Shown in pieces: positions 1-64,000 of a DNA stretch of 64,000 nucleotides. This DNA is from Terriglobales bacterium (GTDB lineage: Bacteria; Acidobacteriota; Terriglobia; Bryobacterales; Bryobacteraceae): the NCBI GenBank assembly GCA_021372245.1, contig JAJFUV010000086.1:1-64000 (forward strand). Direction: 5' to 3'. The number at the start of each line of letters is the position of its first letter. The stretch's first letter is position 1. The notes under the pieces are model-generated. The model was not told the DNA's origin and made no database searches. It saw only the letters and a program-made list of their open reading frames with translations. The translations under genes and the position numbers were made by a program.

Positions 1-1
1 A

Positions 2-1006
2 ACGCTGGAACGGCTTGTAGACACCTATCTGTTCTACTCCTATCCGAACAGCGTGTTTGCGTTTCAAGGCGGCGAACCGACGCTCGCCGGGCTGCCCTTC
101 TTTCAGAAGCTGGTGGAGTTCCAGCAGCGGTATGGGCGCAACGGGCAGAGCGTGAGCAACGCGCTGCAAACCAACGCCATTCTCATTGACCGCAACTGGT
201 GTCAACTGTTCCACGAGTACAACTGGCTGGCCGGCGTCTCACTGGACGGCCCCGAGGAACTGCACGACCGCTACCGTGTCAACAAGGAAGGCCGCGGAAC
301 ATGGAAACGGGTGATGGCTGCTGTCGAGCTGATGCAGGCCGAAAAAGTGGAGTTCAACGTCCTGTGCGTGCTCAGCCAGGCCAACGTTGACAAACCGCGC
401 GAACTATACCGTTTCTTCCGCAAGCTGGGCATCGACAATGTCCAGTACATCCCGCTGTCGGAATTCGACAAGAACGGCGAACTGCTGCCCTTCACGATCA
501 CTCCGGAACAATACGGCCGCTTTTTGTGCGAGACGTTCGACATCTGGTGGCCGGACCGGCGCAAAGTGCGCGTTCGCTTCTTCGACAACCTGGCCGAGGC
601 ACTGGCCGGGCAGAAACCAGGCAGTTGCACCTTGCACGAGACTTGCGATTCTTACGTGGTGGTGGAGTACAACGGGGACATCTTCCCGTGCGATTTCTTC
701 GTCGAGAAAGACTGGAAACTGGGCAACATCAACGTGGATAGCTGGCCGGAGATCGCACGGCGGCGCAAACGTTACGAATTCGCTGCGAATAAGACCATTC
801 CCCACCCGTTGTGCCAGGTGTGCGAATACCAGGCGATCTGCCACGGCGGCTGCCCCAAGTTCCGCCATGCGCGGAACAGACGTTTCGAGGACCTGGATTA
901 TTTCTGCCCCGCCTATAAGATGATTTATGCGAAAGCCGCCGAGCCGTTGCGTCGCGAAGTCGAAAAGTTGCTTGGCCGCGCGCCCTCCGCGCAGAGCCCT
1001 TACTGA
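2..1006 (+). CDS. Anaerobic sulfatase-maturase family radical SAM protein (5' truncated)
   Basis: The left window edge cuts this gene: the reading frame is open from base 2 and the first 17 codons precede an internal GTG. What remains covers the later part of the radical SAM barrel (a GGEPTLAG motif, which binds S-adenosylmethionine) and a full SPASM-type C-terminus. The SPASM part has Cys residues in SCTLHETC, in FPCDFF, and in the HPLCQVC / AICHGGC / FCPAY cluster, which bind extra Fe-S clusters. This layout is typical of anaerobic sulfatase-maturating enzymes, which oxidise a Cys or Ser of sulfatases to formylglycine. The first Fe-S motif CxxxCxxC must lie upstream of the window. No sulfatase is visible here, so the substrate is not confirmed. 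A peptide-modifying SPASM enzyme of other specificity is the alternative. The 3' end overlaps the convergent gene at 1000 by 7 bp. Confidence 0.85.
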   Translation, partial: TLERLVDTYLFYSYPNSVFAFQGGEPTLAGLPFFQKLVEFQQRYGRNGQSVSNALQTNAILIDRNWCQLFHEYNWLAGVSLDGPEELHDRYRVNKEGRGTWKRVMAAVELMQAEKVEFNVLCVLSQANVDKPRELYRFFRKLGIDNVQYIPLSEFDKNGELLPFTITPEQYGRFLCETFDIWWPDRRKVRVRFFDNLAEALAGQKPGSCTLHETCDSYVVVEYNGDIFPCDFFVEKDWKLGNINVDSWPEIARRRKRYEFAANKTIPHPLCQVCEYQAICHGGCPKFRHARNRRFEDLDYFCPAYKMIYAKAAEPLRREVEKLLGRAPSAQSPY

Positions 1007-2349
1007 TTTGCAGCCGCGGCGGGGCCGCGTTCCAGGCGTACGCGTGCGATGCGGTTGTGCTCCATCTCGACGACCGTGAAACGCATGCCTTCGTACTCGA
1101 CGCACTCGCCGGGCTCCGGGATGTGACCCAACTCATAAAGCAGGAAGCCGGCCAGTGTCTCGAAACCCGCTTCGGCCGGCAGCGTGATGCCGTACTGCAT
1201 CTCCAGATCGCGAATCGGGGTGGCGCCGTCCAGATCGATGACGCGCGCGGCGGCTGACGGAGCCGGACGCCGCTGATCGTGCTCATCCTCGATCTCGCCG
1301 AACATCTGTTCGAGGACGTCCTCCAGCGTGACGATGCCCACGATGGTCCCGAACTCGTCCACTACCATGGCCATGTGCGTGTGGGATTCACGGAACAGGT
1401 CCACCATCTGGTCCAGGAGCTTGCTCTCCGGAACCACGACGGCGCGGCGCACCAGCGTCCGCAGGCGGAAAGGCAGCAGCGGGCGCCCGAGGCGCGCGGC
1501 GAAGTTGCGGCGCCTCCAGTCGCGCAGCAGGTCCTTGTAGTGGACGATGCCGGCGATCTCATGCGGTTGCTTCTCGTAAACCGGCACGCGCGAGAACTCG
1601 TGCGTGACGAACACATCCAGGGCCTGTTCGAGGGTGCTGTCGATGGAGATGGAAACCACGTCGTTGCGCGGCACCATAATTTCGCGGACCGCCAGGCCTC
1701 CCATGTCGAGCACACGCTGGATCACGGATTCCTCCCAGGTCTCCAGGTGCCCTTCGCGGCGGCTGGAACTGATGATGAAGCGCAGTTCCTCGGCGGAATG
1801 CCCGCCTCCGCGCGTTCCCTGCTTGAGGCCAAGCAGGCGCGACATAACGGCAGCGGAATGTTCGATCACGAAGACGAACGGCGCGGTAATCCGGCTGAAG
1901 ACCAGAAGCGGAGGCGCCACCAGCATCGCAAGCCGCTCGGCTCTTTGCAGGGCCAGGTTCTTGGGAACCACCTCGCCGATGACGACGTGAACGAATGTTA
2001 TGGCGAGAAACGCCACCAGGAAGCTCGCGCCGTGCAGTATGTGCGCGCTCACGGGAGTCAGTACGGGGTGCAGCAGGGCGAGGATGCTCTGATAGACGGT
2101 TTCCTCCCCGGCCCAGCCGAGTCCAAGGCTCGCAAGGGTCACGCCAACCTGCGCCACGGAGAGCAACCGTTCCGGTTTCGCCAGAAGGCTCAGCGCCGTA
2201 CTCGCGCCTACGTTTCCCCGCTGCGCCATCTGGCGCAACAGGCCGGACCGTGAAGAAATGAGGGCTACTTCCGCCGCGGCGAAAAAGCCGTTAGCGGCGA
2301 GGATGAAGAACAACAGGATGTACCGGTACCCGAGATACGCTTCCACCAT
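1000..2349 (-). CDS. CNNM/HlyC-CorC family membrane protein with CBS pair
   Basis: A 449-residue protein with the classic order of the hemolysin C / CorC (CNNM) family. An N-terminal DUF21 membrane domain with several hydrophobic segments covers roughly residues 1-190. Two CBS domains follow at about 210-330, containing VREIMVPRNDVVSI and the VVDEFGTIVGIVTLEDVLE signature. A C-terminal CorC_HlyC transporter-associated domain holds ETLAGFLLYELGHIP. Family members are implicated in Mg2+/Co2+ efflux or homeostasis at the inner membrane, and the hemolysin name is historical. Length is normal for the family. It is divergent from the acylase gene at 2392, with only 42 bp between starts. The transported ion cannot be told from sequence alone. 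Confidence 0.9.
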   Translation of the reverse strand: MVEAYLGYRYILLFFILAANGFFAAAEVALISSRSGLLRQMAQRGNVGASTALSLLAKPERLLSVAQVGVTLASLGLGWAGEETVYQSILALLHPVLTPVSAHILHGASFLVAFLAITFVHVVIGEVVPKNLALQRAERLAMLVAPPLLVFSRITAPFVFVIEHSAAVMSRLLGLKQGTRGGGHSAEELRFIISSSRREGHLETWEESVIQRVLDMGGLAVREIMVPRNDVVSISIDSTLEQALDVFVTHEFSRVPVYEKQPHEIAGIVHYKDLLRDWRRRNFAARLGRPLLPFRLRTLVRRAVVVPESKLLDQMVDLFRESHTHMAMVVDEFGTIVGIVTLEDVLEQMFGEIEDEHDQRRPAPSAAARVIDLDGATPIRDLEMQYGITLPAEAGFETLAGFLLYELGHIPEPGECVEYEGMRFTVVEMEHNRIARVRLERGPAAAANQ

Positions 2350-2376
2350 CGCCAGGAGAGAATCACTCCGATTTTC

Positions 2377-2390
2377 AGTAGAATTCTACT
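2377..2390. promoter_or_regulatory. Perfect 14-bp palindrome in divergent intergenic region with -10-like TAGAAT
   Basis: AGTAGAATTCTACT is a perfect palindrome centred between the divergent CNNM and acylase genes. Because it is symmetric it presents TAGAAT, a good -10 hexamer, on both strands (2379-2384 on plus). The plus-strand copy ends 7 bp before the GTG at 2392. It may be a leaderless-type promoter, an operator, or both. No matching -35 at proper spacing was seen. Confidence 0.4.
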
Positions 2391-2391
2391 A

Positions 2392-4602
2392 GTGTCCTTA
2401 GATCGGCTTCTCAAATATATCAATTTGCTCATCGCCGCGGTGGCGGTGGCCGCTATCGCAATTACTTACTGGCTCGCGTGGCGGCCGCTGCCGAAGACCA
2501 ACGGCGAACTGAAGGCGCCCATCTCCGCGCCGGTCACCGTTACGCGCGACTCGCTTGGCGTGCCGCACATCCGCGCAGCCAGCATAGAGGATGCCCTGTT
2601 CGCGCAGGGCTTCGTCACGGCGCAGGATCGTCTCTGGCAGATGGACACACTGAGAAGACATGCTGCGGGTGAGTTGGCCGAAGTTGCGGGCGAGGCTGCA
2701 CTGGAAAGCGATCGCGAGGTGCGGCGGATGCGCATGGCGCGCACGGCCCGCGAGCATGCAGCCCGGCTGGCGCCCGAAGACCGGCGGGCACTGGCGGCTT
2801 ACGCGCGCGGCGTAAACTACTACATCGAGACCAACCAGGGCCGGATGCCGTTGGAGTTTTCGGTGATGCGCTACGATCCGCGCCCCTGGAGCGTGACTGA
2901 CTCTGTCCTGGCGGCGCTCGAGATGTTCCGCACCCTGACCAACTCCTGGAAAACGGAGATCCAAAAGCAGGCGCTGCTCGAGGGTGGCGACAAGGCCAAG
3001 GTCGAGTATCTGTACCCGGTACGGAGCGGGTTGGAACTCATCCCCGGCTCGAATGCATGGGCAGTTTCCGGCGCGCGCTCGGCCACGGGCAAGCCGCTGC
3101 TCGCCAACGACATGCACCTTCCGCTGACCATTCCGCCGATGTGGCATTCGGTACACCTGGAGGCGCCGGGCTTGAACGTGGCGGGCGTGGCACTACCGGG
3201 CCTTCCGGGTGTGGTCGTCGGACACAACCAGCGCATCGCGTGGGGCATCACCAATCTCGAATTCGACGTGCAGGATCTTTACATCGAAAAGCTCAATCCG
3301 CAGAACGGCCGCTACCTTTACGACGGCCACGAGGAGCAGGCGCGCGTGGAGCGCGAGAAACTGCCGGTGAAGGGACGCGCGCCGGAGGAGTTGAATAACA
3401 TCGTCACGCGGCATGGCCCCGTCGTCGCCATCGAAAACGGCAAGGCCCTGGCTTTACGCTGGACCGCGGCCGAGCCAGGCACGTTCCGCCTGCCGCTCAT
3501 CGGGATTGACCGCGCCGCAAACTGGCCGGAGTTCCGCGCGGCGCTCTCGACTTTCACGTTAGGCCTCAACTTCGTGTACGCAGACGTGGACGGCAATATC
3601 GGTTACCAGGTCACGGGTTTGCTCCCGGCAAGAAAGAATTGCGCCGGGGATGTGCCGGCCGACGGATCGACCGCTACCTGCGAATGGGGCGGTTTCATTC
3701 CCTTCGACGCACTGCCATCGATCCTGAATCCGCCTTCGGGAATGATCGTCACGGCCAACCAGAATCCCTTCCCGCCGGTGTACGCATATCGCGTGGGCGG
3801 TGGATTCGACGCGGGCTACCGTGGCCGCCAGATCGCCCACCTGCTCTCCGCTCGCACGGGTTGGCGCGCCGGAGATATGCCGTCCGTCCAGAAGGACGTC
3901 TACTCGGCTTTCACACACTTCCTTGCCCGGCAGGCGGTGGCGGCCTATGATGCGCGCGGGCGCGGCAGCCAGGGATTGAGCGAACCGGTCCAAATTCTGC
4001 GCACCTGGAACGGCCAGATGGACAGGAGTCTCGCGGCGCCGGCTATCGGGGCGCTGCTCTATCAGCACCTGCGCCGCCGCATCGTGGAACGCGCCGCGCC
4101 AGGCAAAGGCTTGGTGTACCGCAGCGCGATGGCGCCGGCGGCGGTCGAAAAGCTCTTGCGCGAGCGGCCGAAGGATTGGTTTGACAATTACGACGAACTG
4201 CTGCTCAAAGTTCTAGAGGACGCCATGGAAGAGGGGAGGCGCCTGCAGGGCCCCAAGCTGGCGAAGTGGTCCTACGGCCGGTTGAACCGGTTGTATCTCG
4301 TCCATCCGGTGGGCGGCCGGCTGCCCGGCATCGGTAAGTATTTCAACGCGGGTCCGGTGGAAACCAGCGGGAGCAGCACTACAGTGAAAGCCGCCGGCAA
4401 TGCGTTCGGCCCTTCCATGCTTCTCGTGGCGGACCCGGGCGATTGGGAGCACTCGCTGTTTACCCTTCCCACAGGCGAATCCGGGCAGATTTTATCGTCG
4501 CATTACAAGGATCAGTGGGATGCCTATCGGGCGGGACGCGGCCTTCCTATGCAATACCGCAGCGTCACCGCCAAGGACACCCTGACTCTCGCGCCGCGCT
4601 GA
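2392..4602 (+). CDS. Penicillin acylase family protein (Ntn hydrolase)
   Basis: A 736-residue protein of the penicillin amidase / acyl-homoserine-lactone acylase family, made as a precursor that cleaves itself. A hydrophobic N-terminal segment (about residues 10-29) directs it to the membrane or periplasm. The A-chain part carries VTVTRDSLGVPHI and AQDRLWQMD, both family hallmarks. The autoprocessing site is the GSNAW motif, with Ser220 as new N-terminal nucleophile of the B chain. AFGPSM and the late ETSGSS stretch are also typical. It hydrolyses an amide bond between an acyl group and an amine. Whether the substrate is a beta-lactam-like compound, an acyl-homoserine lactone or an N-acyl amino acid cannot be decided. 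The start is GTG with no obvious Shine-Dalgarno site; a -10-like hexamer lies 7 bp upstream. Confidence 0.9.
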   Translation: MSLDRLLKYINLLIAAVAVAAIAITYWLAWRPLPKTNGELKAPISAPVTVTRDSLGVPHIRAASIEDALFAQGFVTAQDRLWQMDTLRRHAAGELAEVAGEAALESDREVRRMRMARTAREHAARLAPEDRRALAAYARGVNYYIETNQGRMPLEFSVMRYDPRPWSVTDSVLAALEMFRTLTNSWKTEIQKQALLEGGDKAKVEYLYPVRSGLELIPGSNAWAVSGARSATGKPLLANDMHLPLTIPPMWHSVHLEAPGLNVAGVALPGLPGVVVGHNQRIAWGITNLEFDVQDLYIEKLNPQNGRYLYDGHEEQARVEREKLPVKGRAPEELNNIVTRHGPVVAIENGKALALRWTAAEPGTFRLPLIGIDRAANWPEFRAALSTFTLGLNFVYADVDGNIGYQVTGLLPARKNCAGDVPADGSTATCEWGGFIPFDALPSILNPPSGMIVTANQNPFPPVYAYRVGGGFDAGYRGRQIAHLLSARTGWRAGDMPSVQKDVYSAFTHFLARQAVAAYDARGRGSQGLSEPVQILRTWNGQMDRSLAAPAIGALLYQHLRRRIVERAAPGKGLVYRSAMAPAAVEKLLRERPKDWFDNYDELLLKVLEDAMEEGRRLQGPKLAKWSYGRLNRLYLVHPVGGRLPGIGKYFNAGPVETSGSSTTVKAAGNAFGPSMLLVADPGDWEHSLFTLPTGESGQILSSHYKDQWDAYRAGRGLPMQYRSVTAKDTLTLAPR

Positions 4603-4654
4603 ATGCCTTACAATTGAAGTTCTTTTGAGAATTGATGTCAGGAGAAGCCACACG

Positions 4655-5506
4655 ATGAAGCTCTTTTCCCTGCCTGTGCTGTTAGTATCCTTGGGAGCCG
4701 CCACGGTGTTCGCGCAATCGAACCCCAGCCCCTGCCTTGAGGATCTGACCCATCCGGAAGTCCGTAGCCGCCAGATCGAAGTGGCGCTGCTTCCGATAGG
4801 CTCCACCGAACCGCACGCCAAGCACCTTCCATACGCGAACGACACTTTGAGCGCGCGGATTCTGGCGGAGCGCGTCGCCGCGAAAGCGAACGCAATGGGC
4901 GCGAAAGTATTGGTACTGCCCACCATGCCTTACGGTGTGAATTCCAATCAAGCGCCGAACCCTTACGCCCAATCCATACGGCCGGCCACGCTGATGCAGT
5001 TCATCAAGGACGTGGTGGAAGTCAGCGAACACCAAGGCATTCGCAAAATCGTCATCCTGAACGCTCATGGCGGCAACACGACTACCATCGCAGCCACGCT
5101 GCGCGAACTCTTCGCCAGCAATCCCAAGGTTTTTGCGGCACAAGTCGATTACTGGATCTCATTTCCTGAAAAAGCCAAAGAACTCATCAAGACCGGCGGC
5201 GACCACGCCGACGAGCAGGAAACCTCCATCTCCCTGGCGCTGTTCCCCGACAAGGTGTACATGGATCGTGCGGTGAAGGCAAAGGACACCCCCCTCGCAT
5301 TGCCCAGCCTGCGGGTCCCCTACATCCACTTCATGCGTCCCTGGATGTATGTCAGCGACAACACGGGCACGGGCGATCCCACCCAGGCCACCGCCGAAAA
5401 AGGGCGCGTGCTGGTGGGCGTGTTCCTCGACCGGATTTCCAATTTCCTCAAGGAACTGAGCGACGCCAAGCTCACCGGCACGTTCCCGTTCGATTTCAAA
5501 AAGTAA
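4655..5506 (+). CDS. Exported creatininase-family amidohydrolase
   Basis: The ATG at 4655 was chosen because GGAGA lies 9 bp upstream and because it begins a clean signal peptide (MKLFSLPVLLVSLGAATVFA). An in-frame TTG at 4625 would add ten non-hydrophobic residues. The mature 260 residues fit the creatininase/creatinine amidohydrolase fold: GSTEPHAKHLPYANDT (the usual GSxEQHGPHLP metal site), NAHGGN, and HADEQETS with the metal-binding Glu. These enzymes open cyclic amides or related C-N bonds using Zn or Mn. Export is unusual, since characterised members are cytosolic. The downstream DapA-family gene is only 15 bp away, so the two probably form an operon and may act in sequence. The true substrate is unknown. 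Confidence 0.85.
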   Translation: MKLFSLPVLLVSLGAATVFAQSNPSPCLEDLTHPEVRSRQIEVALLPIGSTEPHAKHLPYANDTLSARILAERVAAKANAMGAKVLVLPTMPYGVNSNQAPNPYAQSIRPATLMQFIKDVVEVSEHQGIRKIVILNAHGGNTTTIAATLRELFASNPKVFAAQVDYWISFPEKAKELIKTGGDHADEQETSISLALFPDKVYMDRAVKAKDTPLALPSLRVPYIHFMRPWMYVSDNTGTGDPTQATAEKGRVLVGVFLDRISNFLKELSDAKLTGTFPFDFKK

Positions 5507-5521
5507 GGAGCTGAAGCTGAA

Positions 5522-6418
5522 ATGAATTCTTCGACATTCCACGGGATTCTTCCCGCCATCATCACGCCCCTCGATGAGAATGGACATTTCGCCGCCACGC
5601 CGTTCGAGCGTCTGCTCGAACGCGTGTACGCAGCCGGTGTCGACGGCGTTTATGTCTGCGGGCAGACGGGCGAGGGGCCCCAACTCGCCGTCGAGGACCG
5701 TAAGCGCGCGGCCGAAGTGGCCGTGCGCTGCTCGCCGAAGGGCAAGCTGGTGATCGTGCATGCGGGTGCCTCCCGGCCGGAGGATGCCGTGGAACTCGTG
5801 AAGCACGCCGCCCGTTGCGGCGCTTCGGCGGTAAGCAGCCTGCCTCCTGCTGGCGGGTATTCGTTCGAGGAAGTCGCCGGATACTACCGAAAGCTGGCGG
5901 CCGCTTCCAACGTGCCTTTCCTCGTGTATTTCTTCCCGGACGTGGCACCCGCCATCAACCGCGTCGAACACATCCTGGAACTGTGCGCCATCCCCAACGT
6001 CATCGGCTTGAAGTTCACCGACTTCGACCTGTACCGGCTGGGGCTTTTCAAGCAAGCGGGCGCGGTGGTCTTCAATGGCCGCGATGAAGTTCTCGCCGCC
6101 GGTTTGATGATGGGCGCGGACGGCGGCATCGGTTCGTTCTACAACCTGATCCCCGAGCTGTTCCTGGAAGTCTACAGTCTCGCTGGCGCCAACCGGTTCG
6201 TCGAGGCGCGCGCGGTCCAGTACCGCATCAACGAATTGATCCAGCTCACCCTGCGCTTCCCCGCCCTGGCCGCCATCAAGCAGATGCTCAAGTGGTCAGG
6301 CATCGATTGCGGGCCGGTGGCGGAACCGCGGCGCTGGCTTACTCAGGCCGAGGAGACGGAGTTGAAGCGCCAACTGGCCGCTTCGAGTTTCGCGGGTGCA
6401 TCCTTCGCCGGCGCGTAG
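5522..6418 (+). CDS. DapA/N-acetylneuraminate lyase family class I aldolase
   Basis: A 298-residue TIM-barrel protein of the dihydrodipicolinate synthase / N-acetylneuraminate lyase superfamily. Lys164 in GLKFTDF is the Schiff-base lysine and Tyr136 in LVYFFPD the partner tyrosine. CGQTGEG stands in for the GTTGE carboxylate-binding motif, and the altered first residues argue against plain DapA. The protein probably cleaves or condenses pyruvate with an aldehyde in catabolism of a sugar acid. It follows the creatininase-family gene by 15 bp, with AAGGAG upstream of its ATG, so the two are likely co-transcribed. The C-terminus ends in an Ala/Ser/Gly-rich tail that looks non-essential. Neighbours do not settle the substrate. 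Confidence 0.85.
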   Translation: MNSSTFHGILPAIITPLDENGHFAATPFERLLERVYAAGVDGVYVCGQTGEGPQLAVEDRKRAAEVAVRCSPKGKLVIVHAGASRPEDAVELVKHAARCGASAVSSLPPAGGYSFEEVAGYYRKLAAASNVPFLVYFFPDVAPAINRVEHILELCAIPNVIGLKFTDFDLYRLGLFKQAGAVVFNGRDEVLAAGLMMGADGGIGSFYNLIPELFLEVYSLAGANRFVEARAVQYRINELIQLTLRFPALAAIKQMLKWSGIDCGPVAEPRRWLTQAEETELKRQLAASSFAGASFAGA

Positions 6419-6424
6419 TAGGAG

Positions 6425-7558
6425 CTACTTTACCGGTTCGAAACGGCCGTCGCGGCTCAGATAGTACTTGCGCCCGCGCCATTGAATCGTGTTGCCGAAA
6501 AAGCCCAGCGCCCAGAACATGAAGCTGGCCATGTCCTGGAGCGGTACCAGCCACCAGCGCCCGATAGTGACCGGATCGTGAAGCACGCGGCATGCCGTCG
6601 CGTGAGCTGCCGCGACGCGGAGGCCGGCAATCACTAACAGCACCGGCCACCACGCGGGCTTCAGCGCCACCAGTAACAATGCAATAGGGAGCGGGTTGGT
6701 GAATACCTGGCCGATATAGCCGTACGGCCGCGAGCGGCGCGTGCTGCGCGACCAGCGCAAGCGGTGCGCCGCGTTGGCCCGGAAACCTTGCGTGCCGATG
6801 CGGTGCTCGACCACCGTCCAACTCAGTCCCACGCCGAACCCTTTCTCCGCCAGTCTCTGCCCCATGACGAAGTCCTCGGCCAGGTAATCCTTGAGGCTCT
6901 CCAGGCCACCGAGGGCGGCGAGCGCGCTGCGGCGCGCCGCAATGGTGGGCCCCACGGCGAACTTCATCCCTTCGAGCATTCGTGCTACCAGCACCCCACC
7001 CAGGAATTCCGTGTTCATCCCGACGGCTTCGAGCGTGGACCACAAACTCGCGCCCGGCACGGCACGATACGGGCAGGTGGTAAGCGCAAGATTCGGGTCA
7101 CGGAACTCCGCGGCGATTTCGCGCAGGAACCTCGAATTCACGCGGATGTCGCTGTCGCTCATCACAACCAGCGAATACTGGGACTCGTCGAGCATGGCGG
7201 CCAGGCTGAAGATCTTCGCGTTCGGGTAGGGCGGCTCGCCGGTGACGATCAACTGCGCGGGAACGTCCGGATACTGTTCGCAAAGCTTCAGAACGGTGGG
7301 TACGGCCGGATCGTCGCCCTTGCGGACTCCAAACAGGATCTCGAACTTCGCGTAATCCTGCTCGAAGAAACTACGCAGGTTTTCTTCCAGGCCCTCATCG
7401 GCCCCGGCCAGGGGTTTAAGAATGCTGATGGGTTCCGTGTTGCGCTCTTGCGTGGGGCGCGCGGCAAGGTAGCGCCGGGCGGCGACGACCGTCATGACAC
7501 AGTACACCGCGCCCCCTGCGGCCAGCGCGGCCAGAAGCAACGCCGGTATCCATGACAT
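6425..7558 (-). CDS. hpnI: Ceramide-glucosyltransferase-like / HpnI-type glycosyltransferase (GT21)
   Basis: A 377-residue membrane glycosyltransferase. An N-terminal hydrophobic helix (about 1-25) is followed by a GT-A domain with ISILKPLAGAD, the metal-binding SDSD, the catalytic EDFV and the RLRWSRSTR acceptor motif. These are the D1-D2-D3-(Q/R)xxRW signature of GT21. Several C-terminal hydrophobic stretches follow. In hopanoid-making bacteria the homologue HpnI adds N-acetylglucosamine to bacteriohopanetetrol. In other bacteria, close relatives glucosylate ceramide. The gene starts 6 bp after the end of thrS and is probably co-transcribed with it. No other hopanoid gene is in the window, so the HpnI name is by family resemblance only. 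Confidence 0.75.
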   Translation of the reverse strand: MSWIPALLLAALAAGGAVYCVMTVVAARRYLAARPTQERNTEPISILKPLAGADEGLEENLRSFFEQDYAKFEILFGVRKGDDPAVPTVLKLCEQYPDVPAQLIVTGEPPYPNAKIFSLAAMLDESQYSLVVMSDSDIRVNSRFLREIAAEFRDPNLALTTCPYRAVPGASLWSTLEAVGMNTEFLGGVLVARMLEGMKFAVGPTIAARRSALAALGGLESLKDYLAEDFVMGQRLAEKGFGVGLSWTVVEHRIGTQGFRANAAHRLRWSRSTRRSRPYGYIGQVFTNPLPIALLLVALKPAWWPVLLVIAGLRVAAAHATACRVLHDPVTIGRWWLVPLQDMASFMFWALGFFGNTIQWRGRKYYLSRDGRFEPVK

Positions 7559-7564
7559 GTTTCT

Positions 7565-9505
7565 CTATTCGGACGTGGTCCGGGTGGAGATCTGTTCGCT
7601 GACTTTCGCGATGAATTCGTCGACGCTGGCGGAGCCCTGGTCGCCGTGCTTACGGTTGCGCACGGCAACGGTGCCGGCGGCGGCTTCGCGGTCTCCCACT
7701 ACCAGCATGTAAGGAATCTTCTGAAGCTGGGCTTCGCGGATCTTCAGGTTGACCTTCTCCTTACGGTCATCCATGGTGACGCGAATGCCCGCATCCTTCA
7801 GGCGTGCGACCAATGCCTTTGCGTATTCGATCTGGCGGTCCGTGATAGGCAGCACTGTCGCCTGTATCGGCGCCAGCCACACCGGGAACGCGCCGGCATA
7901 GTGCTCAATGAGGATGCCGAAGAAGCGTTCCACCGAACCGTAGAGCGCGCGGTGCACCATCAAGGGCTGATGAGCCTTGCCGTCCTCGGCGATGTATTCG
8001 AGTCCAAAGCGCCGCGGCAGTGTGAAATCGAACTGTACGGTCGAAAGTTGCCACAGGCGGCCGATGGCGTCCACCAGCTTCACGTCAATCTTGGGGCCGT
8101 AAAACGCCGCCTCGTCCGGCATCACCTTCACCTTCATTCCGAGCCGGTCCGTGGCCTTGTGCAGAGCGTTTTCCGCGAGCTGCCACTGGTCGGGCGTGCC
8201 GTCGTACTTGCCGCTCGCGCCACCGTCCCAGGTGGACAGCTCCGCTTCATATTTGTCGAAGCCGTAGGTGTGCAGCACGTCCTCGGCAAATTCGAGGCAG
8301 CTGACCACTTCGTCTTCGATCTGCTCGGGCGTGCAGAAGATGTGGGCATCGTCCTGCGTGAACCCGCGCACGCGCAGCAAACCGTGCATGACGCCGCTGC
8401 GCTCGTAACGGTAGACCGTTCCCAACTCGCCCAACCGCACCGGAAGGTCGCGGTAGCTGTGCAACTTGTTCCTGTAAATCAGGATGTGGAACGGGCAGTT
8501 CATCGGCTTGAGCTGGTATTCGGCGTCGTCCAGCTCCATGCGTTTGAACATGTTCTCGCCGTAAAAATTGTAGTGCCCGGAAGTCTTCCACAGATCCGAA
8601 CGCGCTATGTGCGGCGTGTACACCAGCGAGTAGCCGCGCTTGACGTACTGATCCCGCATCCAGTCCTCAAGGATGCGCCGCACGGTGCCGCCCTTGGGAT
8701 GGAAGAAGATCAAGCCCGGGCCGGCAAGCTCCTGAATACTGAACAGGTCGAGTTCCTGGCCCAATTTCCGGTGATCGCGCTTCTTGGCTTCCTCGATCTG
8801 GGCGAGGTACGCATCCAGCTCTTTCTTGACGAAGAACGCCGTGCCATAGATGCGCTGCATCTGCGCGTTCTTCTCGTCGCCTTTCCAGTACGCTCCGGCA
8901 ATCGAGAGCAGCTTGAAGGCCTTGATCTTCCCGGTGGACGGAACGTGCGGACCGCGGCAGAAATCGATGAACTTGTCGCCCAGCGTGTACTCGGTGAACT
9001 CGTCGGAGGCCTTCTCGTCGATCAACTGGCACTTGAGCTCTTCGCCCATCGCGGCGTATTTCTTGAGGCCCTCGCTCTTGGGCGTCAGCTTGCGTTCGTA
9101 AGGAAGATCGCGCTTCTGCAAATCCCACATGCGCGACTCGATGGCCTCGAGGTCTTCGGGCGTGAAGGGCTGCTCGCGCTGGAAATCGTAATAGAAGCCG
9201 GTATCGGTGGCCGGACCGATTCCCAGCCTGGTCTCAGGAAACAGTTCGAGAACGGCGGCGGCCAGCAGGTGCGCGGTGGAGTGCCGGTAGATGGGGAGCG
9301 CCTCGGAGCTGCGTGTGGTGAGGATTTCGACGGTCGCATCGGCTTCCAGGGGACGGGTGAGGTCGAACAGCTCCCCATTAACCTTGGCCGCGATCGCGCT
9401 TTCGGCCACACGCGGGCTGATAGAGCGCGCCACGTCGAGCGGACTGCTACCCGCGGACACTTCCTGCTTACTCCCATCCGGGAGTGTAATGAAAATGCTG
9501 CTCAT
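7565..9505 (-). CDS. thrS: Threonyl-tRNA synthetase
   Basis: A 646-residue class II aminoacyl-tRNA synthetase of full length. An N-terminal TGS domain covers about 1-62 and an editing domain lies at about 65-240, including HSTAHLLAAAV and the YRCxGPH-like FCRGPHVPSTG motif. The catalytic domain includes MNCPFHILIY (zinc Cys) and VRGFTQDDAH, and an anticodon-binding domain ends the protein. It attaches threonine to tRNA-Thr and clears Ser-tRNA-Thr in the cytoplasm. The downstream hpnI-like gene is 6 bp away. A 7-bp inverted repeat directly ahead of the ATG may be its promoter or operator. Confidence 0.98.
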   Translation of the reverse strand: MSSIFITLPDGSKQEVSAGSSPLDVARSISPRVAESAIAAKVNGELFDLTRPLEADATVEILTTRSSEALPIYRHSTAHLLAAAVLELFPETRLGIGPATDTGFYYDFQREQPFTPEDLEAIESRMWDLQKRDLPYERKLTPKSEGLKKYAAMGEELKCQLIDEKASDEFTEYTLGDKFIDFCRGPHVPSTGKIKAFKLLSIAGAYWKGDEKNAQMQRIYGTAFFVKKELDAYLAQIEEAKKRDHRKLGQELDLFSIQELAGPGLIFFHPKGGTVRRILEDWMRDQYVKRGYSLVYTPHIARSDLWKTSGHYNFYGENMFKRMELDDAEYQLKPMNCPFHILIYRNKLHSYRDLPVRLGELGTVYRYERSGVMHGLLRVRGFTQDDAHIFCTPEQIEDEVVSCLEFAEDVLHTYGFDKYEAELSTWDGGASGKYDGTPDQWQLAENALHKATDRLGMKVKVMPDEAAFYGPKIDVKLVDAIGRLWQLSTVQFDFTLPRRFGLEYIAEDGKAHQPLMVHRALYGSVERFFGILIEHYAGAFPVWLAPIQATVLPITDRQIEYAKALVARLKDAGIRVTMDDRKEKVNLKIREAQLQKIPYMLVVGDREAAAGTVAVRNRKHGDQGSASVDEFIAKVSEQISTRTTSE

Positions 9506-9507
9506 AG

Positions 9508-9533
9508 GGTATGAATTTTCAGCGTATCATACC
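9508..9533 (-). promoter_or_regulatory. Inverted repeat and putative thrS promoter -10
   Basis: GGTATGA at 9508-9514 and TCATACC at 9527-9533 form a perfect 7-bp inverted repeat with a 12-bp spacer, just upstream of the thrS ATG. Read on the minus strand, the distal arm contains TATGAT (9531-9526), a strong -10 hexamer. That would give a leader of about 14 nt. No convincing -35 is present. Operator and promoter roles are both possible. Confidence 0.4.
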
Positions 9534-9537
9534 GCCT

Positions 9538-9567
9538 TTGAGCGGAGGGCCTTGGTCACGCTATAGT
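9538..9567 (+). promoter_or_regulatory. Putative sigma70-type promoter for the ECF sigma gene
   Basis: TTGAGC at 9538-9543 and TATAGT at 9562-9567 are separated by 18 bp, upstream of the sigma factor gene at 9598. Each matches consensus only partly (4 and 5 of 6). The predicted transcript would have a leader of roughly 24 nt. Confidence 0.35.
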
Positions 9568-9597
9568 AATGACTGTAGCGGGCGCGGTGAGACCGAT

Positions 9598-10224
9598 ATG
9601 TTCCCAGCCAAGAGCCAATCCTCAACCCCCGACGAAGGCGACCTCGTCACACGCGCGCAGCGGGGCGACGCCGGCGCTTTTACCGAGTTGGTGAACCGTT
9701 ACGAACGCCGAATCTTCCGTCTGGCCAAGAACATCACACAGAGTGACGAGGACGCCGAGGACGTCCTGCAGGAGTCTTTCCTGAAGGCTTACGAACATCT
9801 GGACGGCTTCCAGGGGCAGTCGAAGTTTTATACCTGGATCGTGCGGATCGCCGTCAACGAAGCCTTGATGAAGCTGCGGAAGCGCAAGACGGATCGCACC
9901 GTCTCGCTGGACGAAACCATCGATACGGGTGAAGAGAATATCGTGCGGGAGATCGCGGTCTGGGACAACAACCCGGAGCAACGGTACTCGCAGCAGGAGA
10001 TTCGGGAAGTGTTGGACAAGGCGATTCTGAGCCTGCGTCCGGCTTTCCGCACGGTTTTCATCTTGAGAGATGTGGAAGACCTTTCAACCGAAGAAACAGC
10101 GGCGGTCCTCGACTTGTCCGTGCCGGCGGTCAAAAGCCGCCTGCTTCGCGCCCGGCTTCAACTTCGGGAGAAGCTGACGCGATTCTTCAAGCGGAAAGGG
10201 GACGATGTCTTTGCTTACATGTAA
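9598..10224 (+). CDS. RNA polymerase sigma factor, ECF (RpoE-like)
   Basis: A 208-residue sigma factor. Region 2 includes DVLQESFLKAYEHLDGF and the FYTWIVRIAVNEALMKLRKRK segment (regions 2.2-2.4, -10 recognition). Region 4 includes LRPAFRTVFILRDVEDLSTEE followed by a helix-turn-helix with VPAVKSRLLRARLQLR (-35 recognition). An open frame extends upstream to 9511, but the ATG at 9598 fits family length and sits after the putative promoter. The next gene overlaps by 20 bp and encodes a zinc-type anti-sigma factor, so activity is probably controlled by sequestration. Signals and regulon are unknown. Confidence 0.92.
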   Translation: MFPAKSQSSTPDEGDLVTRAQRGDAGAFTELVNRYERRIFRLAKNITQSDEDAEDVLQESFLKAYEHLDGFQGQSKFYTWIVRIAVNEALMKLRKRKTDRTVSLDETIDTGEENIVREIAVWDNNPEQRYSQQEIREVLDKAILSLRPAFRTVFILRDVEDLSTEETAAVLDLSVPAVKSRLLRARLQLREKLTRFFKRKGDDVFAYM

Positions 10225-10474
10225 GGAATTCCTCGACGGGATCAGCGATTTCATCGACGACGATATCGCTCCTGAACTGCGAGAGAAGCTGCAGAAGCAC
10301 ATTTCGGAATGCCCGAATTGCTGGGTGGTTTACGATACTACCAAGAAGACAATTCAAGTCTACAAGGGCATGGAAGCTCAGGCGGTCCCCGACGATGTAC
10401 GCGAGCGGCTGATGAAAGCCCTCGAAAAGCGCATGGCTTCGGGCCGTGGCTGCGCCGGGGCTAGGACTGAATAA
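10205..10474 (+). CDS. Small zinc-binding (ZAS) anti-sigma factor
   Basis: An 89-residue protein starting inside the last codons of the sigma gene (20-bp overlap), which implies translational coupling. It has the HxxxCxxC core of the zf-HC2/ZAS anti-sigma domain (HISECPNC) preceded by a Cys near the N-terminus (LTCKEFL). This is the zinc site seen in RsrA/ChrR-type regulators. There is no transmembrane segment, so it would act in the cytoplasm and could respond to redox or metal rather than to envelope signals. Its 3' end overlaps the convergent addA-like gene by 14 bp. Confidence 0.85.
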   Translation: MSLLTCKEFLDGISDFIDDDIAPELREKLQKHISECPNCWVVYDTTKKTIQVYKGMEAQAVPDDVRERLMKALEKRMASGRGCAGARTE

Positions 10475-13400
10475 CCTTCCCCGCCGGGCATACCCCTCGA
10501 TAGTAGCCGCACCGCACGCATTGCTCGCCTTCCTGTAACGGAAACTCGAGAGAATCCTGCGCCCGGCTGAGAGCACGAACGCTGGCGCGCGCGCTTTCAA
10601 GCGAAGCCGCGTCAAGCGGCACCTCCACCTCATGTCCGCTGCGTAAATAGCAGAGCACGGCCCGGTCAGGCAGCCGCCCGCGGCTTCGCTCCAGGGCCAG
10701 CGCATACAACTGCAACTGTACCGCGTACGAGCTGGCGCGATCCTCGTGGCGGTCCGTCTTGTAGTCGATCAGGATTAATTCCCCGCCCTCTTCGAACCAC
10801 AAATCCATTTGTCCGCGCAGGATGACGTCGTCGAGCGCCACCAGGAAATCGAACTCGCGCTCAATGCGATCAGCGCGCCCGGCACGTAACCCTAGCCCAC
10901 TCGATGTGAAGCGCGCAGCGAGTTCCAGCGATTCGCGGGCCGGCGATTCGACGGCGGTGCCGGCGAGCAGGGCATGCACTTGCACTCCCAACTCACTGGC
11001 ATCCATGGGAGCTTCGCGCTCCTCGTGTTCGAAATCCAATACATCCTCTGGCGTTTCCGGCCAGCCCAGGTAGCTTCGAAGAAAATACTTGCGGGGGCAG
11101 GCCTTGAACAGCGCCACGGCAGTGGCGGTGGTAGTGGAGTCGTGCTGGCCGCTCACTTCCGGGCGATCCAGGTCCAGCGGCTCGGTAGCGGCCCCGGCGG
11201 AAGTCGGCAGGTCCGCCGGCGGCGGCGCATTCCCGGTGCGGAACACACGAACGCCGTCCACCGTGACCGGCTTGCCATCTTGGTTCTTGAGATCTCCTCC
11301 CAGCTTGGCGGCCACCTGCCCGGCCCAGGCCGACATCCGCTTTGTGTCGGCGAATGACAGGACCAGATGCTCCTCGGCGCGAGTCATGGCAACGAACAGG
11401 AGCCGGTCGGCCTCCCGCGCTTCCCGCTGCTTCTCCAGGTCGGACGCAAGGTTGTGGGCGCTATCGGCAATCGATTCACCGTTCGAAGGATCGCGCCAAC
11501 GCGCGCCCAGGCCGCTTTCGGCCCGGTAGACGAGCGAAGCCGTTTGCTTGTTGGTTTCCTTGTGCAGGGCGGCGGCGAAGACGATGGGGAACTGCAGCCC
11601 CTTGGCGGCGTGAATCGTCATCACGCTGACCGCATTAGCCGCCTCGGTGGGCGGAGCCTCAGGCTCAGGCTGTTCCGCGCGCTGTGCGTCCAGCCACTCT
11701 ATCAACTGGGAGAGCGTGCCCGGCGCTGCCGCCGCATAGCCGCGGATCATGTCGAGGAACTTCTCGATATTGGCCCGCGCGCGGCCGTCGAGGCCCTCCA
11801 GATAGCCGGACTCGTCCAGGGCGCGCGCGACCAGCAGATCGGGGGAAACATCGGCCGCCAGTTTCCGCGCATTCACGATGCAAGCTCGCGCCGCCAGCAG
11901 CCGCTCGACGTCGCCCGCATCGCAGCCCGCCGCCAGGGCTTCGAGCTTCTTGAGCGATGTCCACAGTTCGCCGTGCATTTTGATCCGCGCCAGCGTTTCG
12001 TCGCTGGCGCCGGCCAGCGGCGAACGCAGCACAGCCGCCAGGCTGACCTCGTCGCACGGGTTCGCCAGCACGCGCAGGTAGTTCAGCAGGTCCAGCACTT
12101 CGCGCACTGCGAAAAAGGTCCGGCCCTTGGTCTGCAGGAACGGAATTTGGAATTCGGCGAAGGCCTTGGCCAGCGGCTCGACGCAGGCAGCCGTGCGGAT
12201 CAAAACCGCCATATCCGAAAAACAGGCCGTGCGCGGCTTGTCTGGAGGGCCGACTATGAGCTTGCCTTCCAGTTCCCGGATCCGTCGCGCCAGCCATCGG
12301 GCTTCCAGTTCGGAGCCGGCCGCGCTGTTTTCGCCGAACGCCGCCAGAACCTCCACGCTTGGAATGTCCTTCGCAACGAACTCGCCGCGTGGTTCGAGCT
12401 TCATCGGCTCGATGCCGGGGGCACCTTCGAACATGCGAAGGACGGCATCCAGAATCTCCGGCCGGCTTCGGTAGTTCTCTACCAACAAATCCACCGGGAG
12501 TTGGCGCTCCTCCAACGAGCCGCGGTAGCGGTGAAACACTTCCGGGTCGGCGTGCCGGAACCCGTAGATGGATTGATTGATGTCTCCTACCGCGTAGAAT
12601 CGACCCTCGCGGCGAATCAGGTCTACTAGCCGCCATTGCAGCGGATTCGTGTCCTGCAGCTCGTCCATCAGGATCGCGTCGAAGGACTGCCGGATGCGGG
12701 CGCGCACAGCGGGCCGCTCGCTGAGCATGCGGATCGTGTGCTCTTCGAGATCGGCGAAATCCAGTACCGCGGCGGCGCGCTTCTGTTTGCGATAGAGCGC
12801 ATCGAAACGCACCAGGGCTTCCTGCAAAAGACGCCTCTCGCGTTCGAAGAACGCTCCGATCACCGCCGCCCTGGCCGGCTTCAGTAGGTCATCCCTAATG
12901 GATTTCAGGGCTGCGGAAATCTCGCTGCCCCGCTTCACCTTATTCAGGTTGCATGCGAAGCTGCTGAGAACCTGCAGGCAGTCCCGCCAGCAGGGCACTA
13001 CAGCCCGTTCGAGCGCCGACTGTGCCCACTCGCGCTGTGCTGCCAGATATTCCTTTTGCTTCGGGTTCCACCCGTCGGCGGAGCCTTCCAGTACCTCGCG
13101 GACGGCTTCGTGCAGCCGGTCGATTTGTGCTCCGCCCTCCGGCTCCGCAATCAACGCCGCGCCGTCCAGCGGGGCGCCCGCGCTGCGGATGGCGTCGTAA
13201 ACATCGATCAGATCCCTGGCCAGGTCGCGGTTGGAGAATCCCGCCAGCAGACCGCCCATGACGTCCGGCTTCTCTTCGAGCAGGGCGTCCAGCGTCTCCT
13301 CCGCGGCTTGGAAAGTATCAACGGCGCCAACGGCGTCCTCTTGAATCGTGAACCCGGGATCCAGACCCGCGACCACGGCGTTTTCCCGTAGCAGCCGGGC

Positions 13401-13676
13401 GCAGAAGCTGTGGATGGTGGAAACGTAGGCGCGCTCGATCCCGGCGCGCTCCTTCGGTTGTTGTTTGAAGTGGTCCACCAGCCTCTGCTTGATCTCGTTC
13501 GCCGCCTTTTCCGTAAAGGTAATGGCCAGGATGCGTAGCGGCGAAACGTCATGCTCCACGAGCCAGGCGAAGCGCTCCACCAACACGCGCGTCTTGCCCG
13601 AACCGGGCCCCGCGACCACGCACACATCCTGGCCGGAGCGTTCAACGGCGGCTTGCTGTGCAACGGAGAGCTTCAT
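10461..13676 (-). CDS. addA: AddA-like UvrD/Rep helicase with C-terminal RecB nuclease domain
   Basis: A 1071-residue superfamily 1A helicase-nuclease. Helicase motifs appear in order: Walker A GPGSGKTRVL near residue 23, ITFTEKAANEIK (Ia), MDELQDTNPLQW (II), GDINQSIYGFRHA (III), and later MTIHAAKGLQFPIVF and VAMTRAEEHLVLSF. The C-terminus is a PD-(D/E)xK nuclease with LILIDYKTDR. Unusually for the A subunit it also has a Cys in FKACPRKYF ahead of the nuclease and a CVRCGYYRGVC cluster at the end, the pattern of Fe-S nucleases such as AddB and Cas4. It follows the AddB-like gene with an ATGA overlap, so the pair forms a double-strand-break resection complex for RecA-dependent repair. Length is slightly below Bacillus AddA. 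Confidence 0.88.
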   Translation of the reverse strand: MKLSVAQQAAVERSGQDVCVVAGPGSGKTRVLVERFAWLVEHDVSPLRILAITFTEKAANEIKQRLVDHFKQQPKERAGIERAYVSTIHSFCARLLRENAVVAGLDPGFTIQEDAVGAVDTFQAAEETLDALLEEKPDVMGGLLAGFSNRDLARDLIDVYDAIRSAGAPLDGAALIAEPEGGAQIDRLHEAVREVLEGSADGWNPKQKEYLAAQREWAQSALERAVVPCWRDCLQVLSSFACNLNKVKRGSEISAALKSIRDDLLKPARAAVIGAFFERERRLLQEALVRFDALYRKQKRAAAVLDFADLEEHTIRMLSERPAVRARIRQSFDAILMDELQDTNPLQWRLVDLIRREGRFYAVGDINQSIYGFRHADPEVFHRYRGSLEERQLPVDLLVENYRSRPEILDAVLRMFEGAPGIEPMKLEPRGEFVAKDIPSVEVLAAFGENSAAGSELEARWLARRIRELEGKLIVGPPDKPRTACFSDMAVLIRTAACVEPLAKAFAEFQIPFLQTKGRTFFAVREVLDLLNYLRVLANPCDEVSLAAVLRSPLAGASDETLARIKMHGELWTSLKKLEALAAGCDAGDVERLLAARACIVNARKLAADVSPDLLVARALDESGYLEGLDGRARANIEKFLDMIRGYAAAAPGTLSQLIEWLDAQRAEQPEPEAPPTEAANAVSVMTIHAAKGLQFPIVFAAALHKETNKQTASLVYRAESGLGARWRDPSNGESIADSAHNLASDLEKQREAREADRLLFVAMTRAEEHLVLSFADTKRMSAWAGQVAAKLGGDLKNQDGKPVTVDGVRVFRTGNAPPPADLPTSAGAATEPLDLDRPEVSGQHDSTTTATAVALFKACPRKYFLRSYLGWPETPEDVLDFEHEEREAPMDASELGVQVHALLAGTAVESPARESLELAARFTSSGLGLRAGRADRIEREFDFLVALDDVILRGQMDLWFEEGGELILIDYKTDRHEDRASSYAVQLQLYALALERSRGRLPDRAVLCYLRSGHEVEVPLDAASLESARASVRALSRAQDSLEFPLQEGEQCVRCGYYRGVCPAGKVIQS

Positions 13677-16342
13677 TCAGCCTCCTCGCCGGCGCCCAGC
13701 ACCTGTGCCATCGTCTCCACGCGGCAGCAATCGTGGAATTCGCAGTACTCGCACTGCGCTGTGTCCGCGGGGTCGGGCTGGATGACGCCTTCGCGAATAC
13801 GACCGGCGCTCTCCAGCGTAAGCTGGCGTGCCTGCCCGGCCGCGACACGCAGATCCTCGTCCGTTTGCCAGCCGCGTGGCTTCTCCAGTTTGCCGCGCAA
13901 CGCGAAGTACAGCATTTCGGCGACGTGAAGGCCGAACACTTGCTCGACCGCGATGACGTACAACCCACCCTGCACGCGGCGCCCCTCGTTGTGTTCTTTC
14001 ATTCGCGCGGCGAGCCGCGTCGCGCTGGAGTATTTGTAGTCAACGATGAAGGCGTTGTTCGCGGCATCGACCTCGAAACGGTCGATCCGGCCGCCCACGG
14101 TCACCCCGTCCGACAGTTCGAACTTGAACGGCACTTCGGTGCGCACTTCGCGATCGCCGGTTTCGGGCATCGCGGCCAGGAAGCGACGCAGGTTGCCCAG
14201 CATCTCCAGCCGCATGGCTTCGGTGCGATGGCCCGGCACAAGCTTCGCTTCCTCGACGGCCTTGTCGAAGGTCCGTTTGAAAAGCGCATCGACATCGGCG
14301 CCGTGGCGCCAGGCGGCTACCACCTCATGCTCGATGGTGCCCTGCACGAGCGGATCCAGGCGTTCCTTCGGATTCGGCGGCGCAGCCGCGAGTCCCAGCG
14401 TGTGACGTCCGAAGAACTGGAAGGGGCACTGTAAGAATGACTCGATGCGGCTCGGCGAGAAAGCTGCGTGCCGGTCTCGAATCCAGCCGCGCAGGGATTC
14501 GTCGAAGATCACCGGCGTGCGCTCGGGAGCGCGGGGGCGCTTGGGACGGGGACGGACACCGGCCGTCTTCGGCGTGGTCTCCGGATAGCCCTCCAGGAAG
14601 AACGATCGCAGGTTCGCGTCGCCTTTGGCGTCGTACCTGGGGTAGGAGAGCACCACCAGCGAAGTGGCACGCGAAATGGCCAGGTCGAACAGGAATTGCT
14701 CTTCCCCTTGCCGCTCCGCGGTCGTCGCCAGGCGCACGCCGACCTCGGTCAGCCGCGCACGAGACTCGTCGCCGAGCAGGGGATCCTGCGACACATAAAG
14801 CGGGAACTGCTTTTCGAGCAGCCCGCAGACGAACACCACCGGCAGTTCCCACTGGCGGGCTTCGAGAACGTCCATGACGTGGACGACATTGCGCCGGCGG
14901 TCCGCCACCCGGAGCCGCGTTTCGCTGAGTACGGTCCGGCACTCTTCCCAGAACCCCGCGAGCGGCATGGGCTCCTGATCGCCCAGAACGCCTGCCGTCT
15001 CGTCGAGGCACTTCTCGAAAGCGCTCACGGCGGCGGCATCCGCCCGCCACAACATCACTTTCTCCGCGGTGGCCGGAAGTTCGGGCGGCGGCCCTTCGAG
15101 ATATGTGCGGAGCGCCCGCAATCGCGCCGCCCACTCGCCCGGCGCCAGCGTCAATGATCTCCACTCATCGAGCGGCCGGAGTGCCTCCAGCCGCGTCGCG
15201 ACCTCGATTGCGTCCACCGGGCGCGCGGTCGCGCACAACGCGTCAAGGCCCTTGGCCGGCATGCACTCACGCACCTTGAAAGCGAACCGGTCGCCGGCGT
15301 CCGTCGCGCCGATTCCGGATAGCGGCATCTCAAAGGCCGGGAGCGACGTCTCGAAGTCCCAACCACTCAGAATCCCGTCCACCAGCAGCGAGAAGTAGCG
15401 GACCACGGCGTGTTCGGACAGGGGCCCGGCAAAGTAGAATCGCGCCGGCACGCCGAAGCGGTCGAACGCCAGGCGTAAAGCGGGCACATAAGGAAGCTCG
15501 CTGCGCACCACGACGCCGATCTCGCGCCACAGCCTGCCGTGCGAGGTCTCCTCCAGCACCCTGCGCGCGATCTCTTCGGCTTCGCGGTCCACGGTCGGCG
15601 GCACCACCAGGATGCACTTCGGCGCGCGATACGTTTTCTCCAGCGCCTGTTCGGACGCGCCCAGTTCCGCCAGCCTGCCGCGCACACTATCGCCGGTGGG
15701 CCATGGCGGCAGCGTCAGTACGACTTCCGCCTGCCGGTCGAGCGCCGCCAGGACAGCGATCTCCGGATCGGTGAAGGTGAAAAAGCCATCCAGCAAGATC
15801 AGGTCGATTCCCGCTATTCCGCGGCTGGCAATCTCGCTTGCGGCACGCTCCAGCCGTGCGCCGCGCAGCGCCCATCCGTGGGCGGCCAGTGTGGCTTCCA
15901 CCGCGGAGTAGACCGCGGCCAGGGCGGAATCATAGCTTCCTCCGGAGGCGGAGTCCGCGAATTGCCGCGCACCGCAACCCGCGCTCGACAATTCGTCGAT
16001 CAGCCTCGCCACGGCAGCCGCAAAGCCGCGCATCCCGGCAACTTCCCGGAATTCCGCGCGTTGGATTCGCTGCAGCGCTTCCTCCACCACAAGCAGAAGT
16101 GCTTCCGGCGATACCAGCGGCAGATCGGCGGCAAACGGTTCCACGAAGCGCGAGAGTGTTTCAACCAGTGTGCGGCGGAACACGAAGCCTTCGCGAGCAA
16201 GCTGGTTACGCACGTGCTCGGCCATGGTGGCCGTGGGCACCAATAGCCGGAAGTCGCTCCGGCCCGCACCCAGACGGGCGCGCGCCTGCTCCAGAATCCG
16301 ATGGCTTTTGCCTGAGCCCGGCGGGCCGACGAGGATGAGCAT
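13673..16342 (-). CDS. addB: AddB-like helicase-related PD-(D/E)xK nuclease subunit
   Basis: An 889-residue protein. An N-terminal P-loop (GPPGSGKSHR, residues 6-15) sits in a degenerate superfamily 1 helicase core, as in AddB. The C-terminal RecB-like nuclease has SFLQCPFQFFGRHTLG, IVDYKYSSAT with the catalytic Asp/Lys, and a final CEYCEFHDCC cluster. The upstream Cys plus that cluster match the 4Fe-4S site that staples AddB-type nuclease domains. With the AddA-like protein (ATGA overlap) it would resect double-strand breaks. It is shorter than Bacillus AddB. A TATACT hexamer lies 9 bp before the start codon and no Shine-Dalgarno sequence is visible. Confidence 0.85.
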   Translation of the reverse strand: MLILVGPPGSGKSHRILEQARARLGAGRSDFRLLVPTATMAEHVRNQLAREGFVFRRTLVETLSRFVEPFAADLPLVSPEALLLVVEEALQRIQRAEFREVAGMRGFAAAVARLIDELSSAGCGARQFADSASGGSYDSALAAVYSAVEATLAAHGWALRGARLERAASEIASRGIAGIDLILLDGFFTFTDPEIAVLAALDRQAEVVLTLPPWPTGDSVRGRLAELGASEQALEKTYRAPKCILVVPPTVDREAEEIARRVLEETSHGRLWREIGVVVRSELPYVPALRLAFDRFGVPARFYFAGPLSEHAVVRYFSLLVDGILSGWDFETSLPAFEMPLSGIGATDAGDRFAFKVRECMPAKGLDALCATARPVDAIEVATRLEALRPLDEWRSLTLAPGEWAARLRALRTYLEGPPPELPATAEKVMLWRADAAAVSAFEKCLDETAGVLGDQEPMPLAGFWEECRTVLSETRLRVADRRRNVVHVMDVLEARQWELPVVFVCGLLEKQFPLYVSQDPLLGDESRARLTEVGVRLATTAERQGEEQFLFDLAISRATSLVVLSYPRYDAKGDANLRSFFLEGYPETTPKTAGVRPRPKRPRAPERTPVIFDESLRGWIRDRHAAFSPSRIESFLQCPFQFFGRHTLGLAAAPPNPKERLDPLVQGTIEHEVVAAWRHGADVDALFKRTFDKAVEEAKLVPGHRTEAMRLEMLGNLRRFLAAMPETGDREVRTEVPFKFELSDGVTVGGRIDRFEVDAANNAFIVDYKYSSATRLAARMKEHNEGRRVQGGLYVIAVEQVFGLHVAEMLYFALRGKLEKPRGWQTDEDLRVAAGQARQLTLESAGRIREGVIQPDPADTAQCEYCEFHDCCRVETMAQVLGAGEEAE

Positions 16343-16351
16343 TCTCGGCCC

Positions 16352-16357
16352 AGTATA
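16352..16357 (-). promoter_or_regulatory. Leaderless-type -10 hexamer (TATACT) of the addB-addA operon
   Basis: On the minus strand TATACT is followed by 9 bp and then the ATG at 16342. Transcription from it would give a leader of 0-2 nt. This is one of several such arrangements in the window. Confidence 0.4.
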
Positions 16358-16363
16358 AAAGTT

Positions 16364-17791
16364 CTAGTGGATCACCTGGGCGCGGAACGTGTAGATCCTG
16401 GTGGATGGATCGTCGTATACCGACATCCGCGCGCCGCTCTTGCGCGCCAGTCCCTTGAAGAAATCCTCGGCGGTCCATCCGAACTCGGTGGCCACCTGCG
16501 GCAACAGCAGCCCGCGCTGGAATCCAGCCTCCAGCAGCGCGCCGTGCTCGTTCACCCGGAAGTCTGCGCGGGACGCGATCGGCTTGAGGGGGCTGAGCAC
16601 GGAAATCTCCATGTCGATATCGGTTTCATCGCGCCCGAGCGGTGGGAAGCGGCTGTCGTCGAGCGCGGCGGCGAGCGCCATTTCGGGCACCGCCCGAGAC
16701 AGGGCTTCGACGGGTTCGGACATGCCCACGCAGCCGCGCAGCTCGCCTCTCTTGTGCAGCGAAACGAACGCCGCGCACGGCCGTGCCAGCGCCGGGCTCG
16801 ACCGCTGGGTCACGATAGGCTCGCGCTCCCCCGTCCGGCGATACCGGTCGAGCGTCTGCCTGGCGCTGTCCATCAACGCCGCCTGGTCCGCCTCGTTGAG
16901 CAGCATCGAACTGTACGGAAAGTAGCCCAGTGCCATGTAGCTCACCGAATGGTGGAAGTCGCCCGTGATCTCGCCGGAGGTTTGATAATCCAGCTTCTGC
17001 TGGTAATGTTCCTCACCGCGTTCTAACTCATTCACGATGGCGAGCAGCAGCGATATCGGCTCGAAGCCGCACACCGTGGCGCCCGTGTCGCGGATGGTGT
17101 TGAGGAACATCTCGTCGTTGATGCCGGCGGCCCCGTCCACCACGGCGTGATCCAGGCTCCAGAGCCGGTCTGAGACGCGATGGTCCGCGGGGAACGGCTC
17201 GTAGTTGAAGGCGTGCCCGTAATGCGTGAAATCCGAGCTGGCGATGAAGACCGTGCGGCCGTCGGCGAGCCGGGCGAGCGCCTTCGCCACGGCGTGGCGG
17301 GTTTGCGCCTTCAGCTGGAAGATATAGACGGGAACCAGCTTCGCCTGGGGAGCCACCCGCTGTAACAGGGGGAGCTGGATCTCGACGGAGTGATCACACA
17401 CTCGTTCTTCCGGGGTCTTCCGCAAGGATTTCTCATCACCTAGCAACTCCACCGCATCCCGGTCCACCAGCGTGTCGCCAACGGGCGTCCGGTAGCATTC
17501 GGCGTCGGGCAGCCACGCACCGGGCGCCGACCCGCGGTGAGAGAAACCTATCATCACCACCCGCTCGATCGGCCGGTTGAGCAGGTGACGGTAAGCCGCC
17601 GCCGCAACCGTACCCGAATACATCAGCCCCGCGTGGGGAACCACGAATCCGGCGCCCCCTGGAAGCAGCGAATTACCGGTGCGCGATTCGGAATCGGTGA
17701 AAAGACGGTCTAGCAGGTCCTCCAACTCCCCCCGTTCGCCGGGGTACCAGGATCCGCTGTAAGGAGATGTATGAACCGCTGTCGTACTCAT
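16364..17791 (-). CDS. AmmeMemoRadiSam system protein B/A fusion (MEMO1 + AMMECR1)
   Basis: A 475-residue two-domain protein. The MEMO1 part (about 1-270) has SGSWYPGERGELEDLL, VVPHAGLMYSGTVAAAAY, MIGFSHRG and HSVEIQLPLLQR. It belongs to a fold related to extradiol dioxygenases. The AMMECR1 part (about 290-475) has RGELRGCVGMSEP and DSRFPPLGRDE. The start at 17791 was chosen over an open extension to 17920 because CAGGAG lies 9 bp upstream and the family homology begins there. In many bacteria these two proteins are separate genes encoded with a radical SAM enzyme (AmmeMemoRadiSam system, function unknown). Here they are fused and no such radical SAM gene is adjacent. A small protein gene lies 34 bp upstream in the same direction. 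Confidence 0.9.
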   Translation of the reverse strand: MSTTAVHTSPYSGSWYPGERGELEDLLDRLFTDSESRTGNSLLPGGAGFVVPHAGLMYSGTVAAAAYRHLLNRPIERVVMIGFSHRGSAPGAWLPDAECYRTPVGDTLVDRDAVELLGDEKSLRKTPEERVCDHSVEIQLPLLQRVAPQAKLVPVYIFQLKAQTRHAVAKALARLADGRTVFIASSDFTHYGHAFNYEPFPADHRVSDRLWSLDHAVVDGAAGINDEMFLNTIRDTGATVCGFEPISLLLAIVNELERGEEHYQQKLDYQTSGEITGDFHHSVSYMALGYFPYSSMLLNEADQAALMDSARQTLDRYRRTGEREPIVTQRSSPALARPCAAFVSLHKRGELRGCVGMSEPVEALSRAVPEMALAAALDDSRFPPLGRDETDIDMEISVLSPLKPIASRADFRVNEHGALLEAGFQRGLLLPQVATEFGWTAEDFFKGLARKSGARMSVYDDPSTRIYTFRAQVIH

Positions 17792-17825
17792 AGCCGGGCG
17801 CTCCTGAACAGGGCCCGGCCGATGC

Positions 17826-18191
17826 CTAACAGACCGGGCCGTCCTGCTTATATGGAAGCACAGACTCCGGCGCTGCGCCAGGATTATTCCTCGCGTCCGC
17901 TTCGGTTGTGTGCAGCGCATCCAGCATGCTTCGCACGCTCAGAACCGAGCTGTTAAGGCCTGAAGCCTCCAGCGCCGCGCGCACCTCGGGCATTCGGTTC
18001 GCGTAAGCCGGGAACTCCACGACACCACTCTGATGGTAGATCTGTGGATTCACCGGAAAGGGGACCTGCGCCAGCGCGTCAAGCAACTCTTCAAGTTGGT
18101 ACGGCTGAACGGTGATGCTCGCTACCACCAGTTCGCCTTCCAAGCCCAGCAGGGATGGAACGGCTGCCGCCGCATTGTGCCAAACGCTCAT
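17826..18191 (-). CDS. Small unknown protein with possible ferredoxin-like fold
   Basis: A 121-residue protein I do not recognise. It has a good ribosome site (GGGAGG about 6 bp before the ATG). The predicted order of strands and helices (LVVASITV, QLEELLDALAQV, NPQIYHQ, VVEFPAY, MPEVRAALEASG, SSVLSVRSML) is beta-alpha-beta-beta-alpha-beta, as in ACT- or NapD-like ferredoxin folds. The C-terminal 20 residues look disordered. It ends 34 bp before the MEMO1/AMMECR1 fusion, so the two are probably co-transcribed and may be functionally linked. No signal peptide or membrane segment is seen. Shadow coding is unlikely because both flanks are gene-free on the other strand. Confidence 0.6.
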   Translation of the reverse strand: MSVWHNAAAAVPSLLGLEGELVVASITVQPYQLEELLDALAQVPFPVNPQIYHQSGVVEFPAYANRMPEVRAALEASGLNSSVLSVRSMLDALHTTEADARNNPGAAPESVLPYKQDGPVC

Positions 18192-18202
18192 ACAAACCTC
18201 CC

Positions 18203-18220
18203 GTGCCCCGCGAGGGGCAC
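18203..18220 (-). promoter_or_regulatory. GC-rich hairpin next to a ribosome binding site
   Basis: GTGCCCC and GGGGCAC form a perfect 7-bp stem with a 4-base loop. On the minus strand its 3' arm abuts the GGGAGG ribosome site of the gene starting at 18191. Such a hairpin could limit ribosome access or be part of an attenuator with the terminator-like hairpin just upstream. Confidence 0.4.
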
Positions 18221-18245
18221 TGCATTCAGCGCAATCGGCCCATAA

Positions 18246-18276
18246 AACAAAAACCCTGGGGCCAAAGGCTCCAGGG
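18246..18276 (-). terminator. Rho-independent terminator
   Basis: On the minus strand CCCTGGAGCC, loop TTT, GGCCCCAGGG forms a 10-bp stem with one mismatch, followed directly by TTTTTGTTTT. It follows the kelch gene (stop at 18403) and precedes the gene starting at 18191. It could end the kelch transcript or act as an attenuator for the downstream pair. Confidence 0.7.
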
Positions 18277-18402
18277 CAACTTCCGCTGCGACCGATCCGC
18301 CTTTAGCACTTTTTTTTACGTGGTTGCAAGTAGCTGGCCCCTGAACCGCCGGGCCTAAATCACTCCACGTCAACTGCAGAATATCACCAGCGCCGTGGAA
18401 AA

Positions 18403-19413
18403 TCAATCTTCGCCGGCGAAGAACCCCTCGGGCAGGTGCAGCGACCAGACTTCGCTGCTCAAAGGCCTGGCGTGGCCTCCGGCAATCCACAGCCTGTCGT
18501 GGAAGACGAAGGCGGAGTGCTCATGCCGTTCCTTCCAGGTGACCTTCGACTTGAGCCGGGTCCAATTCCTGCCGTCGCCGGAGTACCAGACGTCGCCCAG
18601 GTTCATCTCCGGAACCTTGCTCCACCCGCCGAGCACCCACATACGCCCTCGATAGACGGCGGCGGAGAACCACAAACGGGGCATCCACGGCGCTGCATCC
18701 GTCACCTGCGTCCAATGCTCGCCGTCTTCGGAACACCAGACATCATTGAAAGCCTTGTACACCGGCACGTAGTTGCCCCCGCCGAACACCCAGATCCTAC
18801 CCCCGTGGACGACAGCTTGGTGATAGGCGCGCGGAGCCCATCCGGCATTCGCCGTCACGCGCCGCCAGTTCTTGCCGTCGGCGCTCGACCACACGTCGTT
18901 CTTCAAGCTCCGCTCATCGCCGAAGTAGTAATCCTCGGTCCCGCCCAGGATCCACATTCGCCCCTTGAATTCGACGATCGCCGCGGCAAGCCGTGGCGAC
19001 CACCTGGCGTGCTCCGTCACCCGCTTCCACTTCGCGCCATCTTCGGTGGACCAGACTGCGTTGCTGGCCGAATGGCCTGGCAAGCGCCCGTTGTACCAGC
19101 CGCCCATCATCCACATGCGATTCCGGAATGGGATGCTCATGGGCAGATCGCTGTGCAGCCAGGGAGCTTGTTTGGTGACGAGACGCCAGATTTTCCCGTC
19201 GGGCGAACTCCAGACATCGCGCGGCGGCGCTTCGAACGAGTTGAACCACCCGCCGAGTATCCAGAGCCGGCCCTTGTAGGCGACCTCGCCCATCGAATCC
19301 CGGGCCTGCCATCCGGCGGCGGGCGTTTCACGCACCCAGTCCGGTCCGGGGCGCTCCGCGGCCGCAAGCGGAACAATTATCGCCAAGCACAGTGTGAAGA
19401 GTTTCAGTCTCAT
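18403..19413 (-). CDS. Exported kelch-repeat beta-propeller protein
   Basis: A 336-residue secreted protein. The ATG at 19413 opens a signal peptide (MRLKLFTLCLAIIVPLAAA). An in-frame TTG at 19437 would add eight residues. The mature chain is a run of about six kelch-type blades, each with a variant of GRMWVLGGW and a DVWSS/DGKNW strand, consistent with a six-bladed propeller. No copper-ligand pattern of galactose oxidase could be established, so a binding role is as likely as catalysis. It stands apart from its neighbours: 51 bp after the VCBS-repeat gene, with a terminator downstream. Confidence 0.8.
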   Translation of the reverse strand: MRLKLFTLCLAIIVPLAAAERPGPDWVRETPAAGWQARDSMGEVAYKGRLWILGGWFNSFEAPPRDVWSSPDGKIWRLVTKQAPWLHSDLPMSIPFRNRMWMMGGWYNGRLPGHSASNAVWSTEDGAKWKRVTEHARWSPRLAAAIVEFKGRMWILGGTEDYYFGDERSLKNDVWSSADGKNWRRVTANAGWAPRAYHQAVVHGGRIWVFGGGNYVPVYKAFNDVWCSEDGEHWTQVTDAAPWMPRLWFSAAVYRGRMWVLGGWSKVPEMNLGDVWYSGDGRNWTRLKSKVTWKERHEHSAFVFHDRLWIAGGHARPLSSEVWSLHLPEGFFAGED

Positions 19414-19464
19414 TAGGCCAGGCAAATCGTACCACAACCAAAGCCACCGGCCAGCTTTCGCCTG

Positions 19465-20634
19465 CTAGAGATGCGACGGGTAGCGGTTGAAGAGGATGTC
19501 GCGCTTCTGCCAGGGCACTTTGTTGATCGTCAGGTTCTCGAACCAATATTGGCCGGTCTTGCCGGCGCAGACGATGTCGAGATCACCGTCGCCGTCCAGG
19601 TCGATGACGACGAACTGCGTGCCGGCGCCCGCGATCGAATTGTAGGCGATGGGGTGGCGTTCGAACACCGGAGTCTTGCCCGGTTTCACCTTGTAGTAAT
19701 AAATGGCCAGCGGGTCGAACGAACCCGGGTCGGATTCATTGTGGCCGCGGTAGCGCTTGCCGGCCAGGATTTCGAGCTTGCCGTCGCCGTCCAGATCCAC
19801 CATCTTCACGTTGTGTACCTGTGAAAACGACAGGTCGATGTCGTGCTTCACCCAGGTGTGCTTGCCGCCCTTCGCCTTACGCTGTTCGAGCCAGAAAAGC
19901 CCGTAGGAGTGCCCCGAGGAGTAGAGGATGTCCGGCCGGCCGTCGGCATTGAAGTCGAAAGCGTAGATGGCGATGCCCGTTTCCTTCAAATCGAATTCCG
20001 GGCGCCACTCCCATTTGTCCGCGGTGAGATCCACCTGCCGGTAATATCCATGGGGCGTGATGATGTCGGGCTTGCCGTCGCCATCCACGTCGCCGAAACC
20101 GACGCCGTGCCCGCTGCCGGCATCTCCCACAGGACGTTTGGTGATCTTGCCGCCGGCGATGTGCAGCCAGAACACTGGCTGCGAAGTCCAGTGCGTCGGG
20201 ATCACATCGGGTGTTCCGTCGCCGTCCACGTCCACCGAGATCAGCCCTTCGGTTTGCCGCGAGGGTGTGATCTGCGTCCTGGGCCACATGACGCCGGGCT
20301 TCTTCGGGTTCTCGAAATAAAAGATGCCGTCGTCCATCCATCCGGAGGCCACAATGTCGGGATAGCCATCGCGGTTGACGTCGATGGCGAATTCGCCGCA
20401 GTTGGAGACGAACTCGCCCGAGATCTTGGCTTCGCGGAATTCCGTGCGCTGCCAGTCCGGCGCTTTATACCAATAGGCGCCGCTGGTCACATCGAGCTTG
20501 CCATCGCCGTCGACATCGAAGACGGCGACTCCTTCGGAACGGTCGGTCCCGATCTGGTGCAGCAGGAAAACGGGCGGCTCGGCGGCAGCGGCCAGCGCGG
20601 CGGCGAAAAGCAGGAACGTGGATTTCAGGGTCAC
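19465..20634 (-). CDS. Exported FG-GAP/VCBS repeat protein
   Basis: A 389-residue secreted protein with a signal peptide (MTLKSTFLLFAAALAAAA). It has repeated calcium-binding loops of the type DVDGDGKLDV, DVNRDGYPDI, DVDGDGTPDV, DFNADGRPDI, DLDGDGKLEI and DLDGDGDLDI. These FG-GAP/VCBS blades build an integrin-like propeller. Proteins of this type are abundant in acidobacteria and planctomycetes and are thought to bind surfaces or polymers. The start is GTG with no Shine-Dalgarno sequence. A CATAAT hexamer sits 6 bp upstream, at the very end of the CHAD gene. Its function is unknown. Confidence 0.85.
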   Translation of the reverse strand: MTLKSTFLLFAAALAAAAEPPVFLLHQIGTDRSEGVAVFDVDGDGKLDVTSGAYWYKAPDWQRTEFREAKISGEFVSNCGEFAIDVNRDGYPDIVASGWMDDGIFYFENPKKPGVMWPRTQITPSRQTEGLISVDVDGDGTPDVIPTHWTSQPVFWLHIAGGKITKRPVGDAGSGHGVGFGDVDGDGKPDIITPHGYYRQVDLTADKWEWRPEFDLKETGIAIYAFDFNADGRPDILYSSGHSYGLFWLEQRKAKGGKHTWVKHDIDLSFSQVHNVKMVDLDGDGKLEILAGKRYRGHNESDPGSFDPLAIYYYKVKPGKTPVFERHPIAYNSIAGAGTQFVVIDLDGDGDLDIVCAGKTGQYWFENLTINKVPWQKRDILFNRYPSHL

Positions 20635-20640
20635 CGTCCA

Positions 20641-20646
20641 ATTATG
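20641..20646 (-). promoter_or_regulatory. Leaderless-type -10 hexamer (CATAAT) of the VCBS gene
   Basis: On the minus strand CATAAT is followed by 6 bp and then the GTG at 20634. It overlaps the stop codon of the CHAD gene. Confidence 0.3.
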
Positions 20647-21532
20647 AACGACGCGAGGCCTTCCTGCGGCCGGCGAAACGGCTGAGGTAGGCAGTCCAGT
20701 TACTTTGAACTAAAGGAGAATCGAACGATCTTTTCCAGTACTGGCGGAAGGCCCGCATACGGCGTTCGCCGAGGGCTTCGATGCGGCGCTTGGCCGCCTC
20801 GGCGGAACGCAGGGAACCGGCCGGCGCGCCGTCAAGCAGTTCACAGGCGCTCGCGCAGTCGCTCACCCCGCCCAGGTGCTGCTGCACGGTGCGCAATGCA
20901 CTGAGGCGATCCACGAGTCCCGGCCCGTAAACCGGCCGGAACAACTCGACGCTGTAGCGAAAGCGCTTGCTGGCCAAGCGGAACTGGTGCAGCGCGTCAC
21001 GGCTTTTGCCGGCGGCAGCCGCCCGCCGTCCGCGCTTGAAGAACTTCCGCGCCATTTCCGGCAACGCCTTCGAGGCGTAACTGGCTGGGGCGTCGAGACC
21101 GGGGGTTGAGCCACCGGTCGCCTCAGTTGTGGAAAGTTCCAGCGATTCCCGCCAGCGGCGTGAAAAGTCGCGCCGGTTGAGGCGGCTCAGTTCATCCGCC
21201 AGGTTCTCCATCGCCTTGCCGCGTGCGCCGGCAAGCCAGGCGTACAAAGCGGAGCGTTGTCCTACTCCGGCCAGACTCAGAAGTTCGATGGTGATGTCGT
21301 GATTGCGTACCACGGCAGCCAGATCCATAATGCGCCGCAAGCGGCGGTGGCACTTCTTGGCCGCGCCCGATGGAATGTACTTTCGAAAGACGGACAGACA
21401 TTCGCTGAAGCGGCGGATGGCCACGCGCAGGTCGTGAACGTCGTCGGGACGGCGGTTACGGACTGCACGGCGCACTTCAAATACCAGGCGCGTAAGACGA
21501 CCCGCCATCTGTTCCGCGGCGTAGGCGCGCAT
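20642..21532 (-). CDS. CHAD domain protein
   Basis: A 296-residue, very basic, all-helical protein. It carries the conserved CHAD histidine motifs: DVHDLRVAIRRFSECL near residue 35 and ALHQFRLASKRFRYSVELF in the second half. CHAD (conserved histidine alpha-helical) domains bind polyphosphate and are often encoded beside polyphosphate enzymes. Here the gene follows ppx by 15 bp in the same direction, so the pair is likely an operon for polyphosphate binding and breakdown. It has no CYTH triphosphatase domain. A cytoplasmic location is expected. Confidence 0.9.
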   Translation of the reverse strand: MRAYAAEQMAGRLTRLVFEVRRAVRNRRPDDVHDLRVAIRRFSECLSVFRKYIPSGAAKKCHRRLRRIMDLAAVVRNHDITIELLSLAGVGQRSALYAWLAGARGKAMENLADELSRLNRRDFSRRWRESLELSTTEATGGSTPGLDAPASYASKALPEMARKFFKRGRRAAAAGKSRDALHQFRLASKRFRYSVELFRPVYGPGLVDRLSALRTVQQHLGGVSDCASACELLDGAPAGSLRSAEAAKRRIEALGERRMRAFRQYWKRSFDSPLVQSNWTAYLSRFAGRRKASRRS

Positions 21533-21547
21533 CGTTGTGCTCCCAGT

Positions 21548-23080
21548 CTACCGCCTTGTCATCACCAGGGTGAGCGGAAGCCCATAGACCTGCCGGAAAA
21601 CTTCGCCCGCACTTTCGCCGGCCCAGACTTCGAGGTCCGTGTCCGCGGACGAACGCAATTCCAGCACTACGCCGGATTCTCGAATCCGGCAGGCCACGCT
21701 CTCGACGCGCTGGTCGTGACTGCGGTCCAGGTTATCAGCCAATCGCAAGATGGGAATCAACATCATCACGGTGCGCTTCTCATCGGCGGAGAGAGACTGG
21801 TAAGCTTCGTGCCGCGGCGATGGCATGCTCTTGCGATGGTAGCGGCACAGCATGGCGACCACAATGCGCTCACGGTTGGTGAAGCCGGGCATGTCGGAAT
21901 TGGCCACTACGTAAGCAGAGTGCTTGTGATGACCGTTATCGCTGATGAGGTGGCCGGTGTCGTGGAGGTAGGCGGCGGCTTCGAGCAGCCGTCCCATAGC
22001 CAGCGTCTGGCCATGCTGCCGGTGAAGGGCCACGAACAGGGTATGCGCCAGGGCGGCAACCTTGCGTGCATGCCGCACATCGACACCGAAGCGGCGCACC
22101 ATCTGTTCTACTACGGCGCGCTGCTCCCGGCTCAGGCGGGAGAGTTCCAGGCCCACGCCCCGCTCGGCAAGGTCGGCAACGATCCCATCCCGCAGACCGG
22201 CGCTCGTGTAGTAAAGCGACGGCAACCGGAGACGATCCACCGCCACGCGTAACACGGCGGCGCCGGGGATGATAATCTCCGCCCGGCGCGGCCCCACGCC
22301 GGCGATCTTGCGCCGGGCGGCGAGATCGCATTTCGCCACACGGTGGTAAAAAGCGCGCAACTGTGCCACCGTGACCCGCAGGCGGTCCGCCGAATCGCGG
22401 CGCGTTCGCGCCACACCATTTATTGCGCACACCACGGCCGCCGCTGTCGCGCTGGTGGCAATGACGCGGTCCCACCGCCTGGGATGGGAGCACCGCGATG
22501 CGGCTGCCAGTTTCTCCTCGATGAACTGTTCCAGCCGGTGCAACTCCTCGGCGGTGGGCGGATCGTGCTTGATGAAGACCTCCATCAAACGCACAGCGCC
22601 GAGCGGCTTCGAATAGGCCGCCGCCATGCGTCCGCTCTCGCCGAGGATAAACTCGGCGCTGCCGCCTCCGACGTCGATGATCAGGATTCTCTGTTTCGGA
22701 TGAGGCCACCGCGACTGGACGCCCATATGAATCAGCCGCGATTCTTCCTGCCCGGAGATGATCTCGACACTGGTACCCAGCGCCTGGGATGCGGCTTCAA
22801 CGAAGAGCCGCTGGTTGCCCGCGTCGCGCACAGCGCTGGTAGCCACGGCCCTGATGCCGGCCGGCTCAAACTTGCCGTAAGCGTCGGCGAACCGGCGCAG
22901 GACCTGGCAGGTGAGGTCCAGGGACTCCTGGCTGATCAGGCCGTTGAGGAAAACGCCCTCGCCCAGGCGCGTCACCTGCCGCTCGGCCGCGAGCACGCGC
23001 GGCGCGGCACCGAAGGGCACCTCGGCCGCCAGCATGCGGACGGAATTGCTGCCGATGTCGACGGCGGCGTAACGGGGCAT
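21548..23080 (-). CDS. ppx: Exopolyphosphatase / guanosine pentaphosphatase family
   Basis: A 510-residue Ppx/GppA protein. The actin-like ATPase core has VDIGSNSVRML near the start, AVATSAVRDAGN, and the phosphate-binding IDVGGGSAEFILG. The C-terminal part (about 320-500) is an HD-type domain with AYLHDTGHLIS, as in longer Ppx enzymes. It releases terminal phosphate from polyphosphate, or converts pppGpp to ppGpp. The neighbouring CHAD gene favours polyphosphate. A TATTAT hexamer 6 bp before the ATG and the lack of a Shine-Dalgarno sequence suggest a leaderless transcript. It is divergent from the thymidylate-kinase-like pair. Confidence 0.92.
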   Translation of the reverse strand: MPRYAAVDIGSNSVRMLAAEVPFGAAPRVLAAERQVTRLGEGVFLNGLISQESLDLTCQVLRRFADAYGKFEPAGIRAVATSAVRDAGNQRLFVEAASQALGTSVEIISGQEESRLIHMGVQSRWPHPKQRILIIDVGGGSAEFILGESGRMAAAYSKPLGAVRLMEVFIKHDPPTAEELHRLEQFIEEKLAAASRCSHPRRWDRVIATSATAAAVVCAINGVARTRRDSADRLRVTVAQLRAFYHRVAKCDLAARRKIAGVGPRRAEIIIPGAAVLRVAVDRLRLPSLYYTSAGLRDGIVADLAERGVGLELSRLSREQRAVVEQMVRRFGVDVRHARKVAALAHTLFVALHRQHGQTLAMGRLLEAAAYLHDTGHLISDNGHHKHSAYVVANSDMPGFTNRERIVVAMLCRYHRKSMPSPRHEAYQSLSADEKRTVMMLIPILRLADNLDRSHDQRVESVACRIRESGVVLELRSSADTDLEVWAGESAGEVFRQVYGLPLTLVMTRR

Positions 23081-23081
23081 A

Positions 23082-23097
23082 GGGCTATAATAAGCCC
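23082..23097. promoter_or_regulatory. Inverted repeat enclosing -10 hexamers, ppx/kinase divergent region
   Basis: GGGCT and AGCCC flank ATAATA. The core gives TATAAT on the plus strand (23086-23091) and TATTAT on the minus strand (23092-23087). The latter ends 6 bp before the ppx ATG. A regulator bound at this dyad would cover both divergent promoters. Confidence 0.4.
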
Positions 23098-23115
23098 AAC
23101 GAGATCGCTAACTAT

Positions 23116-23838
23116 ATGCCATTACTAGCCCCTAACCGCTACAAGGGCAAGCTGATCGTCGTGGAGGGCATTGACGGATCCGGGAAATCCACCCAACTCA
23201 CTCTTCTGAGCCACTGGTTGAGAGGGAAGGGTATCGCCGTCGCTTTCAGCGAATGGAACTCTTCGCCTCTCGTCCGCGAAACCACGCGGCGCGGCAAGAA
23301 GAAGCAGATGTTCACTCCCACCACGTTCAGCTTGATCCACGCCACCGATTTCGCCGACCGCCTGGAGCGCTACATCACCCCGATGCTCAAGGCCGGCGCC
23401 GTGGTGTGCGCAGACCGTTACGCTTACACCGCTTTCGCGCGCGATACCGTCCGCGGCGTAAGCCGGCGCTGGGTGCGGAACCTCTACCGCTTCGCCGTGC
23501 GGCCGAACCTGGCGTTCTATTTCCGCGTGCCTCTGGACGTGGCCCTGGGCCGTATCTTAGGCGGACGCGCCCAAATCAAGTACTACGAAGCGGGCATGGA
23601 CCTCGGCTTGAGCCGCAACATAGAGGAGAGCTTCCGCCTGTTCCAGGGACGCATCCTTGAAGAGTACGAGTCCATGGCCGCTGAGATGGGCTTCCACGTG
23701 ATCGACGCCACCGGCAGCATCGAACAGCAGCAACGACAGATGCGGGACATTGTGCTGCGGGAGTTGGGCGACAGTTTGCGCACCGGCGTTCTGCGAATCA
23801 GGGAGGGAGACGATGGTGCTGACAAAACGTCCGCTTGA
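23116..23838 (+). CDS. Thymidylate-kinase-like P-loop protein (first of tandem pair)
   Basis: A 240-residue P-loop kinase of the dTMP kinase superfamily. It has an intact Walker A (VEGIDGSGKSTQ, residues 18-29), a CADRYAYTAF motif equivalent to the DRY/DRH motif, and the LID region. The usual TREPGG stretch of true dTMP kinases is replaced by SEWNSSPLVRETT, and the LID holds YYEAGMDLGLS, so specificity may differ. The following gene encodes a paralogue and overlaps by 26 bp. It is divergent from ppx and CHAD, so a role tied to phosphate or nucleotide pools is conceivable but unproven. No Shine-Dalgarno site is visible at the ATG. Confidence 0.8.
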   Translation: MPLLAPNRYKGKLIVVEGIDGSGKSTQLTLLSHWLRGKGIAVAFSEWNSSPLVRETTRRGKKKQMFTPTTFSLIHATDFADRLERYITPMLKAGAVVCADRYAYTAFARDTVRGVSRRWVRNLYRFAVRPNLAFYFRVPLDVALGRILGGRAQIKYYEAGMDLGLSRNIEESFRLFQGRILEEYESMAAEMGFHVIDATGSIEQQQRQMRDIVLRELGDSLRTGVLRIREGDDGADKTSA

Positions 23839-24541
23839 GTTCTACGGCGATCCGCTGCCGGGTGTCGACACGGCCGAACTGCAGGGCAAGCTTATCGTCG
23901 TCGAAGGACCGGACGCGGTGGGCCGCACCACGCAGATCGCCGCCCTGCGCACGTGGCTGGAGGCACAGGGCCACGCCGTGCTGGACAGCGGCATGGCGCG
24001 TTCGGCGCTGGCCGGAAAGGGTATCCAGCAAGCCAAGGAAGGCAACACGCTGGGTCCCATTACTATGACGCTGTACTACGCCACCGATTTCGCCGACCGC
24101 CTGGAGAACGAGATCATCCCCGCTCTGCGCGCCGGGTTCGTCGTGCTCATCGACCGGTATATTTTCTCGATCATGGCTCGCGCCGCCGCGCGCAACGAAG
24201 ACCGCCGCTGGATCGAGCAGGTCTCCGGCTTTGCGCTGGTTCCGCACGCGGTCTTCTATTTGCGCGCCGACGTGAAGGATCTGGTATCGCGCGTCGTGGT
24301 CGGCCGCGGCAGCTTCGATTTCTGGGAAAGCGGCATGGACATGCGCTTCGGCCGCGACATGTATGAGAGCTTCGTGCGCTACCAAAGCCGTTTGATTCGC
24401 TCCCTGGACCGCATGGAGAAACGGTATGGTTTCCAGGTGATCGACGCGAGCAAGCCGCCCGACCAGATCTTCAAGGAATTGCAGCGCAGGATCGCCCGCC
24501 TGTTCGCGGGCAGGCGGAGAAGGCCGAAAACGAAGGCGTAG
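23813..24541 (+). CDS. Thymidylate-kinase-like protein with altered Walker A (second of pair)
   Basis: A 242-residue paralogue of the preceding protein, sharing ATDFADRLE, DRY-like IDRYIFSIM and a FWESGMDMRFGRDMYES LID segment. The Walker A reads VEGPDAVGRTTQ, so the invariant lysine of GxxxxGK(S/T) is arginine. That normally cripples ATP hydrolysis, so this subunit may be regulatory or bind nucleotide without turnover. The start at 23813 follows GGGAGGGAGA by a few bases and lies inside the end of the first gene, implying coupled translation and perhaps a heterodimer. The tail is rich in Arg and Lys. Confidence 0.78.
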   Translation: MVLTKRPLEFYGDPLPGVDTAELQGKLIVVEGPDAVGRTTQIAALRTWLEAQGHAVLDSGMARSALAGKGIQQAKEGNTLGPITMTLYYATDFADRLENEIIPALRAGFVVLIDRYIFSIMARAAARNEDRRWIEQVSGFALVPHAVFYLRADVKDLVSRVVVGRGSFDFWESGMDMRFGRDMYESFVRYQSRLIRSLDRMEKRYGFQVIDASKPPDQIFKELQRRIARLFAGRRRRPKTKA

Positions 24542-24582
24542 AAGCGCAAACTGCTAGTATTTCCGTGGAGGCATGAGGGGCT

Positions 24583-25581
24583 ATGAAAGCGATTCTACTC
24601 ACCGCTCCCAAGCAACTTCTCCTTACCGATCTTCCGCGGCCCGAGTTGGCGGGCGGACAAGTGCGCGTGAGGGTGCGCAAGGTCGGCGTCTGCGGTTCGG
24701 ACTATTCGAGCATCGCCGGCAAGCTGCCGTTCACGCGGTTCCCCATCGTTGTCGGACACGAAGCCAGCGGCGAGATCCTGGAATCCGCGGCCCAAGGCTG
24801 GCAGCCTGGGGAGCGAGTCCTGCTCCATCCCATCCTGTGCCGGCGCGACGAGGATGTCTTCGCGCGTGGCGAGGTGCATCACAGCGATTCGACCGAGGTG
24901 CTCGGTGTGGTGTCGCGCAACGGCGCCTATGCCGAGGAGGTGGTGGTCGAAGACTACATGCTGCGCCGCATGACGGACGCCATGGACTTCGAGACGGCCG
25001 CGATGGTGGAGCCGGTGGCGGTGTCTGTGCGCGCATTTCAACTCGGGAAGCCCCGCGGCGGCGATCGCGTGCTGGTGTTCGGCGCGGGCAACATCGGGCT
25101 CATCCTGGTCCAGGTGGCGCGTGCTCTCGGCGCCGGGCAGGTCGTCGTGACCGACATTTCACCCGAACGCCTCGCGCTGGCCCGTGCGCTCGGCGTGGAC
25201 GAAGCCATCGACGTGCGCGAAGACTATCCGGCTGCCCGCCTGGAAAAGCAGTTCGATATGGTGATCGACGGCGTGGGCACCAACGACACCGTCAACAAAG
25301 CGCTGGCCGCGTGCGTGCGCGGCGGCCGCATCGTCGTCTACGGCGTGCCCGCCGGTGACATCAACTATCCATTGAAGGTGGCTTTCTCGAAAGACGTGAC
25401 CCTGGCCACCAGCCGCCTCTACAATTCGAATTTCGACGTGGCCATCCGCCTGGTCGCCGAAGGCCGGCTGCGGCTCACCGGCATCATCACGCACCGTGTG
25501 ACGCTCGACCAGGCGCCTGCCCTGCTGCTCAATCTCATCGACGGCAAGGAGAAGGCCATCAAGGTTATGATTTCGACATGA
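24583..25581 (+). CDS. Zinc-dependent alcohol dehydrogenase (MDR) family, sugar/polyol type
   Basis: A 332-residue medium-chain dehydrogenase. Catalytic zinc ligands are Cys37 (GVCGSDY) and His59-Glu60 (VVGHEASG). The Rossmann glycine motif is FGAGNIGLI, with VVVTDISPERL at the end of beta-2 indicating NAD(H) preference. The loop that normally carries four structural-zinc cysteines (around residues 85-100) keeps only one Cys, so structural zinc is probably lost. It resembles L-idonate, threonine and galactitol dehydrogenases. It heads a run of five same-direction genes (SDR, KDPG aldolase, KDG kinase, rhamnosidase) and overlaps the SDR by 4 bp. A role in oxidising a sugar or sugar acid is therefore likely. 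Confidence 0.85.
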   Translation: MKAILLTAPKQLLLTDLPRPELAGGQVRVRVRKVGVCGSDYSSIAGKLPFTRFPIVVGHEASGEILESAAQGWQPGERVLLHPILCRRDEDVFARGEVHHSDSTEVLGVVSRNGAYAEEVVVEDYMLRRMTDAMDFETAAMVEPVAVSVRAFQLGKPRGGDRVLVFGAGNIGLILVQVARALGAGQVVVTDISPERLALARALGVDEAIDVREDYPAARLEKQFDMVIDGVGTNDTVNKALAACVRGGRIVVYGVPAGDINYPLKVAFSKDVTLATSRLYNSNFDVAIRLVAEGRLRLTGIITHRVTLDQAPALLLNLIDGKEKAIKVMIST

Positions 25582-26342
25582 ACCCGGATCTCTTCTCTGT
25601 CAAAGACAAGGTGGTTCACGTCAGCGGTGGTTCGCGCGGCATCGGCCGGACCATCGCGCTGGCGTTTCACGAAGCCGGGGCCAAGGTGGTGGTGAGCGCG
25701 CGCAGCGAGCAGGCACTCAAAGCCACGGGCCTCGAATACGAAGTCTGCGACGTCACCAATCAGGACGCCATCGACCGCACCGTAGCCGGCATCGTGGCCC
25801 GGCATGGCCGCCTGGACGTGTTGTTCAACGTGGCGGGCATCAACTACCGGCACGCCGCCGAAACGTTCCCCGCCGCCAAGTTCGATGAGATCATGGCGGT
25901 GAACGTGCGCGGCAACTACTTTATGGCGAGCGCGTCGGGCCGCGTGATGGTGAAGCAGCGCTCGGGCAAAATCGTCAACGTCGCCAGCCTTCACACCACG
26001 CAGAGCATCCAGGGCGTCTCGGCGTACGGGACCAGCAAGGGCGCCATCGGTTCCATGACGCGCGCGCTGGCTGTCGAGTGGGCCCCATATAACGTGCAGG
26101 TGAACGCCATAGCGCCGGGCTTCATTGTCACCGACCTGAACCGCAAGCTCTGGGAAAACCCGGCCATGCGTGGATGGGTGGAAGCGCGCACGCCGGCCAC
26201 GCGGCTCGGCACGCCGGATGATTTGTTGGGCGCGGCGTTCTTCCTGGCCACCGCAGCCAGCGACTTCGTTACCGGCGTCGTGCTCAGCGTCGACGGCGGC
26301 TTCAATGCCGGTTCGTTGTGGCCGCTCGAAGTTCCACGCTGA
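25578..26342 (+). CDS. Short-chain dehydrogenase/reductase (SDR)
   Basis: A 254-residue classical SDR. The cofactor motif is SGGSRGIGRTI (TGxxxGIG type), the strand-4 motif FNVAG matches NNAG, and the catalytic set is Ser in VASLHTT and Tyr-Lys in YGTSKGAIG. The C-terminus SVDGGFNAG is typical. It starts with an ATGA overlap on the dehydrogenase gene, so translation is coupled. Its place before KDPG aldolase and a KDG-type kinase suggests it oxidises or reduces a sugar acid intermediate, similar to gluconate 5-dehydrogenase or 2-keto-3-deoxy-gluconate dehydrogenase (KduD). The exact reaction is inference. Confidence 0.85.
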   Translation: MNPDLFSVKDKVVHVSGGSRGIGRTIALAFHEAGAKVVVSARSEQALKATGLEYEVCDVTNQDAIDRTVAGIVARHGRLDVLFNVAGINYRHAAETFPAAKFDEIMAVNVRGNYFMASASGRVMVKQRSGKIVNVASLHTTQSIQGVSAYGTSKGAIGSMTRALAVEWAPYNVQVNAIAPGFIVTDLNRKLWENPAMRGWVEARTPATRLGTPDDLLGAAFFLATAASDFVTGVVLSVDGGFNAGSLWPLEVPR

Positions 26343-26417
26343 TGCTGACGTCCGGTCTGGGCATTCTGCTTCTCACGCAGCCGCAACCAAGGGGTGCGGT
26401 GAATTGGAGAGAAATCC

Positions 26418-27071
26418 ATGGCATACAGGCAGCAGACACTCCAGGCGCTCAAAGATACCGGCGTTGTGGCGGTCATCCGCGCCGACAAGGCTGAGGATCT
26501 TGTGGACGTCGGCCGGGCTCTCCGGCAGGGCGGCGTTCAGTTCATCGAAATCACCATGACGGTGCCGGGCGCGATCGCGGTCATCGAAAGAGCCACGGCG
26601 GCGCTTCAGCACGACGACGTGTACATCGGCGCGGGGACGGTGCTGGACTCGGAGACCGCGCGCCAGGCGATCCTCGCCGGGGCCAACTACGTGGTCTCGC
26701 CCGTGTTTCGTCCCGACGTCGTTGCGCTGTGCCGGCGCTACAGCGTGGCGGTGATGCCGGGCGCCATGACGCCCACCGAGGTGCTCAACGCCTGGGAGGC
26801 GGGGGCCGATGTCGTTAAGATCTTCCCCGCCGGGGTCGGCGGCCCGCAGTTCTTCAAGGACCTCAAGGGACCGTTCCCGCACATCGAGATCATGCCCACC
26901 GGCGCGGTCAACCGCGAAACGGCGCCGGCGTTCATCAAGGCGGGGGCCTGTGCCGTCGGCGTCGGCGGCGAACTCGTGGGCAAGCCGCTGATTGCCGCCC
27001 GGGACTTCGCCACTATCACCAAGAACGCCGCCGATTTCCTGGCCCTCGTGCAGACAGCCAAGAAGAAGTGA
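26418..27071 (+). CDS. eda: KDPG/KHG aldolase
   Basis: A 217-residue class I aldolase of the 2-keto-3-deoxy-6-phosphogluconate / 2-keto-4-hydroxyglutarate family. Lys134 in DVVKIFPAG forms the Schiff base, Glu in FIEITM is the general base, and GAGTVLDSE and PGAMTPTE are family motifs. It splits KDPG to pyruvate and glyceraldehyde-3-phosphate. The next gene, 16 bp downstream, encodes a kinase that could make KDPG from KDG, so together they complete that route. GGAGAG lies 8 bp before the ATG. A 75-bp gap separates it from the SDR gene. Confidence 0.92.
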   Translation: MAYRQQTLQALKDTGVVAVIRADKAEDLVDVGRALRQGGVQFIEITMTVPGAIAVIERATAALQHDDVYIGAGTVLDSETARQAILAGANYVVSPVFRPDVVALCRRYSVAVMPGAMTPTEVLNAWEAGADVVKIFPAGVGGPQFFKDLKGPFPHIEIMPTGAVNRETAPAFIKAGACAVGVGGELVGKPLIAARDFATITKNAADFLALVQTAKKK

Positions 27072-27087
27072 GCGCGGGGAGGATAGG

Positions 27088-28119
27088 ATGAACGCATTGA
27101 AAAAGGCGGTGTTCTTCGGCGAGTTGCTGATGCGCCTGGCCACCAAGCGCTACGAGCGGTTCGTGCAAAGCCGCGAGTTCGAGGTGGGCTACACCGGCGC
27201 GGAGGCCAACGCGGCGGTGTCGCTGGCTAATTTTGGCCTCGACGCGTACGTTGTGTCGGTGGTGCCGGACACGGAAATCGGGCAGGCGTGCATCAACTAC
27301 GTCCGCCAGTTCGGCGTGAACACGGATTACGTGCTCCGGCGCGGCCCGCGGTTGGGGACGTTCTACCTGGAAACCGGCGCTTCCCAACGTCCCTCGAAGG
27401 TCATTTACGACCGCGCGGGCAGCTCGATTACGCAACTGAGTCCGGGCCAGGTCAACTGGGTCGAAGTCTTCGCCGGCAAACATTGGTTTCACTGGTCCGG
27501 TACGGCTCCGGCCCTGAGCGACTCGATGGCGGCGGCCACGTTCGAAGCCTGCCAAGCGGCCCGCAAGCACGGCTTGACGGTGAGCTGCGACCTGAATTAT
27601 CGCCGCAAGCTTTGGCCACCCGAGAAAGCGCGCCGGACCATGACCGAATTGATGCAGTACGTGGACGTCCTCATCGGAAACGAGGAGGACTCCGCCATCG
27701 TGCTGGGCGTCGAAGCCAAGGGCGTGGACGTGGCTGCGGGGTCGTTGGATGCGGAACGTTACAAGGAGGTCGCCGGGGAGTTGCATCGCCGGTTCGGCTT
27801 CAAGTACGTCGCCACCACCTTGCGCGAGAGCATCTCGGCTTCCGAGAACGGCTGGTCGTGCCTGCTCTCCGACGGCAACCAGTGTTATCTCAGCCGCAAG
27901 TACCGCATTTGGATCGTGGATCGCGTGGGCGGCGGGGACTCGTTCTCCGGCGGCCTCATCTACGGACTGTTGAGCGGCATGAGTTGCCAGGAAACCGTCG
28001 AATTCGCCGCGGCCGCGTCCTGCCTGAAGCACTCCATCCACGGCGATTTCAACCACGTTTCGCGGGCCGAGGTACTAGCCCTGCTTGGCGGCAGCGGCTC
28101 TGGCCGTATACAACGGTAA
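27088..28119 (+). CDS. kdgK: PfkB-family sugar kinase, probable 2-keto-3-deoxygluconate kinase
   Basis: A 343-residue ribokinase-fold enzyme. The ATG at 27088 follows GGGGAGG; an upstream open extension to 26992 overlaps eda and was rejected. Motifs are FFGELLMRL near the start, GYTGAEANAAVSLANFG (sugar binding) and RVGGGDSFSGGLIYGLL with catalytic Asp284 (anion-hole GGGD in place of GAGD). It phosphorylates a sugar at the terminal hydroxyl. Position directly after KDPG aldolase makes 2-keto-3-deoxygluconate the best substrate guess. The alternative is 5-dehydro-2-deoxygluconate or another keto-sugar acid. Confidence 0.82.
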   Translation: MNALKKAVFFGELLMRLATKRYERFVQSREFEVGYTGAEANAAVSLANFGLDAYVVSVVPDTEIGQACINYVRQFGVNTDYVLRRGPRLGTFYLETGASQRPSKVIYDRAGSSITQLSPGQVNWVEVFAGKHWFHWSGTAPALSDSMAAATFEACQAARKHGLTVSCDLNYRRKLWPPEKARRTMTELMQYVDVLIGNEEDSAIVLGVEAKGVDVAAGSLDAERYKEVAGELHRRFGFKYVATTLRESISASENGWSCLLSDGNQCYLSRKYRIWIVDRVGGGDSFSGGLIYGLLSGMSCQETVEFAAAASCLKHSIHGDFNHVSRAEVLALLGGSGSGRIQR

Positions 28120-28130
28120 TAGCGATCATC

Positions 28131-30533
28131 ATGCACAAACCCACATTATTCGTGTCTTCTATGCTACTGTTCGCCGCGCTGGCCGCAGGCTCGCCGGCGG
28201 CATTCCAGTCGGCCAAGCCCGTCTGGCCCAAAGGCCGCGAAAAGGAGATGAACCTGACGGCCGGTTTCCAGGCCGCTTTCCGCGCCCCCAAGGATGCGAA
28301 AGTCACGGTCCGCCTCACCGCATCCACGCTTTACAGGCTCTACGTGAACGGCACGTTTGCGGGCTACGGACCTGCGCGAGGTCCTTATGGTTGGTTCCGC
28401 ATCGACGCGTGGGACGTGACTCACCTGCTGAAGGATGGCGTGAACATCGCTGCAGTGGAGGTCGCCGGCTACAACGTCAACAGCTATTACACGCAGGACC
28501 AGCCGTCATTCCTGCAGGCCGAGATCGTCTCGAACGGTAAGGTGCTGGCGTCGACGGGCGGCGGTGGCGCGAAGTTTGCCGCCCGCGTGCTTCCCGAGCG
28601 CGTCCAGAAGGCGCAACGCTACAGTTTCCAGCGGCCATTCTCCGAAGCTTACCGCCTGAAGCCCGGCTGGAATGGGTGGCGTACGGAACCGGGAACCGGC
28701 CCAGCGGCGCTCGCGCTGCAGCCGGTTCATCAACTCCTCCCGCGCGGCGTGCCTTACCCACGCTTCCAGTTGTTGCCCGCACGGCGTCAAGTGGGTGAAG
28801 GCACTATCGAGACGGGCGTGACACCAGCGAGGTTTTGGCGCGATCGCGCACTCACAAACATCGGGCCCAATCTCGGCGGCTACAAGGAAGCAGATCTCGA
28901 GATCATCCCATCGATCGAGCTCCAGAAGATACGCTCGCACGCGGGCGGCGCGGCGGAATTGCCTATCGAGTGGAGCGGCAAACTGCACCTCGGCAAGAAC
29001 ACGTATCGCATCGTGGACTTCGGCACCAACTTCACCGGTTTTCTAGGCGCCACAATCGAATGCACGGTGCAAACACGCATCTACCTGGCCTTCGATGAGA
29101 TCCTCAGCGATGGCGACGTCAATTTCCGGCGGCTGGGCTGCGTGAACGTGGTCACTTACGATCTCCAACCAGGTTCTTACGAGGTGGAGTCCTTCGAGCC
29201 GTACACCATGCGCTACATGAAGATGCTGGTCACCGAAGGCGCCGCCGACGTCTCGCGCGTCTACTTGCGCGACTACGCCAATCCGCAGGTCTATGACGCG
29301 CACTTCGCATCGAGCGACGCCAGGCTGAACCGGCTGTTCGCGGCCGGGCGCGAAACGTTCCGGCAGAATGCGCTGGACGTCTTCATGGATTGCCCCTCGC
29401 GCGAGCGCGCCGGCTGGCTGTGCGACAGCTACTTTACGGCCCGCGTGGCGCCGCTGCTTAGCGGAGACACCGCCGTCGAGCGCAATTTCCTGGAGAATTT
29501 CCTCCTGCCGGGAGAGTTTGCCGGTTTGCCCAAAGGGATGTTGCCGATGTGCTATCCGGCGGATCACCCCAACGGCAATTTCATCCCCAACTGGTCGCTG
29601 TGGTTCGTGGTCCAACTCGAGGAATACCTGGAGCGTTCCGGCGACAGGCAAATGGTGGACGCGCTACAGCCAAAAGTGACGGCGCTGTTCGACTACTTCA
29701 AGCCGTTCCAGAACCAGGACGGCCTGCTCGAGAAGTTGCAGCGCTGGGTCTTCGTCGAGTGGTCCGAGGCGAACAAGTTCACCCAGGACGTGAACTATCC
29801 GAGCAACATGCTTTACGCCGCCGCGCTCGACGCAGCCGGCCGCATGTACGGGAAGCCTCAACTGAGCGCGCAGGCAGCCTCCATCCGCAACGTCATCCGC
29901 AAGCAGTCCTTCGACGGGGAATTCTTCGTGGATAACGCCATCCGCAAGGACGGGCGTTTGGAAGTCACGCGCAACCGCAGCGAAGTCTGTCAGTACTTCG
30001 CCTTCTACTTCGGTGTGGCCACCCCGGAGACGCACGCCGCGCTCTGGCGGAAGCTCGAGCGCAGCTTTGGTCCGGATCGCAAGAAGACCGGCGCGTTCAA
30101 GGAGATTCACGCCGCCAATTCCTTCGTCGGAAACGTCCTCCGCCTGGAGTTGCTCTCGCGGCAGGGGCTCGGGCAGCAGATCCTGAACGAATCGGTCGGT
30201 TACCAGCTCTACATGGCGGACCGCACTGGAACACTGTGGGAAAACGATGGCGCTTACGCCAGCTGCGACCACGGCTTCGCGTCGCACGCCGTCAAGGTGT
30301 TGTACCGCGACGTGCTGGGAATTTACAAGGTGGATCCGGCCGGCAAGCGGATCTTCCTTCGCATACCGAGTTCCGACCTGAGCTGGTGCGAGGGCCGCAT
30401 TCCACTCGCCGAAGGCGGGTTGTCTTTGCGCTGGTGGAAGGAAGGCGACGCGGTGATGTACCACCTCGACTCGCCCGCGGACTATCGCATTTCAGTGGAG
30501 AACCGCACCGGACGCAAGCTGGTGGAGCGCTGA
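28131..30533 (+). CDS. Exported GH78-like alpha-L-rhamnosidase
   Basis: An 800-residue secreted enzyme. The ATG at 28131 begins a signal peptide (MHKPTLFVSSMLLFAALAAG). The open frame runs on upstream to 27288 in a different frame from kdgK and is not coding. The N-terminal beta-sandwich (VRLTASTLYRLYVNGTFAGYGPARG) is followed by an (alpha/alpha)6 barrel with FMDCPSRERAGWLCDS, the GH78 signature that includes the acid cluster. Next come IPNWSLWFVVQLEEYL and a C-terminal sandwich domain. It would release rhamnose from polysaccharides such as rhamnogalacturonan. It is 11 bp after the kinase gene, so the operon links external hydrolysis to sugar-acid breakdown. No clear Shine-Dalgarno site is present. 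Confidence 0.85.
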   Translation: MHKPTLFVSSMLLFAALAAGSPAAFQSAKPVWPKGREKEMNLTAGFQAAFRAPKDAKVTVRLTASTLYRLYVNGTFAGYGPARGPYGWFRIDAWDVTHLLKDGVNIAAVEVAGYNVNSYYTQDQPSFLQAEIVSNGKVLASTGGGGAKFAARVLPERVQKAQRYSFQRPFSEAYRLKPGWNGWRTEPGTGPAALALQPVHQLLPRGVPYPRFQLLPARRQVGEGTIETGVTPARFWRDRALTNIGPNLGGYKEADLEIIPSIELQKIRSHAGGAAELPIEWSGKLHLGKNTYRIVDFGTNFTGFLGATIECTVQTRIYLAFDEILSDGDVNFRRLGCVNVVTYDLQPGSYEVESFEPYTMRYMKMLVTEGAADVSRVYLRDYANPQVYDAHFASSDARLNRLFAAGRETFRQNALDVFMDCPSRERAGWLCDSYFTARVAPLLSGDTAVERNFLENFLLPGEFAGLPKGMLPMCYPADHPNGNFIPNWSLWFVVQLEEYLERSGDRQMVDALQPKVTALFDYFKPFQNQDGLLEKLQRWVFVEWSEANKFTQDVNYPSNMLYAAALDAAGRMYGKPQLSAQAASIRNVIRKQSFDGEFFVDNAIRKDGRLEVTRNRSEVCQYFAFYFGVATPETHAALWRKLERSFGPDRKKTGAFKEIHAANSFVGNVLRLELLSRQGLGQQILNESVGYQLYMADRTGTLWENDGAYASCDHGFASHAVKVLYRDVLGIYKVDPAGKRIFLRIPSSDLSWCEGRIPLAEGGLSLRWWKEGDAVMYHLDSPADYRISVENRTGRKLVER

Positions 30534-30539
30534 GACCGG

Positions 30540-32180
30540 CTATTGACGCGGCCGCGGTGCGCCGGGAGCCGGCGTAGGCAGCCGGAACCCGGAAATCCCC
30601 ATGGACTTGAGCCGCTGTTCGAAAGCCGTCCATGCGGGAACACTGAGGCCGCGCCGCAAGTCGTCCAGGCCCTGCCGGAGGATGGCGTCGGATTCCGCCT
30701 GTAAGTCGCGCATCTGCTCTATGTCGGGCCGCTGGCGGGCCAGGCGCGCCTCGTTCAGGATGCGCCGCGCGCGTTGATCCACTTCCTCGAGTTGTTCGGA
30801 AACGCGCTGGACGGTTGCAGCCATCAGGGCATCATCTGGACTCGCCGGAGCACCGGGAACGTTGCCCTGTTCGGCGCGGTGCCGGTTCATGGCGGCCGTC
30901 ATGCGTATGTGCGAGCGGAACCGTTGTTCCATGGACACTTCGACGGCCTGCGGAGCATCCGCAGCCGGTGCCGCGCTGTACCGGGCGGGCGGGTGCACGG
31001 ACGGAAGCGTCACGTCGCGCAGGCGTTCACGCTGGTCTGCCCACCAACTCTTCCAGAAGGACACGGCGGCCTGCTCGTGCGGTGGATCGTTGACCGGCGA
31101 CCGGTTGAAGCAATGCGGGCTCATCTCCTCACGCCACTGGCCGGCAAGCTCGGATTGCCCGCCCAAGGCGCGCACAGCGGTGCAAACGCCCATGAGTGCG
31201 GAGCCGCGGGTCGAAGCATTGGGGCTCTCCAACATCACCACCAGGTAAGGCATCATGTCCCAGCGCCCGCTCCAGCCTAGTTTCATGGCCGCGGTGTTCT
31301 CGAGCGTAGGTATTTCGTTTTCACCTAGCGCCGCACGGGCCAATGAATGCATGGCCTCCGGATACTTTTTCAGATCGAGTCCGCCGAGGCTGCTTGCCAA
31401 CGGAATCGCTTCGAGCGCCGACGAGAATTGCGCCGCGTTCTGTTCGATCAGGCTCACCTCGTTTACATCGCCGCCGCGCAGCAAACCGGCCACGCCGATC
31501 ACGCGCAGGTTCGCCAGCTCCGAATCGGCAAAACGCTTGTATATCGGGCGCGCCGCGGCCGCATCCGTCAGCGACAGGAAAGAGCTGACTTCTTGAAAGG
31601 CAGCCTGCACGGGCGTCCGGTGCGCGGCATACCCGCCGGCCGGGCCTGTTACGCGTGTCTGATTGAGGCCCTCGCCCGCTTTGACGGCAAGTTGCTCCAG
31701 CACCGCGCCCAGCTCGCGCGCCAGCTTGGCATCCGGGCTGTCCACGGCGCCATATTCGAAACCCGAGGGGAGCTGCAGACGCGGCAAGGGAAGGAAGTAT
31801 CCTCCCATCGTGCCCGGTGTATGGCCAACCCGCAACGGAAGGAAGCCGCCCTCTGCATTTGATCGAATCATCCAGAGACCGTACGCCCGCGGCACACGCG
31901 AAGTTGCCTCGGGTGGCTCGTGCATTGAGGGCACGTATTCCCAGGCGAGGTTCACGTCCGCGCCCGGCGCGATGCCGCCTTTAATCACACGATCGGCGCG
32001 CACGGCGACGCGGCATTGCACCTTGTCTCCAACATCGACGGCTCGCCCGCCCGAGATCTCGCCCAACAAGATAATTTCGGCGTTGCGGTAGGTCTCCTGA
32101 ATCGAGTAGCTGCCGGTCGAACCCAACGCGCCCGCCTGCGTCGCCCACGCCATCGCCAGACTGAAGAATAAAGTGAGCAT
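30540..32180 (-). CDS. Exported protein of unknown function
   Basis: A 546-residue protein with a short signal peptide (LTLFFSLAMAWATQAGA). An N-terminal part resembles a beta-rich domain (IILLGEISGGRAVD, then CRVAVRADRVIKGGI) of the kind found in proteins that describe charge or cost of exported surfaces. A long central part of helical repeats (SELANLRVIGVAGLLRGGDVNEVSL and similar) looks HEAT-like. A C-terminal charged helical region with RARRILNEARLARQRPDIEQM probably forms a coiled coil. I do not recognise a characterised family. It is convergent with the rhamnosidase gene, only 6 bp apart. A TAAAGT hexamer lies 6 bp before its ATG. Confidence 0.7.
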   Translation of the reverse strand: MLTLFFSLAMAWATQAGALGSTGSYSIQETYRNAEIILLGEISGGRAVDVGDKVQCRVAVRADRVIKGGIAPGADVNLAWEYVPSMHEPPEATSRVPRAYGLWMIRSNAEGGFLPLRVGHTPGTMGGYFLPLPRLQLPSGFEYGAVDSPDAKLARELGAVLEQLAVKAGEGLNQTRVTGPAGGYAAHRTPVQAAFQEVSSFLSLTDAAAARPIYKRFADSELANLRVIGVAGLLRGGDVNEVSLIEQNAAQFSSALEAIPLASSLGGLDLKKYPEAMHSLARAALGENEIPTLENTAAMKLGWSGRWDMMPYLVVMLESPNASTRGSALMGVCTAVRALGGQSELAGQWREEMSPHCFNRSPVNDPPHEQAAVSFWKSWWADQRERLRDVTLPSVHPPARYSAAPAADAPQAVEVSMEQRFRSHIRMTAAMNRHRAEQGNVPGAPASPDDALMAATVQRVSEQLEEVDQRARRILNEARLARQRPDIEQMRDLQAESDAILRQGLDDLRRGLSVPAWTAFEQRLKSMGISGFRLPTPAPGAPRPRQ

Positions 32181-32186
32181 ATTCGT

Positions 32187-32192
32187 ACTTTA
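32187..32192 (-). promoter_or_regulatory. Leaderless-type -10 hexamer (TAAAGT)
   Basis: On the minus strand TAAAGT is followed by 6 bp and then the ATG at 32180, with no ribosome site between. Confidence 0.3.
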
Positions 32193-32209
32193 CTCCCCCG
32201 AAGTCCGGC

Positions 32210-32707
32210 TTACTGGCCGGGAGGGAGCAGTCGCAGCATGTCTGCGATCAATTCCCGTTCCGCGGGGGTGTAGCGTTCCGCAAACCAGGGGCTCGCCATG
32301 CGCATCTGCCGCTCGCCGGGCGTCATTCTGCTCAAACGGAAGGCATGGCGGCGCAACTGCATCCGCCTGGGAGGCGGCACCTCGGCTAAACGCCGCGACA
32401 GCTCCCGGAGGGCTTCCTGCTGGGCGGGAGGCAGCCTGCGGAAAGACTCGTATCTTTCCCTGATCTTTCGGCGTTGCTCCGGGCTCAACTGCTGGAACCG
32501 CTCCAGGCGCTCTTCCAGGCGTTGACGGCGCCCGGGCGGCAGCCGATCCAACACTTTGGCGCGTTCTTCCGGAGACATGTCCAGCAACTGCTCGACCGCC
32601 GGGGGCGGTTCCCTGTGCCGCCCACCGGCCCTGCCGGGCTGAGCGAACAAGCACCCGGCCGTTGCTGTCAGCAGGACCAACGCGAGCGTTCTGTGCATAA
32701 AAGTCAT
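32210..32707 (-). CDS. DUF3106-type exported protein
   Basis: A 165-residue protein with an N-terminal signal peptide containing a lipobox-like ATAGC. The rest is charged and helical, built from repeats of the form MSPEERAKVLDRLPPGRRQR, LSPEQRRKIRERYESF and LPPAQQEALRELSRR. This is characteristic of DUF3106 proteins and similar to CpxP/Spy-like periplasmic helical proteins. Its ATG overlaps the stop of the anti-sigma gene (ATGA), so it is the third member of a sigma/anti-sigma unit. It may serve as a periplasmic sensor or chaperone under that sigma factor. Function is inferred from context only. Confidence 0.75.
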   Translation of the reverse strand: MTFMHRTLALVLLTATAGCLFAQPGRAGGRHREPPPAVEQLLDMSPEERAKVLDRLPPGRRQRLEERLERFQQLSPEQRRKIRERYESFRRLPPAQQEALRELSRRLAEVPPPRRMQLRRHAFRLSRMTPGERQMRMASPWFAERYTPAERELIADMLRLLPPGQ

Positions 32708-33174
32708 AGTTGCTCGGCTCCGGCCGCCGTATCCGGAGGCGCCAGATACAACTGCTTCAATATGTCGATATCGTCCAGCGACTTCTCCACCTGGTCGATA
32801 TCCATCGTGTCGGCTTTCTTCACCACAATAGTGGGGTTCGCACCTTCCGGAACGCGCAACAGCAACACGGCGGCAATCACCACCGCCGCGGCGGCAAGTG
32901 GAACGGCAGGACGCCAGATAGACGCCCACCAGCCGCCTCGGTCAGCCTGCTCAAGGCGCGCGCCGAGACGCGCATCAAAGCTCGCCGAAACCGGCGCCGG
33001 CTCCCAATCGCCTAGCGCCGACCAAACCATGGATTGCTTACGACAGAATTCACGGCACGCCGCGCACTGTTCAATGTGGCACTCTACCTCGGCCGCCGCA
33101 GCCGCATCCAGCGTTCCGGCGCAGTAGTCGATCAGGACCTGCGAACTTTCCCGAGCCTTAGCTGGACATTCCAC
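32704..33174 (-). CDS. Membrane zinc-finger (ZAS) anti-sigma factor
   Basis: A 156-residue protein. The N-terminal zf-HC2 domain has HIEQCAACREFC (HxxxCxxC) and an earlier Cys in IDYCAGTL. One hydrophobic segment at about residues 88-106 places the C-terminus in the periplasm. It begins 12 bp after the sigma gene and overlaps the next gene by 4 bp. Such proteins hold their ECF sigma factor at the membrane until an envelope signal releases it. This contrasts with the soluble anti-sigma at 10205. Confidence 0.85.
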   Translation of the reverse strand: MECPAKARESSQVLIDYCAGTLDAAAAAEVECHIEQCAACREFCRKQSMVWSALGDWEPAPVSASFDARLGARLEQADRGGWWASIWRPAVPLAAAAVVIAAVLLLRVPEGANPTIVVKKADTMDIDQVEKSLDDIDILKQLYLAPPDTAAGAEQL

Positions 33175-33186
33175 TTTCGTTTCTCC

Positions 33187-33819
33187 TTATACACAATCCG
33201 CCAGCCTCGCGCGCAAGTACTCGTACGCGCGAAACAACAGCGACTTTACGGCCGGCTCCGAACATCCCAGTGCGGCGGCGATCTGTGAATACCCCATCTC
33301 CTGATATTTGTGCATCAGCACGGCGGCGCGTTGCTTCGTGGGCAAATTCCGGATCGCCTCGCGGACGCGGTCGAGCCGCACCTCGCGCAGCATCTCCTGC
33401 TCGACGTTGGGGCGCGGATCGGGTACCTGGCGGGGTTTCACCCCAGGGGCTTCCGCGTCCAGGCTTTCCGCGCTCTTGTCGCCCCTCCGGTCCCGCAAGT
33501 GGTTCAGCGCAACGTGGGTGGCAATCCGGAACAGCCACGTAGTGAACTTCGCCGACGGCTCATAGGTCGTCCTGGCCCGATAGACTCTCAGGAAAACCTC
33601 CTGCGCAAGTTCCTCGGCGACGGCCTGGTTGCCCACCATGCGGTACAGGAAATGGATCACGGGTCCGCGCTGTCGCTCCAACAGCGCGCCGAAACTGGCT
33701 TCGTCGCCGCCCTTGGCCCGGAGCATGAGTTCGGCATCCCGCTCCAGGGCAATCGCGGCCATATCTTCTTTAACCCGGAAAGCGCGAAAAGGTTGCGGAC
33801 CCGATTCCCGCCAGCCCAT
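33187..33819 (-). CDS. RNA polymerase sigma factor, ECF
   Basis: A 210-residue sigma-70 family protein. Region 2 has EELAQEVFLRVYRARTTYE and FTTWLFRIATHVALNHLRDRR. Region 4 has LPTKQRAAVLMHKYQEMGYSQIAAALGCSEPAVKSLLFRAYEYLR, with a clear helix-turn-helix. The ATG at 33819 is the first possible start. An internal ATG at 33762 (MAAIALERD) would match typical family length slightly better, and neither has a strong ribosome site. It is followed by an anti-sigma factor and a DUF3106 protein in one compact unit, which suggests control of envelope functions. Confidence 0.9.
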   Translation of the reverse strand: MGWRESGPQPFRAFRVKEDMAAIALERDAELMLRAKGGDEASFGALLERQRGPVIHFLYRMVGNQAVAEELAQEVFLRVYRARTTYEPSAKFTTWLFRIATHVALNHLRDRRGDKSAESLDAEAPGVKPRQVPDPRPNVEQEMLREVRLDRVREAIRNLPTKQRAAVLMHKYQEMGYSQIAAALGCSEPAVKSLLFRAYEYLRARLADCV

Positions 33820-33846
33820 AGGACTACTCGAAACTCATGCCTGGAC

Positions 33847-34860
33847 TTACTCGCCTTTGAGCGAGCGTTCCATCAGTTCCCGAATGGCCTCCTGCGGAGG
33901 CCGGCCCAGTTTCAGTATGGCGTACATCTGCTCGGCGATCGGCATTTCGACGCCGTGGAGGCGCGCCAGATCCACGGCCGCCGTTGTGGTTTCGACACCC
34001 TCGGCCACCATGCGCATGGAGGCGAGAATCTCATCTAGCTTGCGACCTTTGGCCAGCTCCATCCCGAGCTGGCGGTTGCGGCTGAGCGCCCCCGTGCAGG
34101 TGAGCACCAGGTCGCCCAGGCCGGCGAGCCCGGCAAGCGTCTTCGGCCGCCCGCCCATCGCCACAGCCAGCCGCGTGATCTCGGCCAGGCCGCGCGTGAT
34201 GAGCGCCGCCATCGTGTTGTTGCCCAGACCCAGACCGTGGCAGATGCCGGCGCCGATGGCGATCACGTTCTTGAGCGCCGCGCCAAGCTCCACGCCGACG
34301 ATGTCGTCGTTAGTGTACAGGCGGAAACTCGGGCCGGAGAATGCAGCCTGGACATCGCTCGCCAAAGGCCGATCCTTCGAGGCGATGGCCACCGCCGCCG
34401 GTTCGCCGCGTGCCACCTCCTTGGCGAAGGTGGGCCCGGAAAGGGCACCCACGCGCGGCTCAAAGCGCGCACCGGCCACTTCCTCCACCACTTGCGTCAT
34501 CCGCAGCAGGGTGCCGTTCTCAATGCCCTTGGTGGCGCTGACGAAAAGCATGGCCGGATCGAGAAACGGCAGCATGGTCTTGTAAGTGCGCCGCGCGTGC
34601 GCCGACGGCATCACACCCAGTACGATCTGGGCGCCGCCAAGCACTTCCTCAAAACTGGTCGAGACCCGGACGTTCTCCGGCAGCCTCGAATCGGGCAGAA
34701 ACACGTCGTTCACGCGCGTGGCGGCCATCCGCCCGGCGAGGTCGGCCTCATAAACCCACAGCCGCACGTGCTCGAAGCGCGGAGCCAGCAATACCGCCAG
34801 GGCGGTGCCCCAGCTACCCGCTCCCACAACAGCGAGTTCCTGGTAACGATGATCGGTCAA
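33847..34860 (-). CDS. gpsA: Glycerol-3-phosphate dehydrogenase [NAD(P)+]
   Basis: A 337-residue enzyme with the N-terminal dinucleotide motif VVGAGSWGTALAVLL, the LSGPTFAKEVARGEP stretch with the catalytic-site lysine, and the C-terminal GAALKNVIAIGAGICHGL GNNT signature. It reduces dihydroxyacetone phosphate to sn-glycerol-3-phosphate for phospholipid synthesis. It overlaps plsY by 4 bp, so the substrate-making and acylating steps are encoded together. Length is normal for the family. Confidence 0.97.
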   Translation of the reverse strand: MTDHRYQELAVVGAGSWGTALAVLLAPRFEHVRLWVYEADLAGRMAATRVNDVFLPDSRLPENVRVSTSFEEVLGGAQIVLGVMPSAHARRTYKTMLPFLDPAMLFVSATKGIENGTLLRMTQVVEEVAGARFEPRVGALSGPTFAKEVARGEPAAVAIASKDRPLASDVQAAFSGPSFRLYTNDDIVGVELGAALKNVIAIGAGICHGLGLGNNTMAALITRGLAEITRLAVAMGGRPKTLAGLAGLGDLVLTCTGALSRNRQLGMELAKGRKLDEILASMRMVAEGVETTTAAVDLARLHGVEMPIAEQMYAILKLGRPPQEAIRELMERSLKGE

Positions 34861-35462
34861 GATTTCTTACTCCCGAATGAAAACTTATGCTCGCAGCCTT
34901 TCGCCAGGCGCGCGATATTCGCGTGGTGCCGCACGATGACGAACAAGCCGGCAATAGCCGCGGCCCACACCACCGCCGAGGGCGGATGCGAGATCAACCA
35001 AACCGCCACTGGGAACGTGCCGCAGGCCAAAATCGACCCGAGCGAGATGTAGCGCGTTGCGGCCACTACGACAACGAACACACCCAGCACGGCCAGTAGC
35101 GGCAGGGGCGCGAGGTACAAAAACGCGCCGATGAAGCTCGCCACCGCCTTCCCGCCCCGAAACTTCAGAAAGACGGGGAAAGCGTGGCCGGCCATCACGG
35201 CCAGCGCCGCCAGGCTCATCCACAACGGCGAGGAGCCCGTCAGGAGCGCGGCGATCCACACCGCCGCGTAGCCCTTGGCAATGTCCAGCAACAGCGTGAC
35301 GATGCCGGCGGCGCGGCCCGTGGTGCGCAGGACATTGGTGGCGCCGATATTGCCGCTGCCGCTCGAACGCACGTCCTCGCCGGTCTTCCATTTCACCAGC
35401 AGGAAACCGAACGGGATGGCGCCAAGCAGATATGCAATCAGAAGTACGAACGAAGGCATCAT
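34857..35462 (-). CDS. plsY: Acyl-phosphate:glycerol-3-phosphate acyltransferase
   Basis: A 201-residue membrane protein with about five hydrophobic helices. It has the three PlsY motifs: SSGSGNIGATNVLR, KFRGGKAVA and VRHHANIARLAKG. It transfers the acyl group from acyl-phosphate to the glycerol-3-phosphate made by GpsA. The start at 35462 (ATG ATG) overlaps the stop of the upstream thpR gene. A longer open frame to 35921 runs through thpR in another frame and was rejected. The partner phosphate acyltransferase PlsX is not in the window. Confidence 0.95.
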   Translation of the reverse strand: MMPSFVLLIAYLLGAIPFGFLLVKWKTGEDVRSSGSGNIGATNVLRTTGRAAGIVTLLLDIAKGYAAVWIAALLTGSSPLWMSLAALAVMAGHAFPVFLKFRGGKAVASFIGAFLYLAPLPLLAVLGVFVVVVAATRYISLGSILACGTFPVAVWLISHPPSAVVWAAAIAGLFVIVRHHANIARLAKGCEHKFSFGSKKS

Positions 35463-36013
35463 GGTCTTTCTAATGGGAATTCGGCAATCACGCGATATTC
35501 GGAACCGCCCGGCTTCAAGATGCTCTGGTACAGAAAGAAGCCGCCGGCCAGGAACTGCCCGAAGTCCGGATTGACCAGCGTATCGACGGCGTTTCGCAGC
35601 ACTGTCAATGGAACCGGGTCCTTGATGCGGGCCAACGTCAAGTGCGGCGAAAAAGGCCGGCCTTCCACCGGAACGCCTAACCGCCCGAGGCTCTGTTCCG
35701 TCTCTCGCGCCAATTCCTCCAGACCGGGACCGGCGTTCACCCCTGCCCAGAATACCCGCGGGTGGCTTGGATTGGGGAACCAGCCGAGGTTGCGCACCGC
35801 GATGTGGAGCTTGGGACGCGGCGGGAGTGCGCCGAGGGCTGAGACCAGCTCGTCGACGCGCTCGTCGGGCCACTCCCCAATGAACTTGGTGGTGATGTGC
35901 AGGTTCTCCACCGGGCTCCACTTGATCCGCGCCGTTGGGCGCAATGTGTCCAGCAACCTGGTGAGCCGTGTTTTGACTTCAGCGGGTAATTCGATACCAG
36001 TGAACAGGCGCAT
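35459..36013 (-). CDS. thpR: RNA 2',3'-cyclic phosphodiesterase (LigT/ThpR)
   Basis: A 184-residue 2H phosphoesterase. The two HxTx motifs are NLHITTKF (His39) and SPHLTLARI near residue 126. The start MRLFTGIELP is typical. It opens 2',3'-cyclic phosphates on RNA in vitro and may act in tRNA metabolism. It leads a three-gene overlapping unit with plsY and gpsA. The combination is not functionally obvious and may reflect compact packing. Only 25 bp separates it from the divergent glycosylase gene. Confidence 0.92.
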   Translation of the reverse strand: MRLFTGIELPAEVKTRLTRLLDTLRPTARIKWSPVENLHITTKFIGEWPDERVDELVSALGALPPRPKLHIAVRNLGWFPNPSHPRVFWAGVNAGPGLEELARETEQSLGRLGVPVEGRPFSPHLTLARIKDPVPLTVLRNAVDTLVNPDFGQFLAGGFFLYQSILKPGGSEYRVIAEFPLERP

Positions 36014-36038
36014 GAGTTTGGTACTTTGCTATTGTCGG

Positions 36039-36689
36039 ATGAAAACGCATAAGGTTTCAACGAATTGGACGGACCGGGTGTCCTTTGAGCGCCTGGAGGC
36101 GGAGACCTCCATCCTGCCGCGCGGCTTCTTCGGACGCCACACGAAGCAGGTGGCGCGGGAACTGCTTGGCAAGGTTTTGGTCCACGGCCGCACGGCTGGT
36201 ATGATCGTCGAAGTCGAAGCGTACTTGGGCTTGAACGACCAAGCCTCCCACGCATATCGCGGGCCGAAAGGCCGCAATCGTGTCATGTTCGGCCCCCCCG
36301 GCCACGCCTATGTGTACTTCATTTACGGCATGTACGAGTGCGTGAACGCGGTCACCGAAGTTGACGGCACAGCCGGAGCGGTCCTGATTCGCGCCCTGGA
36401 GCCACTGTGCGGAATCGAATTGATGCACCGGCGCCGGCCCAAGGCCCGCTCCATCGAAGACTTGGCTTCCGGCCCGGGCAAGCTCACCATCGCGCTGGGC
36501 ATTACACGCCGCCTGAACCGGGCGGACCTCACGGCGGGCGAGTTTACGGTAAGGGAATGGCGCGGCGCCCCTCCCATCCAAATCGACGTCACGCCGCGCA
36601 TCGGCATTCGTCACGCCGCCGATTGGCCGCTGCGATTCGTCGTGCGCGGCAACCCCTGCTGCTCGAAAGGGCCCACGGGCGGCCGTTGA
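36039..36689 (+). CDS. 3-methyladenine DNA glycosylase (AAG/MPG family)
   Basis: A 216-residue alkyladenine glycosylase. Motifs are FFGRHTKQVARELLGK, IVEVEAYLG with the catalytic Glu, DQASHAYRG, MFGPPGHAYVYFIYGMYECVNAV and LIRALEP, followed by SGPGKLTIALGI. It removes alkylated or deaminated purines to start base-excision repair. The ATG at 36039 gives normal length. The open frame back to 35184 runs through thpR and was rejected. A TATTGT hexamer lies only 3 bp upstream of this ATG, so transcription may start elsewhere. Confidence 0.93.
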   Translation: MKTHKVSTNWTDRVSFERLEAETSILPRGFFGRHTKQVARELLGKVLVHGRTAGMIVEVEAYLGLNDQASHAYRGPKGRNRVMFGPPGHAYVYFIYGMYECVNAVTEVDGTAGAVLIRALEPLCGIELMHRRRPKARSIEDLASGPGKLTIALGITRRLNRADLTAGEFTVREWRGAPPIQIDVTPRIGIRHAADWPLRFVVRGNPCCSKGPTGGR

Positions 36690-36700
36690 GGTCCCTGCGC

Positions 36701-36706
36701 TAAATT
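36701..36706 (+). promoter_or_regulatory. Leaderless-type -10 hexamer (TAAATT)
   Basis: TAAATT is followed by 6 bp and then the ATG at 36713, with no ribosome binding site. It is the only AT-rich stretch in the 24-bp gap after the glycosylase gene. Confidence 0.3.
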
Positions 36707-36712
36707 GGCAGT

Positions 36713-38074
36713 ATGCTCAAGCCCACAATTTTCCGCGAATACGATATCAGAGGGATCGCAGACCTGGAATTGCTTAGCCCCGGCATCGAGCTACTGGGAC
36801 GCGCCATCGGGACGTACCTCCAGCGCGTGAACGGCCGGAAAGTGAACCTGGGACGCGACTGCCGCCTGAGCGGAGAACGACTGGCCGGCGCCATCCGAAA
36901 GGGATTGCTGGAGAGCGGCTGCGACGTCACCGACCTCGGCGTTGTACCGACGCCGCTGCTGTATTACTCAACCTTTCACTTGAATGCGGACGGCGCGGTG
37001 ATGATCACCGGCAGCCACAATCCGCCGGACTACAACGGATTCAAGGTAGTCAGTGGACGGTCGACGATTTTCGGCGCTGAAATTCAAAAGGTCCGCGCCT
37101 TGATGGAGCGCGGCGATCTCAACAGCGGAGCGGGGGCTCTTTCAACGTACGACGTGGTCACGCCGTACGTGGATGAAATCGCCGCGCAATTCCAGCCACC
37201 CAAGCGCCTCAAGGTAGTTCTGGATGCGGGCAACGGAACTGCGGGACCGGTCATGCACCGGCTGCTCGAGAAGATCTGCCCCGGGGCGGTGGAGTTGTTT
37301 TACGAGATGGACGGTAACTTCCCGAACCACCATCCCGACCCCACCGTCGTCAAGAACCTCGTGCAACTGAAAGAGGCCGTCGCCCGGCACAAAGCCGACC
37401 TGGGGATCGCCTTCGACGGCGACGCCGACCGGATCGGCGCCATCGACGATAACGGCGAAATCCTCTGGGGCGACCAGCTTCTGACCATCTTTGCGCGCGA
37501 GATCCTGGCGCGGAAACCCGGTGCCACGTTCATCGGCGAGGTGAAGTGTTCCCAGGTGATGTACGACGAGCTGCGCCGGCTGGGCGGCAACGCCATCATG
37601 TATCGCACCGGGCACTCGCTGATCAAGGCCAAGATGAAGGAAGTGAACGCCGAACTGGCTGGCGAGATGAGCGGACACATGTTCTTCGCGGACCGCTACT
37701 ATGGCTTCGACGACGCGCTCTACGCCGCCTGCCGGCTGATAGAAATCGTGGCCGCCTCCGGCCGGCCGCTCTCGGCCCAGCTTGAGGGGCTGCCCAAGAT
37801 GGTCTGCACTCCGGAACTCCGCGTGGATTGCCCGGACGAGAAGAAGTTCCAGGTGGTGCAGTACGTCGTGGACCATTTCCGCAAGATCCGCAAGGTGCTG
37901 GAAGTGGACGGCGCGCGCGTCCTGTTCGACGGCGGATGGGGCTTGGTGCGGGCCTCCAACACCCAGCCGATCCTGGTGCTGCGCTTCGAAGCGCCGAACG
38001 AGGAACTACTCGCCGCCTACCGCAAAGAAGTGGAAGACGTGGTGGCCCAGGCCAAGGCGGCCGCGGGAGTTTGA
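36713..38074 (+). CDS. Phosphomannomutase/phosphoglucomutase
   Basis: A 453-residue alpha-D-phosphohexomutase of the AlgC/ManB type. It starts with FREYDIRG. It has the phosphoserine loop ITGSHNPPDYNGFK (Ser101), the metal loop DGDADR (residues 235-240), the sugar-specificity loop GEMSGHMFF, and the C-terminal phosphate-binding RASNTQP. It interconverts mannose or glucose 6- and 1-phosphates for polysaccharide precursors. It appears monocistronic: 23 bp after the glycosylase and before a toxin-antitoxin pair. Confidence 0.95.
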   Translation: MLKPTIFREYDIRGIADLELLSPGIELLGRAIGTYLQRVNGRKVNLGRDCRLSGERLAGAIRKGLLESGCDVTDLGVVPTPLLYYSTFHLNADGAVMITGSHNPPDYNGFKVVSGRSTIFGAEIQKVRALMERGDLNSGAGALSTYDVVTPYVDEIAAQFQPPKRLKVVLDAGNGTAGPVMHRLLEKICPGAVELFYEMDGNFPNHHPDPTVVKNLVQLKEAVARHKADLGIAFDGDADRIGAIDDNGEILWGDQLLTIFAREILARKPGATFIGEVKCSQVMYDELRRLGGNAIMYRTGHSLIKAKMKEVNAELAGEMSGHMFFADRYYGFDDALYAACRLIEIVAASGRPLSAQLEGLPKMVCTPELRVDCPDEKKFQVVQYVVDHFRKIRKVLEVDGARVLFDGGWGLVRASNTQPILVLRFEAPNEELLAAYRKEVEDVVAQAKAAAGV

Positions 38075-38123
38075 GTATCCGGCGTAGGCAATCGTCGCGA
38101 ACAATGGTATCATATGAATGGTA

Positions 38124-38146
38124 AATGGCATAATAGATATGCCATT
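38124..38146. promoter_or_regulatory. Operator-like inverted repeat over the antitoxin promoter
   Basis: AATGGCATA (38124-38132) and TATGCCATT (38138-38146) form a perfect 9-bp inverted repeat with a 5-bp spacer. CATAAT at 38129-38134 can serve as -10. The dyad lies 12 bp ahead of the TTG start at 38159 and is a natural site for autorepression by the AbrB/MazE-type antitoxin or the toxin-antitoxin complex. Confidence 0.6.
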
Positions 38147-38158
38147 ACGGGAGGGCCA

Positions 38159-38434
38159 TTGACCGCGACATTGACACTGGACAAAGCCGGACGAGTGGTA
38201 TTGCCGAAGCCCATCCGTGACGAACTGCGTTTGGGCCCGGGCGACCGCTTCGCCGTGGAGGTGGAGGATCAGCGCATCACGCTTGTTCCGGTGCGCAGAG
38301 GCGAGATCATGGGCAAGGAGCGTGGCGTCTGGGTGTATCGCACCGGGGATCCCTTGCCACTCTCGACGGTGAACGAGACGCTACGCCAGATCCGGGAAGA
38401 TGATCGCCGCGCCTTGGCGGCGGAGGCTGAATGA
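38159..38434 (+). CDS. AbrB/MazE-family antitoxin
   Basis: A swapped-hairpin AbrB/SpoVT-type DNA-binding protein, 91 residues from the TTG at 38159. The core is TLTLDKAGRVVLPKPIRDELRLGPGDRFAVEV, followed by a C-terminal segment that would bind the toxin. An in-frame ATG at 38114 would add 15 residues but would put the 9-bp operator dyad inside the coding sequence. The TTG has GGGAGG 4 bp upstream and begins right at the homology, so it is preferred. The toxin gene overlaps by 4 bp. Confidence 0.85.
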   Translation: MTATLTLDKAGRVVLPKPIRDELRLGPGDRFAVEVEDQRITLVPVRRGEIMGKERGVWVYRTGDPLPLSTVNETLRQIREDDRRALAAEAE

Positions 38435-38856
38435 GGGCGTTTCTGGACACGTCAGTTCTGGTGGCAACCTTTCTTGGTGATCATCCGAACCACTCCTCCA
38501 GTCTGGACCTGTTCCTACGATTGACTTCGAAGACGGGTTTTTGCGCGGCGCATAGCTTGGCTGAAGTCTACGCCACCGTCACCAGACTCCCGGGACGACA
38601 CCGCGTCGGGGGAGATCAGGCAGTGTTGTTCCTGGACGAGATCAGAAACCGGCTGAGCCTTGTGGCACTCGACGGCGATTCCTATTACAAGGTGCTTTCG
38701 CAGGCTGCTGATGCGCGAGTGGTGGGCGGCGCAGTGTATGATGCTTTGATCGCTCAGTGCGCGGTTCAGGCGAGGGCTAGCAGCCTATACACCTTGAACC
38801 AACGGCACTTTGCCGCGCTTCCTTCTTTGGGCAACATTCCGCTGCGGGTGCCATAG
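38431..38856 (+). CDS. vapC: PIN-domain toxin (VapC-like ribonuclease)
   Basis: A 141-residue PIN-domain protein. Metal-binding acids are Asp6 (AFLDTS), Glu45 (LAEVYA) and Asp104 (VYDALIAQC), with Asn123 (TLNQRHF) at the place of the fourth acid. VapC toxins cut tRNA or rRNA and stop translation. Its ATG overlaps the antitoxin stop (ATGA), the usual coupling in these modules. The antitoxin is of the AbrB/MazE fold, a common partner of PIN toxins. Confidence 0.92.
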   Translation: MRAFLDTSVLVATFLGDHPNHSSSLDLFLRLTSKTGFCAAHSLAEVYATVTRLPGRHRVGGDQAVLFLDEIRNRLSLVALDGDSYYKVLSQAADARVVGGAVYDALIAQCAVQARASSLYTLNQRHFAALPSLGNIPLRVP

Positions 38857-38885
38857 CCAGCGCCAAACCGCTGACCGCCCCGGCG

Positions 38886-39389
38886 TCAGTTCTTCGAGCC
38901 CACGGTTTCCGTGCGGCCGGCCAGCGGTTTCACGACGTCCCCGCCGCAAACGCCCACACCGGTGTCGACGAGAGCGTTCAGGAAGTTGAAGAAGACGGCG
39001 TAAACCAACTGTTCCGTCACGGGTTGGCGGCCAGGCATGCGGAAACCAATCGGCAGTTCCTTCAGAAGCTGCACGCGCACGGAGTTGGGTTGGATGTAGC
39101 CGGCACGATCGCGCCGGTTGGCCAGCCGCATGGGCGTCTGCAACACCATGCCGGTGACGCCGTCCACGTAAAACTGGCAGCGCGAAAACCAACCCAGGTT
39201 TCCGGCATCCGCGGCATCGAACAGAAGCAGGGGGCCTTCCCGTCCCGTGGCCGTCAAGTCGATAGTGAGGACTCGCCGCTCATCCTCGATCGTGCATTCG
39301 AACGACGCCTGCTTGGCGATGTTGGATACAAAATCCGGATCGAGTTCGAGCGAGATCAGCTTGTATTCGCCTGCCTGGATGACTTGCAC
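38886..39389 (-). CDS. Hypothetical protein
   Basis: A 167-residue protein I do not recognise. It begins QVIQAGEYKLISLELDPDF and appears as alternating beta strands and short helices, with a PIGFRMPGRQPV segment near the C-terminus. No signal peptide, membrane helix or catalytic motif is evident. It lies alone, convergent with the toxin gene (29 bp) and divergent from the HAD gene (69 bp). Codon use resembles its neighbours, and no plausible ORF competes on the other strand, so I take it as real with moderate confidence. Confidence 0.55.
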   Translation of the reverse strand: MQVIQAGEYKLISLELDPDFVSNIAKQASFECTIEDERRVLTIDLTATGREGPLLLFDAADAGNLGWFSRCQFYVDGVTGMVLQTPMRLANRRDRAGYIQPNSVRVQLLKELPIGFRMPGRQPVTEQLVYAVFFNFLNALVDTGVGVCGGDVVKPLAGRTETVGSKN

Positions 39390-39458
39390 TAATCTCCATT
39401 CTACTCGGCACTGGCTGCTATGTGTAGGAGCTGATGACCCCGCTATAGTAAAGGGGAG

Positions 39459-40160
39459 ATGTCAAGAGCCGAATGGCAACCCGCGCCAGCGCTGGTTTTA
39501 TTTGATATTGACGGAACATTGATCCGCCGCGCGGGCGCCCATCACCGCGAAGCCCTGGTGGAGGCCGTGCGCCGCGTCACCGGAGTCGACGCGACCACCG
39601 ACCATATTCCCGTCCAGGGCATGCTGGACCGCGACATTCTGCGCATCATGATGCGGGACGCCGGCGCTTCGGCTGCGCTCATCCGCCGGTCGATGCCGGA
39701 CATCTGCGCGGCGGCCGAGCGCATTTACGCGCGCCGCTGCCCGGACCTTCGGCGGCGCGTCTGCCCCGGCGCGCGAGGCTTGCTGTGGCGTCTGTTCCGC
39801 AGGCGCATCCCGGCGGCCCTGGTTACCGGCAACCTGACGCGCATCGGCTGGACCAAGATGGAGCGCGCGGGCCTGCGGCGGTACTTCCGTTTCGGCGCTT
39901 TCGCGGAAATGGCGCCGGATCGCGCCAGCCTGACCAGGATGGCCATCCGCGAAGCACGGCGCCAGGGTTGGATCGGCCCGGGAGCCAAGGTGACGCTCAT
40001 CGGAGATCATCCCAACGACGTGAAGGCCGCCTCCGCCAACGGCATCCGCTCCATGGCGGTGGCCACGGGCCTGACCGGCAAACAGGAACTCGCCGAACAT
40101 GTGCCTGACCTTTTGCTCGACGATTTGAGATCCTTGACGGTGGACATGCTTCTCGCATGA
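39459..40160 (+). CDS. HAD-family phosphatase (phosphoglycolate phosphatase-like)
   Basis: A 233-residue haloacid dehalogenase superfamily hydrolase. Motif I is LFDIDGTLI, motif II lies in AALVTGNLTRIG, and motif III/IV is VTLIGDHPNDVKAA with the metal-binding Asp residues. A helical cap at about residues 25-95 places it near phosphoglycolate phosphatase and beta-phosphoglucomutase. It has AAGGGGAG before the ATG and a TATAGT hexamer 9 bp upstream of the start. The next gene overlaps by 4 bp (ATGA), so the phosphatase and the methyltransferase are translationally coupled. Its substrate is unknown. Confidence 0.87.
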   Translation: MSRAEWQPAPALVLFDIDGTLIRRAGAHHREALVEAVRRVTGVDATTDHIPVQGMLDRDILRIMMRDAGASAALIRRSMPDICAAAERIYARRCPDLRRRVCPGARGLLWRLFRRRIPAALVTGNLTRIGWTKMERAGLRRYFRFGAFAEMAPDRASLTRMAIREARRQGWIGPGAKVTLIGDHPNDVKAASANGIRSMAVATGLTGKQELAEHVPDLLLDDLRSLTVDMLLA

Positions 40161-41593
40161 AGAACCAGGAAGCACAATCGCTGGCAGTGAAACGGGCGGA
40201 AGTCGAGTTCCACAACTTCGCTTCCCTGGGTGAACCGGAGCGAGCGCTCGCCGTTTACGCCGCCGAGAACGTCCGCCGCGGCGCGCTGATCCGCAAGTAT
40301 CGTGATTTCATCGGCGAACTGTCGCCCTTCCTGGAGATCGGCGCGAATGCCGGGCATACCAGCTATATGCTGGCCAATGAATTCGGCGCCGAAGGCTTCG
40401 CCCTGGACATCTCCGCCGACAGCCTGCGTTACGGTACTGCGCTCCAGAAGATCTGGAATTTCCCTCGGGCGCCGATCCGCGTGGCCGGCGATGCGCTGCA
40501 TCTGCCGTTCCGGGACAACTCCCTCCGGTTCGTGATGACCTACCAGACGCTCAGCCAGTTCATGGACATCGAGAGCGTCTTCCTGGAAGTGAAGCGCGTC
40601 CTGGCTCCCTGCGGCGTGTTCCTGCTCGCGGAAGAGCCTCTCCGGCGCGCGCTGACTCTAAGCCTCTATCGTTGTCCCTACTACGACACCATGCAGCCCT
40701 GGGAACGCAAGCTCTACGACTGGGGCCTGCTGGGCTACCTGGTGCGCGATGTCATCGGGGCCGAACAGGAGGAGAGCTTCGGAATCCGCCAGAACCACAG
40801 CATGAACGCGCGGCAGTGGCACGACCTGATTCGCAAGCACTTCGCCGATCAGCGCTACGACATTTTCGTGCGAGCCACGGGTTGGGGCGAGCGTTCCATG
40901 AAGCGTCTGGCGGTGATGCTCGATCCCTACCGTTCCGAGTGGCGCGCGGCGCGCCTGCTTGGCGGCACGCTGGCCGCCTTTTGTCACAAGGCCGGCACCC
41001 CGTCCGCGGACGCCGCGACACCAGGCAGGCTGGAAGATTGCCTGCAGTGCCCGGATTGCGCTGGCACCCTCCGTCGCGACGAGACCGGCACGCTGCGCTG
41101 CAGTTGCGGTTTTGAGGCTCCCGACGAAGGTGGAGTGTACAACCTGATCCGCTCCGAGGAGCGCAAGGAACTCTATCCGGGCAGGCGGGACGACATCATC
41201 GATTTCTCGTTGCCCGGTCACGAAGCGCAGCTCTTGGAGGGATGGGAGGAGTTGGAGGGCGTTTACGGAAACAAGTACCGCTGGATCAATGAGCACGCCG
41301 TGGCGCGCCTGGTACGGGTGGCCGCTGGGCCGCAACGCCTCCGCATACGCGGCCATGCCCAGGAGGGGATCTTCGCGCAAGGGCAACCCGTGCGCCTGGA
41401 AGCGGCCGCCAACGGCCAGCGCGTGGGCCGCTGGACGCTCGATCGCCACGGCTTGTTCGTGCTTGAAGCCGATGTGGCTGACGCCGAAGAGTACCGGATC
41501 GATCTCTACGCCTCGCCGTCTTGGACTGCCCCGCCCGACACCCGGCGGTTCACCGTCACCATCAGCATGATTCGCCTGGTCGACAGACAGTAA
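40157..41593 (+). CDS. SAM-dependent methyltransferase with Trm112-like zinc segment
   Basis: A 478-residue protein. The N-terminal half is a class I methyltransferase (FLEIGANAGHTSYM, then FALDISADSL, and RFVMTYQTLSQFMD). A central CxxC-x(n)-CxC motif (LQCPDCAG, then LRCSCGFEAP) followed by GVYNLI resembles the Trm112-like YcaR domain. The last 120 residues are beta-rich and unassigned. It is coupled to the HAD phosphatase (ATGA overlap), so both may act on the same small molecule or glycan. Modification of a polysaccharide or natural product is plausible but not shown. Confidence 0.8.
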   Translation: MKNQEAQSLAVKRAEVEFHNFASLGEPERALAVYAAENVRRGALIRKYRDFIGELSPFLEIGANAGHTSYMLANEFGAEGFALDISADSLRYGTALQKIWNFPRAPIRVAGDALHLPFRDNSLRFVMTYQTLSQFMDIESVFLEVKRVLAPCGVFLLAEEPLRRALTLSLYRCPYYDTMQPWERKLYDWGLLGYLVRDVIGAEQEESFGIRQNHSMNARQWHDLIRKHFADQRYDIFVRATGWGERSMKRLAVMLDPYRSEWRAARLLGGTLAAFCHKAGTPSADAATPGRLEDCLQCPDCAGTLRRDETGTLRCSCGFEAPDEGGVYNLIRSEERKELYPGRRDDIIDFSLPGHEAQLLEGWEELEGVYGNKYRWINEHAVARLVRVAAGPQRLRIRGHAQEGIFAQGQPVRLEAAANGQRVGRWTLDRHGLFVLEADVADAEEYRIDLYASPSWTAPPDTRRFTVTISMIRLVDRQ

Positions 41594-41661
41594 CGCGCCC
41601 CCCCTGATCTACTATTGAACTTTTGCATCCAGGCGTGCGTAATAGCCAAATGAGGAGGAGT

Positions 41662-42609
41662 ATGAGCAATTCAATCCTGACCTCTTTCCTGCCGGCAACG
41701 ATGCTAGTACTTGCTGGTTGCGGCATCGAAGAGCTCGATGGTTTCGCCAGTTCGCAGCGGTTCAAGGAAGATTTCCACTACACCTACAATCTGTCCCCAG
41801 GGGGGCGGATCTCCGTCGACAATACCAACGGCAGCGTCGAGGTTATTGGTTGGGAAAAGGACTCTGTCGACGTCTCGGGCACCAAATACGCCAGCACCGA
41901 AAGCCTGCTGAAGGACTTGAAGGTGGACATCGCAGCCTCGCCGACCGAGGTCCGCATTCGCACCCTTCACCCCTCGGGGCGGCGAGGCGGCTTCGGCGCC
42001 AAGTACGTTCTTCGGGTCCCGCAAAAGGCGATCCTTGACCACATCGAATCCACCAACGGCAGCCTGCGGGCGGAAAGCGTGGAAGGCCCGGCACGGCTGC
42101 ACACCACCAATGGCAGCGTTCGCGTTCTCAAGCTTCGCGGTGAAATCGACGCCCAGACAAGCAATGGCAGCATTGAAGCCACGGATACCGAAGGCGCCGC
42201 CACAGCGCACACCACCAATGGTTCCGTGACCGTGGACGGCTTGCGCGGTTCCCTTGACGCCGGCACCACCAACGGGCGTATCCGCGCGAGGATTGTGCAA
42301 ACGGACCCGGGGAAGATCCTGCGCGCATCGACCACCAATGGCGCTATCGAGCTGACTATGGAGTCGTTCAAGGACAACGACGTACGCGCCTCGACCACCA
42401 ACGGTTCGATCACCGTGCGACTACCTTCTTCTCTGAACGCCCGCCTTCGCGCCGGCACTACCAATTCGAGCGTCACGACGGACTTCGACGTCACGATCAA
42501 GGGCGGCACACAGAGCAAGAAACGGCTGGACGGCAACGTGGGCAGCGGTGGCCCGCTCATCGATCTGTCCTCCACCAACGGCACCATCAAGATCCTGAAG
42601 CTGCAGTAG
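41662..42609 (+). CDS. DUF4097-type beta-helix lipoprotein
   Basis: A 315-residue exported lipoprotein. The ATG at 41662 follows GAGGAGGAG closely; another in-frame ATG lies at 41650. The signal peptide ends in the lipobox LAGC. The mature chain is a series of short repeats with a TTNGSV-type core, forming a beta-solenoid as in DUF4097/YvlB-like adhesin-type proteins. At least ten repeat units are visible. It is expected at the outer side of a membrane, with function unknown. It precedes a lactonase gene by 73 bp. Confidence 0.8.
   Translation: MSNSILTSFLPATMLVLAGCGIEELDGFASSQRFKEDFHYTYNLSPGGRISVDNTNGSVEVIGWEKDSVDVSGTKYASTESLLKDLKVDIAASPTEVRIRTLHPSGRRGGFGAKYVLRVPQKAILDHIESTNGSLRAESVEGPARLHTTNGSVRVLKLRGEIDAQTSNGSIEATDTEGAATAHTTNGSVTVDGLRGSLDAGTTNGRIRARIVQTDPGKILRASTTNGAIELTMESFKDNDVRASTTNGSITVRLPSSLNARLRAGTTNSSVTTDFDVTIKGGTQSKKRLDGNVGSGGPLIDLSSTNGTIKILKLQ
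41815..42594 (+). repeat. Degenerate coding repeats (TxNGS solenoid units)
   Basis: About ten copies of a motif around ACCAACGGC/ACCAATGGC encode (T/S)(T/S)NG(S/A/T/R)(I/V). Units are roughly 60-90 bp apart, between 41815 and 42594. They encode turns of a beta-solenoid and diverge at third positions, so they are old protein repeats rather than fresh DNA repeats. Confidence 0.6.
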
Positions 42610-42682
42610 CAACGTCAGCACTACAAGATACGATTCTCCGTGCTGAACCAGTATTATGGACAGTGTGCGGCAAGGAGGATTG

Positions 42683-43891
42683 ATGAGAAGGCGGGAATTT
42701 CTGATGAGTGCCACGGCGCCGGCGGGCGCCGGCGTTCTGGCTGGAGAGACGCGCGCGAAGCGGGACGCCAGACTGCTCTATATCGGAACCTACAGTTCTC
42801 CCCAGGGACCCGAAGGGAGCATCGGGCGCGGTGAAGGCATCTACCTGTTCGCCATGGATCCCGAAACCGGCGCCTTGTCGCGGCGGGAAATATTCAAGAA
42901 CGGGGACAACCCCTGCTGGCTGGCCTTTGACGCCACCCGGAAGCACCTGTATTCCGCCAATGAGACCATGACCTACCAGGGCGCGAATGCCGGGTCCGTG
43001 GGCGCTTACGCGGTCGATCCTTCCAGCGGGCGGTTGAGGCTTCTGAACACACAAAGCTCGCAGGCCGCGGGGCCGTGTCACGTGAGCGTCCACCCGTCGG
43101 GCAAATACCTTCTCGCGGCGAACTACCACGGCGGGGCGGTGGCCGTCCTGCGCATCGAACGTGACGGCTCCCTGGGTGAGGCCACCGATGTGAAACACGA
43201 TACGGGCACGCCCGGACCGGTTCACGCGGTGAGCGCACCTCCCGGGAGCTTCGCCATCAGCGGTCACGACAAACCCCATGCCCACATGATCGAGGCGGAC
43301 CCATCCGGGCGCTTCGTGCTGTCGCCGGACCTGGGGCTGGACCAGATCATGGTCTGGCGGTTCGACGCGGCAAACGGAAAGCTGCTGCCGGGAAATCCTC
43401 CCGCTGTGAAGCTGCCTGCGGGGGACGGCCCGCGCCATTTCGCGTTCCATCCCAACGGACGGTGGTTCTATTCGTTACAGGAAGAGGCTTCGACGCTGGT
43501 GGTTTTCGATTACGACGCCGCCAACGGGAGGCTCACGGCGAAACAAACGTTGTCGAGCCTACCCAAAGGTTTTGCGGGGACCAATTTCACCTCCGAGGTG
43601 GCGATCTCCAAGGACGGCCGTTTCCTTTATGCGGCCAACCGGCTGCACGACAGCATCGCCTGGTTCTCGATCGCGGCCGAAGGAACCCTGACATTCATGG
43701 GCGAAACGTGGACGCGCGGCGACTATCCGCGCAGCTTCACTATCGATCCGAGCGGACAGTTCCTCTATTCGTGCAACCAGCGAAGCGACGCGGTCGCCTG
43801 TTTCCGGGTGAACCGGCAGACAGGCGTCCTGACGTTCACGGGCCAGTACACGGCAGTCGGGACGCCCGCCATGGTGCTCTTTTTGAGCTGA
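42683..43891 (+). CDS. Tat-exported lactonase, 7-bladed propeller family
   Basis: A 402-residue protein of the 6-phosphogluconolactonase-like (YbhE/Pgl) beta-propeller family. The ATG at 42683 has AAGGAGG upstream and opens a Tat signal (RRREFLMSATAPAGAGVLAG). Blades have motifs such as DNPCWLAFDATRKHLYSAN, GPCHVSVHPSGKYLLAANY, GPRHFAFHPNGRWFY and FLYSCNQRSDAVACF. The family hydrolyses sugar lactones or binds related compounds. Export argues for a periplasmic aldonolactone or polymer-bound lactone. It is convergent with the Gfo/Idh/MocA gene 29 bp away. That dehydrogenase family often produces lactones, so the two might act in succession. Confidence 0.85.
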   Translation: MRRREFLMSATAPAGAGVLAGETRAKRDARLLYIGTYSSPQGPEGSIGRGEGIYLFAMDPETGALSRREIFKNGDNPCWLAFDATRKHLYSANETMTYQGANAGSVGAYAVDPSSGRLRLLNTQSSQAAGPCHVSVHPSGKYLLAANYHGGAVAVLRIERDGSLGEATDVKHDTGTPGPVHAVSAPPGSFAISGHDKPHAHMIEADPSGRFVLSPDLGLDQIMVWRFDAANGKLLPGNPPAVKLPAGDGPRHFAFHPNGRWFYSLQEEASTLVVFDYDAANGRLTAKQTLSSLPKGFAGTNFTSEVAISKDGRFLYAANRLHDSIAWFSIAAEGTLTFMGETWTRGDYPRSFTIDPSGQFLYSCNQRSDAVACFRVNRQTGVLTFTGQYTAVGTPAMVLFLS

Positions 43892-43920
43892 CCGGCGCCG
43901 GTCCTGTCGCAACTTGCCGT

Positions 43921-45132
43921 TTACGCCGCCGTGCCGTCGGGGTTCAGCTTCACTTTGCGGTTTTCGCGGTAAGCGAGGTTGGCCAAGTGCGGACCGGTGA
44001 CGGCCGCCGCTGCGATGTCGATGGTGCAGTTGGGCTGCTTGCGTGAACGCACGCAATCCAGGAAATTCTGCGGGTGCATGGCCGCGCTGTCCTTGTCTTC
44101 CTGCTGGCCGATCACCTTCAGGTCGCTCGCGCCCGCCTGCGACCAAGGCTTCCCGCTCGAACCCGGATCGCCGTAAAGGCGATAGCCGTGACGATCCAAC
44201 ACCATGGCTGCTTTCTCGCCCTGGAAGTGAATCGACCAGTCGTACTCGTAGGAACTGCGGTAATTCAGCGTCCAGGTGGCCATGAATTCGTCGTACTCGA
44301 ACGCCGCGCTGAACACGTTGGGCACTTCCGCACCGGGCACGTTGTTCAGGTAGCCCTGGCACACTGCGGATTTCGGCGGCCTGGCGCCGGTCATCCACTG
44401 CACCACGTCCATCAGGTGCGTACCCTGGTCGGTCATGTTGCCGCCGGAGTAAGCCCAGAAACCTCGCCACCAGCGGTAGCGCATAGGCTCAAGCGGGCGA
44501 CGGCCGGCGGGTCCCTGGAAACGCTCCCAGTCCAGTTTGCCGGGCAGAGGCGAGTTATCCAGGGGCATGTCGAAGTGCCAGTTCCAGCGCGCCATCACCA
44601 TCGATATCTTGCCCAGCACGCCGTCGTCAAACAGCTTCTTGGCGGCGTAGATGAAGGGCATGCTGCGCCGGTGCATGCCGATTTCGACGATGCGGTCCGT
44701 TTTGCGCACGGCCTCGATCATCGTCCTGCTCTGATCGAGGGACATGGAAAGCGGCTTTTCCAGGTAGACGTCCTTGCCCGCCTTCAGCGAGGCCAGCAGG
44801 TTGGGCATGTGCTGATGGTCCGGCGTGCCGATGACCACGCAATCCAGTCCCTTCTGCGCGAGCAGGTCGTTGTAATCGAGGTAGGGCTTGGCGTCGGCGG
44901 GAGAATCCTTCCGCGCCAGTTCCAAGTGCGGCTCATAGACGTCGCACAACGCCACGCACTGCGCGCCGAGCTTCTGGAACGTCGTGTTCAACCAGCGCGC
45001 GCGGCTGCCCGTGCCGATCACGCCGTAAGTGATGCGATCGTTGGCGCCGAAAGCCGAACGCGGCACAAACAGCGGCGCCGTCGCCGCCACGGACAGAGAA
45101 TCCTTCAGAAACGCTCTACGGTTCTGCTCCAT
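43921..45132 (-). CDS. Tat-exported Gfo/Idh/MocA oxidoreductase
   Basis: A 403-residue glucose-fructose-oxidoreductase family enzyme. The start at 45132 has GAGGAGGT 7 bp upstream and gives a Tat signal (NRRAFLKDSLSVAATAPL). An open frame to 45222 was rejected. The Rossmann motif is GVIGTGSRARW, with DYNDLLAQKGLDCVVIGTPDHQH and the catalytic EKPLSM. Later come YSGGNMTDQGTHLMDVVQW. These enzymes oxidise sugars, usually with tightly bound NAD(P), in the periplasm when Tat-exported. It is divergent from the GH36 galactosidase gene, and a role in oxidising a released sugar or a 3-keto glycoside route is plausible. Confidence 0.88.
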   Translation of the reverse strand: MEQNRRAFLKDSLSVAATAPLFVPRSAFGANDRITYGVIGTGSRARWLNTTFQKLGAQCVALCDVYEPHLELARKDSPADAKPYLDYNDLLAQKGLDCVVIGTPDHQHMPNLLASLKAGKDVYLEKPLSMSLDQSRTMIEAVRKTDRIVEIGMHRRSMPFIYAAKKLFDDGVLGKISMVMARWNWHFDMPLDNSPLPGKLDWERFQGPAGRRPLEPMRYRWWRGFWAYSGGNMTDQGTHLMDVVQWMTGARPPKSAVCQGYLNNVPGAEVPNVFSAAFEYDEFMATWTLNYRSSYEYDWSIHFQGEKAAMVLDRHGYRLYGDPGSSGKPWSQAGASDLKVIGQQEDKDSAAMHPQNFLDCVRSRKQPNCTIDIAAAAVTGPHLANLAYRENRKVKLNPDGTAA

Positions 45133-45228
45133 AAGACAACCTCCTCGCAAGGCGAATGCCTGAAACGGGATTTTACCGCACTTCAGGAGACGGGCAAAAC
45201 AGACAGCTCGACGGACCGGCATTCGCTA

Positions 45229-45234
45229 TATAAT
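45229..45234 (+). promoter_or_regulatory. Consensus -10 hexamer (TATAAT) at leaderless distance
   Basis: TATAAT is followed by 8 bp and then the ATG at 45243. No Shine-Dalgarno site is present, so the galactosidase mRNA is expected to begin at or beside the start codon. No good -35 was seen; the nearest candidate (TCGACG at 45208) is only 15 bp upstream. Confidence 0.45.
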
Positions 45235-45242
45235 CGTCCCCA

Positions 45243-47411
45243 ATGCGAATCCTTGGACTGCTACTCGCAACACTCACCGCGTTCGCGCAACCTTACGTGG
45301 ATGTGCGAACCCGCCCGGCTCCGAACGCCGGCGCGCGTTTCTCCAGTGAACTGACCATTTACGACGAAGGGATGCTCGACGGCCGCTTGGTGGGACGCTA
45401 TTGGTCGCCGATCGGCCGCATACGTGCCGAGAAGGAGATGGAAGCGAAGGAGTACTCATCCCGCTGGACCGACGCGTTCCTCATCGAGATCGGCGGAAAC
45501 GCGGTGCCCCAGCGATGGGAATGGATCAGCGCAAAGGCGCAGGGCGGCGAGGCCGTCGTCGAACTCAAGCACGCGAGCGAGCCGCTCCGCGTGCGTGTGC
45601 ATACGAAGCTGGACGGCACGCCGGTGTTGATGCGGTGGCTCGAAATCACCAACACTTCGGACAAGCCACTGCCGCTGTCCGGACTGGCTCCATTCAGCGG
45701 TCAGTTGTGGCGGATCCAGTGGATGTCGCAATGGGCTCGCAAACACCCCGATCCAACGTTCCGATTGGCGCGGTTCCGCCACTCCGGTTGGGGCGACGAG
45801 GGCGATTTCGGCCGGAGCCCCCTCGCCGAAGGCGAATTCTCATTCGACAACGGCAACACGGGAAAATCGGGTTGGGGCAACCCGTATTTCATCGCGCGCA
45901 ACGAGGTGAGCGGCGAGTATTTCGTCTGCGCGCTGGGGTGGTCGGGCGAGTGGAGGATGGAGTTCCTGCACCAGCAAAGGGCGGCCGAGAACAACGAGTC
46001 GCTCTATTTCCGGAGCCGCGTTATCTCGACCGACCCCGTCATGCGCGTCATTGCGCCAGGCGAGACCATCACGTCGCCGGTGGTACATATCGGCAATCTG
46101 ACGGGCGAACTCGACGATGTAGTGCAGGCGATGCACGATCACATCCGGCGATCGGTGCTTCCGCCGCAACCCGCCGGACGCGCGCAATTGGTACAGGACA
46201 ACCACTGGGGCTACCAATCCGGCATCGAGACTGAGGAGGGCATCAAGGCCGTGGTGGATGCCGCCGCAGCGGTGGGAGTCGAACTGTTCATTTTCGACGC
46301 AGGCTGGTACGGCAACAAGCGGAACGACTGGCCCAACCAGACCGGCGACTGGCGGCCCGGTTCCTGGCTGCCGAATGGCCTGAAGCCGATCTCGGATTAC
46401 GTGCACAGCAAGGGACTGCTGTTCGGCTTGTGGCTGGAGGCTGAGTCCATCGGTCACGGCACAAAGCTGCGCCAGGAGCACCCCGAGTTCCTGCTGCTTC
46501 GCAACGGCCAGCCCGCCTTCGGCGGCCGCTCGCTGGACCTGACCAAACCGGAGGTGGCGGCGTGGCTGGAAGCAGAACTCACGCGAGTATTCACGGAATA
46601 CGGGGTGGACCTGTTCCGGCTGGACTACAACGTCAGCGACTCGCACGGCGGCGGCAACCGCCTTCGCGACGGATACCTCGAAAACACGACGTGGCGCTAC
46701 TACGAGGCCTTCTATCCCATACTCGAACGGCTGCGCAAGAAATTCCCGAAGATGATTTTCGAAAACTGCGCCGGAGGTGGCGGGCGGACCGACCTGGGAA
46801 TCCTGCGCTACATGAACACGACGTGGATATCCGATATCAGCACGCTACCGAAATCGATAAAGATCCTGAACGGCATGACGCTGTTGCTGCCGCCGGAGAT
46901 CTGCAACCGCACCTACGGCACGCAGTGGGACCCCCAGCGGCAGTACGGAGACCTGGACACGCAACTGCGCGTGCCGCTATTCGCCCACCCGACGGGCATA
47001 GGCATCGCACCCTCCCTTGCGGATCTCAATCCAGCCAATGCCCGGCGCGTGCGCCACGCCTTCGAACTTTACAAGACCTTCATTCGACCGATGCTCTCTA
47101 CGTCGCGCGTCTACCATCACACACCAGAGCTGCCGCTCGAAACCGCGGGAGACTGGCTGGCGCTCGAATACGCAGCACGCGACCGCGCAAGAGCATACGC
47201 CGGTGTGTTTCGCCTTTCGGGTGAGGGCGCGCCTGAATACGTCCTTCGTCCTCGCGGCCTACGTGCCGGCGCGCGGTATCGGGTGACCTTCGACAATTCG
47301 GGCGAGACCACCACGAAGTCCGGCTATGACCTCCGGCAGGAAGGCATCCGCATCCGGCTGGCCAACGGCATCCGCAGCGAACTGCTGCTGTTTGAAGAAG
47401 TGAAACCGTGA
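45243..47411 (+). CDS. Exported GH36 alpha-galactosidase
   Basis: A 722-residue secreted enzyme. A short signal peptide (RILGLLLATLTAFA) is followed by a beta-sandwich domain, then a TIM barrel with LFRLDYN (nucleophile Asp461), FENCAGGGGRTDLGILRYM and TWISDIST (acid/base Asp531), then a C-terminal beta domain. These are the GH36 catalytic motifs. Many characterised members are cytosolic, so export is notable. It would release galactose (or N-acetylgalactosamine) from polymers outside the cytoplasm. The next gene starts inside its last codons (4-bp overlap), indicating an operon. Confidence 0.9.
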   Translation: MRILGLLLATLTAFAQPYVDVRTRPAPNAGARFSSELTIYDEGMLDGRLVGRYWSPIGRIRAEKEMEAKEYSSRWTDAFLIEIGGNAVPQRWEWISAKAQGGEAVVELKHASEPLRVRVHTKLDGTPVLMRWLEITNTSDKPLPLSGLAPFSGQLWRIQWMSQWARKHPDPTFRLARFRHSGWGDEGDFGRSPLAEGEFSFDNGNTGKSGWGNPYFIARNEVSGEYFVCALGWSGEWRMEFLHQQRAAENNESLYFRSRVISTDPVMRVIAPGETITSPVVHIGNLTGELDDVVQAMHDHIRRSVLPPQPAGRAQLVQDNHWGYQSGIETEEGIKAVVDAAAAVGVELFIFDAGWYGNKRNDWPNQTGDWRPGSWLPNGLKPISDYVHSKGLLFGLWLEAESIGHGTKLRQEHPEFLLLRNGQPAFGGRSLDLTKPEVAAWLEAELTRVFTEYGVDLFRLDYNVSDSHGGGNRLRDGYLENTTWRYYEAFYPILERLRKKFPKMIFENCAGGGGRTDLGILRYMNTTWISDISTLPKSIKILNGMTLLLPPEICNRTYGTQWDPQRQYGDLDTQLRVPLFAHPTGIGIAPSLADLNPANARRVRHAFELYKTFIRPMLSTSRVYHHTPELPLETAGDWLALEYAARDRARAYAGVFRLSGEGAPEYVLRPRGLRAGARYRVTFDNSGETTTKSGYDLRQEGIRIRLANGIRSELLLFEEVKP

Positions 47412-48736
47412 ACGTGGGAATGAAGCGCAGGACGTTTCTCGCCACAGCCGGCGGGGCGATGGCCGGTCAGGACGAGTTCTACCTGCCGGAGGATCCCGGT
47501 TACACCATCCTGCGCAGCATGGAGGATTCGCTACGGTTCACAGTCGAGCGGACGCTGACCACATACAAGGGCAAGCCGTGCTCGCGCTCCAGTTTCGTTG
47601 ATCCCGATGGCACGCCCATGATGTGGCATGGATTCGGACCGCTGGAAGGTCCCGGCTGGGCCTCGAACGCCGTGGGCGGTGCGTACGAAATCTACCGCTA
47701 CGGCCGCCGCTTCCGCAACGTCCGCTACCAGGAGGTGGCGCTCGGCATCCTGGATCATGTCCTCGAAAACGGCTTCGTGGACGAGGCCTCCGGCTTCATT
47801 CGCGGTTACCGCCACACCGTCAAAGACGTTTTCGTCCTGAACTTCACGCACAACAACAACTGGTTCGCTCCCGGCGCCATGGCTAAGATCGGTTATCAAC
47901 TGCTGGTGTTCTCAGACCTGCTGCCGGCCGGCGCACGCCGCGACAGGATGCGGCGCATCGCCGGGCGCACGGGTGCATGGCTGGTGGCACGCGTCAAACC
48001 CACGGCTAACGGCTGGTACCCGCGCCGCGTGACGCCGGAGGGCGAGCCTTACCGCTGGCGAGCCGAGAGCGGAAAGAAGGAAGATCCGCAGTTCGATTCG
48101 AGCGCCGATGGCCTTTACATCATCCAGTTGCTTGCGGCATTAAGCGAGCGCGGAACAGCCAACTACCGGCCAGCGATCAAGCGCGGCGTTTCCACTTTCA
48201 TGGACCGTGGGGGCATCTTCGGCAGCATCAACCAGGACGTTTACGACAACCATGAGGACGTCGCCTACTCCGTCGCGTTCCGCGTTTTGCGCCAGGCGGC
48301 GAGGCTGCTCAAGAGTCGTGAAATCCGTGAGTTCGCCTACTCGAAGTGCCTGGCAGGTTTGGACCAGTTCAAGATGCGGGAAGACCGCAACGGTGTGACC
48401 ACCAAGGGTCTCCTGTTCATGGCCCGCAGTTGGGACACAGCGTATCTATGGGAGTGCGCCGAAGCAGCGCTCGCGTACCTGGAGGCTTACAGCGACCGCA
48501 GGCAGTCGGAGCACCTGCGCGACGCACTGACCATCTTGCGCGCCATCGCCAAACATCACCACGGCCCGCACGGCTTCCTCACCGAGGGAGTGGACTGGAA
48601 CAACCACGTCGGGGAGAAGCACCACATCAGCGGCGCAAAGTATGGAGACATCCAGTACACCGAACCGTTCCTGAACAACCAGCACATCGCTGAGCCGACG
48701 CTGTACTACCTGGAAGGAGGTTTTCCGCAGTCCTGA
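47408..48736 (+). CDS. Exported (alpha/alpha)-toroid-like protein of unknown function
   Basis: A 442-residue protein with a Tat-like N-terminus (MKRRTFLATAGGAMAG). GTG at 47408 overlaps the galactosidase stop, and an ATG at 47420 is an alternative start. The rest is helical with aromatic and charged motifs such as NFTHNNNWFAPGAMAK, GSINQDVYDNHEDVAYS and HHHGPHGFLTEGVDWNNHVG. It resembles toroid-type glycosidases or lyases, but I cannot assign a family. Coupling to the alpha-galactosidase suggests it handles the same carbohydrate. Its 3' end overlaps the convergent small membrane gene by 31 bp. Confidence 0.7.
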   Translation: MNVGMKRRTFLATAGGAMAGQDEFYLPEDPGYTILRSMEDSLRFTVERTLTTYKGKPCSRSSFVDPDGTPMMWHGFGPLEGPGWASNAVGGAYEIYRYGRRFRNVRYQEVALGILDHVLENGFVDEASGFIRGYRHTVKDVFVLNFTHNNNWFAPGAMAKIGYQLLVFSDLLPAGARRDRMRRIAGRTGAWLVARVKPTANGWYPRRVTPEGEPYRWRAESGKKEDPQFDSSADGLYIIQLLAALSERGTANYRPAIKRGVSTFMDRGGIFGSINQDVYDNHEDVAYSVAFRVLRQAARLLKSREIREFAYSKCLAGLDQFKMREDRNGVTTKGLLFMARSWDTAYLWECAEAALAYLEAYSDRRQSEHLRDALTILRAIAKHHHGPHGFLTEGVDWNNHVGEKHHISGAKYGDIQYTEPFLNNQHIAEPTLYYLEGGFPQS

Positions 48737-49056
48737 GTGACGCGCGCCTGGTTTCCGCCGGTGAGGAGAGACTGATTCCATAAGCGAGATCTCTCCACCT
48801 GCAATAACAAGGCGGCACAAGTTAACCCGAACGACACCACCGCGACCCAGGTGGCAATTTGCGACAGCGTGGGGGAAGTCGAGAGGGCAATGGTGAGTAC
48901 GGCGCCAATGAGGATGCCGATGAAAACGGCGAAGATCCACACCACAGTGGTGGCCTTTACAGGCCCCGTAACCGGCCTGGTCCCTAAGCCCTGCGCCACA
49001 GCCTCGAAACCAAGTCTCGCGGCGCGTCCCAGAAAGCCCTCGTCGTTCCGCCTCAT
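48706..49056 (-). CDS. Small membrane protein, unknown
   Basis: A 116-residue protein with two hydrophobic helices (about residues 36-59 and 66-85). A basic N-terminal stretch and a polar C-terminus face the same side. No family was recognised. It follows the methyltransferase gene (49098) by 41 bp in the same direction. Its 3' end runs 31 bp into the convergent toroid-like gene, so the exact C-terminus may be less certain. Confidence 0.5.
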   Translation of the reverse strand: MRRNDEGFLGRAARLGFEAVAQGLGTRPVTGPVKATTVVWIFAVFIGILIGAVLTIALSTSPTLSQIATWVAVVSFGLTCAALLLQVERSRLWNQSLLTGGNQARVTQDCGKPPSR

Positions 49057-49097
49057 GGACTCAGTGTATTCGCGGCAGATTAGGATTTCAAGGGAAA

Positions 49098-49775
49098 TTA
49101 ATCGCCGCGTTTGATGGCGACCAGACGCGCGATCCTCGCTCTCCGGCCGAACTGCCAGTCACTCTTCGCGGTTGTCTCGTCGTGGCGGAGGATCTTGAAG
49201 TCTGCGAAAAGGCGAGGGAGTTCCGCTGGCGGAACAGTTCCAATGGCTGACTGCACACCGGGCACACCGATGTAGTGTTCGAAGACCACCATGCCGCCGG
49301 GTTTGAGTGAATCGTGGATGCGGCGGATGTAAGCCGGGTCCCGGATCGGCGCGAAGGCGTAGGAGAACACGATCAGATCCCACTGCTCACGCCCGTAGTC
49401 GAACGCCTCGCTGCTCTCGCGGACGGTTCGTATTCGAACTCCCGCCTCCGTGGCGCGAACATCGGCTTGCCGCAGCGCTTCGTCGGAAACATCGAAGCCT
49501 GTGACGTCCCACCCCTTGGTGCTCAGATAGACGGCATTGCGGCCCTGCCCCATGGCGACGTCCAGAGCGCGGCCTGGCGTAATTGAAGCCACCGTGTCCA
49601 TCAACAGTTGATTGGGCTGGCGATTGAAGGCGCCCATGGGGTGACGGTAGACGAGGTTGAAAACATCGCGATACTGGCCCGGGGTCGCATGAAGAAACCA
49701 CCAGGACAGAGAAAAGAACGCCACTGCCAGGCAACCGAAAAATGGGAGGGACCAGCGGATCCAGCGAGTCGTCAT
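49098..49775 (-). CDS. Membrane-anchored class I methyltransferase
   Basis: A 225-residue protein. The ATG at 49775 has GGAGG 5 bp upstream. An open frame to 49931 overlaps the neighbouring PA14 gene in another frame and was rejected. An N-terminal transmembrane helix (about residues 9-28) is followed by a SAM-binding core with GRALDVAMGQGRNAVYLS, VTGFDVSDEALRQA and DLIVFSYAFAP. It resembles TehB/UbiE-like methyltransferases. The anchor suggests action at the membrane on a lipid, quinone or toxic metalloid. Substrate is unknown. Confidence 0.78.
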   Translation of the reverse strand: MTTRWIRWSLPFFGCLAVAFFSLSWWFLHATPGQYRDVFNLVYRHPMGAFNRQPNQLLMDTVASITPGRALDVAMGQGRNAVYLSTKGWDVTGFDVSDEALRQADVRATEAGVRIRTVRESSEAFDYGREQWDLIVFSYAFAPIRDPAYIRRIHDSLKPGGMVVFEHYIGVPGVQSAIGTVPPAELPRLFADFKILRHDETTAKSDWQFGRRARIARLVAIKRGD

Positions 49776-49822
49776 TCTCGCCTCCGTGAGCAGTATATCG
49801 CCGAACCGGAGAAGTCGAACGC

Positions 49823-50479
49823 CTACTTCCTCGCTTTCTTGTCGGGCTTGCCGGGATCCGCCGGATCCAGGCTTCCGTCCAGGAATTTCTCGGCGGGTGG
49901 GCGGTAGTGGTTGGTGTTGAATATGTACCAACCATCCCGGCCGGGCTTGCTGACCGCCAGGATCAGGGCCACCTGATCACGAGGACCCTGATAGTACGAG
50001 ACGCGAATGTGGTGCACACCCTCTTCGAGCTTTACTTCCCCGGTCAGACGCACCGGCGGGTGCGTGCCGTCGTTATCGATGATGGTCTTGCCGTCGATGG
50101 AAAGTTTCGACCCGTCGTCGGAGGTAAGGGCGAAACCGTACTTGCCTGGCACGGAGACCCAGAAGCGGGCGCTATAGTCGATGGCGAACCACTCGAACCG
50201 GTCCGTGACGCCGGGAAAGCCCTCGCGGAAATGACGGGTAGTGACGAACAGGGCCGGAGTGTAAACGGAGCCGACCGGTTTCAGCTTCTTGAAATTCGGG
50301 AGGAACTCCGTGCCTTCCTCGATCGGGTAGATATCGCCCTTGAAGCCTGCGGATCCCACAGCCGTTATACCGAATCCGTAAGTGGGTTCGTCGGGAGGCT
50401 TCACCTCCTGGGGCCGGCAGATTGCGACTGCAAGAAACAGGAGGCTCAGACCGGCACGCATCAGTAACAGGGATAACAC
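49823..50479 (-). CDS. Exported PA14-domain protein
   Basis: A 218-residue secreted protein. The GTG at 50479 or the ATG at 50461 begins a signal peptide (MRAGLSLLFLAVAIC). A PA14-type beta sandwich follows, with FEWFAIDYSARFWVSVPGKYGF, LTSDDGSKLSIDGKTIIDNDG and EGVHHIRVSYYQGP. PA14 domains bind carbohydrates in glycosidases and adhesins. Here the domain is alone, ending in a Lys/Asp-rich tail. It lies 21 bp after the ThuA gene in the same direction and is likely co-transcribed. Confidence 0.8.
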   Translation of the reverse strand: MLSLLLMRAGLSLLFLAVAICRPQEVKPPDEPTYGFGITAVGSAGFKGDIYPIEEGTEFLPNFKKLKPVGSVYTPALFVTTRHFREGFPGVTDRFEWFAIDYSARFWVSVPGKYGFALTSDDGSKLSIDGKTIIDNDGTHPPVRLTGEVKLEEGVHHIRVSYYQGPRDQVALILAVSKPGRDGWYIFNTNHYRPPAEKFLDGSLDPADPGKPDKKARK

Positions 50480-50500
50480 ACGCGCCGTACAGGCTGCGTC

Positions 50501-51229
50501 TTACTTCAACCTTCCACCCGCCCACTGGACGGCGTTGCGGATCAGGCTGCGGTAGCCGGGTTCGAGATGCGTGTGGCGGTCGTGGCCGAGTTGGATGTAA
50601 ACCACGCGCGATTTCTCATAGGGGCTCACCCAGCCCACCTGTCGGTTGGCGAGCGGATTGTCGGTTTCCAGAATCACCTGGACATCCGGCCGCACCCACA
50701 TAGTCCGATACGGCTCATCCAACACGTGTAGATCCGGGATGCCGCGGACGATGGGGTGGTTGGATTTCGGCCTCACGTGCATCTGGATGTTCCCCTTGGC
50801 GGCGGAAGCCGGATGGCCCGGCTCGGCCTTGATATAGAACTTGCCGCCGATCACTTCCTGGTACCACCAGGGCCAGTCAGTGAAGTCGACGATGGCGTGA
50901 TGCAGCGACACGACGCCTTTGCCGCTTTCCACGAATTCCTTCAGGTTCTTCCGTGCGGCTTCCGGGATCTGCTCCTGCAAATCATAAAAGACGAGGACGT
51001 CGTAGCGTTGGAGCGAACCAGCGAGCGCGGCAGGCTGAGCGTCCGTCATCACCATCCAATCGTCGTAGCCTTCGAACACGGAGTAGAAGGTCGTTTGATG
51101 CGGATGCCCGCCGGTCACGATCAGGATGCGCAGCGCGTCGGGCTTGAGCTGTTTGACGGGGGCCGGCTGGGCGGCCCCCAGTATTGACATGCCAAAGGCC
51201 AGCAATATCGTCTTCATGGTGCCAGCCAT
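50501..51229 (-). CDS. Exported ThuA-domain protein
   Basis: A 242-residue protein with an N-terminal signal peptide and a ThuA-like glutamine-amidotransferase fold: ILIVTGGHPHQTTFYSVFEG, DVLVFYDLQEQIPEA, GVVSLHHAIVDFTDWPWW and a final VVYIQLGHDRHTHLEPGYRSLIRNAVQWA. The ATG at 51229 is preferred; one at 51217 is also possible, and neither has a strong ribosome site. ThuA family genes lie in sugar-utilisation clusters with Gfo/Idh/MocA and xylose-isomerase-like genes, as here. Some are linked to keto-sugar metabolism. The exact reaction is unknown. Confidence 0.85.
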   Translation of the reverse strand: MAGTMKTILLAFGMSILGAAQPAPVKQLKPDALRILIVTGGHPHQTTFYSVFEGYDDWMVMTDAQPAALAGSLQRYDVLVFYDLQEQIPEAARKNLKEFVESGKGVVSLHHAIVDFTDWPWWYQEVIGGKFYIKAEPGHPASAAKGNIQMHVRPKSNHPIVRGIPDLHVLDEPYRTMWVRPDVQVILETDNPLANRQVGWVSPYEKSRVVYIQLGHDRHTHLEPGYRSLIRNAVQWAGGRLK

Positions 51230-51276
51230 GATACAACGCCGGAATATGCGATAGGATACTAACGCGGACAACCGAT

Positions 51277-52170
51277 ATGAACTACACACGCAGGGAACTG
51301 ATCGCTGGGCTCGCGGCATCGCCCTTGGCGCTGGCCAAGGCGCCATACAATCCGAAGCTGGCCACGCAGACTGTTATCTGGGCGCAGCAGTTCGCCCAGC
51401 GCAAGATCGCCACCGTGGCTGGCTTGGGCGAGGCCGTCGCGTCCATCCACAGAGCCGGCTACCATCGCGTCGAGCTGATGAACTCGTGGCTCCAGGGCGG
51501 CGCGCTCACCAAGACGCGCGATCTCGCCAGGCAGTACAAGATCTCGTGCCCAATCGCTTACAACGGCGGCGTAATGCACGAACAGGATGCCGCCGACAAT
51601 ACCATCGCCGCCACGATGGCGGTGGCCGAAGCATTGCAGAGCGTGGGAGGGGAGATCATCAGCTTCAACCCCAGCCCGAAGTCCAAGGGCGCGTCGAAGA
51701 CGGACGACGAACTCGACATCCAGGCGCGCAACGTCAATCGGCTCGGCGAGCAGCTGCGCGGCCGCGGCATGAGGCTCTTTGTACACCACCACGAGCCGGA
51801 GATGAGGGACAACGCGCGCGAGTGGCGGCACCTGTTGCGGAACACTGACCCGAAGCTGATGTGGGTGTGCATGGACACGGACTGGGTGATGCGCGGTGGC
51901 CAGGACGTCCTGGTCTTGCTGAAGGAATGCCAGGGCCGTCTGGGCAGCATGCACCTGCGCAATTCGCGCGACAACGTATGGCTTGAATCCCTCGAAGCGG
52001 GTCAGGTGGACTATCCGGCCGTCGCTACTTACCTCAAGAAGAATGGCTTCACGGGTTACCTTGCCGTGGAACTCTACTACGCCAAGGAAACCAAAGTGAC
52101 GCGCAGCGTGGAGGAGAACCTCCGATTGAGCCGCCTTTACGCCGAGAAAGTGTTCAGCGTCAGAGCGTAA
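51277..52170 (+). CDS. Exported xylose-isomerase-like TIM-barrel protein
   Basis: A 297-residue sugar phosphate isomerase/epimerase (AP endonuclease family 2 fold). A Tat-like signal (NYTRRELIAGLAASPLALA) precedes the barrel. Metal-site motifs include LFVHHHEPEM, WVCMDTDWVMRGG and GYLAVELYYAKETKV. Members epimerise or isomerise sugars and keto sugars. It is divergent from ThuA (47 bp between starts), so one regulated region may serve both. A weak terminator follows. Its place in the carbohydrate region suggests action on sugars produced by the oxidoreductase or galactosidase nearby. Confidence 0.85.
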   Translation: MNYTRRELIAGLAASPLALAKAPYNPKLATQTVIWAQQFAQRKIATVAGLGEAVASIHRAGYHRVELMNSWLQGGALTKTRDLARQYKISCPIAYNGGVMHEQDAADNTIAATMAVAEALQSVGGEIISFNPSPKSKGASKTDDELDIQARNVNRLGEQLRGRGMRLFVHHHEPEMRDNAREWRHLLRNTDPKLMWVCMDTDWVMRGGQDVLVLLKECQGRLGSMHLRNSRDNVWLESLEAGQVDYPAVATYLKKNGFTGYLAVELYYAKETKVTRSVEENLRLSRLYAEKVFSVRA

Positions 52171-52200
52171 CCGCGCAATCTCTGTTCTCTTAGACGCAAT

Positions 52201-52217
52201 GCGCGCACCGCGCTTTT
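52201..52217 (+). terminator. Possible rho-independent terminator
   Basis: GCGCG, loop CAC, CGCGC, then TTTT, 30 bp after the isomerase-like gene. The stem is short but all G-C, with only four T residues, so strength is uncertain. Confidence 0.4.
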
Positions 52218-52285
52218 AACATACTTTTAGCAACGGGTCTCAATAGCTGATACGTCTATGGTAGTGCTGCGTAAGCGCGCCAAGG

Positions 52286-53872
52286 GTGAGATCCTTCGTG
52301 ACTGGCCGTGATCCAATTTCTGCCTGTGATTTTCCGTACGACGATGTCACGAGTGTAAGTGGCGTCGTCAAGCACGCATTGAGAAAGTCAACGGCTCTTT
52401 ACGAGCAGGCAGGCGCTGCTCGATTGCTGGGATTGTTCGGCCTTTGCGTGTATCGCTTCTGGATCACACCGCTCGCTTCCAGTTTCAGGGTAGATGAGGC
52501 CGTCACCGCGTTCGTGGTGCGATTCGGGGCCGGACACGCCTCTTTGCGCGTCGCACCGCAGGTTCCCCAGTCCATCTACTACGCCCTCCCTTCTTTGATG
52601 GACCGCTGGTTCGGTTTCTCGGAAGTGTGGCACAGGGTACCGTCCATTCTTGCCGCGGCCGGTGCAGCGCTTGTTATGGCGTGGATCGCCAGGCGGCTGA
52701 TCCATCCGCAGGCCGGTTGGTTCGCCGCGTTGGGCTGTTTCGCAATGAGCGGGATAAACGCCGAAGCTGTGGATGCCCGACCCTACGCGCTAGGTATGCT
52801 CGTTGCGGCGTTGTGCGTGGTGTTCCTGATTCGCTGGCTCGATGAAGCGCGAGTCGCAGACGCCGCACTGTTCATACTCTTCGCGGCCCTGTTGTGGCGA
52901 ACACACCTGGTTTACTGGCCGTTCTATTCGGTGTTGCCGTTGTACGCGGGAACTCGGCTGCTTAAGAAAGAGACTCCGGCGAGGTGGCGTGACGTGGCCT
53001 TCGTCTTCGCCGTGCTTGGTCTTGCGCTCATTCCCGTCGCCCTCCGGGCGCTCGAGTTGATGCGCGGTGCCGCGGCACATGTCATTGTGCCGCCACCCAC
53101 ACTGCGCAACCTGGTTTACGCGCTCAAGTTTGGATTCGTGGTTGCCTGTCTGCCCGTGGTATGGTTGCTCTGCCGGGCGTGTAAGTGGCCGCGCACCATC
53201 TTGCCGGCTTCTTCGGCGATGTTGCTTCTGGGATGGTGGCTTATCCATCCGGTGACGTTGTTTATCTACTCGCGATTGTCGGGCAACAGCGTCTTTGTTT
53301 CGCGCTACCTTTCTCTGCTCTTACCGGGCGCCGTATTGGGCACTACCTTCTTAGTCTCCCGATATGTCCCGGGGCGCCATTGGAAATCCGTGACTCTGGC
53401 GCTTGGGCTAGGCCTCCTGCTGTTCCAGGCGGACTGGAAGGGGGCCTGCCCGCTCATTCATCAGTCCGATTGGCGCGGCGCAGCGGCCTCGCTGAGCGAG
53501 CTGGGCGACTCACGGATTCCCGTGATTTGTCCCAGTCCCTTCATTGAGGCCAAGCCACCCGTCTGGAATCCCGGCTACGTGCGGCCGGGATTCCTGTATG
53601 CCCACCTCAGCGTGTATCCCGTCCCTGGCCGCACGCTGTTGTTTCCGTTCGAACCGGGCCCTGAGGCGGAACGATATGCATCGGAATTGATCGCAGGCCC
53701 CATCGGTCCCGCGCAACGCTTCGCCATTTACGGCAGCACGAAAAGCGCGCGTGACTGGCGCCATTGGTTCGCCGCGCGCCTACCCGGTTGGACCGCCCGC
53801 AGCCTCGGTCCGTTCGGCGATGTCGACGTCGTATTGTTCGAAAGACCGGACGCGATCATAGCTAGAATGTAG
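52286..53872 (+). CDS. Glycosyltransferase family 39-like membrane protein
   Basis: A 528-residue polytopic protein with about 9-11 hydrophobic helices. After the first helix it has the acidic pair FRVDEAVTAFV, equivalent to the catalytic Asp-Glu of the PMT/ArnT (GT39, GT83) families. The last 130 residues form a soluble periplasmic-like domain ending FGDVDVVLFERP. Such enzymes transfer a sugar from a polyprenyl-phosphate donor to protein, lipid or glycan. The start is GTG with a weak ribosome site, and the true start may lie further in. The dipeptidase gene begins 3 bp after its stop. Confidence 0.78.
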   Translation: MRSFVTGRDPISACDFPYDDVTSVSGVVKHALRKSTALYEQAGAARLLGLFGLCVYRFWITPLASSFRVDEAVTAFVVRFGAGHASLRVAPQVPQSIYYALPSLMDRWFGFSEVWHRVPSILAAAGAALVMAWIARRLIHPQAGWFAALGCFAMSGINAEAVDARPYALGMLVAALCVVFLIRWLDEARVADAALFILFAALLWRTHLVYWPFYSVLPLYAGTRLLKKETPARWRDVAFVFAVLGLALIPVALRALELMRGAAAHVIVPPPTLRNLVYALKFGFVVACLPVVWLLCRACKWPRTILPASSAMLLLGWWLIHPVTLFIYSRLSGNSVFVSRYLSLLLPGAVLGTTFLVSRYVPGRHWKSVTLALGLGLLLFQADWKGACPLIHQSDWRGAAASLSELGDSRIPVICPSPFIEAKPPVWNPGYVRPGFLYAHLSVYPVPGRTLLFPFEPGPEAERYASELIAGPIGPAQRFAIYGSTKSARDWRHWFAARLPGWTARSLGPFGDVDVVLFERPDAIIARM

Positions 53873-53875
53873 TTC

Positions 53876-55084
53876 ATGACGATCGCGCGGTTCCTTCCTC
53901 GCGCTGTTCTGGTGGTCGCGGCCTGGACTTTGCCTCTCGCCGCGGCCGGCATTTCCGCCGAAGCTCGCCGCATCCATTTCGGATCGCTGGTGCTAGACGG
54001 CCACGTCCACGTGGCCGACCGCCAGTTCTACCATGGCGGCAACATGGGCGACCGCCTCGAAGGAGGCCAGTTCGATCTGCCCCGTGCGCGCGAGGGCGGC
54101 GTCAAGGCTATGTTCTACACGGTGTTCGTCACAGAAGAGTACTACCCGCCGCGTTACGAAACCAAGCAGGTCCTCCGTTTGATCGACACCGCGCTCAAGC
54201 AACTTGAACTCAATCGCGCGACCATCGAGCTGGCACGAAACGCTACCGGGATAGAGCGCATCACCGCGCGCGGCAAGATGGCCGCGGTACTCGACATCGA
54301 AGGTAGCTGGGACCTGGACGGCGATCTTGGCGTGCTGCGCGACCTGTACCGGCTTGGCGTGCGCGTCGCCATGCTGCCGGCGCACAATTGGGCGAACAAT
54401 TTCGCCGACTCCTGCTGCGCCCCGCCCAAGTGGAACGGTTTGAACGCCCGCGGCCGCGCCGTGGTCGCGGAGATGAATCGCCTGGGTATGCTCATCAACG
54501 TGAGCCACGCCTCAGACGCAACCATCGAACAGGCCATCGAAGTAAGCAAGGATCCCATCGTCGCTACGCACCACGGCCTGCGCAGTTTCAATAACATCCC
54601 GCGCAATCTGCCGGATGCGCTGGCGAAGAAACTGGCCGCCAAGGGCGGCGTCATCGGCTTTCAGATTGGTAACGAGTTCCATAACGTGCGCGTGTATGAA
54701 TACCGTAAGAAAGCCACAGGCAAGACGTTTTGGGACCGCTCCGCCATTGGCAAGAAGGAGGAGCGGCTGTCGATCGAGGAGATCGATCGCATCGTGGCGC
54801 CGCAATTCCCCATGATGGACTGCGACGCCCCGGACGAGATCAAACTTACGCCGGACGGTTGGGTGCAGGTGGTGGAACGCGCTATTGCGCTGGTGGGCGA
54901 AGATCATGTCGCGCTGGGCACCGATATCGACGGCGGTCCTACGCTGCCGCGCGGCATGCGCGACATCCGGGACCTGCCGCTGATCACCGATGCGATGGTG
55001 CGCCGGGGCTGGTCCGAGGTCCGCATCAAGAAGTTCCTGGGCGGCAACCTGCTGCGCGTGTTCCGGCAAGTAACCGAGAAATAG
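53876..55084 (+). CDS. Exported membrane-dipeptidase family metallohydrolase
   Basis: A 402-residue renal-dipeptidase family protein with a signal peptide (TIARFLPRAVLVVAAWTLPLAAA). Conserved parts are VLDIEGSWDLDGDL (bridging Glu), AMLPAHNWANNFADS, LINVSHASD, ATHHGLRSFNNIPRNLPDAL and ALGTDIDGG. The first metal motif reads DGHVHV where HxD (GHNDLP) is usual, so one zinc ligand is changed from Asp to His. The enzyme would hydrolyse dipeptides, perhaps D-amino-acid ones or peptidoglycan pieces, in the periplasm. Activity with the altered ligand is untested. It is tightly linked to the GT39-like gene. Confidence 0.87.
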   Translation: MTIARFLPRAVLVVAAWTLPLAAAGISAEARRIHFGSLVLDGHVHVADRQFYHGGNMGDRLEGGQFDLPRAREGGVKAMFYTVFVTEEYYPPRYETKQVLRLIDTALKQLELNRATIELARNATGIERITARGKMAAVLDIEGSWDLDGDLGVLRDLYRLGVRVAMLPAHNWANNFADSCCAPPKWNGLNARGRAVVAEMNRLGMLINVSHASDATIEQAIEVSKDPIVATHHGLRSFNNIPRNLPDALAKKLAAKGGVIGFQIGNEFHNVRVYEYRKKATGKTFWDRSAIGKKEERLSIEEIDRIVAPQFPMMDCDAPDEIKLTPDGWVQVVERAIALVGEDHVALGTDIDGGPTLPRGMRDIRDLPLITDAMVRRGWSEVRIKKFLGGNLLRVFRQVTEK

Positions 55085-55117
55085 CCGAATATTACAGCAC
55101 AGGGGAGCCGGACGAAT

Positions 55118-56320
55118 ATGCCGGGCAAACAGCTTCTTTCCAGGCGTCAGACGATATTGGGCACGACAGCGCTTTGGGCGGCGCCACAGCAGCGAGTACG
55201 CGTGCCGGTCATCGACATCACGGACCTTTACCATCCCCACCAGGACATCGGCGACAACGTGGACCTGATCGCCGCCTATGCGCTTCCGGAGATTGATCTC
55301 AAGGCGGTCATCCTGGACGTGACCGGGAAGTTCCGGCGCGCGGTAGCTACCAGTGCCAGCGGCAAAGTGATCGACAAGGACGGCCCGCGCGATCCGGGGG
55401 TCATTCCTGTGATGCAGCTCAATTACCTGTTCGACCGCAATGTGCCGTATGGGATCGGTCCGTTCGAGCCGCTTCGTTCTCCTTCCGACAAGCTCCTGGA
55501 CGCCCCGGAGTTCCAGGAGGCTGGCGTCCGGCTGATCCTCGATGTTCTGCGCACCTCGCGAGAGAAAGTCCATATCGTCAGTTTCGGATCCGCCCGTCCG
55601 CTTGCCGCCGCCTTCAACCGCGAACCGCGCCTGCTGCGAGCGAAGGTGGCAAAGATTCATCTTTGCGCGGGCTCCACTACGCCGCGCTACATCGAGTGGA
55701 ACGTCGAACTCGACCCGCACGCCATGGTTTGCATGCTCAGGTCGGACTTGCCTGTGGCCATCTATCCATGCGCCTCGGACAAGGGTCCGTTCGGCATGGA
55801 TTCAAACAACTGCTACTGGAAGCTGCCGAACCTCGCCTTCGTGAAGAGGATGGATCCACGGCTGCAGCGGTATCTCCGCTATGCCTTCGAGCGGAGCATG
55901 CGGTCATACTTTCTGGAGATTCTCGACCACGACTGGCCGGCTGACGTGATCGATCGCATCGCGGTGCGGCCACATCACGTGTGGGAGACCGCCGTCTGGA
56001 TTCGGACGGCCAACCGCCGGTTGGTGCACCGCCCCGGCCTGGGGTATCGAATCCTGCCAGCGGGCCAGGTGCGTCCGGGCGACCGCGTCCTGCCCAACGA
56101 ACTAAAGCCGTGCCGGGTCTCGGTGCGTGACAACGGGCTGTTCACCTGGGAGTGGAGCAAGGGTCCCAGCAACTTCGAAATGTACGATCGCGGCGATTTC
56201 GAAGAGAACGCGCGGGCACTGCAAGAGGCGCTGCCCGCGCTGTACGAGTCGTTCCGCTGCCCCACCCGCGCGCTAGACGATGCCGTCAAACAGGATCGTA
56301 CTCAAGTAGCGCTCCCCTGA
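55118..56320 (+). CDS. Exported nucleoside-hydrolase-like protein
   Basis: A 400-residue protein with a Tat-like N-terminus ([16 protein letters not shown]). The first part resembles inosine-uridine nucleoside hydrolases: [26 protein letters not shown] is at the place of the DTDPGxDDxxAL calcium site, but several Asp residues are replaced. Later [16 protein letters not shown] matches the sheet that normally carries the base-binding part. The second half is unassigned. With the metal site this altered, it may be a binding protein or a hydrolase with another centre. The end overlaps cysK by 48 bp in convergent orientation. Confidence 0.65.
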
Positions 56321-57226
56321 GTCCGGCAGTATGGTCACGATGTTCTTTCCGGCGAATTCCGGGAGGCGCGCCAAACGCACGGCCACAGCCGCCGCGGCGC
56401 CGCAGGAGATGCCGCTCAGGATGCCCTCCTCGCGAGCCAGTCGACGCGCGGTCTCGATGGATTCCTCGTTCGAAACCAGTTCGACACGATCCACCACGGA
56501 GAGATCCAGCGTGTCCGGTATAAATCCCGCGCCGAGTCCCTGGATCTTGTGTGGGCCAGGCTTGAGCGGTTCACCGGCACGGATCTGCGTGATCACGGGA
56601 CTGCCCTCCGGTTCCACCGCCACAGCAGTGATCTTCTTGCCGCGCACGTTCTTGATGTAACGCGCAACACCGGTAATGGTGCCTCCCGTGCCGACGCCGC
56701 TCACCAGGACGTCCACCTGCCCGTCGGTGTCCTCCCAGATTTCGGGTCCCGTGGTCTTGAAATGGATTTCGGGATTGGCTGGATTCTTGAACTGCTGCAG
56801 CAACACGTAGTGGTTCGGATCGGAAGCGGCAATCTCCTCGGCCTTGGCGATGGCACCTTTCATCCCCTGGGCGCCTTCGGTGAGAATCAGGTTCGCACCG
56901 AAAGCTTTCAGGACCTTGCGCCGCTCGAGCGACATGGTTTCCGGCATGGTGAGCGTGATCGGGTAGCCGCGCGCGGCGGCTACGAAGGCCAGAGCGATAC
57001 CGGTGTTACCGCTGGTGGGCTCCACCAGTTCGCGTCCGGCTTTGAGGACACCGCGTTTCTCGGCGTCCCAGACCATGGAGGCGCCGATCCGGCACTTCAC
57101 CGAATACGCCGGATTGCGCCCCTCGATTTTGGCGAGCACTGTCGCACCCGCGCCGGCGGCGAGCTTGTTCAGCTTCACCAGCGGGGTCTTTCCTATGCTG
57201 AAACTGTTGTCCTCGTAAACCCTCAT
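56273..57226 (-). CDS. cysK: Cysteine synthase (O-acetylserine sulfhydrylase)
   Basis: A 317-residue PLP enzyme. The PLP lysine lies in [15 protein letters not shown], the substrate loop is [14 protein letters not shown], and [16 protein letters not shown] binds the phosphate. It makes cysteine from O-acetylserine and sulfide. The ATG at 57226 is chosen because AGGAG lies 8 bp upstream; the GTG at 57235 sits on that ribosome site. The ribosome site overlaps the end of metY, so translation is coupled. Together with metY it allows sulfide assimilation into both cysteine and homocysteine. Confidence 0.95.
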
Positions 57227-57231
57227 GTGAC

Positions 57232-58539
57232 TCACTCCTGTGAAATCCTCAGGGCCTGATCGAAATCGGCCTTGATGTCTTCGATTGACTCGATACCAAC
57301 CGACACCCGCACGTACTCCGGTGTAACCCCGGTTGAGGCTTGTTCTTCCTCGGTCAACTGTGAGTGCGTGGTGGATGCGGGATGGATTACCAACGTCCTG
57401 GCGTCGCCCACATTGGCCAAATGGCTCGCCAGTTTCACGTTGTTGATGAACTTCACACCGGCGGCCTTACCGCCGCGGATGCCGAAACCCAGGATGGCGC
57501 CCGCGCCGTCCGGCAGGTACTTCTTCGCCAGTTTGTGGTGCGGGTGGTTGGGCAAGCCGGGGTAGTTCACCCAATCCGCCGCTGGATGCTTTTCCAACCA
57601 CTCTGCCAACGCCTGAGCGTTCTGAACGTGGCGTTCCATGCGCAAGTGGAGGGTCTCCAGGCCGAGCAGGAAGAGGAAAGACGCGAATGGACTCTGCGCT
57701 GCACCCGTGTCCCGGAGCCAGTGCGTGCGAATGTGCACGATGTAAGCGAGGTTGCCCAGCGGCTTCAGTGCTTCCGTAAAGATGAGGCCGTGGTAGGAAT
57801 CCGAAGGCGCAGTGAACTCGGGCCACTTTGCGGGGTTCCCAGCCCACTGGAAATTGCCGCTGTCGACGATGGCGCCGCCGACGTGCACGCCGTGCCCACC
57901 CAGGAACTTCGTGGTCGAATACACGGCGATGTCCACGCCGTGTTCAAACGGACGGAACAGCGCCGGCGTCAGCACCGTGTTGTCGACAATGACCGGCAGG
58001 CCGTGCTTGTGCGCGACATCTGCAATCTTCCTGAAATCGGGCACGTCGTTCTTTGGGTTGCCGACGGACTCGAGATATACCAGGCGCGTGTTCTCGTCAA
58101 CCAGTTTGTCGATTTCCTCCGGATGATCCGGATTGAAGAATCGCACCTCGATGCCCAACTTCTTAAAGGTTTGAGCGAACAGCGCCCACGTGCCTCCATA
58201 CAGGCTAGTGGCGGAAATGAGATTCTGTCCGGCGTGCGTGATCGTAAGGACCGCCGCTGTGATAGCCGCCGCTCCGGAGGCGAACGCGAGCGCGCCCACG
58301 CCACCGTCGAGAGCGGCCAGACGCTTTTCCAGCACGTCGTTAGTCGGGTTGGTCAACCGCGAGTAAATATTGCCGAATTCACGCAGCCCAAATAAGTTCG
58401 CGGCATGGGCGGCGTCGTGAAAAACGTAGCTTGAGGTGGCGTAAATAGGCACCGCACAAGCGGTGGTTGTCGGGTCAGGCTCTTGGCCGGCGTGCAACGC
58501 CAGCGTGCCGATCCCGGGTTTCCTATGAAAGTCAGCCAT
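57232..58539 (-). CDS. metY: O-acetylhomoserine sulfhydrylase (MetY-type)
   Basis: A 435-residue enzyme of the Cys/Met metabolism PLP family. It begins with [15 protein letters not shown], has [23 protein letters not shown], and the PLP lysine in [22 protein letters not shown]. The insertion pattern ([10 protein letters not shown]) fits MetY rather than MetB/MetC. It makes homocysteine from O-acetylhomoserine and sulfide. AGGAG lies 9 bp upstream. It is the second gene of an operon led by a barrel-like protein and ends 5 bp before cysK. Confidence 0.95.
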
Positions 58540-58576
58540 TATGATGTTCTCCTAATTCGATTACTTTTCGAGCTGC

Positions 58577-59443
58577 TCAGATGCCATACGAGATGCCCAA
58601 GGCAAATTGGTGGCGCGCCTTCAGGTCCACTCCCGGCAGTATCTTCCCGGCTGCCTGGGCCACACCGAGGTCGATATTGAACTTCGACTCAGGACGAGGC
58701 ACGAAGCGCGCCGCATAGGTGATGGTGGTGGGAACAATCGCTCCCGGTAGGTTCCTCACTTCCCGCGGTTGCTGCGCGAACTCCGAGCCGAGGATCAAGG
58801 TGCTCTTTCGGGGCGTCTTGAACACGAATGCCCCCGCGCCGAACAAGCGGCCCTTGTAAGCCGGTGAGTTGCCCGCCAAGCCGAATACGGACGCGTTCGT
58901 GGCCTTATATCCTACGCTCAATAGGATGGGGACTGCCTTGGTTTGAGTCACCGTCTTGGTGGCCACGGCATAGAAATCAGCGTTACTGTAATCCTTGCCG
59001 GCCAAGACGCCGCTCACGTGATGCACCTGGCTGCGCGCCACAAAGCCTGTCGAAATCGCCGGCAACCATTTATTCTTGCCCGCATTCTCGGGAACAAGGT
59101 TCGCCTTGGCGTGAACAATATTGAATCCGCCGTCCCAGAGCGGACTCAGCGATGCCGTGCTCCCTTGCTGGCTAAAGGTGCGGGTGTAGCCGAACTCGAC
59201 TCGCTTCACCAACCCTACTGTAGCTGATGCTGTGTGGAAGTTGCCCAGAACGGAGCCTGCATTCAAAAAGTGATAAGCCAGAATCGGCTTTCCTATGCCC
59301 TTCTCTGGTGAAGCCGCCGTATAAGCCAGTGGCGTTACGAAAACGCCGGTCTGCCCTTCCCAGTTCAGGCTCTGCGCCACCATGCGGCCACCGGATATCG
59401 TGACCAGGGCCGCCAATACCGTCAAAGCTTGCTGCGATCTCAT
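58577..59443 (-). CDS. Putative outer-membrane beta-barrel protein
   Basis: A 288-residue exported protein. The ATG at 59443 has AAGGA 7 bp upstream and starts a signal peptide (MRSQQALTVLAALVTISGG, then MVAQ). The remainder is beta-rich with alternating hydrophobic residues and many Gly and aromatic turns (FVTPLAYTAA, VKRVEFGYTRTF, FGAGAFVFKTP). It ends LALGISYGI, compatible with a C-terminal barrel strand ending in a hydrophobic residue. It resembles acidobacterial and proteobacterial DUF3034-like barrels. It leads the metY-cysK operon and could import a sulfur compound. An upstream in-frame extension to 59683 crosses the long leader and is left out. Confidence 0.7.
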   Translation of the reverse strand: MRSQQALTVLAALVTISGGRMVAQSLNWEGQTGVFVTPLAYTAASPEKGIGKPILAYHFLNAGSVLGNFHTASATVGLVKRVEFGYTRTFSQQGSTASLSPLWDGGFNIVHAKANLVPENAGKNKWLPAISTGFVARSQVHHVSGVLAGKDYSNADFYAVATKTVTQTKAVPILLSVGYKATNASVFGLAGNSPAYKGRLFGAGAFVFKTPRKSTLILGSEFAQQPREVRNLPGAIVPTTITYAARFVPRPESKFNIDLGVAQAAGKILPGVDLKARHQFALGISYGI

Positions 59444-59704
59444 TTTTAAGTCCTTTTTCCCCATTGAATTCAAGACGTCTGTAGAGAAAGATCCCCCCCT
59501 TGCGCGCCAAAGGGCACGCTGGGAATCAGTTCCATGGAATGAGGTCTTCGCCGCCACCACCACCGTGCCGGTTTCTAACCGGTTCACGGCAGGGGGACGG
59601 CCATCAACAGCTACAAGGGGTTTTGGTACGCCTTGGACGGTGAGGGCGACGAGATGCCCATACTTTAATATCTTGATCGACATTTGGATGTATGCGCACC
59701 ATCT
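59444..59704 (-). promoter_or_regulatory. Long structured 5' leader of the sulfur operon (riboswitch or attenuator candidate)
   Basis: From the promoter at 59711-59739 the transcript would have about 260 nt before the first gene. It contains a strong hairpin (59563-59589) and C-rich and G-rich tracts (about 59593-59597 and 59492-59498) that could pair. No known riboswitch consensus was matched by eye. The frame stays open through the leader (from 59683), so a leader peptide or longer protein cannot be excluded. Confidence 0.5.
59563..59589 (-). promoter_or_regulatory. Strong hairpin inside the leader
   Basis: A 6-bp CCGGTT/AACCGG stem with a 3-base loop sits inside a 5-bp CCGTG/CACGG stem, separated by a 2-base bulge on one side. 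The whole element spans 27 nt near the middle of the leader. Confidence 0.6.
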
Positions 59705-59710
59705 ATGCCT

Positions 59711-59739
59711 ATTCTATCGGCGCACCGTTACCTTGTCAA
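59711..59739 (-). promoter_or_regulatory. Strong sigma70-like promoter of the barrel-metY-cysK operon
   Basis: On the minus strand TTGACA (59739-59734) and TAGAAT (59716-59711) are separated by exactly 17 bp. Both hexamers are near or at consensus. It is the best-looking housekeeping promoter in the window. The flanks are AT-rich compared with surrounding genes. Confidence 0.8.
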
Positions 59740-59850
59740 GAAAAAAGTTCTCAATGTTGATCTACAATATGGTGATTACTGAAACCAAAGTCCAAACACA
59801 CCTACACAGCCCGCAATTCCTCTACGATGGAACTTTAGGGAGACTTCAGA

Positions 59851-60546
59851 GTGCGCACACGTCATGTAGAGCGGCATCGCACCGAGCGTATCGGCTGGCT
59901 GAGAGCGGCCGTGTTGGGTGCTGACGACGGCATCGTATCGACCGCGAGTCTCGTGGTAGGCGTCGCGGCGTCCCACGCGACACGCGGCAACATCCTCGTT
60001 GCGGGAGTCGCGGGACTGGTGGCGGGCGCCATGTCGATGGCGGCTGGCGAATACGTTTCGGTCCACTCACAGGCCGATACGGAAGCGGCTGATTTCGAAC
60101 GCGAGCGCGAGGAACTCCGCACCGATTACAAAAGCGAAGTCAAGGAACTAACCAAGATCTACACCGATCGCGGGATCGAGCCGTCTCTCGCCCTTCAGGT
60201 CGCCGAGCAGTTGATGGCACACGATGCGCTCGGCGCACATGCGCGCGATGAACTGGGCATATCGGAGACGCTGAGCGCACGCCCCATACAAGCGGCGCTC
60301 GCGTCGGCCGGCAGCTTCGCCGTCGGCGCCCTATTGCCACTCCTGGTCACGGCCTTCGCTCCATCTGCCGGATTGATTCCCTTAGTCTCCGCAACTTCGC
60401 TCGTGTCTCTGGCGGCACTGGGAGGAGTGGCGGCGCACGCGGGTGGTGCGGGCGTCGGAGCAGGCGCTCTGCGCGTCACCTTCTGGGGCGCGCTGGCCAT
60501 GTTATCGACGGCTGGAGTCGGCGCGCTGTTCGGGAGAGTAATCTGA
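59851..60546 (+). CDS. VIT1/CCC1-family iron/manganese transporter
   Basis: A 231-residue membrane protein of the vacuolar iron transporter family. It begins GWLRAAVLGADDGIVSTASLVVGVAA, the family signature of the first helix, and has AGAMSMAAGEYVSVHSQADTE in helix 2. A cytosolic acidic stretch (ERELRTDYKSEVKELTKIY region) is likely to bind metal. Three C-terminal helices follow. It moves Fe2+ or Mn2+ across a membrane for storage or detoxification. The start is GTG with AGGGAG 8 bp upstream. It is divergent from the sulfur operon and next to a transposase remnant. Confidence 0.88.
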   Translation: MRTRHVERHRTERIGWLRAAVLGADDGIVSTASLVVGVAASHATRGNILVAGVAGLVAGAMSMAAGEYVSVHSQADTEAADFEREREELRTDYKSEVKELTKIYTDRGIEPSLALQVAEQLMAHDALGAHARDELGISETLSARPIQAALASAGSFAVGALLPLLVTAFAPSAGLIPLVSATSLVSLAALGGVAAHAGGAGVGAGALRVTFWGALAMLSTAGVGALFGRVI

Positions 60547-60600
60547 CAGATCCGCTGACGTACGCCTGACACTGGACCACCAGTTCCCCGAGGCGACGAC

Positions 60601-60926
60601 TTGCAAGCAGATGCCACCGGCGATGGAGAAGCAGGGCTCCGTAGCGCCTGGGTTGTGGATGACACCGGTTTTCCGAAGAAGGGTACGCAAGCGGTAGGGG
60701 CTGATGTGCGCCGCCCTTGCCGGCCAGACCGTGGGGCGGCCAGGGACGTCCGCCACGATTGTCGCGGTGCGACCGCCAGCACCAACCGGTTACCGTCAAG
60801 CAACTCATCCTTGGACTCTCCTCTGCCGCCTGGAAATCCACAGCTTGGCGCGAAGGCCAGCAGCGGTCTCTTCGCGCCCGCTTCGCCGCTCTGCGCGTCC
60901 GGCCCGCCCATCGGCATGACTGGTGA
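60601..60926 (+). pseudogene. Decayed IS701-family transposase remnant
   Basis: Two pieces of a DDE transposase remain in different frames. The first (about 60650-60695, frame of 60601) reads AWVVDDTGFPKKGTQAVG, the hallmark block with the first catalytic Asp pair. The second (60717-60926) reads GGQGRPPR, HQPVTVKQLILGLSS, then WKSTAWREG and RFAALRVRPAH, typical of the later part of IS701-type transposases. In intact copies about 100 or more residues lie between these blocks, so there is an internal deletion with a frameshift, and the ends are missing. The rest of the open frame beyond 60926 is antisense to the metK-like gene and is not part of it. Confidence 0.75.
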
Positions 60927-60978
60927 GCGGAACCTCATCCAGAAGAACGGAGGAAGGGCTTCTCGATTCGCATCCAGA

Positions 60979-62076
60979 TCAGAAGTGTATCTCCTCCCAG
61001 GGCCGGTCCGGCGAAGCAAAATGCCCGTCACGCGCGAGAGACGGGAGATTAGCGGTCAGAGCGTAGCGCTCACCCGCGGCGGCGAGCGAGAGGTCGATGA
61101 GCGCGGCCCAACGCTCCGGGTCCAGAACCGCACCTGCGGCGTCCCGCAGGGACACGATGCGGAACGATGCGTCTCCGGGGAAGATGGCAAGAGTAGCAGT
61201 GCACTCCGCCGCGACTCCGGCCGCCACGACGGTTTTGGCGAGCCTGCGCGAGAGCACGGCGCCGGCACGGTCAGCCTTGAAAAAGTCCTTGCCGCTCAGA
61301 GCCCCGCCGCCGATCGGGACCCGCGGCCCATATGCGTCCACAACGAGTTTCTTGCCACTCAGTCCGTTGTCTCCTTCCGGCCCGCCAACCTCGAAGTTGC
61401 CCGCCCCATTCACGTGGAACTGCGCCGGCAGCTCGGGGCGGAAGCCAGGGATTCCCGGCGCGCATGCGTGCAGTTCCTCCGCCACCGCGGCGCGAGCCGC
61501 ACGGTGCAGTTCGATCTCGCTTGCTCCGATCTTTTGCTGCAGCGAAACGCTGAGAGCAGTGAGGGAGTTCGCCGCCGAGTCAAATAGTAGAACCACTTTG
61601 CCATCGGGGCCGAGTCCGAGTTCGGGCGTATCGTACCGCAATCGTTGCAGGCGGCGCGACAGCCGGCACGCCAGCCAGTGCTCAGGAGGCAGCCAATTCG
61701 TCCCCGGAGAATCCATGGCGTAGCCGGCGACGATCGACTGGTCGTCCGATACGTCGCGAAAGGATGCCTCGCCCTCGTGGAGGGGGCCGAGGCAGAGGTT
61801 GGTGTACACCTCTATCTGTTCCGGGGCGGGAAGCCACTCCCCGCCATAACCGGCAGCGCGGTAGCTTTCGCGGGCGATCTCCTCAACCGGAATCTCCTCG
61901 GCGTTGGCGCAGGCGATGCGGCCGGTGATGAACACCGTGTCGCGATGGGCGGCTATCTCGATGCCGCATAGGGCGCGCTTTTCGCGCCGCGCAGCCTCTT
62001 CGACCAGCGCGTCCGCGATGGCATCACACAGCTTGTCAGGGTGTCCAGGAAAGACGGATTCGGCGGCATAGGTCAT
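60979..62076 (-). CDS. Divergent S-adenosylmethionine synthetase
   Basis: A 365-residue protein of the MetK family but clearly divergent. Kept features: AESVFPGHPDK (residues 5-15, ATP and metal site), Glu40 in the methionine region, GGPEGDNGLSGKK (231-243), IGGGALSGKDFFKADR (255-270, P-loop-like) and a final GHFASPDRPWE. The GAGDQGLMFGYA motif is reduced to VSDDQSIVAGYA (109-120). The start at 62076 overlaps the stop of the preceding gene (TAATG). An open frame to 62310 was rejected. It should make AdoMet from methionine and ATP. As a tightly coupled fourth gene of a metallopeptidase-vWA operon it is probably not the housekeeping MetK. Confidence 0.85.
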   Translation of the reverse strand: MTYAAESVFPGHPDKLCDAIADALVEEAARREKRALCGIEIAAHRDTVFITGRIACANAEEIPVEEIARESYRAAGYGGEWLPAPEQIEVYTNLCLGPLHEGEASFRDVSDDQSIVAGYAMDSPGTNWLPPEHWLACRLSRRLQRLRYDTPELGLGPDGKVVLLFDSAANSLTALSVSLQQKIGASEIELHRAARAAVAEELHACAPGIPGFRPELPAQFHVNGAGNFEVGGPEGDNGLSGKKLVVDAYGPRVPIGGGALSGKDFFKADRAGAVLSRRLAKTVVAAGVAAECTATLAIFPGDASFRIVSLRDAAGAVLDPERWAALIDLSLAAAGERYALTANLPSLARDGHFASPDRPWEEIHF

Positions 62077-63401
62077 TACTGTTTCTCCTCTTCCAGTTCT
62101 GCCCAGTAGCGGGCGACGGGTTCCAGGTCGCCGCGAAAGCTGTAACCCGGGGCAAGCGCAACACCCAGGACACAGCGGGAGAGCGTGCGGGCGGCTCCTG
62201 CCCCCGGCCTCCCGACCGCTCCGTCGGTGACCAGGACGGCACGGCGCACCCCGTGCTTGCGCATGTGACTGGCGACGCACTCGATGCTGGTTCCGTTGGT
62301 GGTCCGGCATTCGCCCAGCCGCAACTCGCGGAGCGAGATGTCATGGACGATCGTCGAGAAGAGGTGGATCGCCGGATGGACCATCGCGGCACAATCCGCC
62401 ACCGCGCTGTAGAGAGCGGACTTGTAATCGCCAATGCTGCCACTGACGTCCAGATAGACGTGGACGCGCTCGCACGAGAGCGGTCTGAGGACCGTGGTTT
62501 CGGCGCGGTAGAGCAATTGCGGAACGCCCATCGCGCGCAGCACGACGGAGCGGCGGTCGGGGGCAGGCACCGGCGACGTGACAGCGAGCGGCTGCGGCCC
62601 GCGGACCCCGTGCCTCGCGCCTGCACCCCGCCCAGCCACCTTGCGGAGAAGCGCCCGCAGAACGGCACGGTTGGACGGACGGCGGGTAACACGCGAGAGA
62701 TCGAGCAGCTCGGACCAGGACCGGCCCGCGATGGGATTCGGAGGTTGCGGCCAGCGTTCCACGATGGACCGCACTACCTCGAAAACCATGCCATGTAATT
62801 GGTCGAGCTCCGCGCCGTGGTTTCCGATCAGTGGGACCGTCAGAACTTTCGACAGCAGACTGCGCAGGGCGTGATACAACTCCTGGTAGTTGGCGCCTGT
62901 TTCCGAGTAGAGCGCCCGGTAGACGTTCCTCACAGGGCACATGAGTTCGACCTCCAGCGCCCGGGGCACCGGCGCTAACCCCGACGGGTTCCAGCCGGTC
63001 GCGGGGCGAAGCAGGCATTCGGGGAAGCGGTCCTCGCTGTAATAGCACGTAAGAAAAGACGTATACTCCGGGCCCGGGAACATCCGGCAGATCAGCGCGT
63101 TGATGACCGCGTCGAAGATGAGATTATCGGTGGAGGTGGCGCGCGGGAACAGCCGCGTATGGCCGAGCAGCACATGGTGCAATTCGTGCATGACCAGCAT
63201 CAGGAGCCGCTCCGGCGTGTCTGCGTGCGCGGCGACGAACACAGGGTTAATCAGCATGCGAGGCAGTTCGGCGCATTCCACTGCCGCGGTATTCACCGTC
63301 GTGGTTTCGACGATATCCATGAGGCGGAGCAGGGCGAGCAATCCGTAGTTTCCGCTCGGAAACGCGTCGAGGATTCGTTCTTCAAGCGACGTGGCGATCA
63401 T
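62076..63401 (-). CDS. Putative metallopeptidase fused to vWA domain (DUF2201-like)
   Basis: A 441-residue two-part protein. The N-terminal half has a zinc motif MHELHHVLLGH (His72, Glu73, His76, possible third ligand His81) in a helical context. The C-terminal half is a vWA-like domain with a complete metal-ion-dependent adhesion site: DVSGS (318-322), a Thr in RTTNGTS (368-371) and Asp393 in VLVTDGAV. This matches the DUF2201-type putative metallopeptidases that occur with MoxR AAA+ ATPases. It is coupled to the small gene upstream (ATGA) and to the metK-like gene downstream (TAATG). A protease controlled by a MoxR/vWA assembly is the likely role. Confidence 0.8.
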   Translation of the reverse strand: MIATSLEERILDAFPSGNYGLLALLRLMDIVETTTVNTAAVECAELPRMLINPVFVAAHADTPERLLMLVMHELHHVLLGHTRLFPRATSTDNLIFDAVINALICRMFPGPEYTSFLTCYYSEDRFPECLLRPATGWNPSGLAPVPRALEVELMCPVRNVYRALYSETGANYQELYHALRSLLSKVLTVPLIGNHGAELDQLHGMVFEVVRSIVERWPQPPNPIAGRSWSELLDLSRVTRRPSNRAVLRALLRKVAGRGAGARHGVRGPQPLAVTSPVPAPDRRSVVLRAMGVPQLLYRAETTVLRPLSCERVHVYLDVSGSIGDYKSALYSAVADCAAMVHPAIHLFSTIVHDISLRELRLGECRTTNGTSIECVASHMRKHGVRRAVLVTDGAVGRPGAGAARTLSRCVLGVALAPGYSFRGDLEPVARYWAELEEEKQ

Positions 63402-63820
63402 TGCTTTCCTTCCGGCGCCGGGAACTGAAGGGCCACTGCGCTACCCGCACGAAGATTGGAAAGATTGGGTTCCTTGTCGCGCAGATACACGCGATGGGAG
63501 GATTTCGCGAGGACCGTGCAGACCGTGAGCAAGTCCGTGAAACACTCTGCGCCGTCGCCAGCTTTATCCGTAACCAGCAGTGCGGCGGGATACGGCAGGA
63601 TGGCGGCGTGCTCGTTTAGACGCCGCCGCAGTTCGCACTCCGCCTGCTCGGGGGTGCCGGTCCACTCCGCGCCATCCAATAGGGTCAGCAGGGCGGGCGC
63701 GTTGAAATCCACATTCGGCAGCCGGAATGCGACGATCCGGAACGGCAGGCGCGGCCCCTTATGCTCGATGGCTGCCTTCGGGGGTGCCGACATGTTGTGA
63801 AGCAGTGCACACTGTTCCAT
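63398..63820 (-). CDS. Small protein of unknown function in the vWA-metallopeptidase operon
   Basis: A 140-residue protein starting at the ATG 63820, which overlaps the stop of the upstream gene (TAATG). An open frame to 63859 extends into that gene and was rejected. It looks alpha/beta with strands FRIVAFRLP and AALLVTDKAG and a helix QAECELRRRLNEHAAIL. The middle VLAKSSHRVYLRDKEPN is polar. No family was recognised. Its stop overlaps the metallopeptidase start. Because of the tight packing it is probably a dedicated partner of the metallopeptidase-vWA protein. Confidence 0.65.
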   Translation of the reverse strand: MEQCALLHNMSAPPKAAIEHKGPRLPFRIVAFRLPNVDFNAPALLTLLDGAEWTGTPEQAECELRRRLNEHAAILPYPAALLVTDKAGDGAECFTDLLTVCTVLAKSSHRVYLRDKEPNLSNLRAGSAVALQFPAPEGKQ

Positions 63821-64000
63821 TACGCCGCCTCCGAGATCGCGCGTCGTGCCGAGTGCCAATTATCGAGAACGGCGTCCACATCGGTTTCCAAGGCCAGAGA
63901 GCCTTTGCCGAACAGGCCGGTCAGCAGGTTCGTGGCCGCCGCCGTATCCGGATCCTTTGGATCGAGCCCCGCGAGGCGGGCAACCACCTGCTTCCAAACT
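63820..64000 (-). CDS. C-terminal end of an unidentified protein (5' end beyond window)
   Basis: The last 59 codons of a gene that enters from the right edge, stopping at 63820-63822. The visible part is helical (WKQVVARLAGLDPKDPDTAA, then NLLTGLFGKGSL and VLDNWHSARRAISEA). It overlaps the next start codon. A MoxR-type AAA+ ATPase would be expected here from related systems, but the fragment is too short and lacks diagnostic motifs to say so. Confidence 0.6.
   Translation of the reverse strand, partial: VWKQVVARLAGLDPKDPDTAAATNLLTGLFGKGSLALETDVDAVLDNWHSARRAISEAA

Follow-up and report, generated by a model that had tools for sequence, protein, structure and literature searches.

Genes and features of the locus

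The window, by which we mean the entire 64,000-nucleotide stretch of DNA analysed, carries on its minus strand a sulfur operon preceded by a leader of 261 nt, which extends from the predicted transcription start near 59704 to the ATG of the first gene at 59443. The features considered in the present study are the following:

59711..59739, minus strand: sigma-70-type promoter TTGACA-17-TAGAAT (11/12 consensus positions)
59703..59719, minus strand: possible degenerate operator-like motif CCGATAGAATAGGCATA over the -10 box, weakly resembling TCKRTAGANTATNGGGA of relatives
59604..59702, minus strand: (near-)leaderless short ORF encoding a putative leader peptide, MVRIHPNVDQDIKVWASRRPHRPRRTKTPCSC followed by a stop codon (shuffle P 0.015; Cys-ending ORFs at both orthologous operons)
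59607..59615, minus strand: candidate sensor codons TGT-AGC-TGT (Cys-Ser-Cys) directly 5' of the stop, from translation of the leader
59563..59589, minus strand: 11-bp bulged hairpin, 14 bases past the stop of the short ORF
59485..59514, minus strand: weak terminator-like stem followed by GGATCTTTCT, including the G tract of a proposed C/G pairing (0.4 such sites expected by chance)
58577..59443, minus strand: DUF3034 protein with a signal peptide, predicted to be beta-rich (barrel-like) (Pfam E 1.4e-8)
57232..58539, minus strand: metY, O-acetylhomoserine/O-acetylserine sulfhydrylase (TIGR01326 over cut-off)
56273..57235, minus strand: cysK, cysteine synthase A (TIGR01139 over cut-off)

The gene calls of an earlier note on this DNA (a barrel-like protein, metY and cysK) were borne out by the DUF3034 match and the two TIGR families, and its promoter was confirmed on the minus strand, with TTGACA at 59739-59734 and TAGAAT at 59716-59711 separated by 17 bases; a promoter scan found one site, compared with 0.5 ± 0.6 in shuffles. 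The protein heading the sulfur operon, DUF3034, is of unknown function, and AlphaFold models it with low confidence (pLDDT 57.5) as a beta-rich fold of about 13 strands. The MetY and CysK enzymes have cysteine and homocysteine as products. A divergent gene for a VIT1-family membrane protein (59851-60546) has its intergenic region in common with the sulfur operon. Also near the operon is a divergent S-adenosylmethionine synthetase-like gene (60979-62310), the C-terminal domain of which scored over the Pfam cut-off and TIGR01034 far below its cut-off; this ORF is longer than its homologous part.

A short ORF with terminal cysteine codons

The leader had been described as about 260 nt without an assigned gene, which is right as to its length but overlooked a short ORF (59702-59604) running from the predicted start of transcription. 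Its ATG at 59702 lies 8 bases past the -10 box and thus no more than two bases from the expected transcription start, so that the ORF is predicted to be leaderless or nearly so. The ORF comprises 32 codons and stops at 59604, just before the hairpin. The encoded peptide ends in TPCSC and has only two cysteines, which are non-contiguous with a serine between them, making it the weakest of the three copies described below. Across these copies, eight of the nine Cys codons are UGU, as against 3 of the 28 Cys codons in eight window genes, although this excess provides weaker support because intergenic DNA is less G+C-rich (53% G+C in the leader vs 63% in the window).

Orthologous operons were located using the DUF3034 protein as query. 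This identified four loci in GTDB contigs (two in Bryobacterales MAGs and two in more distant Acidobacteriota), a further eight in 237 genomes of the same family and about 25 in a class-wide sample. DUF3034 was found ahead of metY in only three lineages, namely the window and two other Bryobacterales, L031 (=L076) and L032 (=L077). In L031, the promoter TTGCAG-17-TAAACT is followed after nine bases by the ATG of the short ORF MYSMPALMAARLTPRRVLLMCSCPSTPPLPCSCS, whose Cys-rich end is MCSCPSTPPLPCSCS (CSCS, then stop), while in L032 the promoter TTGACG-17-TATACT is followed by approximately 15 nt with a Shine-Dalgarno sequence and then by the short ORF MITLTSACCCL, which ends in CCCL before the stop. 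A promoter and a short ORF with two or three Cys in the last four codons were therefore present in 3/3 DUF3034-metY operons, with the last Cys codon adjoining the stop or separated from it by a single codon.

We estimated the chance frequency of such ORFs, taken as ATG-started ORFs of at least seven codons with at least two Cys among the last four, from dinucleotide shuffles of each leader. They occurred in 1.5% of shuffles for the window, 0.5% for L031 and 1.0% for L032, and the three Cys of L032 were reproduced in none of 4000 shuffles. The corresponding single-locus P values (0.015 for the window, 0.005 for L031 and <0.0003 for L032, for ATG starts) are optimistic because the definition was chosen post hoc, after the peptides had been seen. 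An ORF of this kind was present at two DUF3034 loci (L124 and L135) out of about 30 that lack metY, and at 0/14 close metY loci without DUF3034. A 493-kb portion of the genome containing the window gave 68 short-ORF entries that start no more than 60 bases after a promoter-like site, and the sole ORF among them with this ending was that of the window, which is listed twice owing to its two start codons. No comparable Cys-ending short ORF was seen at the second cysK, the second metY or cysS of the same genomes, and among Cys-leader ORFs sought more widely, at cysH as well as at second cysK, second metY and cysS loci, none was convincing.

Folding and structural elements of the leader

The nested 11-bp hairpin reported earlier is present at 59589-59563 (CCGTG-aa-CCGGTT-aga-AACCGG-CACGG) and consists of 6+5 pairs with a 2-base bulge. 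The complementary C and G tracts likewise exist, with C tracts at 59621-59618 and within GTCCCCC just after 59604, and a G tract at 59499-59493, but their pairing as a switch was not supported. By our estimate, about two complementary 7-bp stretches would arise at random in 261 nt of leader, and the pairing would not discriminate between ribosome positions because the C tract would be covered whether the ribosome stood on the Cys codons or on the stop. An intrinsic terminator was also rejected, as the sole site in the leader is weak (6 pairs and a broken T run) and of a kind expected 0.4 times by chance.

Alternative explanations for the leader

The earlier note had read the leader as regulatory and possibly as a new regulatory RNA. 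Sulfur genes are often riboswitch targets and the whole leader folds better than its dinucleotide shuffles (-98.4 vs -84.6 ± 5.1 kcal/mol, z -2.7), both of which would suit a structured metabolite-binding RNA or other new RNA class. However, no Rfam family matched the leader, or any other part of the window, at the gathering score, and matches to the leader at E ≤ 10 were at chance level. Searches with the leader DNA were negative in its own genome and showed no conservation in the 60 related genomes searched, where matches covered only about 20-50 bases at E 3e-4 or weaker and fell mostly in the GGTGGTGGTGGCGG stretch, and a distant blastn search in plasmids gave no match. The leaders of the three orthologous operons, moreover, differ in length, have unlike hairpins and share no detectable nucleotide similarity, their pairwise alignments not rising above shuffled background. 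The missing Rfam match and the lack of conservation among relatives make a riboswitch very improbable; a regulatory leader ahead of metY-cysK is the part of the earlier reading that we retain. Still less credible, to the point of being negligible, is that translation begins at 59683, with the leader coding for the N-terminus of the barrel protein. The frame is indeed open from 59683 into the DUF3034 gene, but a Shine-Dalgarno sequence (AAAGGA) precedes 59443, and the DUF3034 homologs start with their own Shine-Dalgarno sequence and signal peptide at the position equivalent to 59443. Upstream frames of the homologs are unrelated, so the protein conservation that the earlier note had named as evidence against a regulatory RNA is absent.

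An ordinary, unregulated long 5' leader containing a short ORF by chance would be in keeping with the frequency at which two Cys in the last 12 residues, a weak criterion, are encountered in other upstream regions. We nevertheless consider it improbable, since the strict pattern of two Cys within the last four codons recurs in all three operons, which is jointly very unlikely by shuffling, and is found in no other promoter-proximal ORF in 493 kb. A better, though still doubtful, alternative places all regulation at the promoter. The motif TCKRTAGANTATNGGGA occurs at or just after the -10 box of metY and cysH promoters in relatives, including the metY promoters of L036, L037, L038, L049, L060 and L062, the regions upstream of cysH in L096, L102 and L104, and L032:3785-3801, where it forms a near-perfect inverted repeat, CCTATACTCTGTAGAGTATAGG. 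The motif is denser in metY/cysH loci (6.5 and 4.5 hits per 100 kb) than in unselected stretches of the genome to which the window belongs (1.4), which suggests that at sulfur-gene promoters of Bryobacteraceae it likely serves as the operator of an Rrf2-type regulator. CymR, a repressor of cysteine genes in Bacillus and Staphylococcus, belongs to the Rrf2 family, and an Rrf2-family gene directly before the second cysK of the window's genome (L187:222-647; G000:C189) is a possible CymR-like partner. A repressor of this type acting on an operator over the -10 box would render the leader and its Cys codons incidental. Yet the window's copy of the motif is degenerate, and the Cys-ending short ORFs in all three operon lineages would be left unexplained. 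Promoter and leader layers are also not mutually exclusive, and both may act.

A putative cysteine-sensing leader peptide

Based on the promoter, the short ORF with its Cys codons, its placement and its recurrence in two other lineages, we conclude that the leader probably encodes a cysteine-sensing leader peptide akin to the polycysteine leaderless ORFs of mycobacteria. From this we infer its translation, the stalling of ribosomes and the direction of the response. Following transcription from the 59704-59702 region, a ribosome would load on the leaderless mRNA and translate 32 codons up to Cys-Ser-Cys-stop. If charged tRNA-Cys were scarce, it would come to a halt on the two UGU codons that closely precede the hairpin, whereas with plentiful cysteine it would complete the peptide and depart. 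The position of the ribosome could then alter either folding or the access of RNA polymerase or Rho in the remaining 160 nt, such that expression of DUF3034, metY and cysK would rise during shortage and fall when cysteine is plentiful.

The leaders were folded in ViennaRNA with the footprint of a ribosome masked, placed either on the Cys codons or on the stop. In the window this left the DUF3034 ribosome-binding site as accessible as before, and in L031 and L032 accessibility changed by small amounts, although such energy models ignore kinetics. In each of the three leaders, the 60-nt stretch with the largest surplus of C over G extends across the short ORF's end, with C-G maxima of 12, 14 and 8 compared with a 95th percentile of 9 for a random window of the own genome; these figures are only suggestive because they are maxima over a leader. 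A C-rich stretch at this position would suit Rho. A more speculative proposal, which we hold with low confidence, is that leader peptides with Cys codons evolved, or turn over rapidly, in Acidobacteriota, outside the Actinomycetota, in lineages that yielded no sulfite reductase and would have to use direct sulfhydrylation, and that they act by a route other than ribosome-binding-site release or an intrinsic terminator, for instance through Rho access at the C-rich stretch around the Cys codons.

The sulfur gene content of the three genomes with a DUF3034-metY operon, G000 (that of the window), G129 and G194, the latter two being incomplete at 88% and 77%, was also surveyed. Neither a sulfite/nitrite reductase domain nor an over-cut-off SulP transporter was found in the three genomes, and G000 and G129 yielded no PAPS-reductase-type protein either. 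These lineages may depend on reduced sulfur that MetY and CysK take up directly, and tight cysteine sensing at the operon would then be plausible.

Comparison with known leader-peptide systems

Ribosome profiling in mycobacteria drew attention to leaderless short ORFs that carry clusters of Cys codons and precede cysteine genes (PMC4633059); such ORFs have since been reported to be cysteine-responsive attenuators (Canestrari et al. 2020, as summarised in PMC9031893 and PMC13236596). The window ORF resembles these polycysteine ORFs, such as the one upstream of cysA2 (Rv0815), in being the first ORF of its transcript with a predicted (near-)leaderless start, and in having a C-terminal Cys codon cluster and cysteine-metabolism genes downstream. 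It differs in its host, which belongs to the Acidobacteriota rather than the Actinomycetota, in having only two Cys codons with a Ser between them, and in that its first downstream gene, encoding the DUF3034 barrel-like protein, follows a 160-nt gap. A further difference from the mycobacterial ORFs is that no ribosome-binding-site switch is predicted in the window, where the cysteine response is itself a prediction from sequence. The L032 short ORF also departs from the leaderless type, having about 15 nt with a Shine-Dalgarno sequence ahead of it.

A second precedent is the transcription-attenuating cysS leader with tandem Cys codons, known as the uORFC-8-2 motif (RNA Biol 2021, PMC8632094). 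Its short ORF is proposed to sense charged tRNA-Cys, as is the one described here, but the motif precedes a different gene (cysS), has a conserved two-stem structure and ends in an intrinsic terminator with a U run; the window leader showed neither the two stems nor such a terminator. More generally, attenuators of the trp or uORFC-8-2 type have an intrinsic terminator mutually exclusive with an antiterminator, an arrangement absent from the window leader. The SAM, SAH and cobalamin riboswitches of methionine and cysteine operons have in common with this locus a long leader ahead of metY, but the leader here is without any Rfam match or conserved aptamer. A literature search, with most subscription papers outside its reach, returned no report of such leader peptides in Acidobacteriota.

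Acidobacteriota are abundant soil bacteria. If confirmed, the present findings would extend cysteine sensing by stalling on short leaderless ORFs from mycobacteria to this phylum. They also suggest a precaution: where a long leader ahead of an amino-acid operon looks 'structured', all of its frames should be translated before a riboswitch is invoked, since conservation can reside in a codon pattern that leaves no nucleotide similarity. As a separate observation, metY itself is seemingly leaderless in two relatives (L049 and L060, around position 1500), where its ATG lies 9 bases past the -10 box.
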